Assembly: GCA_001873565.1 (NCBI GenBank)
Contig: MNZJ01000018.1
Coordinates: 1 to 33,334 of the forward strand
Direction: 5' to 3'
Origin: Candidatus Peregrinibacteria bacterium CG2_30_44_17
GTDB taxonomy: Bacteria; Patescibacteriota; Gracilibacteria; UBA1369; UBA12470
DNA length: 33,334 bases
Part shown: positions 1-33,334 of the stretch, piece by piece
Layout of the letters: each line of letters opens with the position of its first letter
How positions within the stretch are numbered: position 1 is the first letter of the stretch
The notes under the pieces: model-generated
Databases searched by the model: none
Seen by the model: only the letters and a program-made list of their open reading frames with translations
Told to the model about the DNA's origin: nothing
Program-made: the position numbers and the translations under genes

Positions 1-1
1 T

Positions 2-346
2 GCTAAGCTTTTAACAAAAGCTCTTCAACATTTTGGGCTACCAGCACAATTTATCATGGGAGAATGCATATATTACAACAAAGAAGGTAAATCTATGTAC
101 AAATGGGAACATGCTTGGGTAAGAATCAAAAAAGAAGTTGTAGACGGAAACATAGATTCCTCTATTGAAAACCCTTGTTTCCCCAAAGAGATAACACCAA
201 AACCATATTGGGGTCTGATTAAAGAAACACCTATAGATAGAAAATTTTGCAAAAATAAAGTTCAAAGTGATTTTAATGACCAAGACGTTGAATATATATG
301 GTGGCCAGATTTAAATATATGGATAGAAACGACAATAAACTCTTGA
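2..346 (+). CDS. C-terminal part of a protein cut by the window edge, possibly transglutaminase-like
   Basis: The frame is open from the first bases and ends at the TGA at 344-346, giving 114 residues of a protein that starts outside the window. An internal ATG at 56 is unlikely to be the true start, because the residues before it (AKLLTKALQHFGLPAQFIMG) read as ordinary protein. That stretch, followed by WEHAWVRIKKEVVDGNIDSS, resembles the second half of transglutaminase-like folds: a phrase like 'L...G.PA.....G', then a His in HAW and an Asp about ten residues later. The nucleophilic Cys would lie upstream and cannot be seen. The C-terminus is rich in Trp and Tyr (VEYIWWPDLNIWIE). The family call is weak; that this is a real coding end is more likely. 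Confidence 0.5.
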   Translation, partial: AKLLTKALQHFGLPAQFIMGECIYYNKEGKSMYKWEHAWVRIKKEVVDGNIDSSIENPCFPKEITPKPYWGLIKETPIDRKFCKNKVQSDFNDQDVEYIWWPDLNIWIETTINS

Positions 347-591
347 TAAACCACCTAGTAAAAAGATTGCGAAACTTAATAAAACACATCAAGTAGTTTT
401 ATCATCCACACTACATAAATCACCTTCACAAAATGCCACTCCCCCTGGACTTGATCGGTCTAGTACCCTTTGAAAGTCTTGTCACAAAATCGTGGCATAC
501 AACAGGAGTAGATTTTTCGTGAATCCAGAAAAATTCCAAAGTCAAACAACCTAGGTGTATAGGTCATAGACTTCTTTCATGCCACTCATGA

Positions 592-606
592 CTGGGGCGG
601 TAGGAT
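592..606. repeat. 15-bp copy of the tRNA-Gln 3' end
   Basis: CTGGGGCGGTAGGAT occurs here and again at 780-794, where it is the 3' end (T-arm and acceptor strand) of the minus-strand tRNA-Gln. The copies are in the same orientation, 188 bp apart. It may be a tRNA remnant or an attachment-site-like duplication. No integrase gene lies in between. Confidence 0.6.
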
Positions 607-609
607 GAC

Positions 610-630
610 GCTAATCGCTTCGCGATTAGC
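610..630. repeat. Perfect 9-bp inverted repeat
   Basis: GCTAATCGC and GCGATTAGC are separated by TTC, forming a stable hairpin. No T-run follows on either strand, so it is not an obvious intrinsic terminator. It lies between the two copies of the tRNA-Gln 3' end. Confidence 0.6.
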
Positions 631-738
631 TAGGCTCCTGCGCCGCTCGGTCATGCTGAATTGTACCACTTCGTCATGACTCTCGCTATCCTCGTAGCTC
701 GAACCTTGGGTTCTCATCCTATTCTCTCCAAATCAATC

Positions 739-773
739 AAAAAAGACTCCAGCCTTCGGCGGAGTGTTTTTTT
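739..773 (-). terminator. Bidirectional intrinsic terminator downstream of tRNA-Gln
   Basis: ACTCC (746-750) pairs with GGAGT (761-765), and inside it GCC pairs with GGC around a TTC loop, with one bulged A. Six A's precede the stem (T's on the minus strand) and seven T's follow it on the plus strand, so it can stop transcription from both sides. It begins three bases past the minus-strand tRNA-Gln CCA end and fits as its terminator. Confidence 0.8.
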
Positions 774-776
774 GAT

Positions 777-851
777 TGGCTGGGGCGGTAGGATTCGAAC
801 CTACGAATGCCAGGACCAAAACCTGGTGCCTTACCACTTGGCGACGCCCCA
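777..851 (-). tRNA. tRNA-Gln(UUG), CCA encoded
   Basis: On the minus strand the acceptor strand TGGGGCG (from 851) pairs with CGCCCCA, followed by discriminator G and an encoded CCA (779-777). The D-arm contains GCCAAGTGGTAAGGC. The anticodon stem CCAGG/CCTGG encloses the loop TTTTGGT, so the anticodon is TTG and reads CAA/CAG Gln codons. The T-arm is GTAGG-TTCGAAT-CCTAC. A promoter-like sequence lies upstream (866-894) and a terminator downstream (739-773), so it appears to be a single-gene transcript. Confidence 0.96.
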
Positions 852-865
852 ATGTGTGCCTCGTC

Positions 866-894
866 AATTTATATGGTTTTGAGAGTGATTTCAA
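866..894 (-). promoter_or_regulatory. Probable promoter of tRNA-Gln
   Basis: Read on the minus strand, TTGAAA (894-889), 17 bases and TAAATT (871-866) form a sigma-70-like promoter. Its start point would fall about 7 bases before the tRNA 5' end at 851. Confidence 0.5.
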
Positions 895-1147
895 GAAATA
901 AATCTTTTGACCACTGCTGATCTTCCATTTAGAATGCCTTCCTTACATTATCATGTCGAATTTTATGGCTAAGATCTTCTAATTCCCAGATCGTTTTAAA
1001 CCCTCGGAACATCCTGCTGTCGTACAAGCACCTACATCTCCTCTAGTCATACCTTTTGCGCCACTATCGACTGAGCAACCAGAGGCTGAACGAAATTTTG
1101 ATTCTTTTTATGCCGAGGTCATAGAATTCGTTAGAGGGGCGCGTATT

Positions 1148-1678
1148 TTGCTATCTGATTCCGAGGCGCTTGGCGATTTTTTGACAGATGCCGTTTCGGT
1201 TGCCGAGAGAAATCTCGGCATTGTCTTAACAGGACCTGAAAGAATCTGGCTTGTCAGGCTGATTTTAAATTTCAACGACATCCTTGGCAAAGATGATACT
1301 TTGACTGAGATGCTACATCGGGCTTCCATGTCCGATGGTGTTTTTGTCAAAGGCAATGCGTATCTGCAAGCCGGAAATGTCGGACTCATGGCTGCTGCCG
1401 GCATGGCGCCATTAAAAAGTACTCAGACCGATAAGTCTCGACTGGGTTTTTATACTCGACAAGCTGATGTGTCTTATTATCAAGCCGGATTGCTACTCAA
1501 CAACCCTTTCTATTTATCAATCACTCATATTGGCAATGATAAAATTCCCGATTTCATTGACATTGTTCGGTTTTTCAGATTCCTATACGTACAAAAAGAT
1601 ATAATCAGCTTGTATAAATTTGTTGCCGAACGGACAAGGCTCAGAATTAAGTTTGCTCCTCTTCTCGAGAAGATTTGA
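1148..1678 (+). CDS. Hypothetical protein, start uncertain
   Basis: I do not recognise this protein. The TTG at 1148 gives 176 residues, but the frame is open back to 983 and the upstream residues look protein-like, with a Pro-rich segment (PTSPLVIPFAPLSTEQPEAE). The only nearby in-frame ATG is at 953 (MSNFMAKIF), and a TAA at 980-982 cuts it off. The gene may therefore use a non-ATG start, or be a broken copy that has lost its start. The body is mixed charged and hydrophobic with no signal peptide, ending TRLRIKFAPLLEKI at a TGA. It is followed by the polX promoter, so it is not in an operon with polX. Confidence 0.5.
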   Translation: MLSDSEALGDFLTDAVSVAERNLGIVLTGPERIWLVRLILNFNDILGKDDTLTEMLHRASMSDGVFVKGNAYLQAGNVGLMAAAGMAPLKSTQTDKSRLGFYTRQADVSYYQAGLLLNNPFYLSITHIGNDKIPDFIDIVRFFRFLYVQKDIISLYKFVAERTRLRIKFAPLLEKI

Positions 1679-1725
1679 TTCATCATATTCCCTACTCATG
1701 CCAATGAGCGCATGGTGTTTCCATT

Positions 1726-1753
1726 TTGATAAGGTCTCTTTTGGAGTTATAAT
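1726..1753 (+). promoter_or_regulatory. Promoter of polX, probably giving a leaderless mRNA
   Basis: TTGATA (1726-1731), 16 bases and TATAAT (1748-1753) form a near-consensus promoter. The polX ATG is at 1760, only 7 bases after the -10 box, so transcription would start at or next to the start codon. The GGAG at 1743-1746 lies between the boxes and would not be in the mRNA. Confidence 0.65.
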
Positions 1754-1759
1754 TGAGCC

Positions 1760-3475
1760 ATGGAAAATCAGAAAATAGCGCACATTTTTCAGGAGATAGG
1801 AGATATTTTAGAGATTCTTGGAGATAGTCGTTTTCGCATACGCTCATATCACAAAGCAGCTCAGGTTATTCATGCTTATCCTTATCATTTGCGCGATATT
1901 TACGAAAAAGATCCCAAATTACTCGATGACATTCCGGGCATAGGGAAAGCGCTAATGGAGAAAATAATTGAGATACTGACAACAGGAGACTGCCAAACCT
2001 ATCTCAGACTTGTCAAACAGGTCAAACCGGGGCTGCTGGACGTCCTTAGACTTCGTGGAATCGGCCCTAAGAAGACAAAACTCTTCTACGATGAGCTGGG
2101 TATCGATTCTGTCATAAAACTCAAGGACGCGGCAAGACGTAGCCTGCTACGCGAGCTTCCCGGCATGGGAGAGAAAAGCGAGGCCGATGTTCTCGAATCT
2201 ATAGAGTCTTATGGCAGGCTTACCGCGCGTATCCCCTTGCATGATGCCATGATAACCGCCGAAGGGATTTTGGCATATATGCACAAGTCCAAACTTGTGA
2301 AAAAAGCTACTTATGCAGGCAGTTTGCGCCGTCGCCGAAGAACTATCGGAGACATAGATATTCTTGCGTCCGGACCTTCCGAAATCATCGACTATTTCTG
2401 CGAATTCCCTGATATTTCTTATGTGGAAGCCAAAGGCGACACAAAGGCCACAGTAATACTGGAAAGCGGCGTACAAGTGGATTTGCGCGTTGTGCCGGAA
2501 GAGAGTTTTGGCGCTGCTCTTTACTATTTCACAGGTTCAAAAGCTCATAATATCGCTACTCGCAAAATCGCTCAAAAACTTGGTCTCAAGATCAATGAGT
2601 ATGGCGTTTTCAAAGGAGAGAAATCTATCGCCGGAACTACCGAAGAAGAGATTTTCACAACAATCAAACTCCCCTATATCATCCCTGAAATGCGCGAAGA
2701 CACTGGAGAGATCGAGTTCATGCGGAAGCATCCGAATTACAAAACCGTATCTGTCGCCGATATCAAAGGCGAACTGCACTCGCACACAGACTGGTCTGAT
2801 GGCGATTCGACTCTCGAAGAGATGGCAGCCGCAGCTAAGGCACTCGGATACGAGTATTTGGCCATTACAGATCATTCGCCGTCGCTAAAAGTCGTACATG
2901 GTCTCGACGCAAATCGTCTTGAGGCTCAGATACGCGAGATCGACAAACTCAACAAAGAACTTACAGGGCTGACTCTGCTCAAAGGCGTGGAAGTCGATAT
3001 TCTTAGAGACGGATCACTCGACATGCCTGATGATGTACTGAGCCAGCTCGACATTGTCGTTGCTTCCGTACACACATATTTCAAACTTGAGGAAAAAGAG
3101 CAAACAGAGCGCCTAATCAGGGCTATTAGGCATCCATACGTCAATATTCTCGGACATCCCACGGGCAAACTGGTAGGTCAAAGAGAGGCTTATGACGTAG
3201 ATTTGAATAAGCTGATGCATGCGGCAAAAGATACAGGTACGGCGATCGAACTTAACTGCAACCCTAAGCGCCTTGATCTGGATGCGAAACATCTGAGAGC
3301 TGCACGAGATATGGGAGTGTTGATTGCACTCGATACAGATGCCCACAATACAGCTCACCTGCCTTTTGTTAAATACGGGGTGTCTATCGCTCGTCGTGGC
3401 TGGCTTGAACCTAAGAATGTTTTGAATACAATGAGCCTTCCAAAATTAAAGAAGCATCTAAACCTCAAAAAATAA
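1760..3475 (+). CDS. polX: DNA polymerase/3'-5' exonuclease PolX
   Basis: Family X DNA polymerase fused to a PHP phosphoesterase domain, a gap-filling repair enzyme found in many bacteria. The 571-residue length is typical. The N-terminal 8-kDa-like region has helix-hairpin-helix motifs (DIPGIGKALMEKI near 57-69, LRGIGPKKTK near 97, LPGMGEKSEA near 132). The polymerase active site is seen as GSLRRRRRTIGDIDIL near 188-203, with the metal-binding Asp-x-Asp pair. The PHP domain begins near 337 with HSHTDWSDG; later metal ligands appear in ITDHSPS, GVEVDIL, ASVHTYF, GHPTG and DTDAHN. The start follows a promoter 7 bases upstream. The stop codon directly adjoins the rsmE ATG, so the two form an operon. 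Confidence 0.95.
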   Translation: MENQKIAHIFQEIGDILEILGDSRFRIRSYHKAAQVIHAYPYHLRDIYEKDPKLLDDIPGIGKALMEKIIEILTTGDCQTYLRLVKQVKPGLLDVLRLRGIGPKKTKLFYDELGIDSVIKLKDAARRSLLRELPGMGEKSEADVLESIESYGRLTARIPLHDAMITAEGILAYMHKSKLVKKATYAGSLRRRRRTIGDIDILASGPSEIIDYFCEFPDISYVEAKGDTKATVILESGVQVDLRVVPEESFGAALYYFTGSKAHNIATRKIAQKLGLKINEYGVFKGEKSIAGTTEEEIFTTIKLPYIIPEMREDTGEIEFMRKHPNYKTVSVADIKGELHSHTDWSDGDSTLEEMAAAAKALGYEYLAITDHSPSLKVVHGLDANRLEAQIREIDKLNKELTGLTLLKGVEVDILRDGSLDMPDDVLSQLDIVVASVHTYFKLEEKEQTERLIRAIRHPYVNILGHPTGKLVGQREAYDVDLNKLMHAAKDTGTAIELNCNPKRLDLDAKHLRAARDMGVLIALDTDAHNTAHLPFVKYGVSIARRGWLEPKNVLNTMSLPKLKKHLNLKK

Positions 3476-4198
3476 ATGCATAGATTTTATCACCAAATTT
3501 CCCTCGAAGGGAAAGATTCTTTCATCCTCAATGACCCTAATGTCGCTCATCAAATAAGTCGCGTGCTGCGAATGAAAGTCGGCGACCAAATTGCTATCTT
3601 TAACGGGAGTGGCATCGATTACATATGCGAGATTACCGAGATCGACAAGCGCCTTGTTGCGTGCAATGTTTTGTCTCAAAACAAGCCTGATACCGAGCGT
3701 CCACTTTATGTCCATATTTATCAGGCCGTGCCGCACACGTGGTCCAAATTCGAAGATGTTCTGAAGAAGTGTACGGAGATAGGCGCGTCAGATTTCTATC
3801 CGCTTATTACGCACAGGTGCGAGACCAAGCTCAAGGATGGTGAAGAGCCTCCCAAGGAAGACCGCTTGAACAAAATCATCATCGAAGCTTGCGAACAGTG
3901 CGGAGCGAGTGTCCTTCCTAAGCTGCACAACGTCATAAGCCTCGAAAGCGCTATGAAGTCCGCGCCTGGTATCAAAATAATGGCTTACGAAGACGAATCC
4001 AACCGCTCTCTTGAGGATCTTGTCTCAAACATCAAGCAGTCGGGCGAGGTCAGTATATTTATCGGTCCGGAAGGTGGTATAACGGAAGATGAAGCTGAGT
4101 TATTTCGCAGTCATGGCGGTTTAACTTTCCATCTCGGCAAGCGAATTTTGAGGACTGAGACGGCTTCTGTTGCAGTCTTATCGCGAATCGTGCTATAA
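3476..4198 (+). CDS. rsmE: 16S rRNA (uracil-1498-N3)-methyltransferase RsmE
   Basis: SPOUT-family methyltransferase that makes m3U1498 in the decoding region of 16S rRNA. At 240 residues it has the usual length. The N-terminal PUA-like part includes HQISRVLRMKVGDQI. The knotted SAM-binding C-terminal half shows KCTEIGASDFYPL, then IFIGPEGGITEDEAELF, then LGKRILRTETASVAVLSRI, the diagnostic RsmE signatures. The ATG directly follows the polX stop codon with no gap, so expression is probably translationally coupled. A promoter-like sequence for the next gene lies inside its 3' end. Confidence 0.95.
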   Translation: MHRFYHQISLEGKDSFILNDPNVAHQISRVLRMKVGDQIAIFNGSGIDYICEITEIDKRLVACNVLSQNKPDTERPLYVHIYQAVPHTWSKFEDVLKKCTEIGASDFYPLITHRCETKLKDGEEPPKEDRLNKIIIEACEQCGASVLPKLHNVISLESAMKSAPGIKIMAYEDESNRSLEDLVSNIKQSGEVSIFIGPEGGITEDEAELFRSHGGLTFHLGKRILRTETASVAVLSRIVL

Positions 4199-4199
4199 G
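4170..4199 (+). promoter_or_regulatory. Possible promoter of the acidic secreted protein gene
   Basis: TTGCAG (4170-4175), 18 bases and TATAAG (4194-4199) lie over the rsmE stop codon, about 32 bases before the ATG at 4232. The boxes are recognisable but not consensus. Confidence 0.4.
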
Positions 4200-4231
4200 T
4201 TTCCTGCTTTAGACATTAACCAAAAGCAAGC

Positions 4232-4798
4232 ATGAAAAAAGCAGCAATTTTCTTGGCGATTGCTATGACGACCGGTCTTTTTTACGGATGTTTCACATCC
4301 CCGCAAGCGATCACTTTCACTACCGCAGCGTATTCTTACATTACGCCGGGAGACGACACGATTGATCTTACTACAACTTTTGACACAAACGCTTATATCT
4401 CCAAAGTGATCTGCGGAGAAGCCGACGTCCTTGATGCAGGAGGACCTGCGCTGCAGAGCGCTTACTCCAAGCCCGATACCGACGCTGCATCTGTTTTCAA
4501 CCTAGACACATCCAAGCTAGAGAAATTCGATGGAATGCTTTGTGATGTATACGTCGTTGCTTCCGATGCGTCTACAGTGGAAGAGACCGAAGCTTCCGTT
4601 AGAGTTTATGTTGGTGAGCAGGTCTCCGTTGACGCGACACCTGTTGACGCAGAGATATGCGAAGATGGAACAGTCTGCTTGATCGAAGAAGATACAGAGG
4701 AAGAGGCTGCAGAGGATGCAGATGCTGCAGAGGATGCAGATGCAGAATCTACTACTGATGCTACAGTAGAAGTAACTGCTGATGTAATTGCTGAGTAG
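4232..4798 (+). CDS. Secreted or lipid-anchored acidic protein, unknown function
   Basis: The 188-residue product starts MKKAAIFLAIAMTTGLFYGC, a signal peptide ending in a Cys at 20. The FYGC box is an imperfect lipobox (Phe at -3), so lipid anchoring is possible but not certain. The middle (about 25-135) is Thr/Ser/Asp rich and probably beta-stranded, with three further Cys residues (VICGE, MLCDV, EICED/TVCLI region). The C-terminus is very acidic with an Ala/Glu/Asp repeat: AEDADA occurs twice, encoded by a short tandem DNA repeat (GCAGAGGATGCAGATG, around 4710-4742). I do not recognise the family. It stands alone downstream of rsmE with its own promoter-like sequence. Confidence 0.75.
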   Translation: MKKAAIFLAIAMTTGLFYGCFTSPQAITFTTAAYSYITPGDDTIDLTTTFDTNAYISKVICGEADVLDAGGPALQSAYSKPDTDAASVFNLDTSKLEKFDGMLCDVYVVASDASTVEETEASVRVYVGEQVSVDATPVDAEICEDGTVCLIEEDTEEEAAEDADAAEDADAESTTDATVEVTADVIAE

Positions 4799-4882
4799 AA
4801 TATCTGAAGCTAGTATGGTGAGATCTTTCGAGGCGCAAACGAGGCATTATCGTTTGCTGAAATCGCTCAGGACATTGTTCCG

Positions 4883-5161
4883 TTGCTGGAGGAATGGTAT
4901 CGTGACCCTGATAATTTTGATCAGTCCCGCCTTGTTCAAGCCCTTGAAGGCCTTGTAGAAGAAGCCGATACCGACGATGGAAGCGGGGTTCCTGATTTGC
5001 TGACAGCACTTAACTCCGTTGCTGATCAGTATGAACATCCTGATATTGTTACTGAGCTACTTTTTGCGGTAGATAACCTCAGAAGGAGAGCAAATGCGCA
5101 ACAAACCGTGACGGACGATTCCGTGCAAAGTGTGCGAGAGGGTGTACGAATGCCTGAATAA
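4883..5161 (+). CDS. Short hypothetical protein, start uncertain
   Basis: From the TTG at 4883 this encodes 92 residues, but the frame is open from 4814 and the upstream residues (RGANEALSFAEIAQDIVP) continue the same helical style. The true start is therefore probably further up and non-ATG, or has been lost. The product is acidic and helical (LLEEWYRDPDNFDQSRLVQA, VTELLFAVDNLRRRANAQQ), with no membrane segment or signal peptide. It ends at TAA 5159-5161. No family is recognised. The possibility that this is a decayed gene is real. Confidence 0.45.
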   Translation: MLEEWYRDPDNFDQSRLVQALEGLVEEADTDDGSGVPDLLTALNSVADQYEHPDIVTELLFAVDNLRRRANAQQTVTDDSVQSVREGVRMPE

Positions 5162-5243
5162 TCAAGTTATTGAATAGGGATTGTATGGGGCTTTTTTTAT
5201 ATGTTTTTTCCTGTTAGTATTCTTCCGTATCAAAGAGCTATTT

Positions 5244-5885
5244 ATGAACAAAAAAATTGAACAGTTTATAGACCTGTTTGAAGCCGAAAATCACAAGCTT
5301 AATTTGTGCAAATTTGGAGACAGGAAAGATTTTATATCGAGGCATATTATGGACTCCTTGGAGAGTAGCCAGTTTCTTGCTAAAGCCAAAAAAGTTCTCG
5401 ACCTTGGTACTGGCGGCGGTCTCCCTGGGCTAGTCCTGGCTATTTCGCATCCTAAGACAGAGTTCACGCTAATGGATTCGATTGGCAAGAAGTGCGTCTC
5501 CGTAGAACGTATGACAAAAGAGTTAAAACTTACCAATGTTAAGGTTATATGCGGTCGTGCCGAGGAACTTGCGCATGACATTCGTGAGAAATTCGATGTC
5601 GTGATTGCCAGGGCACTCGCTCCCCTACCTACATTGCTCGAACTTGCTTCTGGTTTTGTACGTCGAGGAGGACTTTTGATCGCGTACAAAGGCCCTAATT
5701 ATCAGGAGGAGCTTACATCCTCCAAGCATGCGATGCTCGAGATGAATTTGCTTCTGGATAAAATCCACCAATATAAGCTGCCTGATGACGAGGTTAGAAG
5801 GGTGCTTATGGTATTTAATAAGAACAAAACTTTAGACTCTAAATATCCACGCCAAAATGGGCTCCCGAAAAAAAGGCCATTATAA
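5244..5885 (+). CDS. rsmG: 16S rRNA (guanine-527-N7)-methyltransferase RsmG
   Basis: GidB/RsmG family SAM-dependent methyltransferase acting on G527 of 16S rRNA. The start at 5244 (MNKKIEQFIDLFEAENHKLN) gives 213 residues, the family length; the in-frame ATG 63 bases upstream would add an unrelated hydrophobic tail. Signatures are FISRHIMDSLESSQFL (RsmG typically has 'RHilDSL'), the SAM-binding KVLDLGTGGGLPGLVLAI (about 50-67), FTLMDSIGKKCVSVERM, and VVIARALAPLPTLLELA. The 3' end overlaps the rlmE start by 29 bases, suggesting translational coupling of two rRNA modification genes. Confidence 0.94.
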   Translation: MNKKIEQFIDLFEAENHKLNLCKFGDRKDFISRHIMDSLESSQFLAKAKKVLDLGTGGGLPGLVLAISHPKTEFTLMDSIGKKCVSVERMTKELKLTNVKVICGRAEELAHDIREKFDVVIARALAPLPTLLELASGFVRRGGLLIAYKGPNYQEELTSSKHAMLEMNLLLDKIHQYKLPDDEVRRVLMVFNKNKTLDSKYPRQNGLPKKRPL

Positions 5886-6435
5886 GGCGCACGATAAGTA
5901 TTTCCATAGAGCAAAGAGCGAAGGTTATCGTGCCCGTAGCGCTTACAAACTCAAGGAAATTATCGCTCGCTACAGAATCGTAAAACGAGGAGATCTGGTT
6001 CTTGATGTTGGAGCCGCCCCTGGAAGTTTTTTGCAGGTGCTAAAGGAGGTGGTTGGCAGCGAGGGCCATGTCATCGGCATAGATCTCAAAGAGATTGAGC
6101 CTATAGAGGGAGTTGAGACTGTTGTCGGAGACGTTTTCGACTACAGGCCAGAGGGCAAATTTGACGTAATCACATCCGATCTTGCTCCACAAACGACAGG
6201 TATTAAATTTATCGATAATGACGATAGCGTCGAACTGAATATGGCTACACTTGAGATCTGCAAAAAGCACCTTAATGATGGAGGACGTGCCGTCTTTAAG
6301 ATTTTTCAATCTAATGAGATGAAGAAATTCATCGATGCCGCGAAGAGGGTCTTCAAACTAGTGCACCTCGTCAAACCTGATGCTGTGCGCAGCACGAGTA
6401 CGGAGATATATGTAGTATGTAGTGGTAAGGGGTAA
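5857..6435 (+). CDS. rlmE: 23S rRNA (uridine-2'-O-)-methyltransferase RlmE (FtsJ)
   Basis: FtsJ/RrmJ-family enzyme that 2'-O-methylates U2552 of 23S rRNA. The 192-residue product has the family's short basic N-terminus (SEGYRARSAYKLKEI, with the catalytic Lys), the SAM motif LVLDVGAAPGSFLQVL, SDLAPQTTG carrying the catalytic Asp, AVFKIFQ carrying the second Lys, and STEIYVVCSGKG carrying the Glu of the K-D-K-E tetrad. The gene begins inside rsmG (29-base overlap). Its last codons lie within the first copy of a 34-bp direct repeat that recurs at 6588-6621. Confidence 0.95.
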   Translation: MGSRKKGHYKAHDKYFHRAKSEGYRARSAYKLKEIIARYRIVKRGDLVLDVGAAPGSFLQVLKEVVGSEGHVIGIDLKEIEPIEGVETVVGDVFDYRPEGKFDVITSDLAPQTTGIKFIDNDDSVELNMATLEICKKHLNDGGRAVFKIFQSNEMKKFIDAAKRVFKLVHLVKPDAVRSTSTEIYVVCSGKG

Positions 6436-6448
6436 CCTTGGGTTCCCC
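6415..6448. repeat. 34-bp direct repeat, copy 1 (covers rlmE 3' end)
   Basis: The segment starting GTATGTAGTGGTAAGGGGTA recurs at 6588-6621 with two mismatches. Copy 1 encodes the last residues and stop of RlmE. It also contains the left arm of a hairpin, GGTAAGGGG (6424-6432) pairing with CCCCTTACC (6446-6454). Confidence 0.85.
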
Positions 6449-6492
6449 CTTACCTAATCCCCCTCCCAGCTGTTGTTCGTAAAAACAGTCCT

Positions 6493-6554
6493 CGCGTAGG
6501 CTCGTAAAACTTGCGTTTGGGACCCACAAGACCCAAAGCATGTTTTACTACGCG
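6493..6554. repeat. 62-base foldback between rlmE and aspA
   Basis: CGCGTA (6493-6498), GTAAAAC (6504-6510) and TTTGGG (6516-6521) pair in order with CCCAAA (6532-6537), GTTTTAC (6542-6548) and TACGCG (6549-6554). The foldback lies between the two copies of the 34-bp direct repeat. There is no coding capacity of note. It may be a small mobile or structured RNA element. Confidence 0.7.
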
Positions 6555-6587
6555 TGCTCGGATCTGTTTTTCCTCACCTCTTTTTTT

Positions 6588-6621
6588 GTATGTAGTGGCA
6601 AGGGGTAACCTTGGGTTCTCC
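6588..6621. repeat. 34-bp direct repeat, copy 2
   Basis: Second copy of the 6415-6448 repeat, with C for T and T for C at two places. It is non-coding, upstream of the aspartase-like gene. Confidence 0.85.
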
Positions 6622-6693
6622 GAAAGATTCCTATTGTTGCCACCAATCTCAAGTGGTAAAATGAGCCTCGTTTTCCTAATTTTCCAAAGACAC

Positions 6694-8028
6694 ATGACTA
6701 AATACAGAACCGAGAAGGATGCTCTCGGAGAGGTTTCGGTTCCAAAAGATGCCTACTTCGGCTCTTTTACCTCCAGAGCTCTCGATAATTTTCAGATCAG
6801 CGATATGTCAGCGCCAGAAGAATTCTGTACCGCGCTAGGCTACGTGAAACTTGCTGCCGCAAGAGCCAACAAGAAGCTCGGTGAACTCGGAGCCAAAGAA
6901 GCCAAGGCTATTGATAAGGCTGCATTGGAGTTCATAGATGGTAAGTTTGATTCTGAGTTCATGCTTGATGTTTTTCAGGCAGGAGCCGGTACTTCGTACA
7001 ATATGAATGCAAATGAGATTATTGCGAACCGTGCAAATGAGATATTAGGCGGGAAAAAAGGCGAATACGAGTATGTCCATCCAAACAATCATGTCAATAT
7101 GGCTCAGTCTTCCAACGATGTCATCCCTACAGCTACAAGGATAGCACTCGTTATGATGAGCAAGTGGTTAACTGCGGAGCTTGAGGATTTTATCAAGAGT
7201 CTTGAGGCCAAAGGGCGCGAATTTAAATCCATACAAAAAGTTGGACGGACTCACTTACAAGATGCCGTACCTATAACACTTGGGCAGGAGTTCACAGCTT
7301 ATGCTCAGGCTATCAAAAACAGCTTGGAATCTCTCAAGGAAGCTATCTCCGCCCTCAAACAACTTGGTATAGGCGGCACCGCAATCGGCACAGGAGTAAA
7401 TACACATCCTAAGTTCAAAGACACAATAATTGCCGAGCTGTCAGAATTAACGGGAGAGAAATTCTCCAAAGCTCCAAACTCGATCACGACTACTCATAGT
7501 ATGCAGGTTTTTTCTCGCTACTCCGCGTCTCTACGCAATCTGGCTATCGAAATCCACCGCATCATGGGTGATATTCGCCTCATGAATGCAGGCCCACGCG
7601 CAGGAGTACGAGAGATCAAACTGCCAAAAGTACAACCGGGTTCTTCTATCATGCCGGCCAAATTAAATCCTTCCATCCCCGAGTGCATGAGTATGATTTG
7701 CGGCCAGGTTATTGGAGCTGACTCTGTTGTAGTTTTTGCGGCACAAGGTGGTCAATTTGAGCTAAACTGGTACACCCCGCTGATTATGTTCAATATGACT
7801 ATGGCTGTCCGTATTCTTGAAAACGGACTCCGCATGACACGCGAGAAATGTATCGACGGAATCGAAGCTTGCGAGGCTGAGATCAAAGGGTCTTTTGACA
7901 GGAGTCTATGCACCGCTACAGAGCTTGTTCCAAAACTCGGATATCATGAAGTCACACGTCTCGTCAAAGAAGCTATGAAGAGCGGTAAAGGGCTTCGTGA
8001 AGTGATGGATGATGAGGACAGGGTGTAG
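6694..8028 (+). CDS. aspA: Aspartate ammonia-lyase-like enzyme (class II fumarase/aspartase family)
   Basis: Aspartase interconverts aspartate with fumarate and ammonia; class II fumarase is the close alternative. The start MTKYRTEKDALGEVSVPKDA gives 444 residues; an upstream in-frame ATG at 6511 lies in the foldback and would add unrelated residues. VPKDAYFG, GRTHLQDAVPITLGQEFTAY and the signature GSSIMPAKLNPSIPE (about 315-329) are closer to aspartases (MPAKVNPVVPE) than to fumarases (MPGKVNPTQ). The C-terminus stops at LREVMDDEDRV, about 20-25 residues earlier than the usual end, at a GGGTGTA tandem repeat that supplies the TAG stop. Whether it prefers aspartate or fumarate cannot be settled from the sequence. 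Confidence 0.8.
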   Translation: MTKYRTEKDALGEVSVPKDAYFGSFTSRALDNFQISDMSAPEEFCTALGYVKLAAARANKKLGELGAKEAKAIDKAALEFIDGKFDSEFMLDVFQAGAGTSYNMNANEIIANRANEILGGKKGEYEYVHPNNHVNMAQSSNDVIPTATRIALVMMSKWLTAELEDFIKSLEAKGREFKSIQKVGRTHLQDAVPITLGQEFTAYAQAIKNSLESLKEAISALKQLGIGGTAIGTGVNTHPKFKDTIIAELSELTGEKFSKAPNSITTTHSMQVFSRYSASLRNLAIEIHRIMGDIRLMNAGPRAGVREIKLPKVQPGSSIMPAKLNPSIPECMSMICGQVIGADSVVVFAAQGGQFELNWYTPLIMFNMTMAVRILENGLRMTREKCIDGIEACEAEIKGSFDRSLCTATELVPKLGYHEVTRLVKEAMKSGKGLREVMDDEDRV

Positions 8029-8045
8029 GGTGTAGGGTGCGTTTT

Positions 8046-10433
8046 TTATTCCGACGTCACTGTGATCTCCAGTTCGTAAGTGTCTTTGACGCCACCTGCG
8101 TCTTCGACCTCGAGTTCGACTGTGTATATGCCCACCTCATCGAAAGTATGAGTCGGTTTGCGGTCGTAACTCTTGTCTCCATCGCCGAAATCCCATACAT
8201 AACTCTGGATTGAACCTCCGCTACAAAGCGGGTCAAAAGCTACGATAAGCGGCGCCTTGCCCTGCTCCAAGCTCGCTTCGAAACAAGCAGTGAGTGTTAC
8301 AGGCCTTACCGTGATTGTTATAGAGTCTGAGTCTTCGGAATTGTCGTCTGCAAGGACCGTAACAGTTGCTGTAAATGTCCCTACCGTGTCGTATTCGTAA
8401 GTTACTTCCGCTCCACCGACATACTCGTCAGAACCGTCTCCAAAATCCCAAGTGTAAGCCACTATTTCTCCGTCGGGATATGTTGATCCGGCCGCGCTAA
8501 ACTCTACCTCCATCGGGACTTCTCCCGACGTTGGAGTGACCGTAAGTGCGGCATCCAAGGCCTGACCAGAAACGCTAATTGCTATTGTTTCCGTGTTCGT
8601 ATTTCCATCCGCGTCTATGACTGTTAATGAGGCTATGTATGCGCCGGTTTTTTCGTATGTGTATGTGACTTTTTCGCCTGTGTCATCGGTATCGCCGTTG
8701 CCATCGAAATCCCATTCGTAATCAACGATATTGTCGTCCGCATCAACACTGCTTGAGGCGTCAAAAATGACTTCTAGTGGAACTTCTCCTTCTACCACTC
8801 CGGTCGACGAGTTAGCTTCCGGATCTGTCATAATTACGGCTACGGGTTTTTCCGATGCGCCAATGACTGTTATTTCAATTTTTGTTTTACCAGTTTCACC
8901 GACTTCGTCCTCAACTTCCAATGTGATCAGATAATTACCGGCTTCTTCGTAAGTGTGTTTCGCCGTTCTGGTTTTTACATCATTGCTGCCATCACCAAAA
9001 TCCCATGTGTATTTCGTAATCTCCCCGTTTATCGACTCGGAATCGGCCGCCGAGAACGAATATGAAACTCCAGTATAATACTCGTCATTATCACTGCCTA
9101 TTACTGCAACGACGTCGACGCCACCGGCTGCTATGTCCATTGTTACAACGTTGTAATCTCCATTATTGTCAGTGACTCTGAGAGACACCTCGTATGTCCC
9201 GGCTTGCTCATATGTGTACTCCGCCGTCACGTCTTCTCCATCATCGAATTTGCCGTCTCCGTCGAGATCCCATTCGTAAGAGACTATCTCTCCATCAGGA
9301 TCGACACTGCCAGAAGCATCAAACTCTACGGTTAGCGGTATATCTCCTTTTTCCTGATCTACGGTGAAGCTTGCCGCCACCTTGTCATTACTGAATATTA
9401 CGTCCAAAATGATCTGTTCCGTTGCTTCTTCACCTGTTTCGACATCTTCATAAGTGACAGTCAGAACAACTTCGTATCTGCCGGCATCCGGACCTTTTGT
9501 CGTATATCTATGGCTTACTGTCTCGCCTGTTGCCGTAGAGCCATCTCCAAAATCCCACTCGAAAGATATCAGTTTGTATTGATACGGGTTGAACGGTATT
9601 TGAGATGCATCGAACGTGATTGTCGCAGGTGCTGTTAGGTTAGATAAATCTTCCGGATCTGTCTTGATAATCGAAGTATCTTGCGCCGTCTGAGTTTCCA
9701 CCTGTTGCGAACTTAGATACATGTATGTAAAAGTCCACGCAAAGGCCAATATGACAAATAGCGAACCTCCAAGGATTGCCATCATAATGCCTTTGTTTTT
9801 ACCAGCCTTATCGTCTTTCTTGGTCATTGATACTTTGAAGAGGCCTATGATTCCTACTATGAAAGTTACGAATATCGTCATTCCAAATATGACGTTGGTA
9901 AGTGTTATCAAGAATGGGTAAAAATTCTCCTCTGAAATCCCAAACATCTTAAGGAGAGGATTGTCAGCCCCACCTCCTTGAGTCAAAAGCAGAAATATCA
10001 TCACTATAATAAGTACAAACACTATTCCACCCGTGACAATTCCGGCTGTTATAGCTTTTTTCTTCTTTGCTCTTTTCTTTTTCTCTTGCAATGCTTTCTT
10101 CTGTTCCGGCGTCAGTGCTTGTTCCGGTGTCTTGGGCGCTGGCGCGACTGCAGGTTGAGCTGCAGGAGCTGGCTGAGGCGTCGTGACTACTACCGGAGTA
10201 GGTGCAGGTGCAGGCGTTGATTGTGGTGTCGGAGCCGATGCAGGTGCTACTGCAGGAGCTGGCGTGACTACCTGCGGCTGCTGTTGCTGCTTGGCTATTT
10301 CGGCAGCTTTTGCAACATCCTCCTTATGTTCTTCTACTGTTTTTTCGTTTATATAAATTTTAGGCTGCTCACCTCCCGGATTCGGAGGAGTCTGAGGGAT
10401 TTGATTCCCATTATTTTGCGTATTTTCATCCAT
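8046..10433 (-). CDS. Membrane protein with six extracellular PKD domains
   Basis: This 795-residue protein has a cytoplasmic N-terminus of about 125 residues rich in Pro, Ala, Gln and Thr (runs such as TPAPAVAPASAPTPQ), ending in a basic patch (KKKRAKKKK). Three membrane helices follow (about 127-152, 170-195 and 215-238); the loop between the last two is strongly positive, which places the rest outside. The outer part has six PKD repeats, marked by the WDFGDG-type motifs FEWDFGDGS, YEWDLDGDG, YTWDFGDGS, YEWDFDGNG, YTWDFGDGS and YVWDFGDGD. No peptidase or glycosidase domain is seen. It is the last gene of the minus-strand envelope cluster, separated from the 1591-residue PKD gene by a structured repeat. 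It is probably a surface adhesin or spacer; its function is unknown. Confidence 0.85.
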   Translation of the reverse strand: MDENTQNNGNQIPQTPPNPGGEQPKIYINEKTVEEHKEDVAKAAEIAKQQQQPQVVTPAPAVAPASAPTPQSTPAPAPTPVVVTTPQPAPAAQPAVAPAPKTPEQALTPEQKKALQEKKKRAKKKKAITAGIVTGGIVFVLIIVMIFLLLTQGGGADNPLLKMFGISEENFYPFLITLTNVIFGMTIFVTFIVGIIGLFKVSMTKKDDKAGKNKGIMMAILGGSLFVILAFAWTFTYMYLSSQQVETQTAQDTSIIKTDPEDLSNLTAPATITFDASQIPFNPYQYKLISFEWDFGDGSTATGETVSHRYTTKGPDAGRYEVVLTVTYEDVETGEEATEQIILDVIFSNDKVAASFTVDQEKGDIPLTVEFDASGSVDPDGEIVSYEWDLDGDGKFDDGEDVTAEYTYEQAGTYEVSLRVTDNNGDYNVVTMDIAAGGVDVVAVIGSDNDEYYTGVSYSFSAADSESINGEITKYTWDFGDGSNDVKTRTAKHTYEEAGNYLITLEVEDEVGETGKTKIEITVIGASEKPVAVIMTDPEANSSTGVVEGEVPLEVIFDASSSVDADDNIVDYEWDFDGNGDTDDTGEKVTYTYEKTGAYIASLTVIDADGNTNTETIAISVSGQALDAALTVTPTSGEVPMEVEFSAAGSTYPDGEIVAYTWDFGDGSDEYVGGAEVTYEYDTVGTFTATVTVLADDNSEDSDSITITVRPVTLTACFEASLEQGKAPLIVAFDPLCSGGSIQSYVWDFGDGDKSYDRKPTHTFDEVGIYTVELEVEDAGGVKDTYELEITVTSE

Positions 10434-10448
10434 CTTTATTTTTGTTTT

Positions 10449-10718
10449 AGGAGCTATTCATATAACCAACTTCAAGTGGTTACCTTATAAGAAAACATAT
10501 TCAAGGCATGAGGAGCGCAGCGTACTGGTAAGTACGTAAGCGACGAATAACGAAGAAAATGTTTTCTTATATCGGTAATCCTTCGGAAACAAATATATTT
10601 GAGCAGTTTCTGCGTCACTCCTCCTTGAAGTACTTTTTCAGTACTCCTTCGTCGTCCTTCCTTTAACCTACGTAAATATATTTGTTCCACTTTGAAGTTT
10701 GTTATATGAATAGCTCCT
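10449..10718. repeat. 270-bp multi-armed inverted-repeat element between two PKD genes
   Basis: The outer arms AGGAGCTATTCATATAAC (10449-10466) and its perfect complement (10701-10718) are extended inward by AACTTCAAGTGG-like arms with small mismatches. Inside are two further stems: ATAAGAAAACAT (10487-10498) with its complement at 10559-10570, and AAACAAATATATTT (near 10587-10600) with its complement at 10674-10687. AGTACT-based small hairpins cap both. The whole would fold as a three-way junction. It begins directly after the stop codon of the upstream gene and ends 15 bases before the downstream start. It resembles MITE/ERIC-type intergenic elements in form. A role in mRNA processing or attenuation is conjecture. 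Confidence 0.85.
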
Positions 10719-13700
10719 TTAGTTTATCTTCCTCACAGTGTAAATGCTAGCCCCCAAAAGTGCAAATGCAGTGGCAACCATAATAAGAACAAGTCCTTGA
10801 GCACTTGATACGGGGAATAAGTTCGCTGCCCCCGAACTATCGAATACTACTTCTTTTGTAACGGAATAAGAGCTTCCTGTATCGCTTTCTGCAGTAAGCA
10901 TCATCACTACAAGGCCCCATGATGATTCATAAGAAACATCTTTGAAAGTTCCGCTTAAACATGTCGTATCCTCGAGGTCATGATCATTGTCTCTCACGCC
11001 ATCGCCGTCGGTATCAAAATATACGTTTTTATCAAGCCAACAGGTGATACCTGCGCCGCTATCAAGATTGGTAGAGTACGAAATGTCTATTTTCCCCGAA
11101 GATCCGGTTATATGAATTTTTTCATCGCTTGGGCTTGGCTCAGGATTAGTCGTCAAATAAGCTATTACGTCAACTACAGGCTCTTCTAAGTCTATATCGT
11201 TAGTTACAGAGTCTTCCTTGTTCATGGAGTCCATGACTGTTAATCCCACTGTATATGAACCGTAATCGTCGTACTCATAACTTGGCTCATTACTGACGGA
11301 GTCCGTGTCGTTTGCCGGATCACCATCTCCATCCGAGTCAACTAGCGTATCGAAATCCCAAGAGTAAGATGTTATGACTATATAGTCTTCCGCTACAGAT
11401 GAATTATCTGCGAAAGACACTTCTAACCCCTCTGATTCCGATGTGAATGCCGCTGTTGGCGGATCCGTATCTGCAACTAATATAGATTGCTCAACGCTAT
11501 CTGATTGTCCCGCTGAGTCGTATATGACCAAACTAACCTTGTACGTTCCCTCTATGTCGTAAGTGTGAGATGGATTTTGCTCTTTTGAATCAGCATCATC
11601 GCCTGCATCGCCGTTTCCATCCGAGTCCACTAACGTGTCGAAATCCCAATACACAGCGTATAAATCAGCTCCATTAGCTTCGTCTGTTGTTGATTGGTTT
11701 GTGAAATCAACATCGAAACCTCTGACGTCGTAAACAAATGCCGCCTCGGGACCTTGAGCTGTCGATTCCACACAAAGCTGTATCTTCTTATCCGAAGTCG
11801 TAGACTGTCCCTTCTCGTCAGCAACTTTTAGCCTTATGTCGTAGCATCCTACAGCCTTAGGTTCGTACACATATGTTGCATCTGCCGTTTCTGTGTTGTC
11901 GCTGAAACCATCGCCTTCCAAATCCCAAATGTATGCCAAATCGTCACCATCAGGGTCATACGAGCTACTTGATAACGTGACCGTATCTCCCAGCATTATA
12001 ATAGTATCACTTAGGCTGAAGTCCGCCACAGGGGCTTCGTTTTCGCCATTCTCTACCGTTATGGTAGGATCTTCATCAAGCTCGTCACGACTCGACACTG
12101 TGTTTCCCGCTTTGTCTGTGACTTCCACTGCTATTGCATACTCTTTTTCATCTCCTGTGCTGCCATTGGTACCTATAGTCAATGTTGCCGAAGATGTTGT
12201 CGTGATTTGAGCACCCAGTTTTTCACTGGTTTTGCCAGTATCGTAATAATACCAGTAATAGTTGGCGATACTTCCATCCGGGTCCTGTGCGTCCACTTCC
12301 ACCTTCACATCAACCGGTGTTACGTTTGAATCAGACTTGATACTATAAGTCAGAGAGTCAATCTCCGGTGGTTCTTCTGCGACTACGATCTCAAAAGTGT
12401 CTTCCGAGTTGATTGACGGATCGTCTTTATCGCTGACTGTTAGCGTGACTTTATAGGTTCCAAGTTCGTCGTATGTATGACGCGCCGTTTTCTCCGTGCT
12501 AAGAGTTTTGTCTCCAAAATCCCAGCTGTATTTCAAGTCTCTTGAAGTACCGTTTGTATTTTGAGATCCACTCGCGTCGAACGTGAAGACCGTTGTAATA
12601 TTGCCTTCAATATTGAGGCTGCTTACCGGCATGCCGTCTTTTTCAAGAGATATGACTGCAATAGTCGAATTGCTGTCTCCTATATATACCTTCTTTGTAT
12701 AAGTGTTTTCGTTATCGTCATCATCGTATACGGTAAGCTCAACGTTGTATGTGCCTGTCTCCGTATATGTGTGGTAAAAAGTTTTTGATGAAGAACCTTC
12801 CTGTGCTTCGTCTTCGCCATCACCGTAATCCATGACGTATGCAACAGCATTATCGCTTGATCCTGTGAAAGACACTTCCACGCTACCCGCTTCGTCATCT
12901 AGCTGATGAGCCGCTCCGCTTGGCATTTCCAGCAGCACATCCAGCACGGAATAGACCATAATGTCACTGCTTGTTTCGCCGGTTTGTTTCAAATCTTCAT
13001 CTTCGTACTGATCACTGACTTGAAGCGTTACATTGTGACTTCCAGCTTCATAAAATTTCACTATTGGAGACTCTGACGTTTCGTCTGTTCCTTCTGCGAA
13101 TTCGTAATCGCTGCCCTCTGTTCCGTCAAATGTCCAAAGATAGGACAGTGTGTCCCCTTCGTCAGGGTCATAGCTGTTTCCTCCGTCGAAATGGACTGTG
13201 CCTGGCTGTGAGTCGTCCGGTATAGAATAATCGAATTTAGCGATGGGAGTTTGAGATTCGACAGTTATGTCTATCGTGTCCGTATCCTGATTGCCGGAAC
13301 TGTCTGTAACCGTCAGAGACACCGTGTAGACTCCAGGTTCGTCAAAGTTGGAACTCAAATCTTCGGTCGATCCCAAATCTATGCTCTTGCCGGTAGCTGA
13401 CACGGCCGACCACATATAAGCTGTAATCGCTCCTATGTCTGTCTTTGACGCAGATCCATCGAATGAGAACACTGTCTCAGGAGTTCCTGACCAGAATTGA
13501 GATTCAATCCTGGCTGCAGGCGATGCTATTACTATAGTGCCTACATATCTATCAGTAGTGCCTGTAACATCTGTCACTTCCGCTTTAAGCGTATAACTTC
13601 CTTCCCCAGGATATGTACAAATTTCTTCGATCAAGCTTTCGCTTGTATAACTCTCCACACCATTTCCACAATCAAGTGTGTGATAGACAGTAGGATCTCC

Positions 13701-15494
13701 ATTGCCGTCAGTTGTGCCAGCCATCGAAATAGTTATACCGGTTGTTCCTTCCGCCTCAGTGAATTTAGCAGTGGACTCAATTATATTTTCTTCGTAATTC
13801 GCCAATACAACCGTGCTTGAACTTGCGTAAGCTTTCAAAACTATGTTCGACTCCGGAGGATTGACAACTATGCTTATATAAGCCTGTCCAGGTGCGACAT
13901 CAGGATCCTGACTGTATACCCTTAGTCCGACCCTGTATGTTCCTACATCATAATAAGTCTTACTTACCGAGGCTCCTTCTGATTCATACTTGCCATCACC
14001 ATCAAGGTCCCAAGTGTACTGAGAAGAGTCTATCGTCAGATCGCTTGGATCGTAAGAGTCCAAACCGTCGAAGCTTACTATTAGAGGTGAACTGCCTTCT
14101 TTCACGCTTGCTGTAATGACGGTATCCACAAATTCAAGATTCTCGACAAGGGAATACAGGGTCCCCAGATCCGTAATGACATCTCTAAGTACGGAGTTTG
14201 CGAGGAATAATCCGGTAATGAGATCTCCTAGTTTGGAGTCTTCCAGGAATGACTTGTTGGCATCCCAATCCAGACGGCTTACTCCATCCGTACCGAAATA
14301 CCCAAGTACCGTATCGATTTGGTCATCTATTGTCTTGAGAGTTGATCCTCCGTCCTTAACCGCTGCCTGTGATCCAGTCGCATCAAATAGTGTCTTATAT
14401 GACGTCAGAGTTGCCCCGTATTCATCCAGTTTTTCATTAAAATCTATACTTGCCGCTTTCGCAACGCTTTTGAGACCCATTTTGATGTCTTTTTGCAGAG
14501 TATCAAAGTCACCATATTCATAACGGTCCGCATAGGCCACCGGTATAAGCCAGTTATGATTATTGTCAGAATACATGACACCCCATCTCGCATCATATAA
14601 TATTTTTTCAGTATATGCCTTCAAGTCTGATGCAGCTTGATATGTGTCACTATTCCTATCGACCATGTCCATTATTTCCTGTGCGACACTATCTATAATT
14701 TCCACATATTCTCTTACTAAAGCAACTTTCTCCTGATCAATTGATTCATCAGCATCATAATCGTCTTTATCAAACAGACTGAACATGTCTTTAACAGGCT
14801 CAGTATCAGGTGTTTCAAAAGACCAAGCATATTCTATATAAGCATGGACATTGGAATACGTTGTAAATGCAGCGATATATTCTGTCGCCATATCCTGTAA
14901 ATCTTTTGCGATTTGATTGACGTTGTATACATCAACCTGGTCACCTGTTACTTCGTCGCCGGATGAGTAGACGGATCCTTCTCCACGGTCTTCCCCTCCA
15001 CCTGCAGCATCGCTGAGTAGAGTGTTGACTATTGCGTATGATGAAAGCACAACCAAGATACCAATTACTGCGTACATAACTGACTTCTTGCCTTTTGTCG
15101 TCTGTTCTTCTTGTCCTCCCGCAGTTACATAAAGGAAACCTCCGTAAATGATTACAACTATAGCTGCAATTCCAAGGAATGACAGAGCGAAGTTTGTTAC
15201 ATTGAGAATATACTCACGTGCCGTCTTGGCCTTTGTAAGTCCCGAATCGTAACCTTCCGAACTTGGTGCTTCGAAAGATCCTTCAAACTCTGTGAAGCTT
15301 GTGATGTCTCCAGAGTCTTCACAACTCAGAATACCACCTGTGGACTCCTCCATCCCTTCACACAGCGAGTCTTCCACTCCATCCGGAACAAGATCGATCG
15401 CTATGTCCGCGGCTGACGCAAGAGGGATCATGCACATTACCGCAGCCATTACGCCGATTAGCATTACAGCCAGTTTTTTTTGTATTAGCATCAT
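10719..15494 (-). CDS. Giant surface protein: pilin-like module plus about ten PKD-like repeats
   Basis: This 1591-residue protein starts with a signal peptide (about 1-28, ending LASA-AD). A two-helix module follows (about 93-155: NVTNFALSFLGIAAIVVIIY, loop AGGQEEQTTKGKK, second helix ending AIVNTLL) that matches the modules in the two upstream genes. Residues about 185-460 are helical. The rest is a chain of PKD-like beta repeats, some canonical (YTWDLDGDG, YSWDFGDK, YIWDLEGDG, YWDFDTLVDSDGNGD, YSWDFDTLVDSDGDGD) and some degenerate, with Asp-rich calcium-type loops. A C-terminal helix (SAQGLVLIMVATAFALLGAS) and a basic tail anchor the end. The gene has its own promoter, overlapping a terminator. 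It is likely a long membrane-anchored surface fibre or adhesin. Confidence 0.85.
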   Translation of the reverse strand: MMLIQKKLAVMLIGVMAAVMCMIPLASAADIAIDLVPDGVEDSLCEGMEESTGGILSCEDSGDITSFTEFEGSFEAPSSEGYDSGLTKAKTAREYILNVTNFALSFLGIAAIVVIIYGGFLYVTAGGQEEQTTKGKKSVMYAVIGILVVLSSYAIVNTLLSDAAGGGEDRGEGSVYSSGDEVTGDQVDVYNVNQIAKDLQDMATEYIAAFTTYSNVHAYIEYAWSFETPDTEPVKDMFSLFDKDDYDADESIDQEKVALVREYVEIIDSVAQEIMDMVDRNSDTYQAASDLKAYTEKILYDARWGVMYSDNNHNWLIPVAYADRYEYGDFDTLQKDIKMGLKSVAKAASIDFNEKLDEYGATLTSYKTLFDATGSQAAVKDGGSTLKTIDDQIDTVLGYFGTDGVSRLDWDANKSFLEDSKLGDLITGLFLANSVLRDVITDLGTLYSLVENLEFVDTVITASVKEGSSPLIVSFDGLDSYDPSDLTIDSSQYTWDLDGDGKYESEGASVSKTYYDVGTYRVGLRVYSQDPDVAPGQAYISIVVNPPESNIVLKAYASSSTVVLANYEENIIESTAKFTEAEGTTGITISMAGTTDGNGDPTVYHTLDCGNGVESYTSESLIEEICTYPGEGSYTLKAEVTDVTGTTDRYVGTIVIASPAARIESQFWSGTPETVFSFDGSASKTDIGAITAYMWSAVSATGKSIDLGSTEDLSSNFDEPGVYTVSLTVTDSSGNQDTDTIDITVESQTPIAKFDYSIPDDSQPGTVHFDGGNSYDPDEGDTLSYLWTFDGTEGSDYEFAEGTDETSESPIVKFYEAGSHNVTLQVSDQYEDEDLKQTGETSSDIMVYSVLDVLLEMPSGAAHQLDDEAGSVEVSFTGSSDNAVAYVMDYGDGEDEAQEGSSSKTFYHTYTETGTYNVELTVYDDDDNENTYTKKVYIGDSNSTIAVISLEKDGMPVSSLNIEGNITTVFTFDASGSQNTNGTSRDLKYSWDFGDKTLSTEKTARHTYDELGTYKVTLTVSDKDDPSINSEDTFEIVVAEEPPEIDSLTYSIKSDSNVTPVDVKVEVDAQDPDGSIANYYWYYYDTGKTSEKLGAQITTTSSATLTIGTNGSTGDEKEYAIAVEVTDKAGNTVSSRDELDEDPTITVENGENEAPVADFSLSDTIIMLGDTVTLSSSSYDPDGDDLAYIWDLEGDGFSDNTETADATYVYEPKAVGCYDIRLKVADEKGQSTTSDKKIQLCVESTAQGPEAAFVYDVRGFDVDFTNQSTTDEANGADLYAVYWDFDTLVDSDGNGDAGDDADSKEQNPSHTYDIEGTYKVSLVIYDSAGQSDSVEQSILVADTDPPTAAFTSESEGLEVSFADNSSVAEDYIVITSYSWDFDTLVDSDGDGDPANDTDSVSNEPSYEYDDYGSYTVGLTVMDSMNKEDSVTNDIDLEEPVVDVIAYLTTNPEPSPSDEKIHITGSSGKIDISYSTNLDSGAGITCWLDKNVYFDTDGDGVRDNDHDLEDTTCLSGTFKDVSYESSWGLVVMMLTAESDTGSSYSVTKEVVFDSSGAANLFPVSSAQGLVLIMVATAFALLGASIYTVRKIN

Positions 15495-15517
15495 TTTGTT
15501 TGGTTTTATATCTATTA

Positions 15518-15546
15518 ATTATACCAAAAAAACGCCTTTTGTTCAA
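15518..15546 (-). promoter_or_regulatory. Promoter of the giant PKD gene
   Basis: Read on the minus strand, TTGAAC (15546-15541), 17 bases and TATAAT (15523-15518) form a strong sigma-70-type promoter ending 23 bases before the ATG at 15494. The -35 box lies in the loop of the terminator of the upstream gene. Confidence 0.75.
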
Positions 15547-15552
15547 GAGGCG
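15526..15552 (-). terminator. Intrinsic terminator overlapping the next promoter
   Basis: On the minus strand CGCCT (15552-15548) pairs with AGGCG (15537-15533), and seven T's follow (15532-15526). It sits about 24 bases after the end of the three-module membrane protein gene. The stem is short (5 bp), so termination is probably partial. Confidence 0.6.
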
Positions 15553-15575
15553 GTCTGTGTTTTTTTTATGCGGCT

Positions 15576-16538
15576 TTAAGAGCCAAGTCCGATGACCGTA
15601 TTTGTTATAGCGTAAGCTGCACCGGCAAGTATTATTCCTATAATCGCACCCATGATAATTTTCTTCCCTTTTCCTGTGTTTTCTTCGCTAACTCCTCCCG
15701 TGAGATACATATATCCGCCAGCTACCAACGCTCCGACAGATGCAAGACCGATAAGTCCCGACACGAAGTTTGTGATACTCGCTATTAATAATTTGCCTTG
15801 CGAGATACCAAGTGTAACACCTTCTCCCGGCTTGTATGGGAACAAGATATCTTTCACTAGCAGTTCTGAAATACCGATCATCACAAGACCTATAATCGAC
15901 CAGAAAATGTGATTTTTTGCGCTGTTGATTTGCTCCTCACTGTATGCGCCTGCAATCATACGGACACCATCGTAAGCTATCGCAAAGACTGCCAACGCCG
16001 ATACAAAGATCTCAATCAGTGTGTATATACCTTTTATTGCCTTGTTCGCCCTGTCTCCAAACTCCAGTGCCTGTTCTTGCCCCTCAAGGAAGATTTCACC
16101 TTCCGCTCCGAAGAACATATCTTTTACGATTGTGTCCGCCATGAATATGAGTATAAGCCCCGTAATTGCCCAGAAGAAGTACTCTTTCTGTTTATTAATT
16201 TCCTCATCGGATCCTTCACCGGCTGTGAGCAGCCTGAATGCCGATATCATCATGAAAAGTACCGCCAATCCACCCAGAATATACTTGATGAAATCTATCA
16301 CATAATAAATCGAGCTTGTTATCCCCGTGAGCCCCTCCCCTTCATAAGCATTCCCGTGTTCCGTTCCGGCCTCGTCATAACTCGGCAATTCTATAGTCTG
16401 GCCCGCCGTCTCAAGCAGCTCGTCATAACCAACAGCCGCCGCCGCGTTCTGTATATTTGCAAAATGCATAACTGTTAATCCCGTGACCAGCAGAAGCATG
16501 AATACTGTGAATTTTTTGATCTCCTTAAATTTGTCCAC
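15576..16538 (-). CDS. Membrane protein with three tandem pilin-like two-helix modules (B)
   Basis: This 320-residue protein has a signal peptide (about 1-36, FANIQNAAAA). Three modules of the same plan follow: helix, short polar loop with paired acidic then basic residues, helix. The loops are AGEGSDEEINKQKEY, AGAYSEEQINSAKNH and GGVSEENTGKGKK. Modules 1 and 2 end in very similar words (DTIVKDMFF, ELLVKDILF). Module 3 (ITNFVSGLIGL...AITNTVIG) is closest to the last module of the upstream gene and to that of the giant PKD protein. The plan resembles the T4SS_pilin/VirB2-like family, whose members normally have one module. The start overlaps the end of the upstream gene by 14 bases. The role in an envelope channel or fibre is inferred. 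Confidence 0.8.
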   Translation of the reverse strand: MDKFKEIKKFTVFMLLLVTGLTVMHFANIQNAAAAVGYDELLETAGQTIELPSYDEAGTEHGNAYEGEGLTGITSSIYYVIDFIKYILGGLAVLFMMISAFRLLTAGEGSDEEINKQKEYFFWAITGLILIFMADTIVKDMFFGAEGEIFLEGQEQALEFGDRANKAIKGIYTLIEIFVSALAVFAIAYDGVRMIAGAYSEEQINSAKNHIFWSIIGLVMIGISELLVKDILFPYKPGEGVTLGISQGKLLIASITNFVSGLIGLASVGALVAGGYMYLTGGVSEENTGKGKKIIMGAIIGIILAGAAYAITNTVIGLGS

Positions 16539-17463
16539 TGATGATTGTTGTTACGATTGCAAAAGCACCATAAATCAGAAGAGCACCGAGAACCGAATTC
16601 ATTAGTATTTTCTTGGCTTTCCCGGCTTTTTCTTCGTCTCCGCCAGCCATTGCATACATCAGCCCTCCCCCAACCATTCCAAGTATCATCAATGGCCCCA
16701 CAAAGGCCACCATGAAATTCGTAATCGCCACTATCTCCGCAACACCGGCCTTGGCATCTATGCTGACTACGGCCATATTATCGCCTGTATCCGGAGTAAC
16801 TTTGAATAAGACTTTTTTGACCACAAAATCTCCGATGATTACGAAGAAGATCGCTACGAATCCACCCATTAAGTTCTTCTTTTCCCGAGTGACATTCTCT
16901 TCACTACCGCTGGCCATAATCATCACCATACCCGATCTTACGATTGTAAATACAGCAATGCTGCCGAGAATATACTTCAGGAATGTAATTATGAGGGTGG
17001 CTCTTTCATCAAATATTCCAGCCCGCTCTATGATTGATTCTTCGCTACTTAAGAAACTACCGTCGCTGAAGTTGAAAACTTCTGATAGCGATGCTGCAAT
17101 ACTTATCAAAGCCAAACCTATGATGCCCCATATAAGAGCTCTTTTTTGTTTTGTTACCGTTTCTTCGTTACGACCAGATATAACAAACATGAAACCATAC
17201 AGAACGATTAACGCTATACCGACTGCACCCATGATGACGCGTATCGGTCCCATCAATGATGCTATCAGGTTGCCGGTTTTTTCTACCGCATCGGCGCCTT
17301 CCGGATTTGGAACATCTCCAAAATTAGATGCATCAGGCAAACCAATAAAAGCTGCGTTGGCGGAGATCGGAGATGACCATATCAGATATATGAGTACTCC
17401 AACCAGAATCGCTGCCACGATCAAAGCCTTGATATAAGAATGCTTTTTAGAGACTTTTCGCAT
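16525..17463 (-). CDS. Membrane protein with three tandem pilin-like two-helix modules (A)
   Basis: This 312-residue protein starts with a basic segment and a signal anchor (KALIVAAILVGVLIYLIW). Its three two-helix modules have the loops SGRNEETVTKQKR, ASGSEENVTREKK and AGGDEEKAGKAKK. Module 2 ends DFVVKKVLF, echoing the ends of modules 1 and 2 of the downstream protein. Module 3 (ITNFMVAFVGPLM...AIVTTIISG) matches the other third modules. It is the first gene of the minus-strand cluster, has a good promoter at 17497-17525, and overlaps the next gene by 14 bases in a different frame, so the two are probably co-translated. VirB2/TrbC-type pilins have one helix pair; three in one chain is unusual. 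The function is unknown. Confidence 0.8.
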   Translation of the reverse strand: MRKVSKKHSYIKALIVAAILVGVLIYLIWSSPISANAAFIGLPDASNFGDVPNPEGADAVEKTGNLIASLMGPIRVIMGAVGIALIVLYGFMFVISGRNEETVTKQKRALIWGIIGLALISIAASLSEVFNFSDGSFLSSEESIIERAGIFDERATLIITFLKYILGSIAVFTIVRSGMVMIMASGSEENVTREKKNLMGGFVAIFFVIIGDFVVKKVLFKVTPDTGDNMAVVSIDAKAGVAEIVAITNFMVAFVGPLMILGMVGGGLMYAMAGGDEEKAGKAKKILMNSVLGALLIYGAFAIVTTIISGQI

Positions 17464-17496
17464 TGATATGCGTGTTTTTGGTTTTTATTTCTGTAT

Positions 17497-17525
17497 ATTT
17501 TACCATTTTTTAGGTTTCTAATCAA
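17497..17525 (-). promoter_or_regulatory. Promoter of the pilin-like/PKD cluster
   Basis: Read on the minus strand, TTGATT (17525-17520), 17 bases and TAAAAT (17502-17497) lie about 33 bases before the ATG at 17463. The gap is shared with the divergent secE gene, whose own promoter is less clear (a TATAGT near 17620 without a good -35). Confidence 0.65.
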
Positions 17526-17640
17526 ACTTTCTATTGCTTTTTCTAGATGTCTTACATAGAATTCTGTTACGAATGTTGCCGAGGAGGCTTTTTGGAGGTA
17601 GATTGGACGCTAGAGTTTATAGTTTAAAACCTTTACGGAT

Positions 17641-17841
17641 ATGTCTAACAAATTGGTACAATACTTCAAGGATAGCTTCTCGGAACTTGGCAAAGTCACA
17701 TGGCCTACAAAGAATCAAGCTGTACTTCTAACGGTTGTCGTTATCATCTTCTGTGCTGTGTTTGCAGCTCTACTTGGTGCTCTTGACTTGGTATTCGGCA
17801 TCGGCCTTGAGGAACTGCTCAAATTGGCTGGTGGCAACTAA
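17641..17841 (+). CDS. secE: Preprotein translocase subunit SecE
   Basis: A small essential subunit of the SecYEG translocon in the inner membrane. The 66-residue product is of the short single-helix type. The amphipathic, conserved FKDSFSELGKVTWPTKNQAV segment (about 9-28) is the SecE signature and is followed by one membrane helix (LLTVVVIIFCAVFAALLGA). The gene lies 43 bases upstream of nusG, the usual bacterial order. A GGAGG occurs upstream, but too far from the ATG to act as a normal ribosome binding site. Confidence 0.93.
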   Translation: MSNKLVQYFKDSFSELGKVTWPTKNQAVLLTVVVIIFCAVFAALLGALDLVFGIGLEELLKLAGGN

Positions 17842-17884
17842 GATGATCTGTCTTTCTATAATTACAAGATATTAACATCAAAAT

Positions 17885-18430
17885 ATGGCAAAACAGGCTA
17901 AAGGTACGGGACGTAACTGGTATGTTGTACATACTTATTCAGGTTATGAAGATGCTGTACGTGAAGCTTTGATTCAGAGAATCGAGTCTATGAATATGCA
18001 GGACAAGATTTTTGATGTTGTAGTGCCTAAGGAGACTCAAATTGTAATTAAAAAGGGAGAGCCAAAGACTGAAAAGAAGCGCCTTTTCCCTGGTTATGTT
18101 CTCGTGGACATGATGGTAGATGATGAATCTTGGTATGTAGTCAGGAACACTCCTAACGTAACCGGATTCGTAGGTTCGGGCACTATCCCTGTTCCCGTTT
18201 CGGAGGAAGAGTTCAAGGTTATCAAAAGGCATATGGGACAGGCAGAACCTAAGTTCAAAATTGATTTTGCAAATAGCGACCACGTTGTTGTTCTCGATGG
18301 TCCTTTTGCTAACTACGAAGGTATCATCAATAATGTTGACGAAGAGAAAGGTAAAGTGAAGGTACTCATCACAATCTTCGGACGCGAAACGCCTGTCGAG
18401 CTTGATTTCACACAGATCAAGAAGAAGTAA
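17885..18430 (+). CDS. nusG: Transcription termination/antitermination factor NusG
   Basis: NusG binds RNA polymerase to influence pausing and couples transcription with ribosomes or Rho. At 181 residues it has the family length. The N-terminal NGN domain begins NWYVVHTYSGYEDAVREALI and includes KRLFPGYVLVDMMVDDESWY and VRNTPNVTGFVGSG. The C-terminal KOW domain shows VVVLDGPFANYEGIINNVDE, then KVKVLITIFGRETPVELDF. A TATAAT at 17857-17862 could be the -10 box of an additional promoter, but I see no matching -35. It follows secE; the next gene is not rplK but a lineage-specific membrane protein. Confidence 0.96.
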   Translation: MAKQAKGTGRNWYVVHTYSGYEDAVREALIQRIESMNMQDKIFDVVVPKETQIVIKKGEPKTEKKRLFPGYVLVDMMVDDESWYVVRNTPNVTGFVGSGTIPVPVSEEEFKVIKRHMGQAEPKFKIDFANSDHVVVLDGPFANYEGIINNVDEEKGKVKVLITIFGRETPVELDFTQIKKK

Positions 18431-18499
18431 GTATCTTATCCGTTTTTGCTTTTGGAATTCTTTTTTGGTATTTTCTGAGCATATTTATAAAACACAAAA

Positions 18500-19168
18500 A
18501 TGAAAAAATTCACCATTTTCACCATCATCTTCTCCGCCATTGTCATCATTACTGTTGGCGAGCTTGTTGTGAACGATTATTTGGGAAGGCGCGAAGCAGA
18601 GACACAAGAGGCAGACAGCAAGACACAGACAGCAGAAAGTGAGGCAGAGACACAAGAGGCAGAGACACAAGAGGCAGAGACACAAGAGGCAGACAGCAAG
18701 ACACAGACAGCAGAAAATACAGAGGATGTGGCAGCAGATGCTTCTTCCGATACTTATTTATCAGGTTTGGATTACGCTTCTTATGGATTTACTGACTATG
18801 AGCTTCGTGAGAAAACTTTTCCAACAAGTGTTTTCTATCTACTGGAGTTTGATGATGACAGCGTGATACCTTACTATTATGAGCTTTTTGAAGGGGAAAC
18901 ATATGTTGGAGGGCTATATGAAATCGTATGTAGCGATCCTACCGAGGCTTTTACCGTATATACCGACCTTAAGCAAAGTGGCATTGATCAAGAAGGTAGC
19001 GGCACTCTGAATGAGGTGAATAATTACGGTGATGCTTCTTTCTATTTCAATGACAATGTTAAGACGACAAGTATCTTCTTAGTGGTACTAAAAGAGAATC
19101 GCGTTTATGCGTTCACGTACGTCCATTCGTATCACGACTATTTCAAGTACCTTTTTCAGACTTTCTAA
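18500..19168 (+). CDS. Membrane-anchored protein with a Glu/Gln/Thr repeat linker
   Basis: This 222-residue product has an N-terminal membrane helix (about 4-25, FTIFTIIFSAIVIITVGELV), then a low-complexity linker (about 31-80) built from AETQEA and DSKTQTAE units, then a soluble domain of about 140 residues (YLSGLDYASYGFTDYELREK to the end) rich in aromatic residues. The linker DNA is a tandem repeat (18597-18715), so its length probably varies between strains. There is no Cys for lipid attachment. I do not recognise the C-terminal domain. The gene sits between nusG and rplK, an unusual place for an envelope protein; the rplK promoter lies downstream. Confidence 0.75.
   Translation: MKKFTIFTIIFSAIVIITVGELVVNDYLGRREAETQEADSKTQTAESEAETQEAETQEAETQEADSKTQTAENTEDVAADASSDTYLSGLDYASYGFTDYELREKTFPTSVFYLLEFDDDSVIPYYYELFEGETYVGGLYEIVCSDPTEAFTVYTDLKQSGIDQEGSGTLNEVNNYGDASFYFNDNVKTTSIFLVVLKENRVYAFTYVHSYHDYFKYLFQTF
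18597..18715 (+). repeat. Coding tandem repeats (15-bp units within a duplicated block)
   Basis: The unit GCAGAGACACAAGAG occurs four times, three of them in tandem near 18652-18696. A longer block beginning with it and running through GCAGACAGCAAGACACAGAC occurs twice. All are in frame and encode the AETQEADSKTQT linker. Confidence 0.8.
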
Positions 19169-19174
19169 GGTTCG

Positions 19175-19308
19175 GGACTAGCCGAATAATGCTGTTTACT
19201 ACTGTAATGTCCACAGTCGTATCTAACCTGATACGCCTTCGCAGCTCTTCACTTTTTTCGCGCAAATTGTGGGCATCTCGTAATGTAACCGTATTATTCG
19301 GCGAGTCC
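19175..19308. repeat. 134-bp foldback upstream of rplK
   Basis: GGACT-A-GCCGAATAAT (19175-19190) pairs with ATTATTCGGC-G-AGTCC (19293-19308), with a single mismatch in 16 positions. The inner part pairs only imperfectly. The element ends exactly where the rplK promoter begins. It has no T-run. It fills the intergenic gap, as do the elements at 10449-10718 and 32116-32261, but its sequence is different. Confidence 0.7.
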
Positions 19309-19337
19309 TTGACTTAGATCCACAAACTCCCTAAAAT
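19309..19337 (+). promoter_or_regulatory. Promoter of rplK
   Basis: TTGACT (19309-19314), 17 bases and TAAAAT (19332-19337) form a near-consensus promoter. The transcript would carry a leader of about 65 bases before the ATG at 19410. In many bacteria L1 represses its operon by binding the rplK leader; I cannot identify an L1 site here with confidence. Confidence 0.65.
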
Positions 19338-19409
19338 CTCTCCGCGCACTCAGGGATAGTCTTGCTTCAATTTTAGAACTGTCTCAAAGCACTTAAATCA
19401 CACACAATT

Positions 19410-19844
19410 ATGGCTAAGAAAGTTATCAAAGTTATCAAAGTTATCAAGTTACAGATTGCAGCTGGCAAAGCTAATCCAGCTCCACCGGTCGGACCTGCGT
19501 TGGGTCAACATGGTCTACAAATTCAAGATTTTTGTAACCAGTTCAACAACGCAACAAAAGAGATGGGAGACACAGTCGTTCCTGTTGAAATATCCGTTCA
19601 CGAGGATAGGACGTTCTCTTTTATAATGAAGACTCCACCTGCTGCTATTCTTATTAAGAAAGCTATAGCACTGCAAAAAGGATCAGGAGAACCTAACAAG
19701 AACAAAGTAGGAACAATCACTCAAGCTCAACTCGAGGAGATTGCTACTATCAAGAAAGATGACCTTAATGCTAATGACGTAAAGGCTGGCGCCAAGATAA
19801 TTGCCGGCACGGCAAGAAGCATGGGAGTTGAAGTCAAAGGTTAG
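19410..19844 (+). CDS. rplK: 50S ribosomal protein L11
   Basis: L11 binds the GTPase-associated region of 23S rRNA. The 144-residue product has the conserved core [20 protein letters not shown], followed by [25 protein letters not shown] and a C-terminal rRNA-binding domain ending [12 protein letters not shown]. The N-terminus reads [14 protein letters not shown], three residues longer than the usual MAKKVxKVIKL form; the DNA there is three tandem copies of AAAGTTATC, a likely slippage expansion. It has its own promoter, 72 bases upstream of the start codon. The next gene is a small membrane protein, then rplA. Confidence 0.97.
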
Positions 19845-19889
19845 GAAGCGTATATTTCCGTGCCTGCTACCTTATAAATCAACCATCAC

Positions 19890-20258
19890 ATGGATTCCAA
19901 ATTCAAAAAAATCATCAGGAATGTCTACCTCTACACATTTTCAGCGGTAGGTCTGATATTTATGATCGTCGGCGCTGCAATCCTTGTTAATGTTGTGCTG
20001 AAAACATATGTTTTTCCGCTTGAGCATTACAGCGAATACTATTACAGCAGATGTGCTGATTACATTTACATGGATAGCCCTAAGGAAGATTTCGACATGG
20101 AAACTTGCGAGGCAAACGAAGCTGATGACAGGGCTACTGCAGATTCCGATGCTAGGAAGCGCGATATGGCTATCGGTCTTTCCAATCTCATGGTTGGATT
20201 GCCGCTTTGGCTGTATCATTGGAAAACAATTCAGAGGCGCAAAGAGAAAGAAGAGTAA
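19890..20258 (+). CDS. Small membrane protein between rplK and rplA
   Basis: This 122-residue product has a membrane helix near 12-36 (VYLYTFSAVGLIFMIVGAAI), an acidic soluble loop (about 45-93, with Cys at RCADY and TCEAN) and a second, weaker hydrophobic stretch near 95-110 (IGLSNLMVGLPLWLYHWK), then a basic tail. The N-terminus 'YLYTFSAVGL' resembles DUF5671-type membrane proteins seen in related bacteria, but this is a weak impression. It interrupts the near-universal rplK-rplA pair. Confidence 0.7.
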   Translation: MDSKFKKIIRNVYLYTFSAVGLIFMIVGAAILVNVVLKTYVFPLEHYSEYYYSRCADYIYMDSPKEDFDMETCEANEADDRATADSDARKRDMAIGLSNLMVGLPLWLYHWKTIQRRKEKEE

Positions 20259-20330
20259 GCAAAATCATTTATTCGTGGGAGACCTAAGGATCCCTCTAAG
20301 GTCGATTGCACCACTTAACATTTCAATACC

Positions 20331-21029
20331 ATGAAACACGGTAAAAAGTATCGGGCAATGCTCGATAAGATCGCCAAAGACAAGCTTTATACGGTTGACG
20401 AAGCTTGTGCGCTTATGAAGGAGACTTCTGTCACCTCTTTCGACTCTTCTGTTGAGATTCATCTGAATTTGGGCATTGATCCGAAACAGGCTGAACAACA
20501 GATGCGAGACACTGTGGCTTTGCCACATGGAACAGGTAAGGAAGTTCGAGTTGTTGCTTTTGTCTCAGACGACAAAGTCAAAGAAGCGGTGTCTGCAGGA
20601 GCCATTAAGGCCGGCAATGAAGAGTTGATTGCTGAGATAGAAAAAGGATGGCTTGAGTTTGATGTTGCTGTCGCTACGCCTGATATGATGAAAGGTCTTG
20701 GTAAAATTGCCAGAACACTTGGACAAAAAGGTTTAATGCCTAATCCAAAAGCTGGAACAGTTACACAAGATGTATCAAAAACCATTGAAGAGATCCGTAA
20801 GGGTAAAGTAGAGTTCAGAAACGACAAAAATGGAAATCTTCATAATATCGTTGGTAAAGTGTCTTTTGGTGCTGATAATTTGGCCGAGAATGTCAAGGTA
20901 TATCTTCGCACAATCATTGAGCATAAGCCAAAAGATATTAAAGGTGTTTTTGTTAAGAGTATCACTCTTGCTACAACTATGGGGCCTGCCGTACACGTTG
21001 ATCATATCAATTCAATTAAAGAACTCTAG
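20331..21029 (+). CDS. rplA: 50S ribosomal protein L1
   Basis: L1 forms the mobile L1 stalk near the ribosomal E site. At 232 residues it has the family length. Conserved parts are MKHGKKYRAMLDKIAKDKLY at the start, SFDSSVEIHLNLGIDPKQAEQ without its last residue, the central domain with VATPDMMKGLGKIARTLGQK and GLMPNPKAGTVT, and the rRNA-binding end VKSITLATTMGPAVHVD. It is followed three bases after its stop by a metallo-hydrolase gene, not by rplJ-rplL as in most bacteria. Confidence 0.97.
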   Translation: MKHGKKYRAMLDKIAKDKLYTVDEACALMKETSVTSFDSSVEIHLNLGIDPKQAEQQMRDTVALPHGTGKEVRVVAFVSDDKVKEAVSAGAIKAGNEELIAEIEKGWLEFDVAVATPDMMKGLGKIARTLGQKGLMPNPKAGTVTQDVSKTIEEIRKGKVEFRNDKNGNLHNIVGKVSFGADNLAENVKVYLRTIIEHKPKDIKGVFVKSITLATTMGPAVHVDHINSIKEL

Positions 21030-21032
21030 AGC

Positions 21033-21665
21033 ATGATCATTCAGCTTTTCCCCGGAGAACATCAGAACAGTGAGTTTGATGGCGGTTATATTATAAGTCC
21101 ATTAACCGCCGGTCCGGTTTTGATAAAAAACTCCGATGACAAATGGATTATCGTTGATCCAGGTTCCTTCTCACACAAGGAGAAGCTGATTTCCGAACTT
21201 GCTTTCCATGGTCTTGTACCCGCCGACATAGATGCCGTCTTAAATACGCATCACCATTTGGATCATACATCCAACAATTTTATATTTTCCGATTACTGCC
21301 CTATTTTTACGAGATCAGCGATTCTTTGGCCGAATGGCAAAACTTATATCTACAAGGATCATGATATGCATCGTGTTGAATGGCCTTCCGACATAGAACT
21401 CCTTCATACTCCCGGACATACTTTCGATCATGTATCTTTTGTATACAAATGGGAAGGCAAAACTTATGTTTGCGCCGGTGATGCCGTACGCGAAGACATG
21501 ATACGTGATGAATCGGAAGTCACAGCCCAACATCCAGGTCCATATTTGGAATCACTCAAGTCGATTTTCGAGATTGCCGATGTGATTTTTCCCGGACATG
21601 GTAGAGTTATAGACGGCGATTTACTTGAGGAGCTTAAGCTTTTAGTTGATGACAAACAATCATGA
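21033..21665 (+). CDS. Metallo-beta-lactamase-fold hydrolase
   Basis: A 210-residue MBL-fold protein. Metal-binding motifs are NTHHHLDHTSN (about 71-81, the HxHxDH motif), HTPGHTFDHVSFV (His near 129-132), CAGDAVRED (Asp near 150) and FPGHGRVIDGD (His near 190). The family includes glyoxalase II-like, RNase-like and other hydrolases; nothing here fixes the substrate. The ATG is three bases after the rplA stop codon and the end overlaps dut by four bases (ATGA), so it is embedded in the operon. Confidence 0.85.
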   Translation: MIIQLFPGEHQNSEFDGGYIISPLTAGPVLIKNSDDKWIIVDPGSFSHKEKLISELAFHGLVPADIDAVLNTHHHLDHTSNNFIFSDYCPIFTRSAILWPNGKTYIYKDHDMHRVEWPSDIELLHTPGHTFDHVSFVYKWEGKTYVCAGDAVREDMIRDESEVTAQHPGPYLESLKSIFEIADVIFPGHGRVIDGDLLEELKLLVDDKQS

Positions 21666-22090
21666 GAATCAAAATCAAACGTATTGATAAGGATATACCA
21701 CTGCCGCAGTACGAAACTGCCGGTTCTGTAGGTTTTGACATAATGGCGCGTGAAACAACTACTATTGAACCCGGCAAGATCGAGCTTATCCCTGGGAACG
21801 TTATTATTGGGGTACCGGAAGGTTATATGCTAATCGTTGCTTCGCGTTCAAGCACTCCTCGTAAACATGGCGTTACTCCGCCTCATGGCTTTGGAATTAT
21901 TGACCATGATTATTGTGGTCCTGATGATGAAATCAAGATTCAGGTTTATAATTTCAGCGGCGAGACTGCTACAATAGAGCGTGGAACTAAGATTGCTCAA
22001 GGAGTTTTTGTTAAAATTGATAAGTTTGATTGGGAAGAAACCTCAGAGATTAATTCCGAAAGCAGAGGTGGATTCGGTTCGACAGGATAA
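21662..22090 (+). CDS. dut: dUTP diphosphatase
   Basis: Trimeric dUTPase hydrolyses dUTP to dUMP, keeping uracil out of DNA and supplying the dTMP precursor. The five motifs are visible in 142 residues: AGSVGFDIMA (1), ASRSSTPRK (2), HGFGIIDHDYCGPDDEIKI (3), ERGTKIAQGVFV (4) and the C-terminal ESRGGFGSTG (5). Motif 3 reads IIDHDYCG where most have VIDxDYRG. It overlaps the MBL gene by 4 bases and lies 25 bases before tmk, its pathway partner. Confidence 0.92.
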   Translation: MRIKIKRIDKDIPLPQYETAGSVGFDIMARETTTIEPGKIELIPGNVIIGVPEGYMLIVASRSSTPRKHGVTPPHGFGIIDHDYCGPDDEIKIQVYNFSGETATIERGTKIAQGVFVKIDKFDWEETSEINSESRGGFGSTG

Positions 22091-22115
22091 GAGCCCTTAA
22101 AAAACTATTTCACAT

Positions 22116-22697
22116 ATGTTTATCACATTATACGGAACAAACAACACAGGTAAGACAACTCATGCCAAGAGACTTGTCGCCAAGCTGAAGTCCATAGGCA
22201 AAAAGACCAAGTACGTCAAATTCCCCGTTTACGATCTTGAGCCAACCGGACCTTATCTAAATGATTTTATAAGAAGCAGCGAGCATCAGGAAATAACGGA
22301 AGCGGAATTACAGATGTGGTTTGCTCTTAATCGTTATCAATTTGAGCCTCAACTCAAGAAGTGGCTTGCCGAAGGTTATATCGTCGTAGCAGAAGATTAC
22401 ATCGGGACGGGGATTGCATGGGGTATGGCGAAGGGACTGGATGCTTTTTGGCTAGAAAATCTCAACAGGTATCTCATTCAAGAAGATCTGGCCATCCTGA
22501 TAGATGGACCTCGAATCGCTAGCGCCAAGGAAGCGCGACATATACATGAAGATAGCGACGAACTTATAGAAAAATGTCGTCTCGTATTACAAGATTTGGG
22601 AGAGAAATACGGATGGAGCAATGTCATGTTGCAAGATGAAATCGATGATACCGCCGCTCTCATCTGGGATATTGTTCAGAACGAACTCCAGAATTGA
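22116..22697 (+). CDS. tmk: Thymidylate kinase
   Basis: Phosphorylates dTMP to dTDP. The 193-residue product starts MFITLYGTNNTGKTTHAKRL with a P-loop (GTNNTGKTT; the more usual form is GxDGxGKTT). YIVVAEDYIGTGIAWG stands in the position of the 'DRY' substrate motif, with EDY instead of DRY, and LAILIDGPRIASAKEARHIH corresponds to the LID region. It follows dut by 25 bases, consistent with a dUTP-to-dTTP pathway. The substitutions in the P-loop and DRY motif make it a divergent member. It ends at a TGA, which argues that TGA is a normal stop in this genome. Confidence 0.85.
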   Translation: MFITLYGTNNTGKTTHAKRLVAKLKSIGKKTKYVKFPVYDLEPTGPYLNDFIRSSEHQEITEAELQMWFALNRYQFEPQLKKWLAEGYIVVAEDYIGTGIAWGMAKGLDAFWLENLNRYLIQEDLAILIDGPRIASAKEARHIHEDSDELIEKCRLVLQDLGEKYGWSNVMLQDEIDDTAALIWDIVQNELQN

Positions 22698-22751
22698 TTA
22701 GTGGTCATCTGTCTGTTAGAATCGACTTGCACTATTTCCCTACCATCAACC

Positions 22752-23603
22752 ATGCAAATTCTCGACGGCAAGCTTGTGGCAAAAGAAATTCTAGATACAG
22801 TTGCAGTCGAGGTGCGCTCTTTGACCGTGCCTCCCAGACTTGTTGTTGTACTTGTCGGAGATAATCCGGCGAGTGAAACTTATGTTCGTATGAAACGCAA
22901 AGCATGTGAGCAGGTAGGCATTGTTTGGGAGCTTATCAGGCTTTCTGCCGGAGATGTCACTACAGAATCCGTGATTGACTTGATACACGAGCTCAATCAG
23001 CGCGATGATGTTCATGGGATATTGGTACAGCTTCCACTGCCTAGCCATGTATATGTGCCTCAAGTTATCAAAGCTATTGACCCATATAAAGATGTTGATG
23101 GATTTCAAGCCTACAATCTTGGCAAAATGTTTTTATCCGAAGAGTTTATGGATTTATCGCCATGTACTCCCAAGGGCGTTTTGAAAATTCTTGATCATTA
23201 CAATATAGATGTTAAAGGGATGGATGCTACTGTCGTCGGACATAGCAATGTCGTTGGCAAGCCTATGTCCACAATGCTGCTTAACAGGAATGCGACTGTG
23301 ACAACTTGCCATATAGATACAAAAGATCTTAAGAGTCACACCATAGGTGCCGACCTCTTAGTCGTCGCTGTTGGCAAACCCGGCCTTGTTACGGCAGACA
23401 TGGTGAAAGATGGCGCTATTGTCATCGATGTTGGAATTAACAAATTGGCTGATGGTAAGCTCGTTGGAGACGTTGATTTTGAAAATGTTTCAAAGAAAGC
23501 ATCATATATCACCCCTGTTCCTGGCGGAGTTGGTCCTATGACTGTAGCCTGTCTTATGGAGAACACCTTGATGGCATACAAAAAAAATACTGTAAAAAAG
23601 TAA
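22752..23603 (+). CDS. folD: Bifunctional methylenetetrahydrofolate dehydrogenase/cyclohydrolase FolD
   Basis: FolD interconverts 5,10-methylene-THF, methenyl-THF and 10-formyl-THF, the one-carbon donors for purine and other syntheses. The start MQILDGKLVAKEILDT gives 283 residues, the family length; an in-frame GTG/ATG 51 bases upstream would add an atypical tail. Signatures are ASETYVRMKRKACEQVGI (with the catalytic Lys), ILVQLPLPSHV, DVDGFQAYNLGKM, PCTPKGVLKIL, the NADP-binding VVGHSNVVGKPMSTMLL and TPVPGGVGPMTVACLMENT. It is followed 25 bases later by purF. Confidence 0.96.
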   Translation: MQILDGKLVAKEILDTVAVEVRSLTVPPRLVVVLVGDNPASETYVRMKRKACEQVGIVWELIRLSAGDVTTESVIDLIHELNQRDDVHGILVQLPLPSHVYVPQVIKAIDPYKDVDGFQAYNLGKMFLSEEFMDLSPCTPKGVLKILDHYNIDVKGMDATVVGHSNVVGKPMSTMLLNRNATVTTCHIDTKDLKSHTIGADLLVVAVGKPGLVTADMVKDGAIVIDVGINKLADGKLVGDVDFENVSKKASYITPVPGGVGPMTVACLMENTLMAYKKNTVKK

Positions 23604-23628
23604 TTCAATATACTAACCTTCATGAATT

Positions 23629-25113
23629 ATGTGCGGAGTCATCGGAATATACGGTAGTGGTAATGCGGCTTATGATCTGTACGATGCGATGATTGTCTTG
23701 CAACATCGAGGTCAGGATGCATGCGGCATTATTACTTATGATGGAAACCAATTCCATCTTCACAAAGATCTTGGTTTGACTCGTGATGTTTTCACACCAG
23801 ATGTAATGGAGAGACTCAAAGGTCCAATCGGAATAGCTCACTTGCGCTATCCAACAGTTGGAGGTGGAGGGGTGCTGGATGCACAGCCTTTCCAAAGATC
23901 CTCCCCGTATGGAATTGCGATGGCTCACAATGGTAATTTGGTGAATTTCTGGCAACTGAAGAAAGACTTAGCCGAGAAAGAGCTTGTTTCTGTTAATTCG
24001 AACTGTGATGTTGAGATTATTATGCATGTTTTTGCACAAGCACTGCTCCGACAGAACCCCGGGACCGAACTTAAGCCTGAAGCCGTTTTTGCAGCTGTTC
24101 AGGAGGTTTACGAAAAAGTTAGCGGTGGATACTTTGTGGTGGCTCATATTGCCGGCCAAGGGATGGTTGCCTTCCGTGATCCTCGCGGACTTAGACCTGG
24201 TATATTCGGCAAACGTGATGTTGGATTAAATACTGATTATATATTTGCTTCGGAATCTGTAGCTTTTGAGCTACTTGGATGCAAGCGCGTGTCTGACGTA
24301 GGCAATGGCGAAGTGATTTTTATAGACAAGGACAAGACAGTACATCGCAAGACTGTTGCTCATGAGAAGTTCTCTCCTTGTATATTTGAACATGTGTACT
24401 TCGCCAGACCTGATTCCATCATGGATGGCATATCTGTGTACAAATCTCGCTTACATATGGGCAAGCTACTCGCAAAAAAAGTAAAAGCGGCTAATCTTGA
24501 CATAGATGTTGTCTCCCCCGTACCTGACACATCCAGATCAACTGCCACTGCTCTCGCTCATGAAATTGGCGTTAAGATGCGTGAGGGGCTGATCAAAAAT
24601 CGCTACATAGGCAGAACTTTTATAATGGCTGGGCAAGAAATTAGGCAGAAGTCCATCAAGTACAAATTGACACCTAATGTCCCTGAACTTGAGGGCAAGA
24701 ATGTTTTGCTTGTCGATGACAGTATCGTCCGAGGCAATACCTCCAAAAAAATTATAGCTATGGTTAGGGAAGCCGGTGCAAAGAAGGTTTATTTTGCTTC
24801 GGCTGCTCCGCCACTACGTTATCCTTGTCTATATGGCATAGATCTCCCAAGTCGCAAAGAATATATTGCTAATGAGCTAAGTATTGATGAGATCGCCAAA
24901 TCCATTGGAGCAGATGCTCTTTTTTATCAGGATCTCGATGACTTAGTTGAGGCTGTCAGCTTTGGTGATGTAAATAATTTCTGCCTTGCATGTTTTGATG
25001 GCAAATATCCTACGGGAGACGTCGATGACGCTACTTTGGGTGCAACTGAAAAGGAACGGGATGCTGAAAGAGGTGGATCTTCTTACATGGCCGATCAGGC
25101 GCCGCTGCTCTAG
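23629..25113 (+). CDS. purF: Amidophosphoribosyltransferase PurF
   Basis: First committed step of purine synthesis: PRPP plus glutamine gives phosphoribosylamine. The product of 494 residues begins MCGVIGIYG, placing the catalytic Cys at residue 2 without a propeptide. The Ntn glutaminase domain shows LQHRGQDACGI, HLRYPTVGG, AHNGNLVNFWQL and SNCDVEIIMH. The phosphoribosyltransferase domain has NRYIGRTFI and the PRPP-binding motif VLLVDDSIVRGNTS (about 360-373), with YGIDLPSRKEYIAN further on. The end is a polar tail after CFDGKYPTGD. The gene lies 25 bases after folD and 24 bases before purD. Confidence 0.96.
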   Translation: MCGVIGIYGSGNAAYDLYDAMIVLQHRGQDACGIITYDGNQFHLHKDLGLTRDVFTPDVMERLKGPIGIAHLRYPTVGGGGVLDAQPFQRSSPYGIAMAHNGNLVNFWQLKKDLAEKELVSVNSNCDVEIIMHVFAQALLRQNPGTELKPEAVFAAVQEVYEKVSGGYFVVAHIAGQGMVAFRDPRGLRPGIFGKRDVGLNTDYIFASESVAFELLGCKRVSDVGNGEVIFIDKDKTVHRKTVAHEKFSPCIFEHVYFARPDSIMDGISVYKSRLHMGKLLAKKVKAANLDIDVVSPVPDTSRSTATALAHEIGVKMREGLIKNRYIGRTFIMAGQEIRQKSIKYKLTPNVPELEGKNVLLVDDSIVRGNTSKKIIAMVREAGAKKVYFASAAPPLRYPCLYGIDLPSRKEYIANELSIDEIAKSIGADALFYQDLDDLVEAVSFGDVNNFCLACFDGKYPTGDVDDATLGATEKERDAERGGSSYMADQAPLL

Positions 25114-25137
25114 TGAGTAGTAGTAAACTTAATTAAT

Positions 25138-26454
25138 ATGAAAAAAGTTCTAATAATAGGTAATGGTGCTCGTGAGCATGTCATTGCCGAGACTTTGTTG
25201 CGCAGTTCGCACCAGACTTCCGTCATCACCTATGGCAGCGCGACGAATCCTGGTCTTTTGCAACTTTCCACTGCATATGAAGTCGGTAGTCTGTCTGATT
25301 TCGACAATCTTAAAGATTTTGCTAATCATACAAAACCTGATTTTGCTATCATGGGACCGGAAGCTCCAATCGCTGCCGGTATGGCTGACATGTTACTTGC
25401 AACTGGCATTAAGTCCGCTTCCCCACTTAAGGTCTCTGGCGCGCTGGAATCTTCCAAATCATTCGCTCGAGATCTTTTGCAAAAATACAATATCCCCGGT
25501 AATCCTGCGTTTAAGGTCTTTTATAAATCTGAAGGGATCAGAGAATTTATGGAAAAACTGGGTGGCAACTATGTTGTTAAGTCTGATGGCCTCAAAGGAG
25601 GCAAAGGAGTCAAGGTGTCCGGAGATCACCTTGAGACTATTTCTGACGGCGTTTCGTATGCAGAAGAGTGCTTGCGCGAAGACGGCAAGGTGGTTGTTGA
25701 AGAAAAGTTTATCGGTCAGGAGTTTTCGCTTATGAGTTTTGTTGATGGCAAAACCGTCGTATCTATGCCGGCAGTACAAGATCACAAAAGAGCTTATGAT
25801 GGAGATAAAGGTCCTAATACCGGCGGGATGGGCACTTATAGCTGCGCCGATCATTCTTTGCCGTTCTTGCGACCTTCCGATATTCAAGATGCGCATGACA
25901 TCAATGTCCAAGTCACGAAAGCCCTATATGAAGAGACTGGAGTTTATTTCACCGGCATTATGTATGGTGGATTCATCGCTTGTAAGGACAAAGTCGGCTT
26001 GATCGAGTACAACGCCCGTTTTGGAGATCCGGAAGCCATGAATGTCTTGCCTATTTTGAAAACGGATTTTGTAGATATCTGCTTGGCTACAATTGAGGGC
26101 TCTCTCGATGGTATGCAGATTGAGTTCGAGAAAAAAGCTACTGTTTGCAAATATATTGTGCCAGAAGGCTATCCTGATAGTCCTGTCAAAGGCGAGAAAA
26201 TTGAAATTGGATCTATCCCTGATGGCGTAAAAACTTATTATGCTTCTGTTGATCAGCGTGAAGACGGCCTATATCTGGGTGGATCAAGGGCTATTGCGTT
26301 TGTTGGTATTGCAGATGAATTAGATGAGGCTGCCGCTTTGGCTACATCAGCTATGGATAGCGTCCGAGGACCTGTGTTCTACAGAAAAGATATTGGAACC
26401 AAAGAGCTTATTCAGAAAAAGATGGATATGATGACGGGACTTAGGAGCTGTTAA
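25138..26454 (+). CDS. purD: Phosphoribosylamine-glycine ligase PurD
   Basis: Second step of purine synthesis, joining glycine to the phosphoribosylamine made by PurF with ATP. The 438-residue product starts MKKVLIIGNGAREHVIAETL, typical for PurD. The ATP-grasp fold shows YVVKSDGLKGGKGVKV, VVVEEKFIGQEFSLMSFVDG, VSMPAVQDHKRAYDGDKGPN and NTGGMGTYS, then IEYNARFGDPEAMNVLP near the active site. It directly follows purF. Its stop codon overlaps by three bases the stop of the convergent tyrA-pheA gene; no terminator is visible between them. Confidence 0.96.
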   Translation: MKKVLIIGNGAREHVIAETLLRSSHQTSVITYGSATNPGLLQLSTAYEVGSLSDFDNLKDFANHTKPDFAIMGPEAPIAAGMADMLLATGIKSASPLKVSGALESSKSFARDLLQKYNIPGNPAFKVFYKSEGIREFMEKLGGNYVVKSDGLKGGKGVKVSGDHLETISDGVSYAEECLREDGKVVVEEKFIGQEFSLMSFVDGKTVVSMPAVQDHKRAYDGDKGPNTGGMGTYSCADHSLPFLRPSDIQDAHDINVQVTKALYEETGVYFTGIMYGGFIACKDKVGLIEYNARFGDPEAMNVLPILKTDFVDICLATIEGSLDGMQIEFEKKATVCKYIVPEGYPDSPVKGEKIEIGSIPDGVKTYYASVDQREDGLYLGGSRAIAFVGIADELDEAAALATSAMDSVRGPVFYRKDIGTKELIQKKMDMMTGLRSC

Positions 26455-28136
26455 TATTCTCCTAGTATCTTAAGCTTTGCCACTTTGCTCTTGATAAGCC
26501 TCAATGTTTTGTCTGCTGTTTTTAGCGCACCTTCGAAATCCACGAAAAACACATAGTCTCCCAGTGAGTGTTCTGCCGGACGCGATTCTAATCTGGTGAG
26601 ATTGATACCGGCTTGTGCAAAATATCCTAGCACGCTATGAAGTGACCCAGCGCTGTCCTTTGAAAAATGAAAAGCTATTGAGACGTTTTTAGGCTTGATC
26701 CCGAGATCCATCTTCGTGTCTTGATGCGTTATAAGGAGAAATGTTGTAGTGTTTCGATTATCATTTTCAATGTTCGTATCTAGGATTCTGAATCCGAAGT
26801 TTTGTGCCGCTTTGACAGGGCCTATGACAGCAACGTCATCCAGTTTCATCCTCTTTACGTATTCAAAAGCTGCCGATGTACTCGCTTTCTTCTCTATTGT
26901 CGCTGTTTTGTAATGTTTTTTCAAAAAGTCTGAGCACTGATGCAGTGCTTGAGGATGAGAACATACAGTTTTGATTTTTGCGTTCTTGGATAACACAGCT
27001 AAGCAATGATGTATTGGCATCTTAAATCTTGCCCTAATCCGAACTTTATTCCTAAATACACCATCCATCGTCTCTCTTATTGTGCCCTGTAATATATTCT
27101 CGATAGGTACAACACCTGCGAATACTTCCTTACGAGCTATAGCAGTAAAAACATCTTCAATACTCGGCATGCAGCATATGTCACGGCCTAGTTTATGCTT
27201 AGTATTCAGCTTCTCTGCCGCAAAATACGAGTAAGAGTTTTTTGGCCCCAAAATTGCTATGCTTCCTGCTGAACACTTTTTTTGTTGAATGGTCGGTTTT
27301 TTGTTGAACTTTTCTAACCACTGTATGATTATCCAGTCGCTTTCTTTCTGAGCTTCATACCTGTAATCGCCAAGGAATTCGGACGCCTTGTCGAAATACG
27401 TACAAAACCCATGCAGGTCTTTTTTTGTTATTTTCTCACGCAGCTCTTGAGCTGATTTTATGAATGCTTCTATTACTTCCGGTATGTATTCGTTCTGAAT
27501 TTGTATATTCCCGTATAAGTCCGAGTCTTGAGACAAGATTCTTGCTGCTATCTCTATTTTTAATCCGGAGGCCGGACTTGCAAATGGCAGGAAGTCTTTT
27601 ACCTTTACTCCTTTCTCTTCCAAAGTCTTTGCAAAAGCGATATCAACAAAGTGAACAAGCCCCTGTACCAAGCTCATCAACATATCATGCTGCTTCCCTG
27701 TAAGCTTGAGCAGATTTATTCCTCCTTTGTTTGCGAAAATGTCTTCGACCCATTTCAGCCATTTACCTGGTCTTTTTTGGCATACGATCATCTTCTGCCC
27801 CGGACCGAATGTAGTACTGTTAAACATTGGATGCAGACCTATCACAGAAGCTTTCCCTTTCGCCATTTCGCGAATCGGCATCTCTTTTATCGAAGTCAGA
27901 TCCATAATCAACTGAGAGGGCTTCAGTCTGTGTACAATTTTTTTGATCACAGCCTCTGTTGAGGCGATGGGGACTGATACTATTATTACGTCAACATTTT
28001 TGACTAGCTGCTGCGTCGTTAATTTAGTTCCTATGTCTGATATTAGGACTTCTAATCCTTGCGACTCAAAAAACTCGGCAAAGGCAGTACCCATCTTGCC
28101 TTTCCCCCCAATAATTCCTATTTTCGGGTTTCGCAT
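26451..28136 (-). CDS. Fused prephenate dehydrogenase/prephenate dehydratase (TyrA-PheA)
   Basis: This 561-residue protein would convert prephenate into both the tyrosine and the phenylalanine branch. Residues 1-170 are a TyrA-type NAD domain (IGIIGGKGKMGTAFAEFFES at the start; VIGLHPMFN near 97-105; TGKQHDMLMSLVQGLVHFVD), and 170-285 are the helical half (GDYRYEAQKES), close to the E. coli T-protein. Residues about 290-475 are a prephenate dehydratase domain (GSIAILGPKNSYSYFAAEKL, then VPIENILQGTIRETMDGVF). NTTTFLLI sits where NxTRF is usual, so the catalytic Thr is kept but the Arg is a Thr. An ACT domain ends the chain (about 484-555, SAGSLHSVLGYFAQAGINLT and LESRPAE), as in Phe-regulated enzymes. 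No chorismate mutase domain is present. Confidence 0.9.
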   Translation of the reverse strand: MRNPKIGIIGGKGKMGTAFAEFFESQGLEVLISDIGTKLTTQQLVKNVDVIIVSVPIASTEAVIKKIVHRLKPSQLIMDLTSIKEMPIREMAKGKASVIGLHPMFNSTTFGPGQKMIVCQKRPGKWLKWVEDIFANKGGINLLKLTGKQHDMLMSLVQGLVHFVDIAFAKTLEEKGVKVKDFLPFASPASGLKIEIAARILSQDSDLYGNIQIQNEYIPEVIEAFIKSAQELREKITKKDLHGFCTYFDKASEFLGDYRYEAQKESDWIIIQWLEKFNKKPTIQQKKCSAGSIAILGPKNSYSYFAAEKLNTKHKLGRDICCMPSIEDVFTAIARKEVFAGVVPIENILQGTIRETMDGVFRNKVRIRARFKMPIHHCLAVLSKNAKIKTVCSHPQALHQCSDFLKKHYKTATIEKKASTSAAFEYVKRMKLDDVAVIGPVKAAQNFGFRILDTNIENDNRNTTTFLLITHQDTKMDLGIKPKNVSIAFHFSKDSAGSLHSVLGYFAQAGINLTRLESRPAEHSLGDYVFFVDFEGALKTADKTLRLIKSKVAKLKILGEY

Positions 28137-28151
28137 TTCTTGAGATATGAA

Positions 28152-28715
28152 TTATTTCTTCTTTGTAGCTTTTTTCTTCTTCGGAGCTACTTGACTCTCA
28201 ACTTTTGCTGCAGTTTTTCTTACCTTGGCTTTCACCTTCTTAACCGTTTTACGCACTTTGTTCTCTACTTTATTCACTTTTTTCTTGGCTGCGTTCTCCA
28301 CCTTTTTAACTTTTGTTGTTTGTTTCTTTACCTTACCCTCTATTTCGGATCTCTTGTGCTTAGCATATTCGCTTGCCAATGCTTTTAGTTTTTCCGCTTT
28401 GGTATGAGCTTTCTTCACCCATTCGTCTAAGTCTGCCGCCTTAATATTAGTGAGTTTTGCGGTTTCACCCTTAAGCTTTGTAAAAATTCCCTGAACTTCA
28501 TCCGTCTCTACGACTTCCTTCATAAGGTCTACAATTTCTTCACCCATTTTTCTAAGATCATTACCAACGGCCTTCGCACCGCTTCCACCGCTTTTTCTCT
28601 CTGTTGCAATTTTCTTTCGCAAGTCCTGTCCCTTCCCCGGCGCGAATAAAATGCCTGTAACTGCACCTGTAACCAGCCCTAGTGCCAATGCTATTTTACC
28701 TCCTTTTTTTGCCAT
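28152..28715 (-). CDS. YtxH-like membrane-associated protein with histone H1-like Lys-rich tail
   Basis: This 187-residue product starts MAKKGGKIALALGLVTGAVT and continues GILFAPGKGQDLRKKIA, the glycine-rich hydrophobic start and 'LFAPxxGxxxR' motif of YtxH-type proteins. Residues 45-125 are charged helix. From about 130 the chain is almost only Lys, Val, Ala and Thr (KKVKAKVRKTAAKVESQV, APKKKKATKKK), as in histone H1-like tails, and may bind nucleic acid or acidic surfaces. The combination could link the membrane to the nucleoid, but this is a guess. It lies 15 bases upstream of tyrA-pheA in the same direction. Confidence 0.75.
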   Translation of the reverse strand: MAKKGGKIALALGLVTGAVTGILFAPGKGQDLRKKIATERKSGGSGAKAVGNDLRKMGEEIVDLMKEVVETDEVQGIFTKLKGETAKLTNIKAADLDEWVKKAHTKAEKLKALASEYAKHKRSEIEGKVKKQTTKVKKVENAAKKKVNKVENKVRKTVKKVKAKVRKTAAKVESQVAPKKKKATKKK

Positions 28716-28755
28716 TTTATTTTTGTGTTAATATGTCTTTAAATATTTTATACCA

Positions 28756-29355
28756 TCATATCATCTCCTCGCCAAATTCTTTAAACATTTGATAAAGTTT
28801 GCACATCGGCAGACCCACCACGTTATCGTAATTTCCATCTATTTTTTTAATAAAAAGTGACCCCAGACCCTGTATTGCGAATGCTGCGGCTTTATCCATG
28901 GACTCACCCGACTCTAAATATCTATCTATCTCGCCTGGGCTCATTTTTGCGAATTTGACCAAAGTTTTTTCCGCATGCGATTTTTTGCGCTCTATTCCTC
29001 CATTCTCGTCTGTAGACACAACGCATATGGCTGAGATAACCTCGTGAGTTGTTCCATTGAGAATCTGCAAAATACGCTTTGCATCGGCGATGTCTTTTGG
29101 CTTACCAAGTATGTGGTGCTGATAAGCACCGATCGTGTCCACACCAAGTATGTATGCGTTGGCATGTTTTTTTGCAATTTCATGAGCTTTTCCCTCCGCA
29201 TTGTGTATTGCTACTACCTCCGGCGTCAGGTCTTCCGAACCTAATATCTCTTCAAATTCTGTTGCCGGATCTATGCTGAACTTAAGACCAGCTTCTTCTA
29301 ATAATTGTTTCCTCCGTGGGCTCCGTGATGCGAGAATCAGCTGTTTGCACAACAT
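28756..29355 (-). CDS. maf: Maf-type nucleoside triphosphate pyrophosphatase
   Basis: Maf enzymes hydrolyse non-canonical or pyrimidine NTPs (dTTP/UTP or m5UTP types). The start chosen at 29355 (MLCKQLILASRSPRRKQLLE) gives 199 residues, the family length; an in-frame ATG at 29418 would add a 21-residue hydrophobic stretch. Signatures are LASRSPRRKQLLEEAG, AEGKAHEIAKKHANAYILGV with DT following, and ILGKPKDIADAKRILQILNG, then SGESMDKAAAFAIQGLGSLF. The start overlaps the C-terminal 74 bases of the upstream cohesin gene in another frame, so translation may be coupled. Confidence 0.92.
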   Translation of the reverse strand: MLCKQLILASRSPRRKQLLEEAGLKFSIDPATEFEEILGSEDLTPEVVAIHNAEGKAHEIAKKHANAYILGVDTIGAYQHHILGKPKDIADAKRILQILNGTTHEVISAICVVSTDENGGIERKKSHAEKTLVKFAKMSPGEIDRYLESGESMDKAAAFAIQGLGSLFIKKIDGNYDNVVGLPMCKLYQMFKEFGEEMI

Positions 29356-30073
29356 GGCGATATTTTTTATGTATTCGCCAAGCAATATAACAGATGGCAG
29401 ACAGCAGAGAAAGCACACTTAATACAATCACTGATCCACCAACAGTAAATATGTTCGCCATAATGGTATCTGCGACGTTACCATCCTTTACACTAGTCAT
29501 TCCAAAACCCCTACTCTCCTGCATGATGGGATCTGCCAGTTGTTCCGTGGTTATCATGTCTACGTTATAAGCGGTCATTGAGACTTCTGTATTCACCCAT
29601 TCAATACTTGTGAGATCTTCACGTTCTCCATACTCATTAATCATTGCTATTATTGGGTTTTTGAATTCAAGTTCCGTGTCTTCATTCCCATAAATATCAA
29701 AATCCAAAGCAATGATGGTGCCACTTGCATCAACCTCCCTATCCGATCTTCGCAGAGTTATTCCAACTATGACTCTGCCTCCACGATGATCTATGTCGTA
29801 TGTTACCAGATATATGGGCTCTCCACCCTGTTCGAAAAAAGCTCCCACATCATAAGAGTCATAAGACAGTACCGTTGGATCGTATTCAAGTTCAAATGCC
29901 ATTCCTATAACAGGCTGAGTTATACTGTCTGCCTCTATGACTGCAGTTAGTTTCGTTTCTGATTGATATGTCGATATTATTATCTGATCCACCGACGCAT
30001 AAGCTTCTGCCGATATCGCAAGTAGTATTACGCATATCGCGCATATCATTATGAGTTTTATCCATGTTTTCAT
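29282..30073 (-). CDS. Membrane-anchored cohesin-domain protein
   Basis: This 263-residue protein has a signal peptide (about 1-26, IKLIMICAICVILLAISAEA), a cohesin-like beta domain (about 30-175) and a C-terminal membrane helix (about 203-230, VIVLSVLSLLSAICYIAW) with a basic cytoplasmic tail. Cohesin features are IGMAFELEYDPTVLSYDSYD ('xxFxlxYDPxxLxy'), GGRVIVGITL and ASGTIIALDFDI. Cohesins bind dockerins, and the gene directly upstream (30145-31560) encodes a dockerin at its C-terminus. The 3' end overlaps maf by 74 bases. Binding between the two proteins is an inference. Confidence 0.8.
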   Translation of the reverse strand: MKTWIKLIMICAICVILLAISAEAYASVDQIIISTYQSETKLTAVIEADSITQPVIGMAFELEYDPTVLSYDSYDVGAFFEQGGEPIYLVTYDIDHRGGRVIVGITLRRSDREVDASGTIIALDFDIYGNEDTELEFKNPIIAMINEYGEREDLTSIEWVNTEVSMTAYNVDMITTEQLADPIMQESRGFGMTSVKDGNVADTIMANIFTVGGSVIVLSVLSLLSAICYIAWRIHKKYRHVVQTADSRITEPTEETIIRRSWS

Positions 30074-30088
30074 ACTTTTATATGTTTA

Positions 30089-30131
30089 GGGAGGAGGCCT
30101 GGATTGGCTTTGCGAATAAGAGACCTCCCCC
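30089..30131 (-). other. GC-rich hairpin between the dockerin and cohesin genes
   Basis: On the minus strand GGGGGAGG (30131-30124) pairs with CCTCCTCC (near 30097-30090), with one G-U pair. No T-run follows, so it is not a clear terminator. It could be a stabilising or attenuating mRNA hairpin in the 71-base gap of this operon. Confidence 0.5.
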
Positions 30132-30144
30132 AGCTAAAAATTAT

Positions 30145-31560
30145 TTATTCGTACGTTAGCGCCCAATTGACTCCTAAATCTATCAAATCGCTTCCGTCAA
30201 TACCGCCATCATATGTCGTGTCTATCAGCACATCGTACTCTTCATCTGCATACGTTTCGCCATAATGCTTGGCTATGTTTTCGAGGTCACGTCCATCGAC
30301 TCTATCGGATCTGTTGTTGTCCCCTTTTATGCCACGCGTATCTGACCCTGTGACTACCAGACCTTCACTCTCCACACCATCGTCTATTGTAATAATTTGG
30401 TAGTAATATGTATTACTTGGGATGACATATAGGCTGTCTGTATAAGTTGTCTCGGCTATCTCATCCAGCTCCTCGTAATCACCAGCAGAGTTCATTCGCA
30501 AAACCCTATAACTATCGGCTCCGCTTACCGCATCCCATGTTAAGACGATGGAATATCTTTCCTCGCTCTCTACGGCGATTGCGTTGCCAACCTGAGCCAC
30601 GCTATAGGAGGAAGACGATCCAATACCTGTATTCTCAAAATCGGCCTCAATATCTGCATTTACGCTAGCTATAAAACTATTCGCACTTACGATATTGATT
30701 TCTGCGCTTCCGCTACTCGTTACAAGAAACTCTATTGTGAACAATGTCCCATCTCCATTCACCCCCGTTTTGTCATCTCCGGTTCTTGCCTCACCTACTA
30801 TGATCGTACCCTCTTCTCCGTTCTCCATCTCCGCATTGAAAGAAGTCGCTACTGATCCTGACTCACTCAGAAAGCTTCCTTGAGTAGCTGCCTGATAAGT
30901 GAGGGCTGCTGTGTCATAATCGATATCAAATCCATACGAGAACAGATCTTCGACGTTACTGATGGATGCTGTCACTTCGACGATGTCTCCAATATTAGGT
31001 TCTGCATCTGAGACTGTTAAGGTTACCTCAGTTCCTGTAGAGCTTTCGCTGACACTGTTGAGACCACGAGGAGTTGATAGACTGCTGTCTGCGCAATCGC
31101 TCCAGTTGTCACTACCGGACTCTGTACTGACGATTCTTTCCATAGACGTCTTCGTGTTGTTGTTACCCGCCGGCCAGGCACCGCCTGATGAGTTCACCGT
31201 ATCTATCGTACTACCGGAGTCGTCAATAAGAGCTAGCGAATCGCCTGAGTTGGCAAGCGACAACCTGATGTCCAAATCCGCATTGGTATCCTTGCCAAGC
31301 ACTAAGTATCCGTTCCCTGAAATCGTTCCTGATAATTCGTATGTAGAGGTGCCATCATCTACGATTGTCCACCCAGCTAAATCTAATGCTTCACTTGTAT
31401 TGTTCTTGAGCTCAATCCATTCTGCTGATGAGTCTTCAGCCGATCCAGCCCAAGCTACCTCGTTGATTACAACATCCAGTGAAGATGCGGCCTTTACCTC
31501 TATTGTGAGATTAGGCATAATCGCTAGCACGAGAAGTAGCATCGAAATGTACTTTTTCAT
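30145..31560 (-). CDS. Secreted protein with lamin-tail, cohesin, FN3 and dockerin domains
   Basis: This 471-residue protein has a signal peptide (1-24, YISMLLLVLAIMPNLTIEVKA). A lamin-tail domain follows (about 28-150: VVINEVAWAGSAEDSSAEWI, ELKNNTSEALDLAGWTI, GYLVLGKD). A cohesin-like domain follows (about 175-325: FSYGFDIDYDTAALTYQAAT, GTIIVGEAR, GTLFTIEFLV). An FN3-like domain spans about 330-405 (IVLTWDAVSGADSYRVLR). A C-terminal dockerin spans about 410-470 with two calcium-loop repeats (GDNNRSDRVDGRDLENIAKHYG and DTTYDGGIDGSDLIDLGVNWA, quoted in part by motif). One chain thus carries both a cohesin and a dockerin. It lies 71 bases upstream of a membrane-anchored cohesin gene, its probable partner. 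No catalytic domain is present. Confidence 0.85.
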   Translation of the reverse strand: MKKYISMLLLVLAIMPNLTIEVKAASSLDVVINEVAWAGSAEDSSAEWIELKNNTSEALDLAGWTIVDDGTSTYELSGTISGNGYLVLGKDTNADLDIRLSLANSGDSLALIDDSGSTIDTVNSSGGAWPAGNNNTKTSMERIVSTESGSDNWSDCADSSLSTPRGLNSVSESSTGTEVTLTVSDAEPNIGDIVEVTASISNVEDLFSYGFDIDYDTAALTYQAATQGSFLSESGSVATSFNAEMENGEEGTIIVGEARTGDDKTGVNGDGTLFTIEFLVTSSGSAEINIVSANSFIASVNADIEADFENTGIGSSSSYSVAQVGNAIAVESEERYSIVLTWDAVSGADSYRVLRMNSAGDYEELDEIAETTYTDSLYVIPSNTYYYQIITIDDGVESEGLVVTGSDTRGIKGDNNRSDRVDGRDLENIAKHYGETYADEEYDVLIDTTYDGGIDGSDLIDLGVNWALTYE

Positions 31561-31730
31561 TTTTCGTTTTGATTAATTTGTAATTTTTCGTGTACACGGG
31601 AGAAAGTGCGCCAAAAATATCATAGTGATATTAAAAAAACCTGAAAAAAATGCATGCTTTATAAGAAGCTACTCAAATCGATAACCATCTCTTATCACCT
31701 TGTTTTTATGTGTTTTTCCTCGGATTTTGT

Positions 31731-31759
31731 TTGACTTATACTGTAAGTTACCTTATATT
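31731..31759 (+). promoter_or_regulatory. Promoter of rpsT
   Basis: TTGACT (31731-31736), 17 bases and TATATT (31754-31759) form a near-consensus promoter, with a leader of about 22 bases before the ATG at 31789. The rest of the 31561-31788 gap is AT-rich and must also hold the promoter of the minus-strand dockerin gene; a TATGAT on that strand near 31620 is a weak candidate. Confidence 0.7.
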
Positions 31760-31788
31760 CCTCCTCGCAAAACTTTTAGAAAAAATTT

Positions 31789-32052
31789 ATGCCAATTACA
31801 AAAGCAGCCAAGAAAGCACTTCGCCAATCTCGCGTTAAACAAGAGCGTAATTACAACACACGTACTAAGTATAAGAGAGCTATGCGTGATGTAGTTGACG
31901 CCGTCAAGGCTGGCAAACCTGAGGAAGCTACAAAAGCCCTATCTCGCGCACAAAAAGAGATTGATATGGCTGCAAAGAAAAAAGTTCTCAGCAAGAAGAC
32001 TGCTGCCAGAAGGAAATCACTACTTGCTAGGACTGTTAGTATCGGCAAATAG
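31789..32052 (+). CDS. rpsT: 30S ribosomal protein S20
   Basis: S20 binds the 5' domain of 16S rRNA. The 87-residue product is highly basic: MPITKAAKKALRQSRVKQER at the start, TKYKRAMRDVVDAVKAGKPE in the middle, and KKKVLSKKTAARRKSLLART at the end. The length and the 'AAKKALRQS..R..N' start are typical. It is a single gene with its own promoter. A weak hairpin (CACAC/GTGTG, about 32064-32096) followed by TTTTATT may end its transcript. Confidence 0.95.
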   Translation: MPITKAAKKALRQSRVKQERNYNTRTKYKRAMRDVVDAVKAGKPEEATKALSRAQKEIDMAAKKKVLSKKTAARRKSLLARTVSIGK

Positions 32053-32115
32053 GACTTTTCCGCACACAATGATCGATATGATTCTATGCGTGTGTTTTAT
32101 TGTATCATAGCCGAA

Positions 32116-32261
32116 TTACCATCAAATAACAGTAAATTCCAAAGGCTGTTTTGCTATATGGCTTCGTTATCAGAAGCCTTAAATAGCGCTGCTATTCTTT
32201 GTTTTTGATGCCTTGCCATATAGACAAATCAGCCTCCATCCTTTATGTCATTTGATGGTAA
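32116..32261. repeat. 146-bp foldback between rpsT and tRNA-Ile
   Basis: TTACCATCAAAT (32116-32127) pairs perfectly with ATTTGATGGTAA (32250-32261). A second arm, GGCTG...CTATATGGC (32144-32162), pairs with GCCATATAG...CAGCC (32215-32234) with small gaps. The centre carries the small palindrome AATAGC-GCT-GCTATT. There is no coding capacity. In form it is like a MITE or other palindromic intergenic repeat. Confidence 0.8.
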
Positions 32262-32300
32262 GTCAGCTATATTTGCATTTTCCGTTTATTCACATTAAAA

Positions 32301-32327
32301 TTGCCTTTGCGGATTTCCTGGTATCTT
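32301..32327 (+). promoter_or_regulatory. Possible promoter of tRNA-Ile
   Basis: TTGCCT (32301-32306), 15 bases and TATCTT (32322-32327) lie 9 bases before the tRNA 5' end. The spacing is short and the boxes imperfect. Confidence 0.3.
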
Positions 32328-32354
32328 TGACAATTTGGGCCTGTAGCTCAGTGG

Positions 32355-32744
32355 TTAGAGCAGTCGGCTTAACGGTGTTGGTACTAAGTCGAGGTGTGGA
32401 TTGTGTTCCTCTGCGTGGCAATTGCTACAAAGAAGAACACATTTATCAAGTTCTGCCATGATAGATCTTTTATCTCTATTTGATATTGATCTCATGTCTA
32501 ACTTAAACTCTTTTTCTTTTGCATCTATGTGATGGAAAGACAAAGCGGCTGAATTCTTGCAGTAACCGCATTTAGAGCACTTCCCTCCTGCTAGTTTAAT
32601 CAATTCTAGCTTTCTCTTAACCCCTCTATCTTTTTGGGCGTTATATCCTTGGTGAAGTTTGTTCTTGCATTTAGTACTGCAAAATTTTGATTGTCGGCCT
32701 TGCAAAGGCTGATTACACACAATGCATGTTATGATTTGTTTCAT
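32355..32744 (-). CDS. HNH homing endonuclease encoded antisense in the intron
   Basis: This 129-residue protein has an N-terminal zinc-ribbon-like region (CIVCNQPLQ...FCSTKCKNK, four Cys), a second CxxC (CSKCGYC, about 66-72), then the HNH core: LSFHHIDAKEKEF (HH near 81-82), a spacer, and CVLLCSNCHAEEH with the final zinc Cys pair and His. It is read opposite to the tRNA and lies in the intron P1 loop; its last five codons run back into the 5' exon and the D-arm (stop at 32355-32357). The tail after CHAEEH is therefore junction-derived and probably not functional. Intron homing into intron-less tRNA-Ile genes is the likely role. No clear ribosome binding site is seen; a TATAGT lies about 6 bases upstream of the ATG. 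Confidence 0.88.
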   Translation of the reverse strand: MKQIITCIVCNQPLQGRQSKFCSTKCKNKLHQGYNAQKDRGVKRKLELIKLAGGKCSKCGYCKNSAALSFHHIDAKEKEFKLDMRSISNRDKRSIMAELDKCVLLCSNCHAEEHNPHLDLVPTPLSRLL

Positions 32745-33030
32745 AACCGCACTATAACACGATACGTATCACCATCATAGGGCTGTGATCGGAGTAATCC
32801 GATCATGAATATCTGTCAAATTCGGGGAAACCTAAAGATCGTTATGCGATTTATGGCAATCCCGAGCCAAGTCTCCTGCTTAGCAGGAGAAAGGTGTAGA
32901 GACTAGACGGCAGACATCCTTTTGATAGCAAGGAAGGCGACTTGATCGCTTCGCTTCCTGTCTCTCTTTGGGATGAAGGGATAGTCCAGCTTACAAACTC
33001 GAAAGAGATCATGAAAGTGATAGTGAGATG
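32370..33030 (+). ncRNA. Group I intron (IC3-like) in the tRNA-Ile anticodon loop
   Basis: The 661-base intron sits between U33 and C34. The 5' exon end CGGCT (32365-32369) pairs with the guide GGCTG (32781-32785), leaving the standard U-G pair at the splice site. P2 is TGATCGG/CCGATCA (32786-32805). The core then follows closely the Azoarcus tRNA-Ile ribozyme as I remember it: GTCAAATTCGG...GAAACCTAA, TATGGCAA...CGAGCCAAG, GGTGTAGAGACTAGACGG and ATAGTCCAG. P4 is TTCGGG/CCCGA, P6 includes CTCCTGC/GCAGGAG (32873-32889), P7 is GACTA (32901-32905)/TAGTC (32982-32986), and P8 is CATCC (32915-32919)/GGATG (32971-32975) with an extra hairpin. The last base is G (33030). The large P1 loop holds an antisense HNH gene. 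Confidence 0.93.
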
Positions 33031-33076
33031 CATAACCGATTGGTCGCTGGTTCAAGTCCAGCCAGGCCCACCAATA

Positions 33077-33105
33077 TTGACAATTCCGTAATCCAATGGC
33101 ATGAT
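33077..33105 (+). promoter_or_regulatory. Promoter of the secreted protein gene at the window end
   Basis: TTGACA (33077-33082, full consensus), 17 bases and CATGAT (33100-33105) begin 4 bases after the tRNA CCA end and lie 27 bases before the ATG at 33133. Confidence 0.6.
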
Positions 33106-33132
33106 TTGCATCTGTTTATTTATCGTGTCCTT

Positions 33133-33334
33133 ATGAGGCAGTCACCTGACAGTCATAATAATTATGGTCATTCTCGCAGAGACCTCTTAAGGCTTGCGAT
33201 TGTTTGCGCTGTTTCGCTGATTCCAACCATGAGTTGTTCCGAAGAGACTAGACAGTCTTCGGCAGAGTATCAAGCTTATGACGCACTGCGTGAAGGCGTT
33301 GCTTATAACCCGGATTTCAATCAAGCACATACTG
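33133..33334 (+). CDS. N-terminal part of a secreted, probably lipid-anchored protein
   Basis: The frame runs from the ATG at 33133 to the window end (67 complete codons). The start has an N-terminal polar stretch, then HSRRDLLRLAIVCAVSLIPT, then MSC. This is a signal peptide with a twin-Arg pair and a candidate lipobox (PTMSC), so the mature protein may start at Cys. The RRDLLRL motif is Tat-like (xRRxFLK), but a Sec lipoprotein signal is as plausible. The mature part seen (SEETRQSSAEYQAYDALREG) gives no family clue. Confidence 0.65.
   Translation, partial: MRQSPDSHNNYGHSRRDLLRLAIVCAVSLIPTMSCSEETRQSSAEYQAYDALREGVAYNPDFNQAHT

Follow-up and report, generated by a model that had tools for sequence, protein, structure and literature searches.

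The operon and its setting

The window analysed here, a stretch of 33,334 nucleotides taken as a whole, comes from Candidatus Peregrinibacteria bacterium CG2_30_44_17 (Patescibacteriota; GCA_001873565.1, MNZJ01000018.1, positions 1-33,334). It contains a cluster of four genes, here called A, B, C and P4, which is divergent from nusG-rplK-rplA (Table 1). The open reading frames of A, B and the 1591-residue C are those that the first-pass annotation had described from the letters of the DNA. B overlaps A by 14 bp, and A and B hold little sequence beyond their hairpins. A, B and C each begin with one hydrophobic, signal-like N-terminus; these termini and the two-helix hairpins are visible both in the sequence and in the AlphaFold models, while the side of the membrane to which each part belongs is a prediction.

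Table 1. Coordinates of genes and hairpin modules within the window
Feature	Positions	Strand	Description	Match
Gene P4, after C	8046..10433	-	Pro-rich N-terminus, TM, divergent hairpin, 6 PKD_4 stretches	
Candidate eighth module, P4 residues 169-244	9702..9929	-		profile-profile and two ortholog HMM matches
Gene C, 1591 aa	10719..15494	-	signal-like N-terminus, one hairpin, helical region, 8 PKD_4 stretches, C-terminal TM	
Module C1, residues 93-161	15012..15218	-	aromatic subfamily	own HMM 5e-26
Gene B, 320 aa, GTG start	15576..16538	-	signal-like N-terminus, three hairpins	
Module B3, residues 250-316	15591..15791	-	aromatic subfamily	own HMM 2e-21
Module B2, residues 165-234	15837..16046	-	acidic residue late in second helix	own HMM 2e-23
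Module B1, residues 74-145	16104..16319	-	acidic residue late in second helix	own HMM 7e-25
Gene A, 312 aa	16525..17463	-	signal-like N-terminus, three T4SS_pilin hairpins; orthologs in 15 families of the order	
Module A3, residues 242-311	16531..16740	-	aromatic subfamily	own HMM 1e-22
Module A2, residues 156-222	16798..16998	-		own HMM 2e-21
Module A1, residues 65-133	17065..17271	-		own HMM 2e-19
nusG	17885..18430	+	divergent neighbour, locus marker	

The cluster, in the order A-B-C(-P4), is found again across the order, so the gene order in relatives, on which the first-pass annotation had staked its reading, is conserved. The arrangement of three, three and one modules recurs in 28 of 33 fetched loci of the same order, which argues that the layout is not due to chance; the other five are cut at contig ends, split, or have one module undetected. 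Median gaps of 3.5 bp between A and B (30 loci) and 15.5 bp between C and P4 (22 loci) point to an operon. P4 lies downstream of C in 23 loci, and a C-terminal transmembrane segment is usual among C orthologs. That the operon is kept across an order beside core ribosomal genes suggests that it is probably important to its carriers, which are themselves tiny, probably host-dependent bacteria. Paired triplets reach through the class, in whose other families A and B often stand alone with no adjoining PKD genes. Accordingly, either A and B can work without C or their partners are unlinked, and the proposed tie between triplets and giant PKD proteins holds for the gene order of this order but not class-wide. 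The open reading frames and profile searches revealed no motor, assembly ATPase or other type IV secretion (T4SS) gene within the locus, and a near-identity phage search gave no match.

Pilin modules and their positions

All three proteins exceed the gathering score of the T4SS_pilin family (PF18895, 26.6 bits): A at 59.9 bits (E 2.5e-16, three stretches), B at 90.8 bits (E 5.9e-26, three stretches) and C at 38.0 bits (E 1.7e-9, one stretch). Both the module count of 3 + 3 + 1 and the pilin identity that had been read from the letters are thereby borne out. Taken singly, five of the seven modules in the window pass unaided, with A2 (24.0 bits) and A3 (26.5 bits, or 27.1 with neighbouring modules) just under the cut-off. 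Only B passes TrbC/VirB2 (PF04956; 46.5 against a cut-off of 27.9 bits), with C under it at 16.5 bits and A not listed; B alone likewise passes NF045849, the Mbov_0395 family pilin-like conjugal transfer protein (40.6 against 40 bits), A and C falling under. The PF18895 matches of all three proteins and the TrbC/VirB2 match of B support a fused pilin array, and an unrelated known family with a described tandem form, the other outcome named as adverse, did not come up.

Each module keeps its own identity. When position HMMs were trained leaving out the family of the query (15 families, 208 modules), the module's own slot scored best in 207 cases, and each of the seven slots forms an exact clade in a FastTree tree of these modules. 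The hairpins fall into two subfamilies; A3, B3 and C1 group together in one (90/90 modules, support 0.993). One column of the second helix carries F or Y in all 90 of these, whereas an acid stands there in 29/30 B1, 29/30 B2 and 18/29 A2 modules, as well as in 3/29 of A1, a split which argues that the slots are not interchangeable. The positional orthology first suggested for the third modules and C1 thus extends to all seven slots, and the end motifs on which that suggestion rested are confirmed (ITNF...AIVTT in A3, ITNF...AITNT in B3, VTNF...AIVNT in C1). The reported EE motif of the loop is also real, with acidic residues conserved at the EE columns of every position class, although of the two C1 columns the second alone is at least 70% acidic. 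In the tree, A2 and B1 pair (support 0.93), as do A1 and B2 (0.16, unsupported), and there is no A1-B1 or A2-B2 pairing; duplication of a single triplet is therefore not a favoured origin of A and B.

Judging from the sequences, such strict slot identity is easier to reconcile with a fixed assembly than with a polymer of one subunit. Slot identity would also be expected if fused modules had evolved in place with no mutual contact. Separate-gene arrays of other classes gave no one-to-one mapping to the slots, most members scoring best with the C1 profile. The idea that such arrays always hold eight modules was dropped, since the array loci had been selected for high match counts, several of them have six and the literature gives 2-11 members (PMC12102498).

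P4 may add an eighth module. A PF18895 search of P4 gave no match, but its divergent hairpin has the same layout and reached a profile-profile score of 24.0 against the modules (E 1.1e-4), a score attained by 0/100 column shuffles and 2/200 segment-preserving shuffles; P4 orthologs at two further loci (L049, L068) match the module HMM at 6e-5 and 3e-3. We consider it a putative module, such that the count may be eight rather than seven.

Structure prediction yielded a moderate model of B (pLDDT 70.9, pTM 0.48) and one of the C module with its helical region (pLDDT 71.9, pTM 0.60). Foldseek returned no match at E <= 1e-3 for either model, and searching PDB sequences with the profile of B gave 0 matches. 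VIA-align found generic long helices for B, with no VirB2 or TraA among the matches listed, which proves nothing.

Possible functions of the array

The reading that we prefer, and to which we give an even chance, is that A and B form a fused VirB2-like pilin array serving as a membrane base of fixed composition, from which C and P4 extend as outward stalks. A and B would be exported and place six hairpins in the cytoplasmic membrane, their termini facing outwards and their EE/K-rich loops the cytoplasm, and each hairpin would take a fixed place in a hetero-oligomeric base of fixed stoichiometry. C and P4 would dock on this base via their own hairpins, and their PKD chains would project as stalks that contact, or exchange material with, a host or neighbouring cell, possibly driven by a VirB4-like ATPase. 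The PKD domains and C-terminal transmembrane segment of C support this reading, and a precedent exists in a Saccharibacterium, where six divergent VirB2-like pilins form an array reported as essential for epibiotic growth (Wang 2023, PMC10633639; PMC12857230). Against this reading count the frequent occurrence of A and B without PKD neighbours in the class, and the moderate B model with no specific fold match. Strict slot identity fits the fixed membrane assembly that the first-pass annotation had proposed, but the assembly itself is an inference, and the B model is of moderate confidence only. A bolder form is doubtful: a transmembrane machine able to work without a VirB4 motor, in which a former polymer has been welded into two three-hairpin chains and, with one hairpin from each of the two PKD stalk proteins (3+3+1+1), forms a closed, numbered ring or barrel joined to host-contact fibres.

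The evidence from VirB4 is divided. The genome of the window encodes a VirB4-like ATPase (PF19044, 95.0 bits; NF045971, 363.9 against a cut-off of 325 bits), but as an orphan on another contig than the A-B-C locus. Of the 145 genomes in the class sample, 138 encode a VirB4-like ATPase, which we count in favour of the preferred reading. The lack of any T4SS gene in the locus, the orphan state of virB4, and two genomes (G005, 100% complete; G016, 99%) in which A-B-C is kept and VirB4 is absent by family and protein search count against it. Since VirB4 is near-universal in the class and missing from these two genomes, its co-occurrence was rejected as proof of a T4SS role; a link of the operon to the orphan remains plausible. 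Matches to PF02534 were weak, spread over several ATPase-like reading frames, and were set aside.

Of the alternatives, an ordinary VirB2-type pilus, whose fused hairpins would be extracted and polymerise with three subunits per chain and with C or P4 at base or tip, seems unlikely to us. A, B and C do belong to the pilin family, and a review suggests a pilus-like structure for the Patescibacteria array (PMC12857230). However, slot specialisation over 15 families exceeds the needs of a one-subunit filament, and host-adaptive variation, as proposed for separate-gene arrays (PMC12102498), would predict fast change where the slots are instead conserved; the locus also offered no assembly ATPase, and in two of the genomes that retain the operon no VirB4 was detected. 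Still less probable is that the hairpins are passive anchors which retain secreted proteins, with C and P4 as adhesins and A and B as scaffolds or retention proteins outside any machine. In keeping with this proposal, giant proteins of other classes combine a single N-terminal module with Big_5/TIG in place of PKD, and C usually has a C-terminal transmembrane segment too. Against it, A and B are nearly all hairpin and have nothing large to anchor, and both slot conservation and the acid/aromatic split exceed an anchor's needs.

We are yet more sceptical that A and B substitute for VirB6, the polytopic channel subunit, in a reduced VirB4-driven T4SS. VirB6 is reportedly rare or missing in Microgenomatia and Gracilibacteria (PMC12102498), and neither TrbL/VirB6 (PF04610) nor VirB8 (PF04335) exceeded its cut-off in any of 20 genomes, where divergent forms could escape; VirB4 was found in 18 of 20 genomes by profile search. 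Yet A and B do not adjoin virB4, they persist in G005 and G016 without detectable VirB4, and one family (f100) has VirB4 and mostly no A/B match at 1e-15. Tandem-hairpin c-subunits occur in ATP synthases, and by analogy the acid that is conserved towards the end of the second helix in B1 and B2, and frequently in A2, might serve a rotor- or channel-like ring of hairpins, but this is very improbable given a VirB2-like family, an acid near the predicted outer helix end, and a locus in which no gene for a stator partner was seen.

A fused array bears on how Patescibacteria attach to their hosts and exploit them. Natural fusions set the number and order of subunits, here 3+3(+1+1), and so offer a concrete stoichiometry, and A and B are two small expressible proteins suited to structure work. 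Moreover, slot identity argues that the divergent paralogs of such arrays belong together in a defined hetero-assembly and are not antigenic variants.

Comparison with known systems

The modules resemble TrbC/VirB2 (PF04956, 98 profile positions) and NF045849 (80 positions) pilins in having two helices and a short polar loop, but the known members of both are, to our knowledge, single-module proteins. C and P4 recall the very large membrane proteins of Vampirococcus lugosii, which combine PKD and adhesion domains and were proposed for host attachment, with neither pilin hairpin nor VirB mentioned in the excerpts of that source (PMC8080830). The PKD stretches of C (25.4 bits) and P4 (35.2 bits) lie far under the cut-off of 300 for CPR_pilus_PamR (NF058578), a likeness that by sequence is of the PKD-like domain only; the literature search found no paper linking PamR, pilus and CPR.

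The closest relatives are the VirB2-like arrays of separate genes known in Patescibacteria (Quinonero-Coronel 2025, PMC12102498; PMC12857230). Multiple divergent pilins had thus already been published, and one module that polymerises, the baseline assumed by the first-pass annotation, was the wrong one. Its claim that the assembly is undescribed survives in part: the separate-gene arrays are known, whereas covalent pilin triplets and a pilin-PKD link were not found described in the literature searched. In the excerpts of PMC12102498 PKD is not mentioned and "tandem" refers to gene arrays, and no architecture of the essential pilin array was found in the literature searched. Like these arrays, A-B belongs to PF18895 and sets several divergent VirB2-like paralogs in tandem, six modules in all, but fused. 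The published arrays consist of separate genes, often near virB4, and are reported to be variable; A-B, in contrast, comprises two triplet proteins whose slots are kept over 15 families, away from virB4, in a locus that adjoins nusG and giant PKD genes.

Gene Series and Its Conservation Across the Order

The source genome (1.17 Mb, 51 contigs, 97% complete) carries the window within contig C37, where two neighbouring genes with three T4SS_pilin hairpins each (A and B) are followed by a PKD protein with a single hairpin (C) and by a fourth gene, P4 (see the table). Pfam profile PF18895 (T4SS_pilin; cut-off 26.6 bits) matches A at 59.9, B at 90.8 and C at 38.0 bits, over three, three and one stretches respectively; B also passes the TrbC/VirB2 cut-off, and PKD_4 stretches number eight in C and six in P4. 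In the window, the reading frames of A and B share 14 bp. Protein B has its closest named relatives in Candidatus Peregrinibacteria GW2011_GWF2_43_17 and RIFOXYA2_FULL_41_18 (57-60% identity).

Features of the pilin-module loci and their locations
Feature	Location	Strand	Length	Description
A	window	minus	312 aa	first of series A, B, C, P4; divergent from nusG
B	window	minus	320 aa	second of series
C	window	minus	1591 aa	third of series
P4	window	minus	795 aa	fourth of series
ORF between nusG and rplK	window 18500-19168	plus	222 aa	no family match over cut-off
4+4 pair (family f97)	L149:10107-13635			four modules per gene instead of three
Extra one-module gene (family f96)	L148:8410-9426		~340 aa	between B and C; no Pfam match
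Extra one-module gene (family f96)	L161:8066-9091		~340 aa	between B and C
PKD/thrombospondin type 3 protein	L118:2124-3431 (G000:C35)			close to orphan VirB4-like gene
Other-class array	L098:4135-5466			after solute-binding gene
Other-class array	L107:5774-7072			after solute-binding gene
Other-class array	L108:11683-13092			after solute-binding gene
Second module cluster	L016:6385-10257 (G000:C34)			3' of PilT-like T2SSE ATPase
Second module cluster	L080:798-5459			3' of PilT-like T2SSE ATPase

PF18895 is present in all 40 genomes searched (the source genome and 39 relatives). Multi-module loci, selected by PF18895 matches in long ORFs, were fetched from 33 of these, a sample that leaves out G015, G016, G023, G025, G028, G034 and G036; full-length B-profile matches occur in G015, G016, G025 and G034. 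The 3+3+1 layout was found in 28 of the 33 loci, the remainder being truncated at contig ends (L059, L076, L081), having A broken into two ORFs (L078) or showing two of three modules in A (L082). NusG was identified in 28 loci (the window and 27 others); L057, L067, L076 and L081, which lack it, are short or at contig ends, and in L078 it was not recognised, with the next genes of its cluster still present. P4 follows C in 23 loci. Median spacings are 3.5 bp between A and B (n = 30 loci), 65 bp between B and C (n = 27) and 15.5 bp between C and P4 (n = 22). The ORF between nusG and rplK is present in most loci of the order.

Positional Identity of the Modules

When one HMM was built for each of the seven positions, with the query's own family excluded from training, modules from 15 families went to their own position in 207 of 208 cases (A1 28/29; A2 and A3 29/29 each; B1, B2 and B3 30/30 each; C1 31/31), at median margins of 26-44 bits. 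A FastTree built from these 208 modules recovers every position as an exact clade, unites all 90 A3, B3 and C1 modules (90/90, support 0.993) and supports B3+C1 at 0.87, A2+B1 at 0.93 and A1+B2 at only 0.16; a smaller tree, with 143 modules including outside members, has a B1 clade that covers only 10 of 12. Towards the end of the second helix, one column is F or Y in 90/90 A3, B3 and C1 modules but acidic in B1 (29/30), B2 (29/30), A2 (18/29) and, in a few cases, A1 (3/29). Position HMMs, tree and helix column thus bear out the first-pass remark that the third modules share motifs, a likeness that belongs to a wider pattern over positions.

P4 probably contributes an eighth module. The Pfam search gave no pilin match in P4. 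The 23 orthologs recovered (window included) run from an N-terminus of varying length, often Pro-rich, through one TM to a hairpin, whose loop is basic in most (KKDD...KKRG type). Against the module profile the P4 hairpin scores 24.0 (E 1.1e-4, single comparison), which exceeds 100/100 column shuffles and 198/200 shuffles preserving helix-loop-helix segments; the module HMM matched orthologs L049 (6e-5) and L068 (3e-3) and none of the others searched alongside them.

The Pair in the Class, and Its Secretion Context

In a class sample of 145 genomes, 122 have a match to the B profile at 1e-15, a level that single modules can also reach, and 99 have one to the profile of the C N-terminus; beyond the order, these C matches mostly involve only the module. 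Of 15 A-B loci, drawn from 14 families, nine hold a clean adjacent 3+3 pair (L146, L147, L148, L150, L151, L155, L159, L161 and, read with table 25, L160) and one a 4+4 pair; three have frames split under table 11 and left unjoined (L152, L154, L158), a single triplet is present in L157, and L153 lacks any. Further class loci show 3+3 (L093, L095, L097) or one triplet (L096). The entire nusG/A-B/C/P4 arrangement recurs in family f96 (L148, L161), C and P4 stand at a locus apart from A-B in f17 (L094, L156), and in most of the remaining families no PKD gene lies beside A-B within the stretch that was fetched. The class-wide core is therefore A-B, with a PKD link that depends on lineage.

A VirB4-like ATPase is present in the source genome (NF045971, 363.9 bits against a cut-off of 325), in 18 of 20 genomes of an order sample that includes it and in 138 of the 145 class genomes. 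In the source genome its gene adjoins gyrA-like and protease-like ORFs, and no further secretion gene is evident among these neighbours, named by sequence reading. Over the 20 genomes, VirB6 (PF04610) never exceeded its cut-off, with weak matches in four, and VirB8 was found in none. Neither family nor protein search found VirB4 in G005 and G016, both of which have A-B-C; family f100 has VirB4, mostly without an A-B match at 1e-15, which fast evolution could explain.

Other classes, in loci chosen for many matches and so not a fair sample, have arrays of single-module separate genes (for example, eight each in L098 and L100) and partial fusions (a gene with two modules in L107, with four in L106), as well as giant proteins joining one module to Big_5/TIG domains. 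In L103-L105 and G120:C1 this single module is N-terminal and a ~600-aa one-module protein precedes the giants; G120:C1 holds one open frame of 14266 aa. The single-module arrays of L098, L107 and L108, also in other classes, lie directly 3' of a solute-binding protein gene (SBP_bac_1/8). Within L016, in the source genome, the second module cluster has module counts of 1, 1, 2 and 1, with T2SSF/type IV pilus genes near it; L080 instead has five single-module genes.

A Proposed Membrane Base and Known Pilin Arrays

We favour a reading in which the six specialised hairpins of A and B would form a base of fixed composition in the membrane, and C and P4 would fasten their outward-pointing PKD chains to it. 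Slot identity and the class-specific helix residues provide the strongest evidence; the interaction of the parts, their topology and their function we infer.

A survey using PF18895 among its profiles recorded 441 VirB2 arrays of 2-11 pilin genes each in 383 assemblies, with little or no VirB6 in Microgenomatia and Gracilibacteria (PMC12102498); the term "PKD" has 0 matches in its available text. Within open-licence literature, no title or abstract was found on fused triplets or their PKD link. Giant membrane proteins with PKD domains have a proposed attachment role (PMC8080830). S. epibionticum has six divergent VirB2-like pilins that are essential (PMC12857230), and an essential pilin series lies within a T4SS cluster (PMC10633639). 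The fused A-B triplets are a variant form of these published Patescibacteria pilin arrays.

Follow-up and report, generated by a model that had tools for sequence, protein, structure and literature searches.

In the clostridial cellulosome, an anchored cohesin takes the dockerin of a secreted scaffold. In Archaeoglobus fulgidus, AF2375 and AF2376 (structure 2XDH) are adjacent genes providing two cohesins and one dockerin with no cellulase. Archaeal versions of the cohesin-dockerin pair have been verified as strong binders, and the non-cellulosomal system of ANME comprises many dockerin proteins, proteins with dockerin plus cohesins, and at most five cohesins per protein (PMC9012536). In freshwater Planctomycetes, the hypothetical planctosome is described as combining the lamin tail domain (LTD), cohesin and dockerin without cellulose degradation; an LTD lies in a 2,210-aa anchoring protein as a proposed tether, an adaptor bears both dockerin and cohesin, and peptidases dock (PMC6461901). 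Cloacimonadota possess a non-cellulosomal cohesin-dockerin system with enzymes (PMC8542988), and in Omnitrophota cohesin and dockerin occur in giant proteins (PMC10066038). Large extracellular proteins of Peribacteria may serve attachment (PMC4736985). In the epibiont Southlakia epibionticum, the dockerin-domain protein SEML1_0315 is essential; this patescibacterial cell-envelope protein is proposed for host-glycan contact, and in the main text of its paper neither "cohesin" nor "lamin" occurs (PMC10633639).

The window, that is the whole stretch of 33,334 nucleotides analysed here (contig C37), belongs to a Peregrinibacteria-type Patescibacterium with a 1.17 Mb genome (1,170,047 bases, 51 contigs, 97.29% complete), in agreement with the small-genome bacterium assumed by an earlier, sequence-only reading. 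It contains a cassette of two genes, A and B. As in the clostridial cellulosome, an anchored cohesin would take the dockerin of a secreted protein; in contrast to it, A and B are free of carbohydrate-active domains, and a multi-cohesin scaffoldin is missing, the three cohesin-like matches of the genome lying in three different frames. The A. fulgidus layout recurs in that a cohesin-only gene adjoins a cohesin-plus-dockerin gene (56/56 genomes), one protein unites cohesin and dockerin, and the arrangement is non-cellulosomal; 2XDH is also among the structure and profile matches of the cassette cohesins. Compared with A. fulgidus, the cassette adds an LTD and a fibronectin type III (Fn3) domain, a membrane-anchored second cohesin, and conservation across a bacterial class. 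The planctosome is likewise similar in its adaptor with both dockerin and cohesin (PMC6461901), whereas here it is the LTD protein that bears the dockerin, a separate transmembrane cohesin serves as anchor, and no second dockerin protein is found in the genome. The cassette shares with ANME the non-cellulosomal character and the combination of dockerin and cohesin in one protein, but holds a single dockerin per genome (PMC9012536). SEML1_0315, likened by its description, may provide an indirect parallel for attachment (PMC10633639). A cellulosome was considered and is ruled out, because no second dockerin was found in the genome and neither A nor B has an enzyme domain. In the open-licence literature on cohesin or dockerin in Peregrinibacteria, Peribacteria, Patescibacteria and candidate phyla, no description of the cassette was recognised, nor in that on the LTD with cohesin or dockerin. 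Non-cellulosomal cohesin-dockerin systems are already known; the minimal enzyme-free set of one dockerin and two cohesins is a new version of them.

On the minus strand, gene A is followed by a 71-base gap and by gene B, whose end is overlapped by a maf gene (Table 1); the Maf-like gene is a neighbour only, outside the cassette. The sequence-only reading had placed a membrane-anchored cohesin next to a secreted dockerin/cohesin/LTD protein, and both open reading frames are present at these positions. From N- to C-terminus, gene A encodes a hydrophobic segment, LTD, cohesin, Fn3 and dockerin, and gene B a hydrophobic segment, cohesin, transmembrane (TM) helix and positive tail. The LTD, cohesin and dockerin of gene A had been named before, while Fn3, the stem-loop between the genes and the conservation of the cassette across the class had been missed; the proposal that neither protein is enzymatic is upheld by Pfam. 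The closest named records of the 471-aa protein derive from Candidatus Peregrinibacteria RIFOXYA2_FULL_41_18 and GW2011_GWF2_43_17, with 58% identity in the top segment. Elsewhere in the window, two large PKD-repeat proteins are adjacent (10719-15494 and 8046-10433, both minus strand). The larger, of 1,591 aa, scores 38.0 bits against the T4SS_pilin profile (cut-off 26.6) and is an unusual fusion of a pilin-like segment with PKD repeats.

Table 1. Predicted features of the two-gene cassette and its neighbour in the window
Feature	Position	Strand	Evidence
Gene A (P0002), 471 aa	30145..31560	-	ORF; Pfam; orthologs in 57/353 class genomes
Gene A, N-terminal signal-peptide-like hydrophobic segment, about residues 1-25	31486..31560	-	Hydropathy
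Gene A, lamin tail domain, residues 24-123	31192..31491	-	PF00932 62.8 bits; 23/23 orthologs
Gene A, cohesin, residues 179-308	30637..31026	-	PF00963 47.6 bits; 23/23 orthologs
Gene A, Fn3 domain, about residues 336-398	30367..30555	-	phmmer, PF00041, AF2
Gene A, C-terminal dockerin, residues 409-470, two Ca-loop repeats	30151..30336	-	Family profile; loop acids
Stem-loop between gene A and gene B	30090..30131	-	Folding of gap
Gene B (P0001), 263 aa, membrane-anchored cohesin	29282..30073	-	ORF; PF00963 24.6 bits; model matches cohesins
Gene B, cohesin, residues 38-132	29678..29962	-	Pfam
Gene B, C-terminal TM helix, about residues 212-232, then positive tail	29378..29440	-	Hydropathy, charge, model helix
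Maf-like gene, overlapping gene B 3' end	28756..29418	-	PF02545 184.5 bits

In gene A, the LTD (62.8 bits against a Pfam cut-off of 34.3) and the cohesin (47.6 against 24.1) are clear calls at the level of profiles, and the family profile of the cohesin matches 3l8q (E 3.5e-10). The LTD points to no specific function. The Fn3 domain matches 3mpc by phmmer (E 1.5e-5), is recognised by PF00041 in 15 of the 23 orthologs, and forms the best portion of the AF2 model (pLDDT 75-88). As a whole this model, built from the window, L005 and L028 sequences, has a mean pLDDT of 45.3; outside Fn3 it is unusable and gives no cohesin-dockerin geometry to work with. The putative dockerin of the window lies below the PF00404 cut-off (13.7 against 22.9 bits, E 0.096), and PF00404 matches 11/23 orthologs at E<=1, the best at 7.5e-4. 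The 19-row family profile, in turn, matches the solved cellulosomal dockerin 2y3n_B (E 2.3e-6, positions 3-61 of 62), and the EF-hand-like loop acids D414, D419, D425 and D447, D451, D458 are invariant in 23/23 aligned orthologs. The dockerin call is thus clear at the family level and weak alone, and to this extent the dockerin of the sequence-only reading is supported. Another LTD protein, carrying a pair of LTDs and a hydrophobic segment at its C-terminus, is encoded by a 451-aa frame on the minus strand of L170 (C42 of the same genome).

The cohesin of gene B barely exceeds its cut-off (24.6 against 24.1 bits), and PF00963 matches it in 15/23 relatives at E<=1. The gene B model is modest overall (pLDDT 57.9, pTM 0.46); its cohesin core is mostly at pLDDT 69-83, with a weaker stretch around residues 83-98. 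All 50 of the 50 PDB matches listed by Foldseek for this model are cohesins or cohesin-containing complexes (best E 4.2e-7). Both cohesin calls made earlier hold. By profile comparison (probability 93, E 3.3e-7), the A and B cohesins are remotely related. Mean pairwise identity is 0.588 for the dockerin, 0.575 for the LTD and 0.324 for the gene-B cohesin; the dockerin is conserved to the same degree as the LTD head, and both are the best conserved parts.

At E<=1e-3, the dockerin profile has exactly one match in each of 58 class genomes out of 353. Full-length gene-A orthologs account for 57 of these matches, and the one in G267 is a 1,400-aa cysteine-rich protein. Directly downstream of gene A, a cohesin/TM gene lies on the same strand in all 56 testable genomes (gene-B profile E<=8e-13); G306, where the contig ends, is left out of this count, and an 89-aa frame listed inside the A-B gap of G012 is taken as spurious. 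The gene-B profile was built from 23 of the 56 (20 found by similarity to P0001, and G018, G029 and G043 by position), and 33 of the linked genomes are independent of it. The linkage spans nine families in two orders (f1, f2, f6, f8, f9, f10, f11 and f14 in the order of the host, f32 in another), and the cassette was not found in other families among the 353 genomes. In a phylum sample of 379 genomes, 21 match the dockerin profile, and outside the class only weak matches in other kinds of protein were obtained. Among 59 relatives, 26 have the dockerin and 29 a cohesin match: cohesins occur in 26/26 of the dockerin-bearing genomes versus 3/33 of those without it, namely G051 and G055 (weak) and G054, whose gene-A ortholog is cut by the contig end. 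One extra cohesin-like match is located elsewhere in 6 of the 26, in frames of 435-1,309 aa. Chance domain calls are ruled out by the family profiles, the structure match and the gene linkage.

The sequence-only reading had proposed a search for further dockerins, and none is found in the host genome at 97.29% completeness. The strict 56/56 linkage and the count of one dockerin to two cohesins fit a dedicated pair, and we consider it reasonably probable, at roughly 0.6, that A and B constitute a dedicated enzyme-free surface-display pair. The third cohesin-like match of the host genome, a sub-threshold one of about 18.8-22.1 bits in an SLH protein, is a possible other partner of the dockerin and counts against this reading. 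The candidate partners seen for the single dockerin are the two cassette cohesins and the SLH cohesin, apart from any encoded in sequence absent from the assembly or by other organisms. Close to the C-terminus of the SLH protein (799 aa, L082:1645-4044, C17 of the same genome), an apparent HELLH zinc-peptidase motif was recognised by eye. In 15 genomes, which all belong to f2 or f8 (including L092:9547-11307 and L087:3424-5193), gene B is followed by a DUF3352 lipoprotein; it was dropped as a third part, since its relatives in the window genome sit on other contigs. Other arrangements were seen besides the cassette. Four f120 genomes (G517, G561, G527 and G553; L175, L178, L179 and L180) each encode a single dockerin protein, about 290 aa long and with a hydrophobic segment at its N-terminus, and have two adjoining small cohesin genes at a separate site. 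In G512 (L181/L189), a secreted-looking 257-aa protein with a dockerin at its end is encoded directly upstream of a cohesin-containing frame, and G036 (L123) has a dockerin protein resembling it.

Between gene A and gene B, the 71-base gap (30074-30144) folds into a stem-loop with a dG of -21.5 kcal/mol and a z of -3.2. Over the 75 bases past the gene-A stop, z<-3 is reached in 40/56 genomes, compared with 14/171 other co-directional gaps below 200 bases (0+0+14 of 27+48+96, taken from cassette loci and three further loci), a comparison whose significance is overstated by the relatedness of the genomes. Convergent gaps of 30-200 bases reach z<-3 in 15/39. The stem sequences vary freely among the genomes; it therefore seems to be the structure, not the sequence, that is kept. 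A tract of at least five T within 9 bases follows the strong hairpin in only 8/34 cases, an undercount from a scan of even window lengths in 51/56 genomes, and a terminator pattern scan of the window locus found none. On these two grounds a canonical terminator is not favoured; since the T-rich stretch is mostly absent, a role in RNA stability or attenuation is more likely than full termination. In the mal operon of E. coli, a stem-loop between genes sets the protein ratio. Similarly, it is plausible that the stem-loop raises the secreted gene A product above its anchor B.

Distance correlations were calculated over 53 of the 56 pairs (G032, G045 and G291 were left out, gene A being cut or split), and partial correlations of domain distance were obtained with the remaining three domains controlled. 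The ortholog on C121 of G045 is split by an in-frame TAG. The partial r is 0.305 for dockerin/A-cohesin, 0.252 for dockerin/B-cohesin and 0.343 for A-cohesin/B-cohesin, and it is near zero for dockerin/LTD (0.026) and Fn3/B-cohesin (0.004). The other values are 0.308 for LTD/Fn3, 0.233 for LTD/B-cohesin, 0.223 for A-cohesin/Fn3, 0.177 for Fn3/dockerin and 0.161 for LTD/A-cohesin. This pattern is consistent with a dockerin touching both cohesins, yet it is not specific. With the top partial correlation of the dockerin belonging to its own cohesin, and with both domains on one chain, the A dockerin might mainly bind the A cohesin, within one molecule or between molecules, giving closed monomers or soluble polymers with B as a cap or competitor. 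We regard this as unlikely, because it leaves the membrane cohesin gene that follows A in every testable genome unexplained.

By simple hydropathy, a membrane segment is predicted in 56/56 gene-B proteins: at both ends in 34 (33 by script, and G010 reassigned on visual inspection, its listed start lying too far upstream), at the N-terminus only in seven (families f8 and f10), and at the C-terminus only in 15 (12/12 of f2, plus G293, G296 and G284). In the window, the anchor postulated earlier is borne out by a C-terminal helix in both hydropathy and model. Past the C-terminal helix, 48/49 proteins have a tail of net positive charge, as expected for a C-in/N-out orientation, and the cohesin is accordingly predicted outside. 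Two observations count against surface display: the 15/56 gene-B proteins with a C-terminal segment alone lack a recognisable signal peptide, so that export of their cohesin is presumed, and the gene-B cohesin diverges fast, although the receptor of a conserved dockerin might be constrained. B could instead be a membrane assembly or quality-control factor for the export of A and no lasting surface receptor, as suggested by the missing signal peptide throughout f2, the rapid evolution of gene B and the variation in its anchoring, and a stem-loop that points to less B than A; the N-terminal hydrophobic segment in 41/56 gene-B proteins and the outside cohesin predicted from the positive tails argue against such a factor, and we know of no chaperone with a cohesin fold, which makes it distinctly improbable. 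Least probable is a reading without mutual binding, in which the dockerin-like doublet serves only as a structural unit that binds calcium and the cohesins as ordinary adhesion domains of the beta-sandwich type, as the sub-threshold PF00404 match and cohesin folds outside cohesin-dockerin pairs (reportedly in TMEM132) would allow, against the co-occurrence of dockerin and cohesins across the relatives, their one-to-one gene linkage and a dockerin as conserved as the LTD.

The domains, the gene linkage, the membrane segments and the stem-loop are confirmed as observations. In the surface-display pair, gene A would be secreted, and its dockerin, predicted to be calcium-dependent, would plug into the gene B cohesin, which would be held in the cytoplasmic membrane by the C-terminal helix (N-terminal in some families), with the LTD head of gene A pointing outward. 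Such A-to-B binding is likely, judging from domain content and linkage. Furthermore, the free A cohesin would accept the dockerin of another A to form short anchored chains, a plausible kind of growth, with more A than B set by the stem-loop. That the LTD adheres to a host cell or a polymer is no more than conjecture. More doubtful is a self-extending enzyme-free fibre, in which A would join head-to-tail, be seeded on B, take its length from the A:B ratio fixed by the stem-loop, and attach to host or polymer through repeated LTD heads.

Little is settled on how Patescibacteria grip other cells, and testable predictions exist for few of the parts concerned. The cassette consists of two genes, strictly paired and calcium-dependent by prediction, whose soluble domains are directly testable. 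If the display reading is true, the cohesin-dockerin principle would extend to a minimal device for display or adhesion, encoded by a genome that shows no sign of a cellulosome.

What the first reader, a model, noticed from the sequence alone, without database searches (positions are those of the whole stretch)
32337..33073. tRNA-Ile(CAU) gene split by a group I intron 5' of the anticodon (U33/C34)
The sequence shows two tRNA halves that join into a standard tRNA-Ile2 and a 661-base insert with a recognisable IC3 core. In the Azoarcus tRNA-Ile intron, as I recall it, the 5' exon ends in CAU, so the insertion follows the anticodon. Here the guide sequence GGCTG pairs with CGGCT and places the break before the anticodon. 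This would be a different insertion site in the same tRNA with a closely related ribozyme core. The tRNA is essential for AUA decoding, so splicing would be needed for viability if this is the only copy.
Basis: partly seen in the sequence, partly recalled or inferred. Interest (0 to 1): 0.85.

Follow-up and report, generated by a model that had tools for sequence, protein, structure and literature searches.

The report
Self-splicing intron splitting tRNA-Ile(CAU) gene
[quoted passage not shown] the same arrangement recurs across several bacterial phyla and on two phage-like contigs.

Summary
5' exon 32337-32369, 661-nt intron 32370-33030 and 3' exon 33031-33073 join into a 76-nt tRNA with anticodon CAU. 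The intron core matches Rfam RF00028 (77.8 bits, E 2.5e-18). The U33|C34 junction is independently supported. Intact alleles in relatives read ...GGCT^CATAACC; every intron ends in G; in 56 of 56 distinct related introns the guide pairs with U33, C32 and base 31, including 8 compensatory G31-C to A31-U changes. The gene is the only tRNA-Ile(CAU) in the 97%-complete genome, which also encodes TilS. None of 25 intron-bearing relatives' genomes shows an intact copy.

The same antisense gene sits in the same site in several Patescibacteria lineages, Chloroflexota, Acidobacteriota and two phage-like contigs.

So this is one member of a widespread mobile group I intron family, not a one-off. [quoted passage not shown] Splicing, homing and the promoter are inferred, not shown.

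The parts
32337..32369 (+). 5' exon of tRNA-Ile2(CAU), bases 1-33 (ends ...GTCGGCT)
   Evidence: ARAGORN -i and joined-exon fold; intact alleles in relatives
32370..33030 (+). group I intron, 661 nt, ends in the terminal G
33031..33073 (+). 3' exon of tRNA-Ile2(CAU), C34 to the encoded CCA
32365..32370 (+). 5' strand of P1: exon C29-U33 plus intron base +1
   Evidence: pairing with the guide in 56 related introns
32780..32785 (+). internal guide sequence GGGCTG (G32781 pairs with U33)
32786..32805 (+). P2 hairpin with a GUAA loop
   Evidence: 8 of 8 pairs have changes on both sides
32812..32817 (+). P3, 5' strand (3' strand 32909-32914)
   Evidence: 100% paired, 4 of 6 pairs compensatory
32822..32865 (+). 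P4 (32822-32827 with 32860-32865) enclosing P5 with a CCUAA/UAUGG tetraloop-receptor-like motif
   Evidence: motif read from the sequence
32867..32894 (+). P6 and P6a
32901..32905 (+). P7, 5' strand (3' strand 32982-32986), guanosine-binding helix
   Evidence: 100% paired, one pair with 12 compensatory cells
32915..32975 (+). P8 (32915-32920 with 32970-32975)
32990..33027 (+). P9.0 (32990-32994 with 33023-33027) enclosing GAAA hairpins P9 and P9.1
33030..33030 (+). terminal guanosine of the intron (3' splice site)
   Evidence: invariant in the alignment
32355..32744 (-). HNH endonuclease gene (129 aa), antisense to the tRNA, in the distal loop of P1; its last four codons and stop codon lie in the tRNA 5' exon
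32751..32756 (-). TATAGT, a -10-like box 7 nt upstream of the antisense ATG
   Evidence: conserved TATAAT-like column pattern in 42 relatives

Best explanation
The region is the cell's only tRNA-Ile2(CAU) gene, interrupted between U33 and C34 by a group I intron. In the transcript the guide GGGCTG pairs with exon bases C29-U33; an external guanosine bound in P7 cuts after U33; the freed U33 attacks after the terminal G at 33030; the exons join into a 76-nt tRNA, whose C34 TilS then converts to lysidine so that it reads AUA (steps inferred from anatomy). The distal loop of P1 carries, on the opposite strand, an HNH homing endonuclease gene, probably expressed from its own promoter inside the intron. 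The enzyme most likely cuts intron-free tRNA-Ile genes so that repair copies the intron in (inferred).
For: RF00028 match at E 2.5e-18. Split tRNA found with exactly these ends. Only one junction gives the product. 36 other tRNA hits over the cut-off, none a tRNA-Ile(CAU); the other two CAT tRNAs read as initiator and elongator Met. TilS present, 175.5 bits. Intact allele in 32 of 89 genomes of the order and in none of the 25 with the intron, with both states inside three genera. Core structure 94.6% paired with 44 compensatory pairs, including P3 and P7. Guide pairs with U33 and C32 in 56 of 56 introns and covaries with base 31. Antisense HNH ORF in all 11 order members with introns of 600 nt or more and in none of 14 short ones; 44 invariant residues including the Cys/His/Asn set; PHROG HNH families at 4.7e-21; median dN/dS 0.17 and an excess of third-position changes; TATAAT-like box.
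Against: No splicing, cleavage or expression data. P10 is only one base pair here. Pfam gives the HNH protein only sub-threshold hits and Foldseek only weak HNH matches, best E 0.037. dS is near saturation, so the dN/dS value is rough. The own -10 box is imperfect (TATAGT), no -35 is evident, and the promoter scan of the region is little above shuffles and does not list the box.
Confidence: 0.88

Rival explanations
1. The intron is a fixed, immobile relic: it splices, but the antisense ORF is no longer or never was a homing enzyme for this site, and the intron is inherited vertically.
For: 14 of 25 order members have lost or never had the ORF. The endonuclease tree groups mostly by host lineage, and a single Peregrinibacteria clade is not rejected (p-AU 0.10).
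Against: The ORF is open and conserved in every long intron and under purifying selection. Intron presence differs within genera. The same intron plus ORF sits on phage-like contigs.
Confidence: 0.15
2. Splicing joins U33 plus intron U+1 to a different acceptor, giving another anticodon loop (for example UAU).
For: U+1 can also pair with G32780 here.
Against: It would need an intron ending in C, or would give an 8-nt anticodon loop; every intron ends in G; 23 of 56 related introns have C at +1; intact alleles read GGCTCATAACC.
Confidence: 0.02
3. The split gene is dead and AUA is read by another tRNA.
For: The genome is a 51-contig draft, so a second copy could be missing; the locus lies 261 bp from a contig end.
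Against: TilS is present, no other tRNA-Ile(CAU) was found, no tRNA(UAU) was called among the fetched tRNAs, and all 25 intron-bearing relatives lack an intact copy.
Confidence: 0.03

Closest known systems
[quoted passage not shown]
   Same: Group I introns at an unusual site in tRNA genes of the same phylum, by its title
   Different: Text not held, so I cannot say whether its site is U33|C34 of tRNA-Ile, one of the other sites seen here (tRNA-Thr, Asn, Phe, Asp, Ser), or whether it mentions the antisense HNH gene
Azoarcus BH72 tRNA-Ile(CAU) group I intron, and tRNA-Ile2 introns of Acidovorax and Burkholderia (PMC8450103)
   Same: Same host tRNA, group I ribozyme, anticodon-loop insertion
   Different: The Azoarcus guide binds CAU (PMC6274277), so that intron follows the anticodon; here it precedes it. 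The Azoarcus intron has no ORF (own knowledge)
Synechocystis PCC 6803 tRNA-fMet intron with its PD-(D/E)XK endonuclease gene in P1 (PMC3073962)
   Same: Bacterial tRNA group I intron with a homing endonuclease gene in the P1 loop
   Different: Different tRNA, different nuclease family (PD-(D/E)XK rather than HNH); orientation there is sense as far as I know
LAGLIDADG-encoding group I introns in rRNA genes of CPR bacteria (PMC11270868)
   Same: Same broad bacterial group, mobile group I introns
   Different: rRNA host genes and LAGLIDADG enzymes; the main text does not mention tRNA, HNH or antisense

Membership tests
Group I intron | Matches the group I covariance model above its curated cut-off | tested here: met
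   77.8 bits against 50, E 2.5e-18, model 1-253 complete
Group I intron | 5' exon ends in U paired with G of the guide (P1) | tested here: met
   U33 with G in 56 of 56 introns; base 31 covaries
Group I intron | Intron ends in G | tested here: met
   Invariant column in 46 aligned introns
Group I intron | P3/P7 pseudoknot with conserved guanosine-binding P7 | tested here: met
   P3 and P7 100% paired; compensatory changes in both
Group I intron | Self-splices with guanosine and Mg2+ | not testable with these tools
   Needs RNA work
Subgroup IC3 | Subgroup-specific sequence and peripheral elements | not tested
   Anatomy fits (P2 with GNRA loop, receptor-like P5, GAAA P9) but no subgroup models were on hand
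tRNA-Ile2(CAU), lysidine tRNA | Standard tRNA fold with CAU, distinct from initiator and elongator Met | tested here: met
   the two other CAT tRNAs of the genome were read by eye as initiator and elongator Met
tRNA-Ile2(CAU), lysidine tRNA | TilS encoded in the genome | tested here: met
   TIGR02432, 175.5 bits
Azoarcus-type tRNA-Ile intron | Insertion after the anticodon (CAU|A) | tested here: not met
   Junction is U33|C34
HNH endonuclease | HNH motif and zinc-binding cysteines | tested here: met
   Invariant C7 C10 C22 C26 C56 C59 H71 H72 C106 N108 C109 H110 H114; PHROG HNH families in all 11 members
Homing endonuclease | Cuts the intron-free allele and drives copying of the intron | not testable with these tools
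   Only circumstantial: ORF in a mobile-looking intron with patchy presence

The most novel reading that the evidence does not exclude
A cross-phylum family of mobile tRNA-Ile2 introns at U33|C34, spread in part by phages, whose HNH gene is transcribed as a leaderless message from its own promoter across the tRNA exon on the opposite strand, so that homing-gene expression and maturation of an essential tRNA are in direct conflict or under mutual control.
Probability: 0.3. Interest if true: 0.65.

Novelty: new variant of a known kind. Interest (0 to 1): 0.47.

Why it matters
[quoted passage not shown] Here AUA decoding depends on a ribozyme in about a quarter of one order, and the same intron and endonuclease occur in distant phyla and on phage-like contigs. 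That makes the family a testable case of how a selfish element persists in an essential single-copy gene, and of how an antisense gene can sit inside a structured RNA.

Tried and rejected
Alternative junctions: only one gives the spliced tRNA and ends in G. A second tRNA-Ile(CAU) in the genome: none found. The exact-sequence 5'-exon pattern search across the phylum matched only genomes of the same order (7 of 380), but that pattern is tied to one exon sequence; the endonuclease search then found the site in other lineages, so the pattern result says little about distribution. Between-phylum transfer of the endonuclease: the tree is poorly resolved and a single Peregrinibacteria clade is not rejected (p-AU 0.10), so transfer is suggested by patchiness but not shown. 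A tetraloop-receptor-like motif in the P1 extension occurs in 31 of 56 introns (11 of 14 short ones); suggestive only. Laying the whole genome in the Python box was not available. The original Biniszkiewicz and Paquin papers and the 2025 preprint are not held.

Full report
What is there. The stretch 32337-33073 holds two halves of one tRNA gene with a 661-nt insert. ARAGORN sees nothing when introns are excluded and one tRNA(cat) with a 661-nt intron at base 34 when they are allowed. The joined exons (33 + 43 nt) give a complete tRNA with anticodon CAU and an encoded CCA. Rfam's Group I intron model matches 32766-33011 over its full length with 77.8 bits, E 2.5e-18, and nowhere else in the genome.

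Which tRNA. The genome (1.17 Mb, 51 contigs, 97% complete) gives 37 tRNA hits. Only two others carry CAT. They sit side by side, and reading their sequences (printed), one has the C1-A72 mismatch and GGG/CCC stem of an initiator and the other reads as an elongator Met. The lysidine synthetase TilS is present (175.5 bits). The split gene is therefore the only tRNA-Ile2(CAU) seen.

Where it is cut. For this sequence a single junction yields the product: after U33, with the intron ending in G. Three independent lines agree. First, 32 of 89 genomes of the order carry the uninterrupted sequence AGCAGTCGGCTCATAACCG (up to one mismatch), so the empty site is known; none of the 25 intron-bearing genomes has it (introns). 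Second, across 56 distinct introns the guide pairs U33 with G and C32 with G every time, and base 31 pairs in all 56: G-C in 47, A-U in 8, G-U in 1. Third, the intron's last base is G in every aligned row. P10 is weak here (1 pair; 3 or more in 16 of 56 introns).

Is the ribozyme intact. On 46 introns from several lineages the core helices P2 to P9.1 are 94.6% paired; 44 of 61 pairs have changes on both sides; shuffles never reach these values and sliding the partners by one column drops pairing to about 45%. P7, the guanosine-binding helix, is fully paired and its last pair changes A-U to G-C or U-A in 12 sequences. This supports a working group I ribozyme; splicing itself is inferred.

The intron is long because the distal loop of P1 contains an open reading frame of 129 codons on the opposite strand, 32355-32744. 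All 11 introns of 600 nt or more at this site in the order (the window's among them) carry such an antisense ORF, the ten others 55-63% identical to the window's by blastp, and none of the 14 short ones (239-319 nt) does. The proteins share 44 invariant residues, including the cysteine pairs and the His/Asn/His set of HNH nucleases. PHROGs gives HNH families (4.7e-21 for the window protein), Pfam only sub-threshold HNH hits, and the AlphaFold model (pLDDT 78.5) finds mainly HNH nucleases in the PDB, weakly. Median dN/dS is 0.17 on usable pairs and third positions hold 48% of differences: the antisense frame is under selection as protein. In the window and four relatives the stop codon is supplied by the tRNA 5' exon itself (the protein ends SRLL, which is exon read backwards). 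Upstream of the ATG, 42 sequences including the window share a TATAAT-like box at -12 to -7. That spacing would start the message at or near the ATG, so a leaderless transcript from an internal promoter is a reasonable inference; the simple promoter scan does not list it.

How widespread. Searching for the endonuclease in GTDB species found the same U33|C34 tRNA-Ile intron, always with the HNH gene antisense to the tRNA, in Peregrinibacteria, Saccharibacteria, Moranbacteria, a Gracilibacteria genome, Anaerolineae (Chloroflexota) and Acidobacteriota, and in two IMG/VR contigs. Related HNH genes lie in sense inside tRNA-Gln introns of Bacteroidota and tRNA-Asn introns, and next to tRNA-Gln introns in Gammaproteobacteria. 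The two viral contigs look phage-like: L188 has endolysin and nucleotide-metabolism genes, L193 tail-fibre, a tRNA array and a TilS-like gene. Within three genera of the window's order both intron-bearing and intron-free tRNA-Ile genes occur, so gains or losses are recent. Transfer between phyla is not proved: the endonuclease tree is weakly resolved and one Peregrinibacteria clade is not rejected.

The organism. Several same-order genomes have contigs of the same length as named Candidatus Peregrinibacteria or Peribacteria records returned for the same protein (for example 86,849 and 131,239 bases), so the order is Peregrinibacteria-like (inference).

How it most likely works. The pre-tRNA folds, the guide captures the 5' exon end, guanosine cleaves after U33, and the exons join; RNase P and TilS then finish the tRNA. 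The HNH enzyme, made from the opposite strand, probably cuts intron-free tRNA-Ile genes and so spreads the intron. The ribozyme part is well supported by sequence; the homing part is inferred from the gene's family, conservation and patchy distribution.

Known or new. Group I introns in tRNA-Ile2 are known from Azoarcus, Acidovorax and Burkholderia (PMC8450103, for the last two). The Azoarcus guide binds CAU (PMC6274277), so that intron follows the anticodon. tRNA introns in CPR bacteria have been noted (PMC8172020), and a 2025 preprint on a novel insertion site in Patescibacteria tRNA genes exists (cited in PMC12641178) but could not be read. An endonuclease gene in P1 has precedent in Synechocystis tRNA-fMet (PMC3073962). 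A 2014 review states that all phage introns seen until then were in protein-coding genes (PMC3984707), so the two phage-like contigs with an intron in tRNA are worth following. I rate the find a new variant of a known kind: ordinary as a group I intron, less ordinary for its site, its antisense HNH gene and its spread.

Noticed in passing
L188 and L193 (IMG/VR contigs): Two phage-like contigs carry a tRNA-Ile(CAU) gene split by the same intron with the antisense HNH gene; L193 also encodes a TilS-like protein (TIGR02432, 84.8 bits, below cut-off) next to it and a long tRNA array.
   Followed up: partly
L032-L036, L043, L037, L039, L072, L074, L076, L080-L082, L086, L089-L092 (genomes of the same order and class): Group I introns also split tRNA-Asn(GUU), Asp(GUC), Thr(UGU), Phe(GAA) and Ser(UGA) at U33 or U35 in relatives; 51 of 148 genomes searched have at least one group I intron.
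   Followed up: partly
L151, L153-L155, L157, L160-L162, L164 (Bacteroidota) and L122, L131, L145 (Gammaproteobacteria and other Proteobacteria): tRNA-Gln(CUG) genes appear split with a 5' exon ending in C rather than U, with a related HNH gene in sense inside (Bacteroidota) or next to the gene; the exact junction and the 5' splice-site base deserve a check.
   Followed up: no
window 32327-32335 and 33077-33085: The 9-mer TTGACAATT flanks the tRNA gene on both sides; may be chance.
   Followed up: no
G000:C26:8148-8224 (L005): A tRNA-like sequence scoring below the tRNA cut-off (27.9 bits) beside tRNA-Thr(GGT), with an odd central region (GCCACCATAGCTCAGTGGTAGAGCACTCCCATGG...); unassigned.
   Followed up: no
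window 8046-10433, 10719-15494, 30145-31560: Large PKD-domain proteins (795 and 1591 aa) and a protein with lamin-tail and cohesin domains, likely cell-surface proteins of this small-genome bacterium.
   Followed up: no
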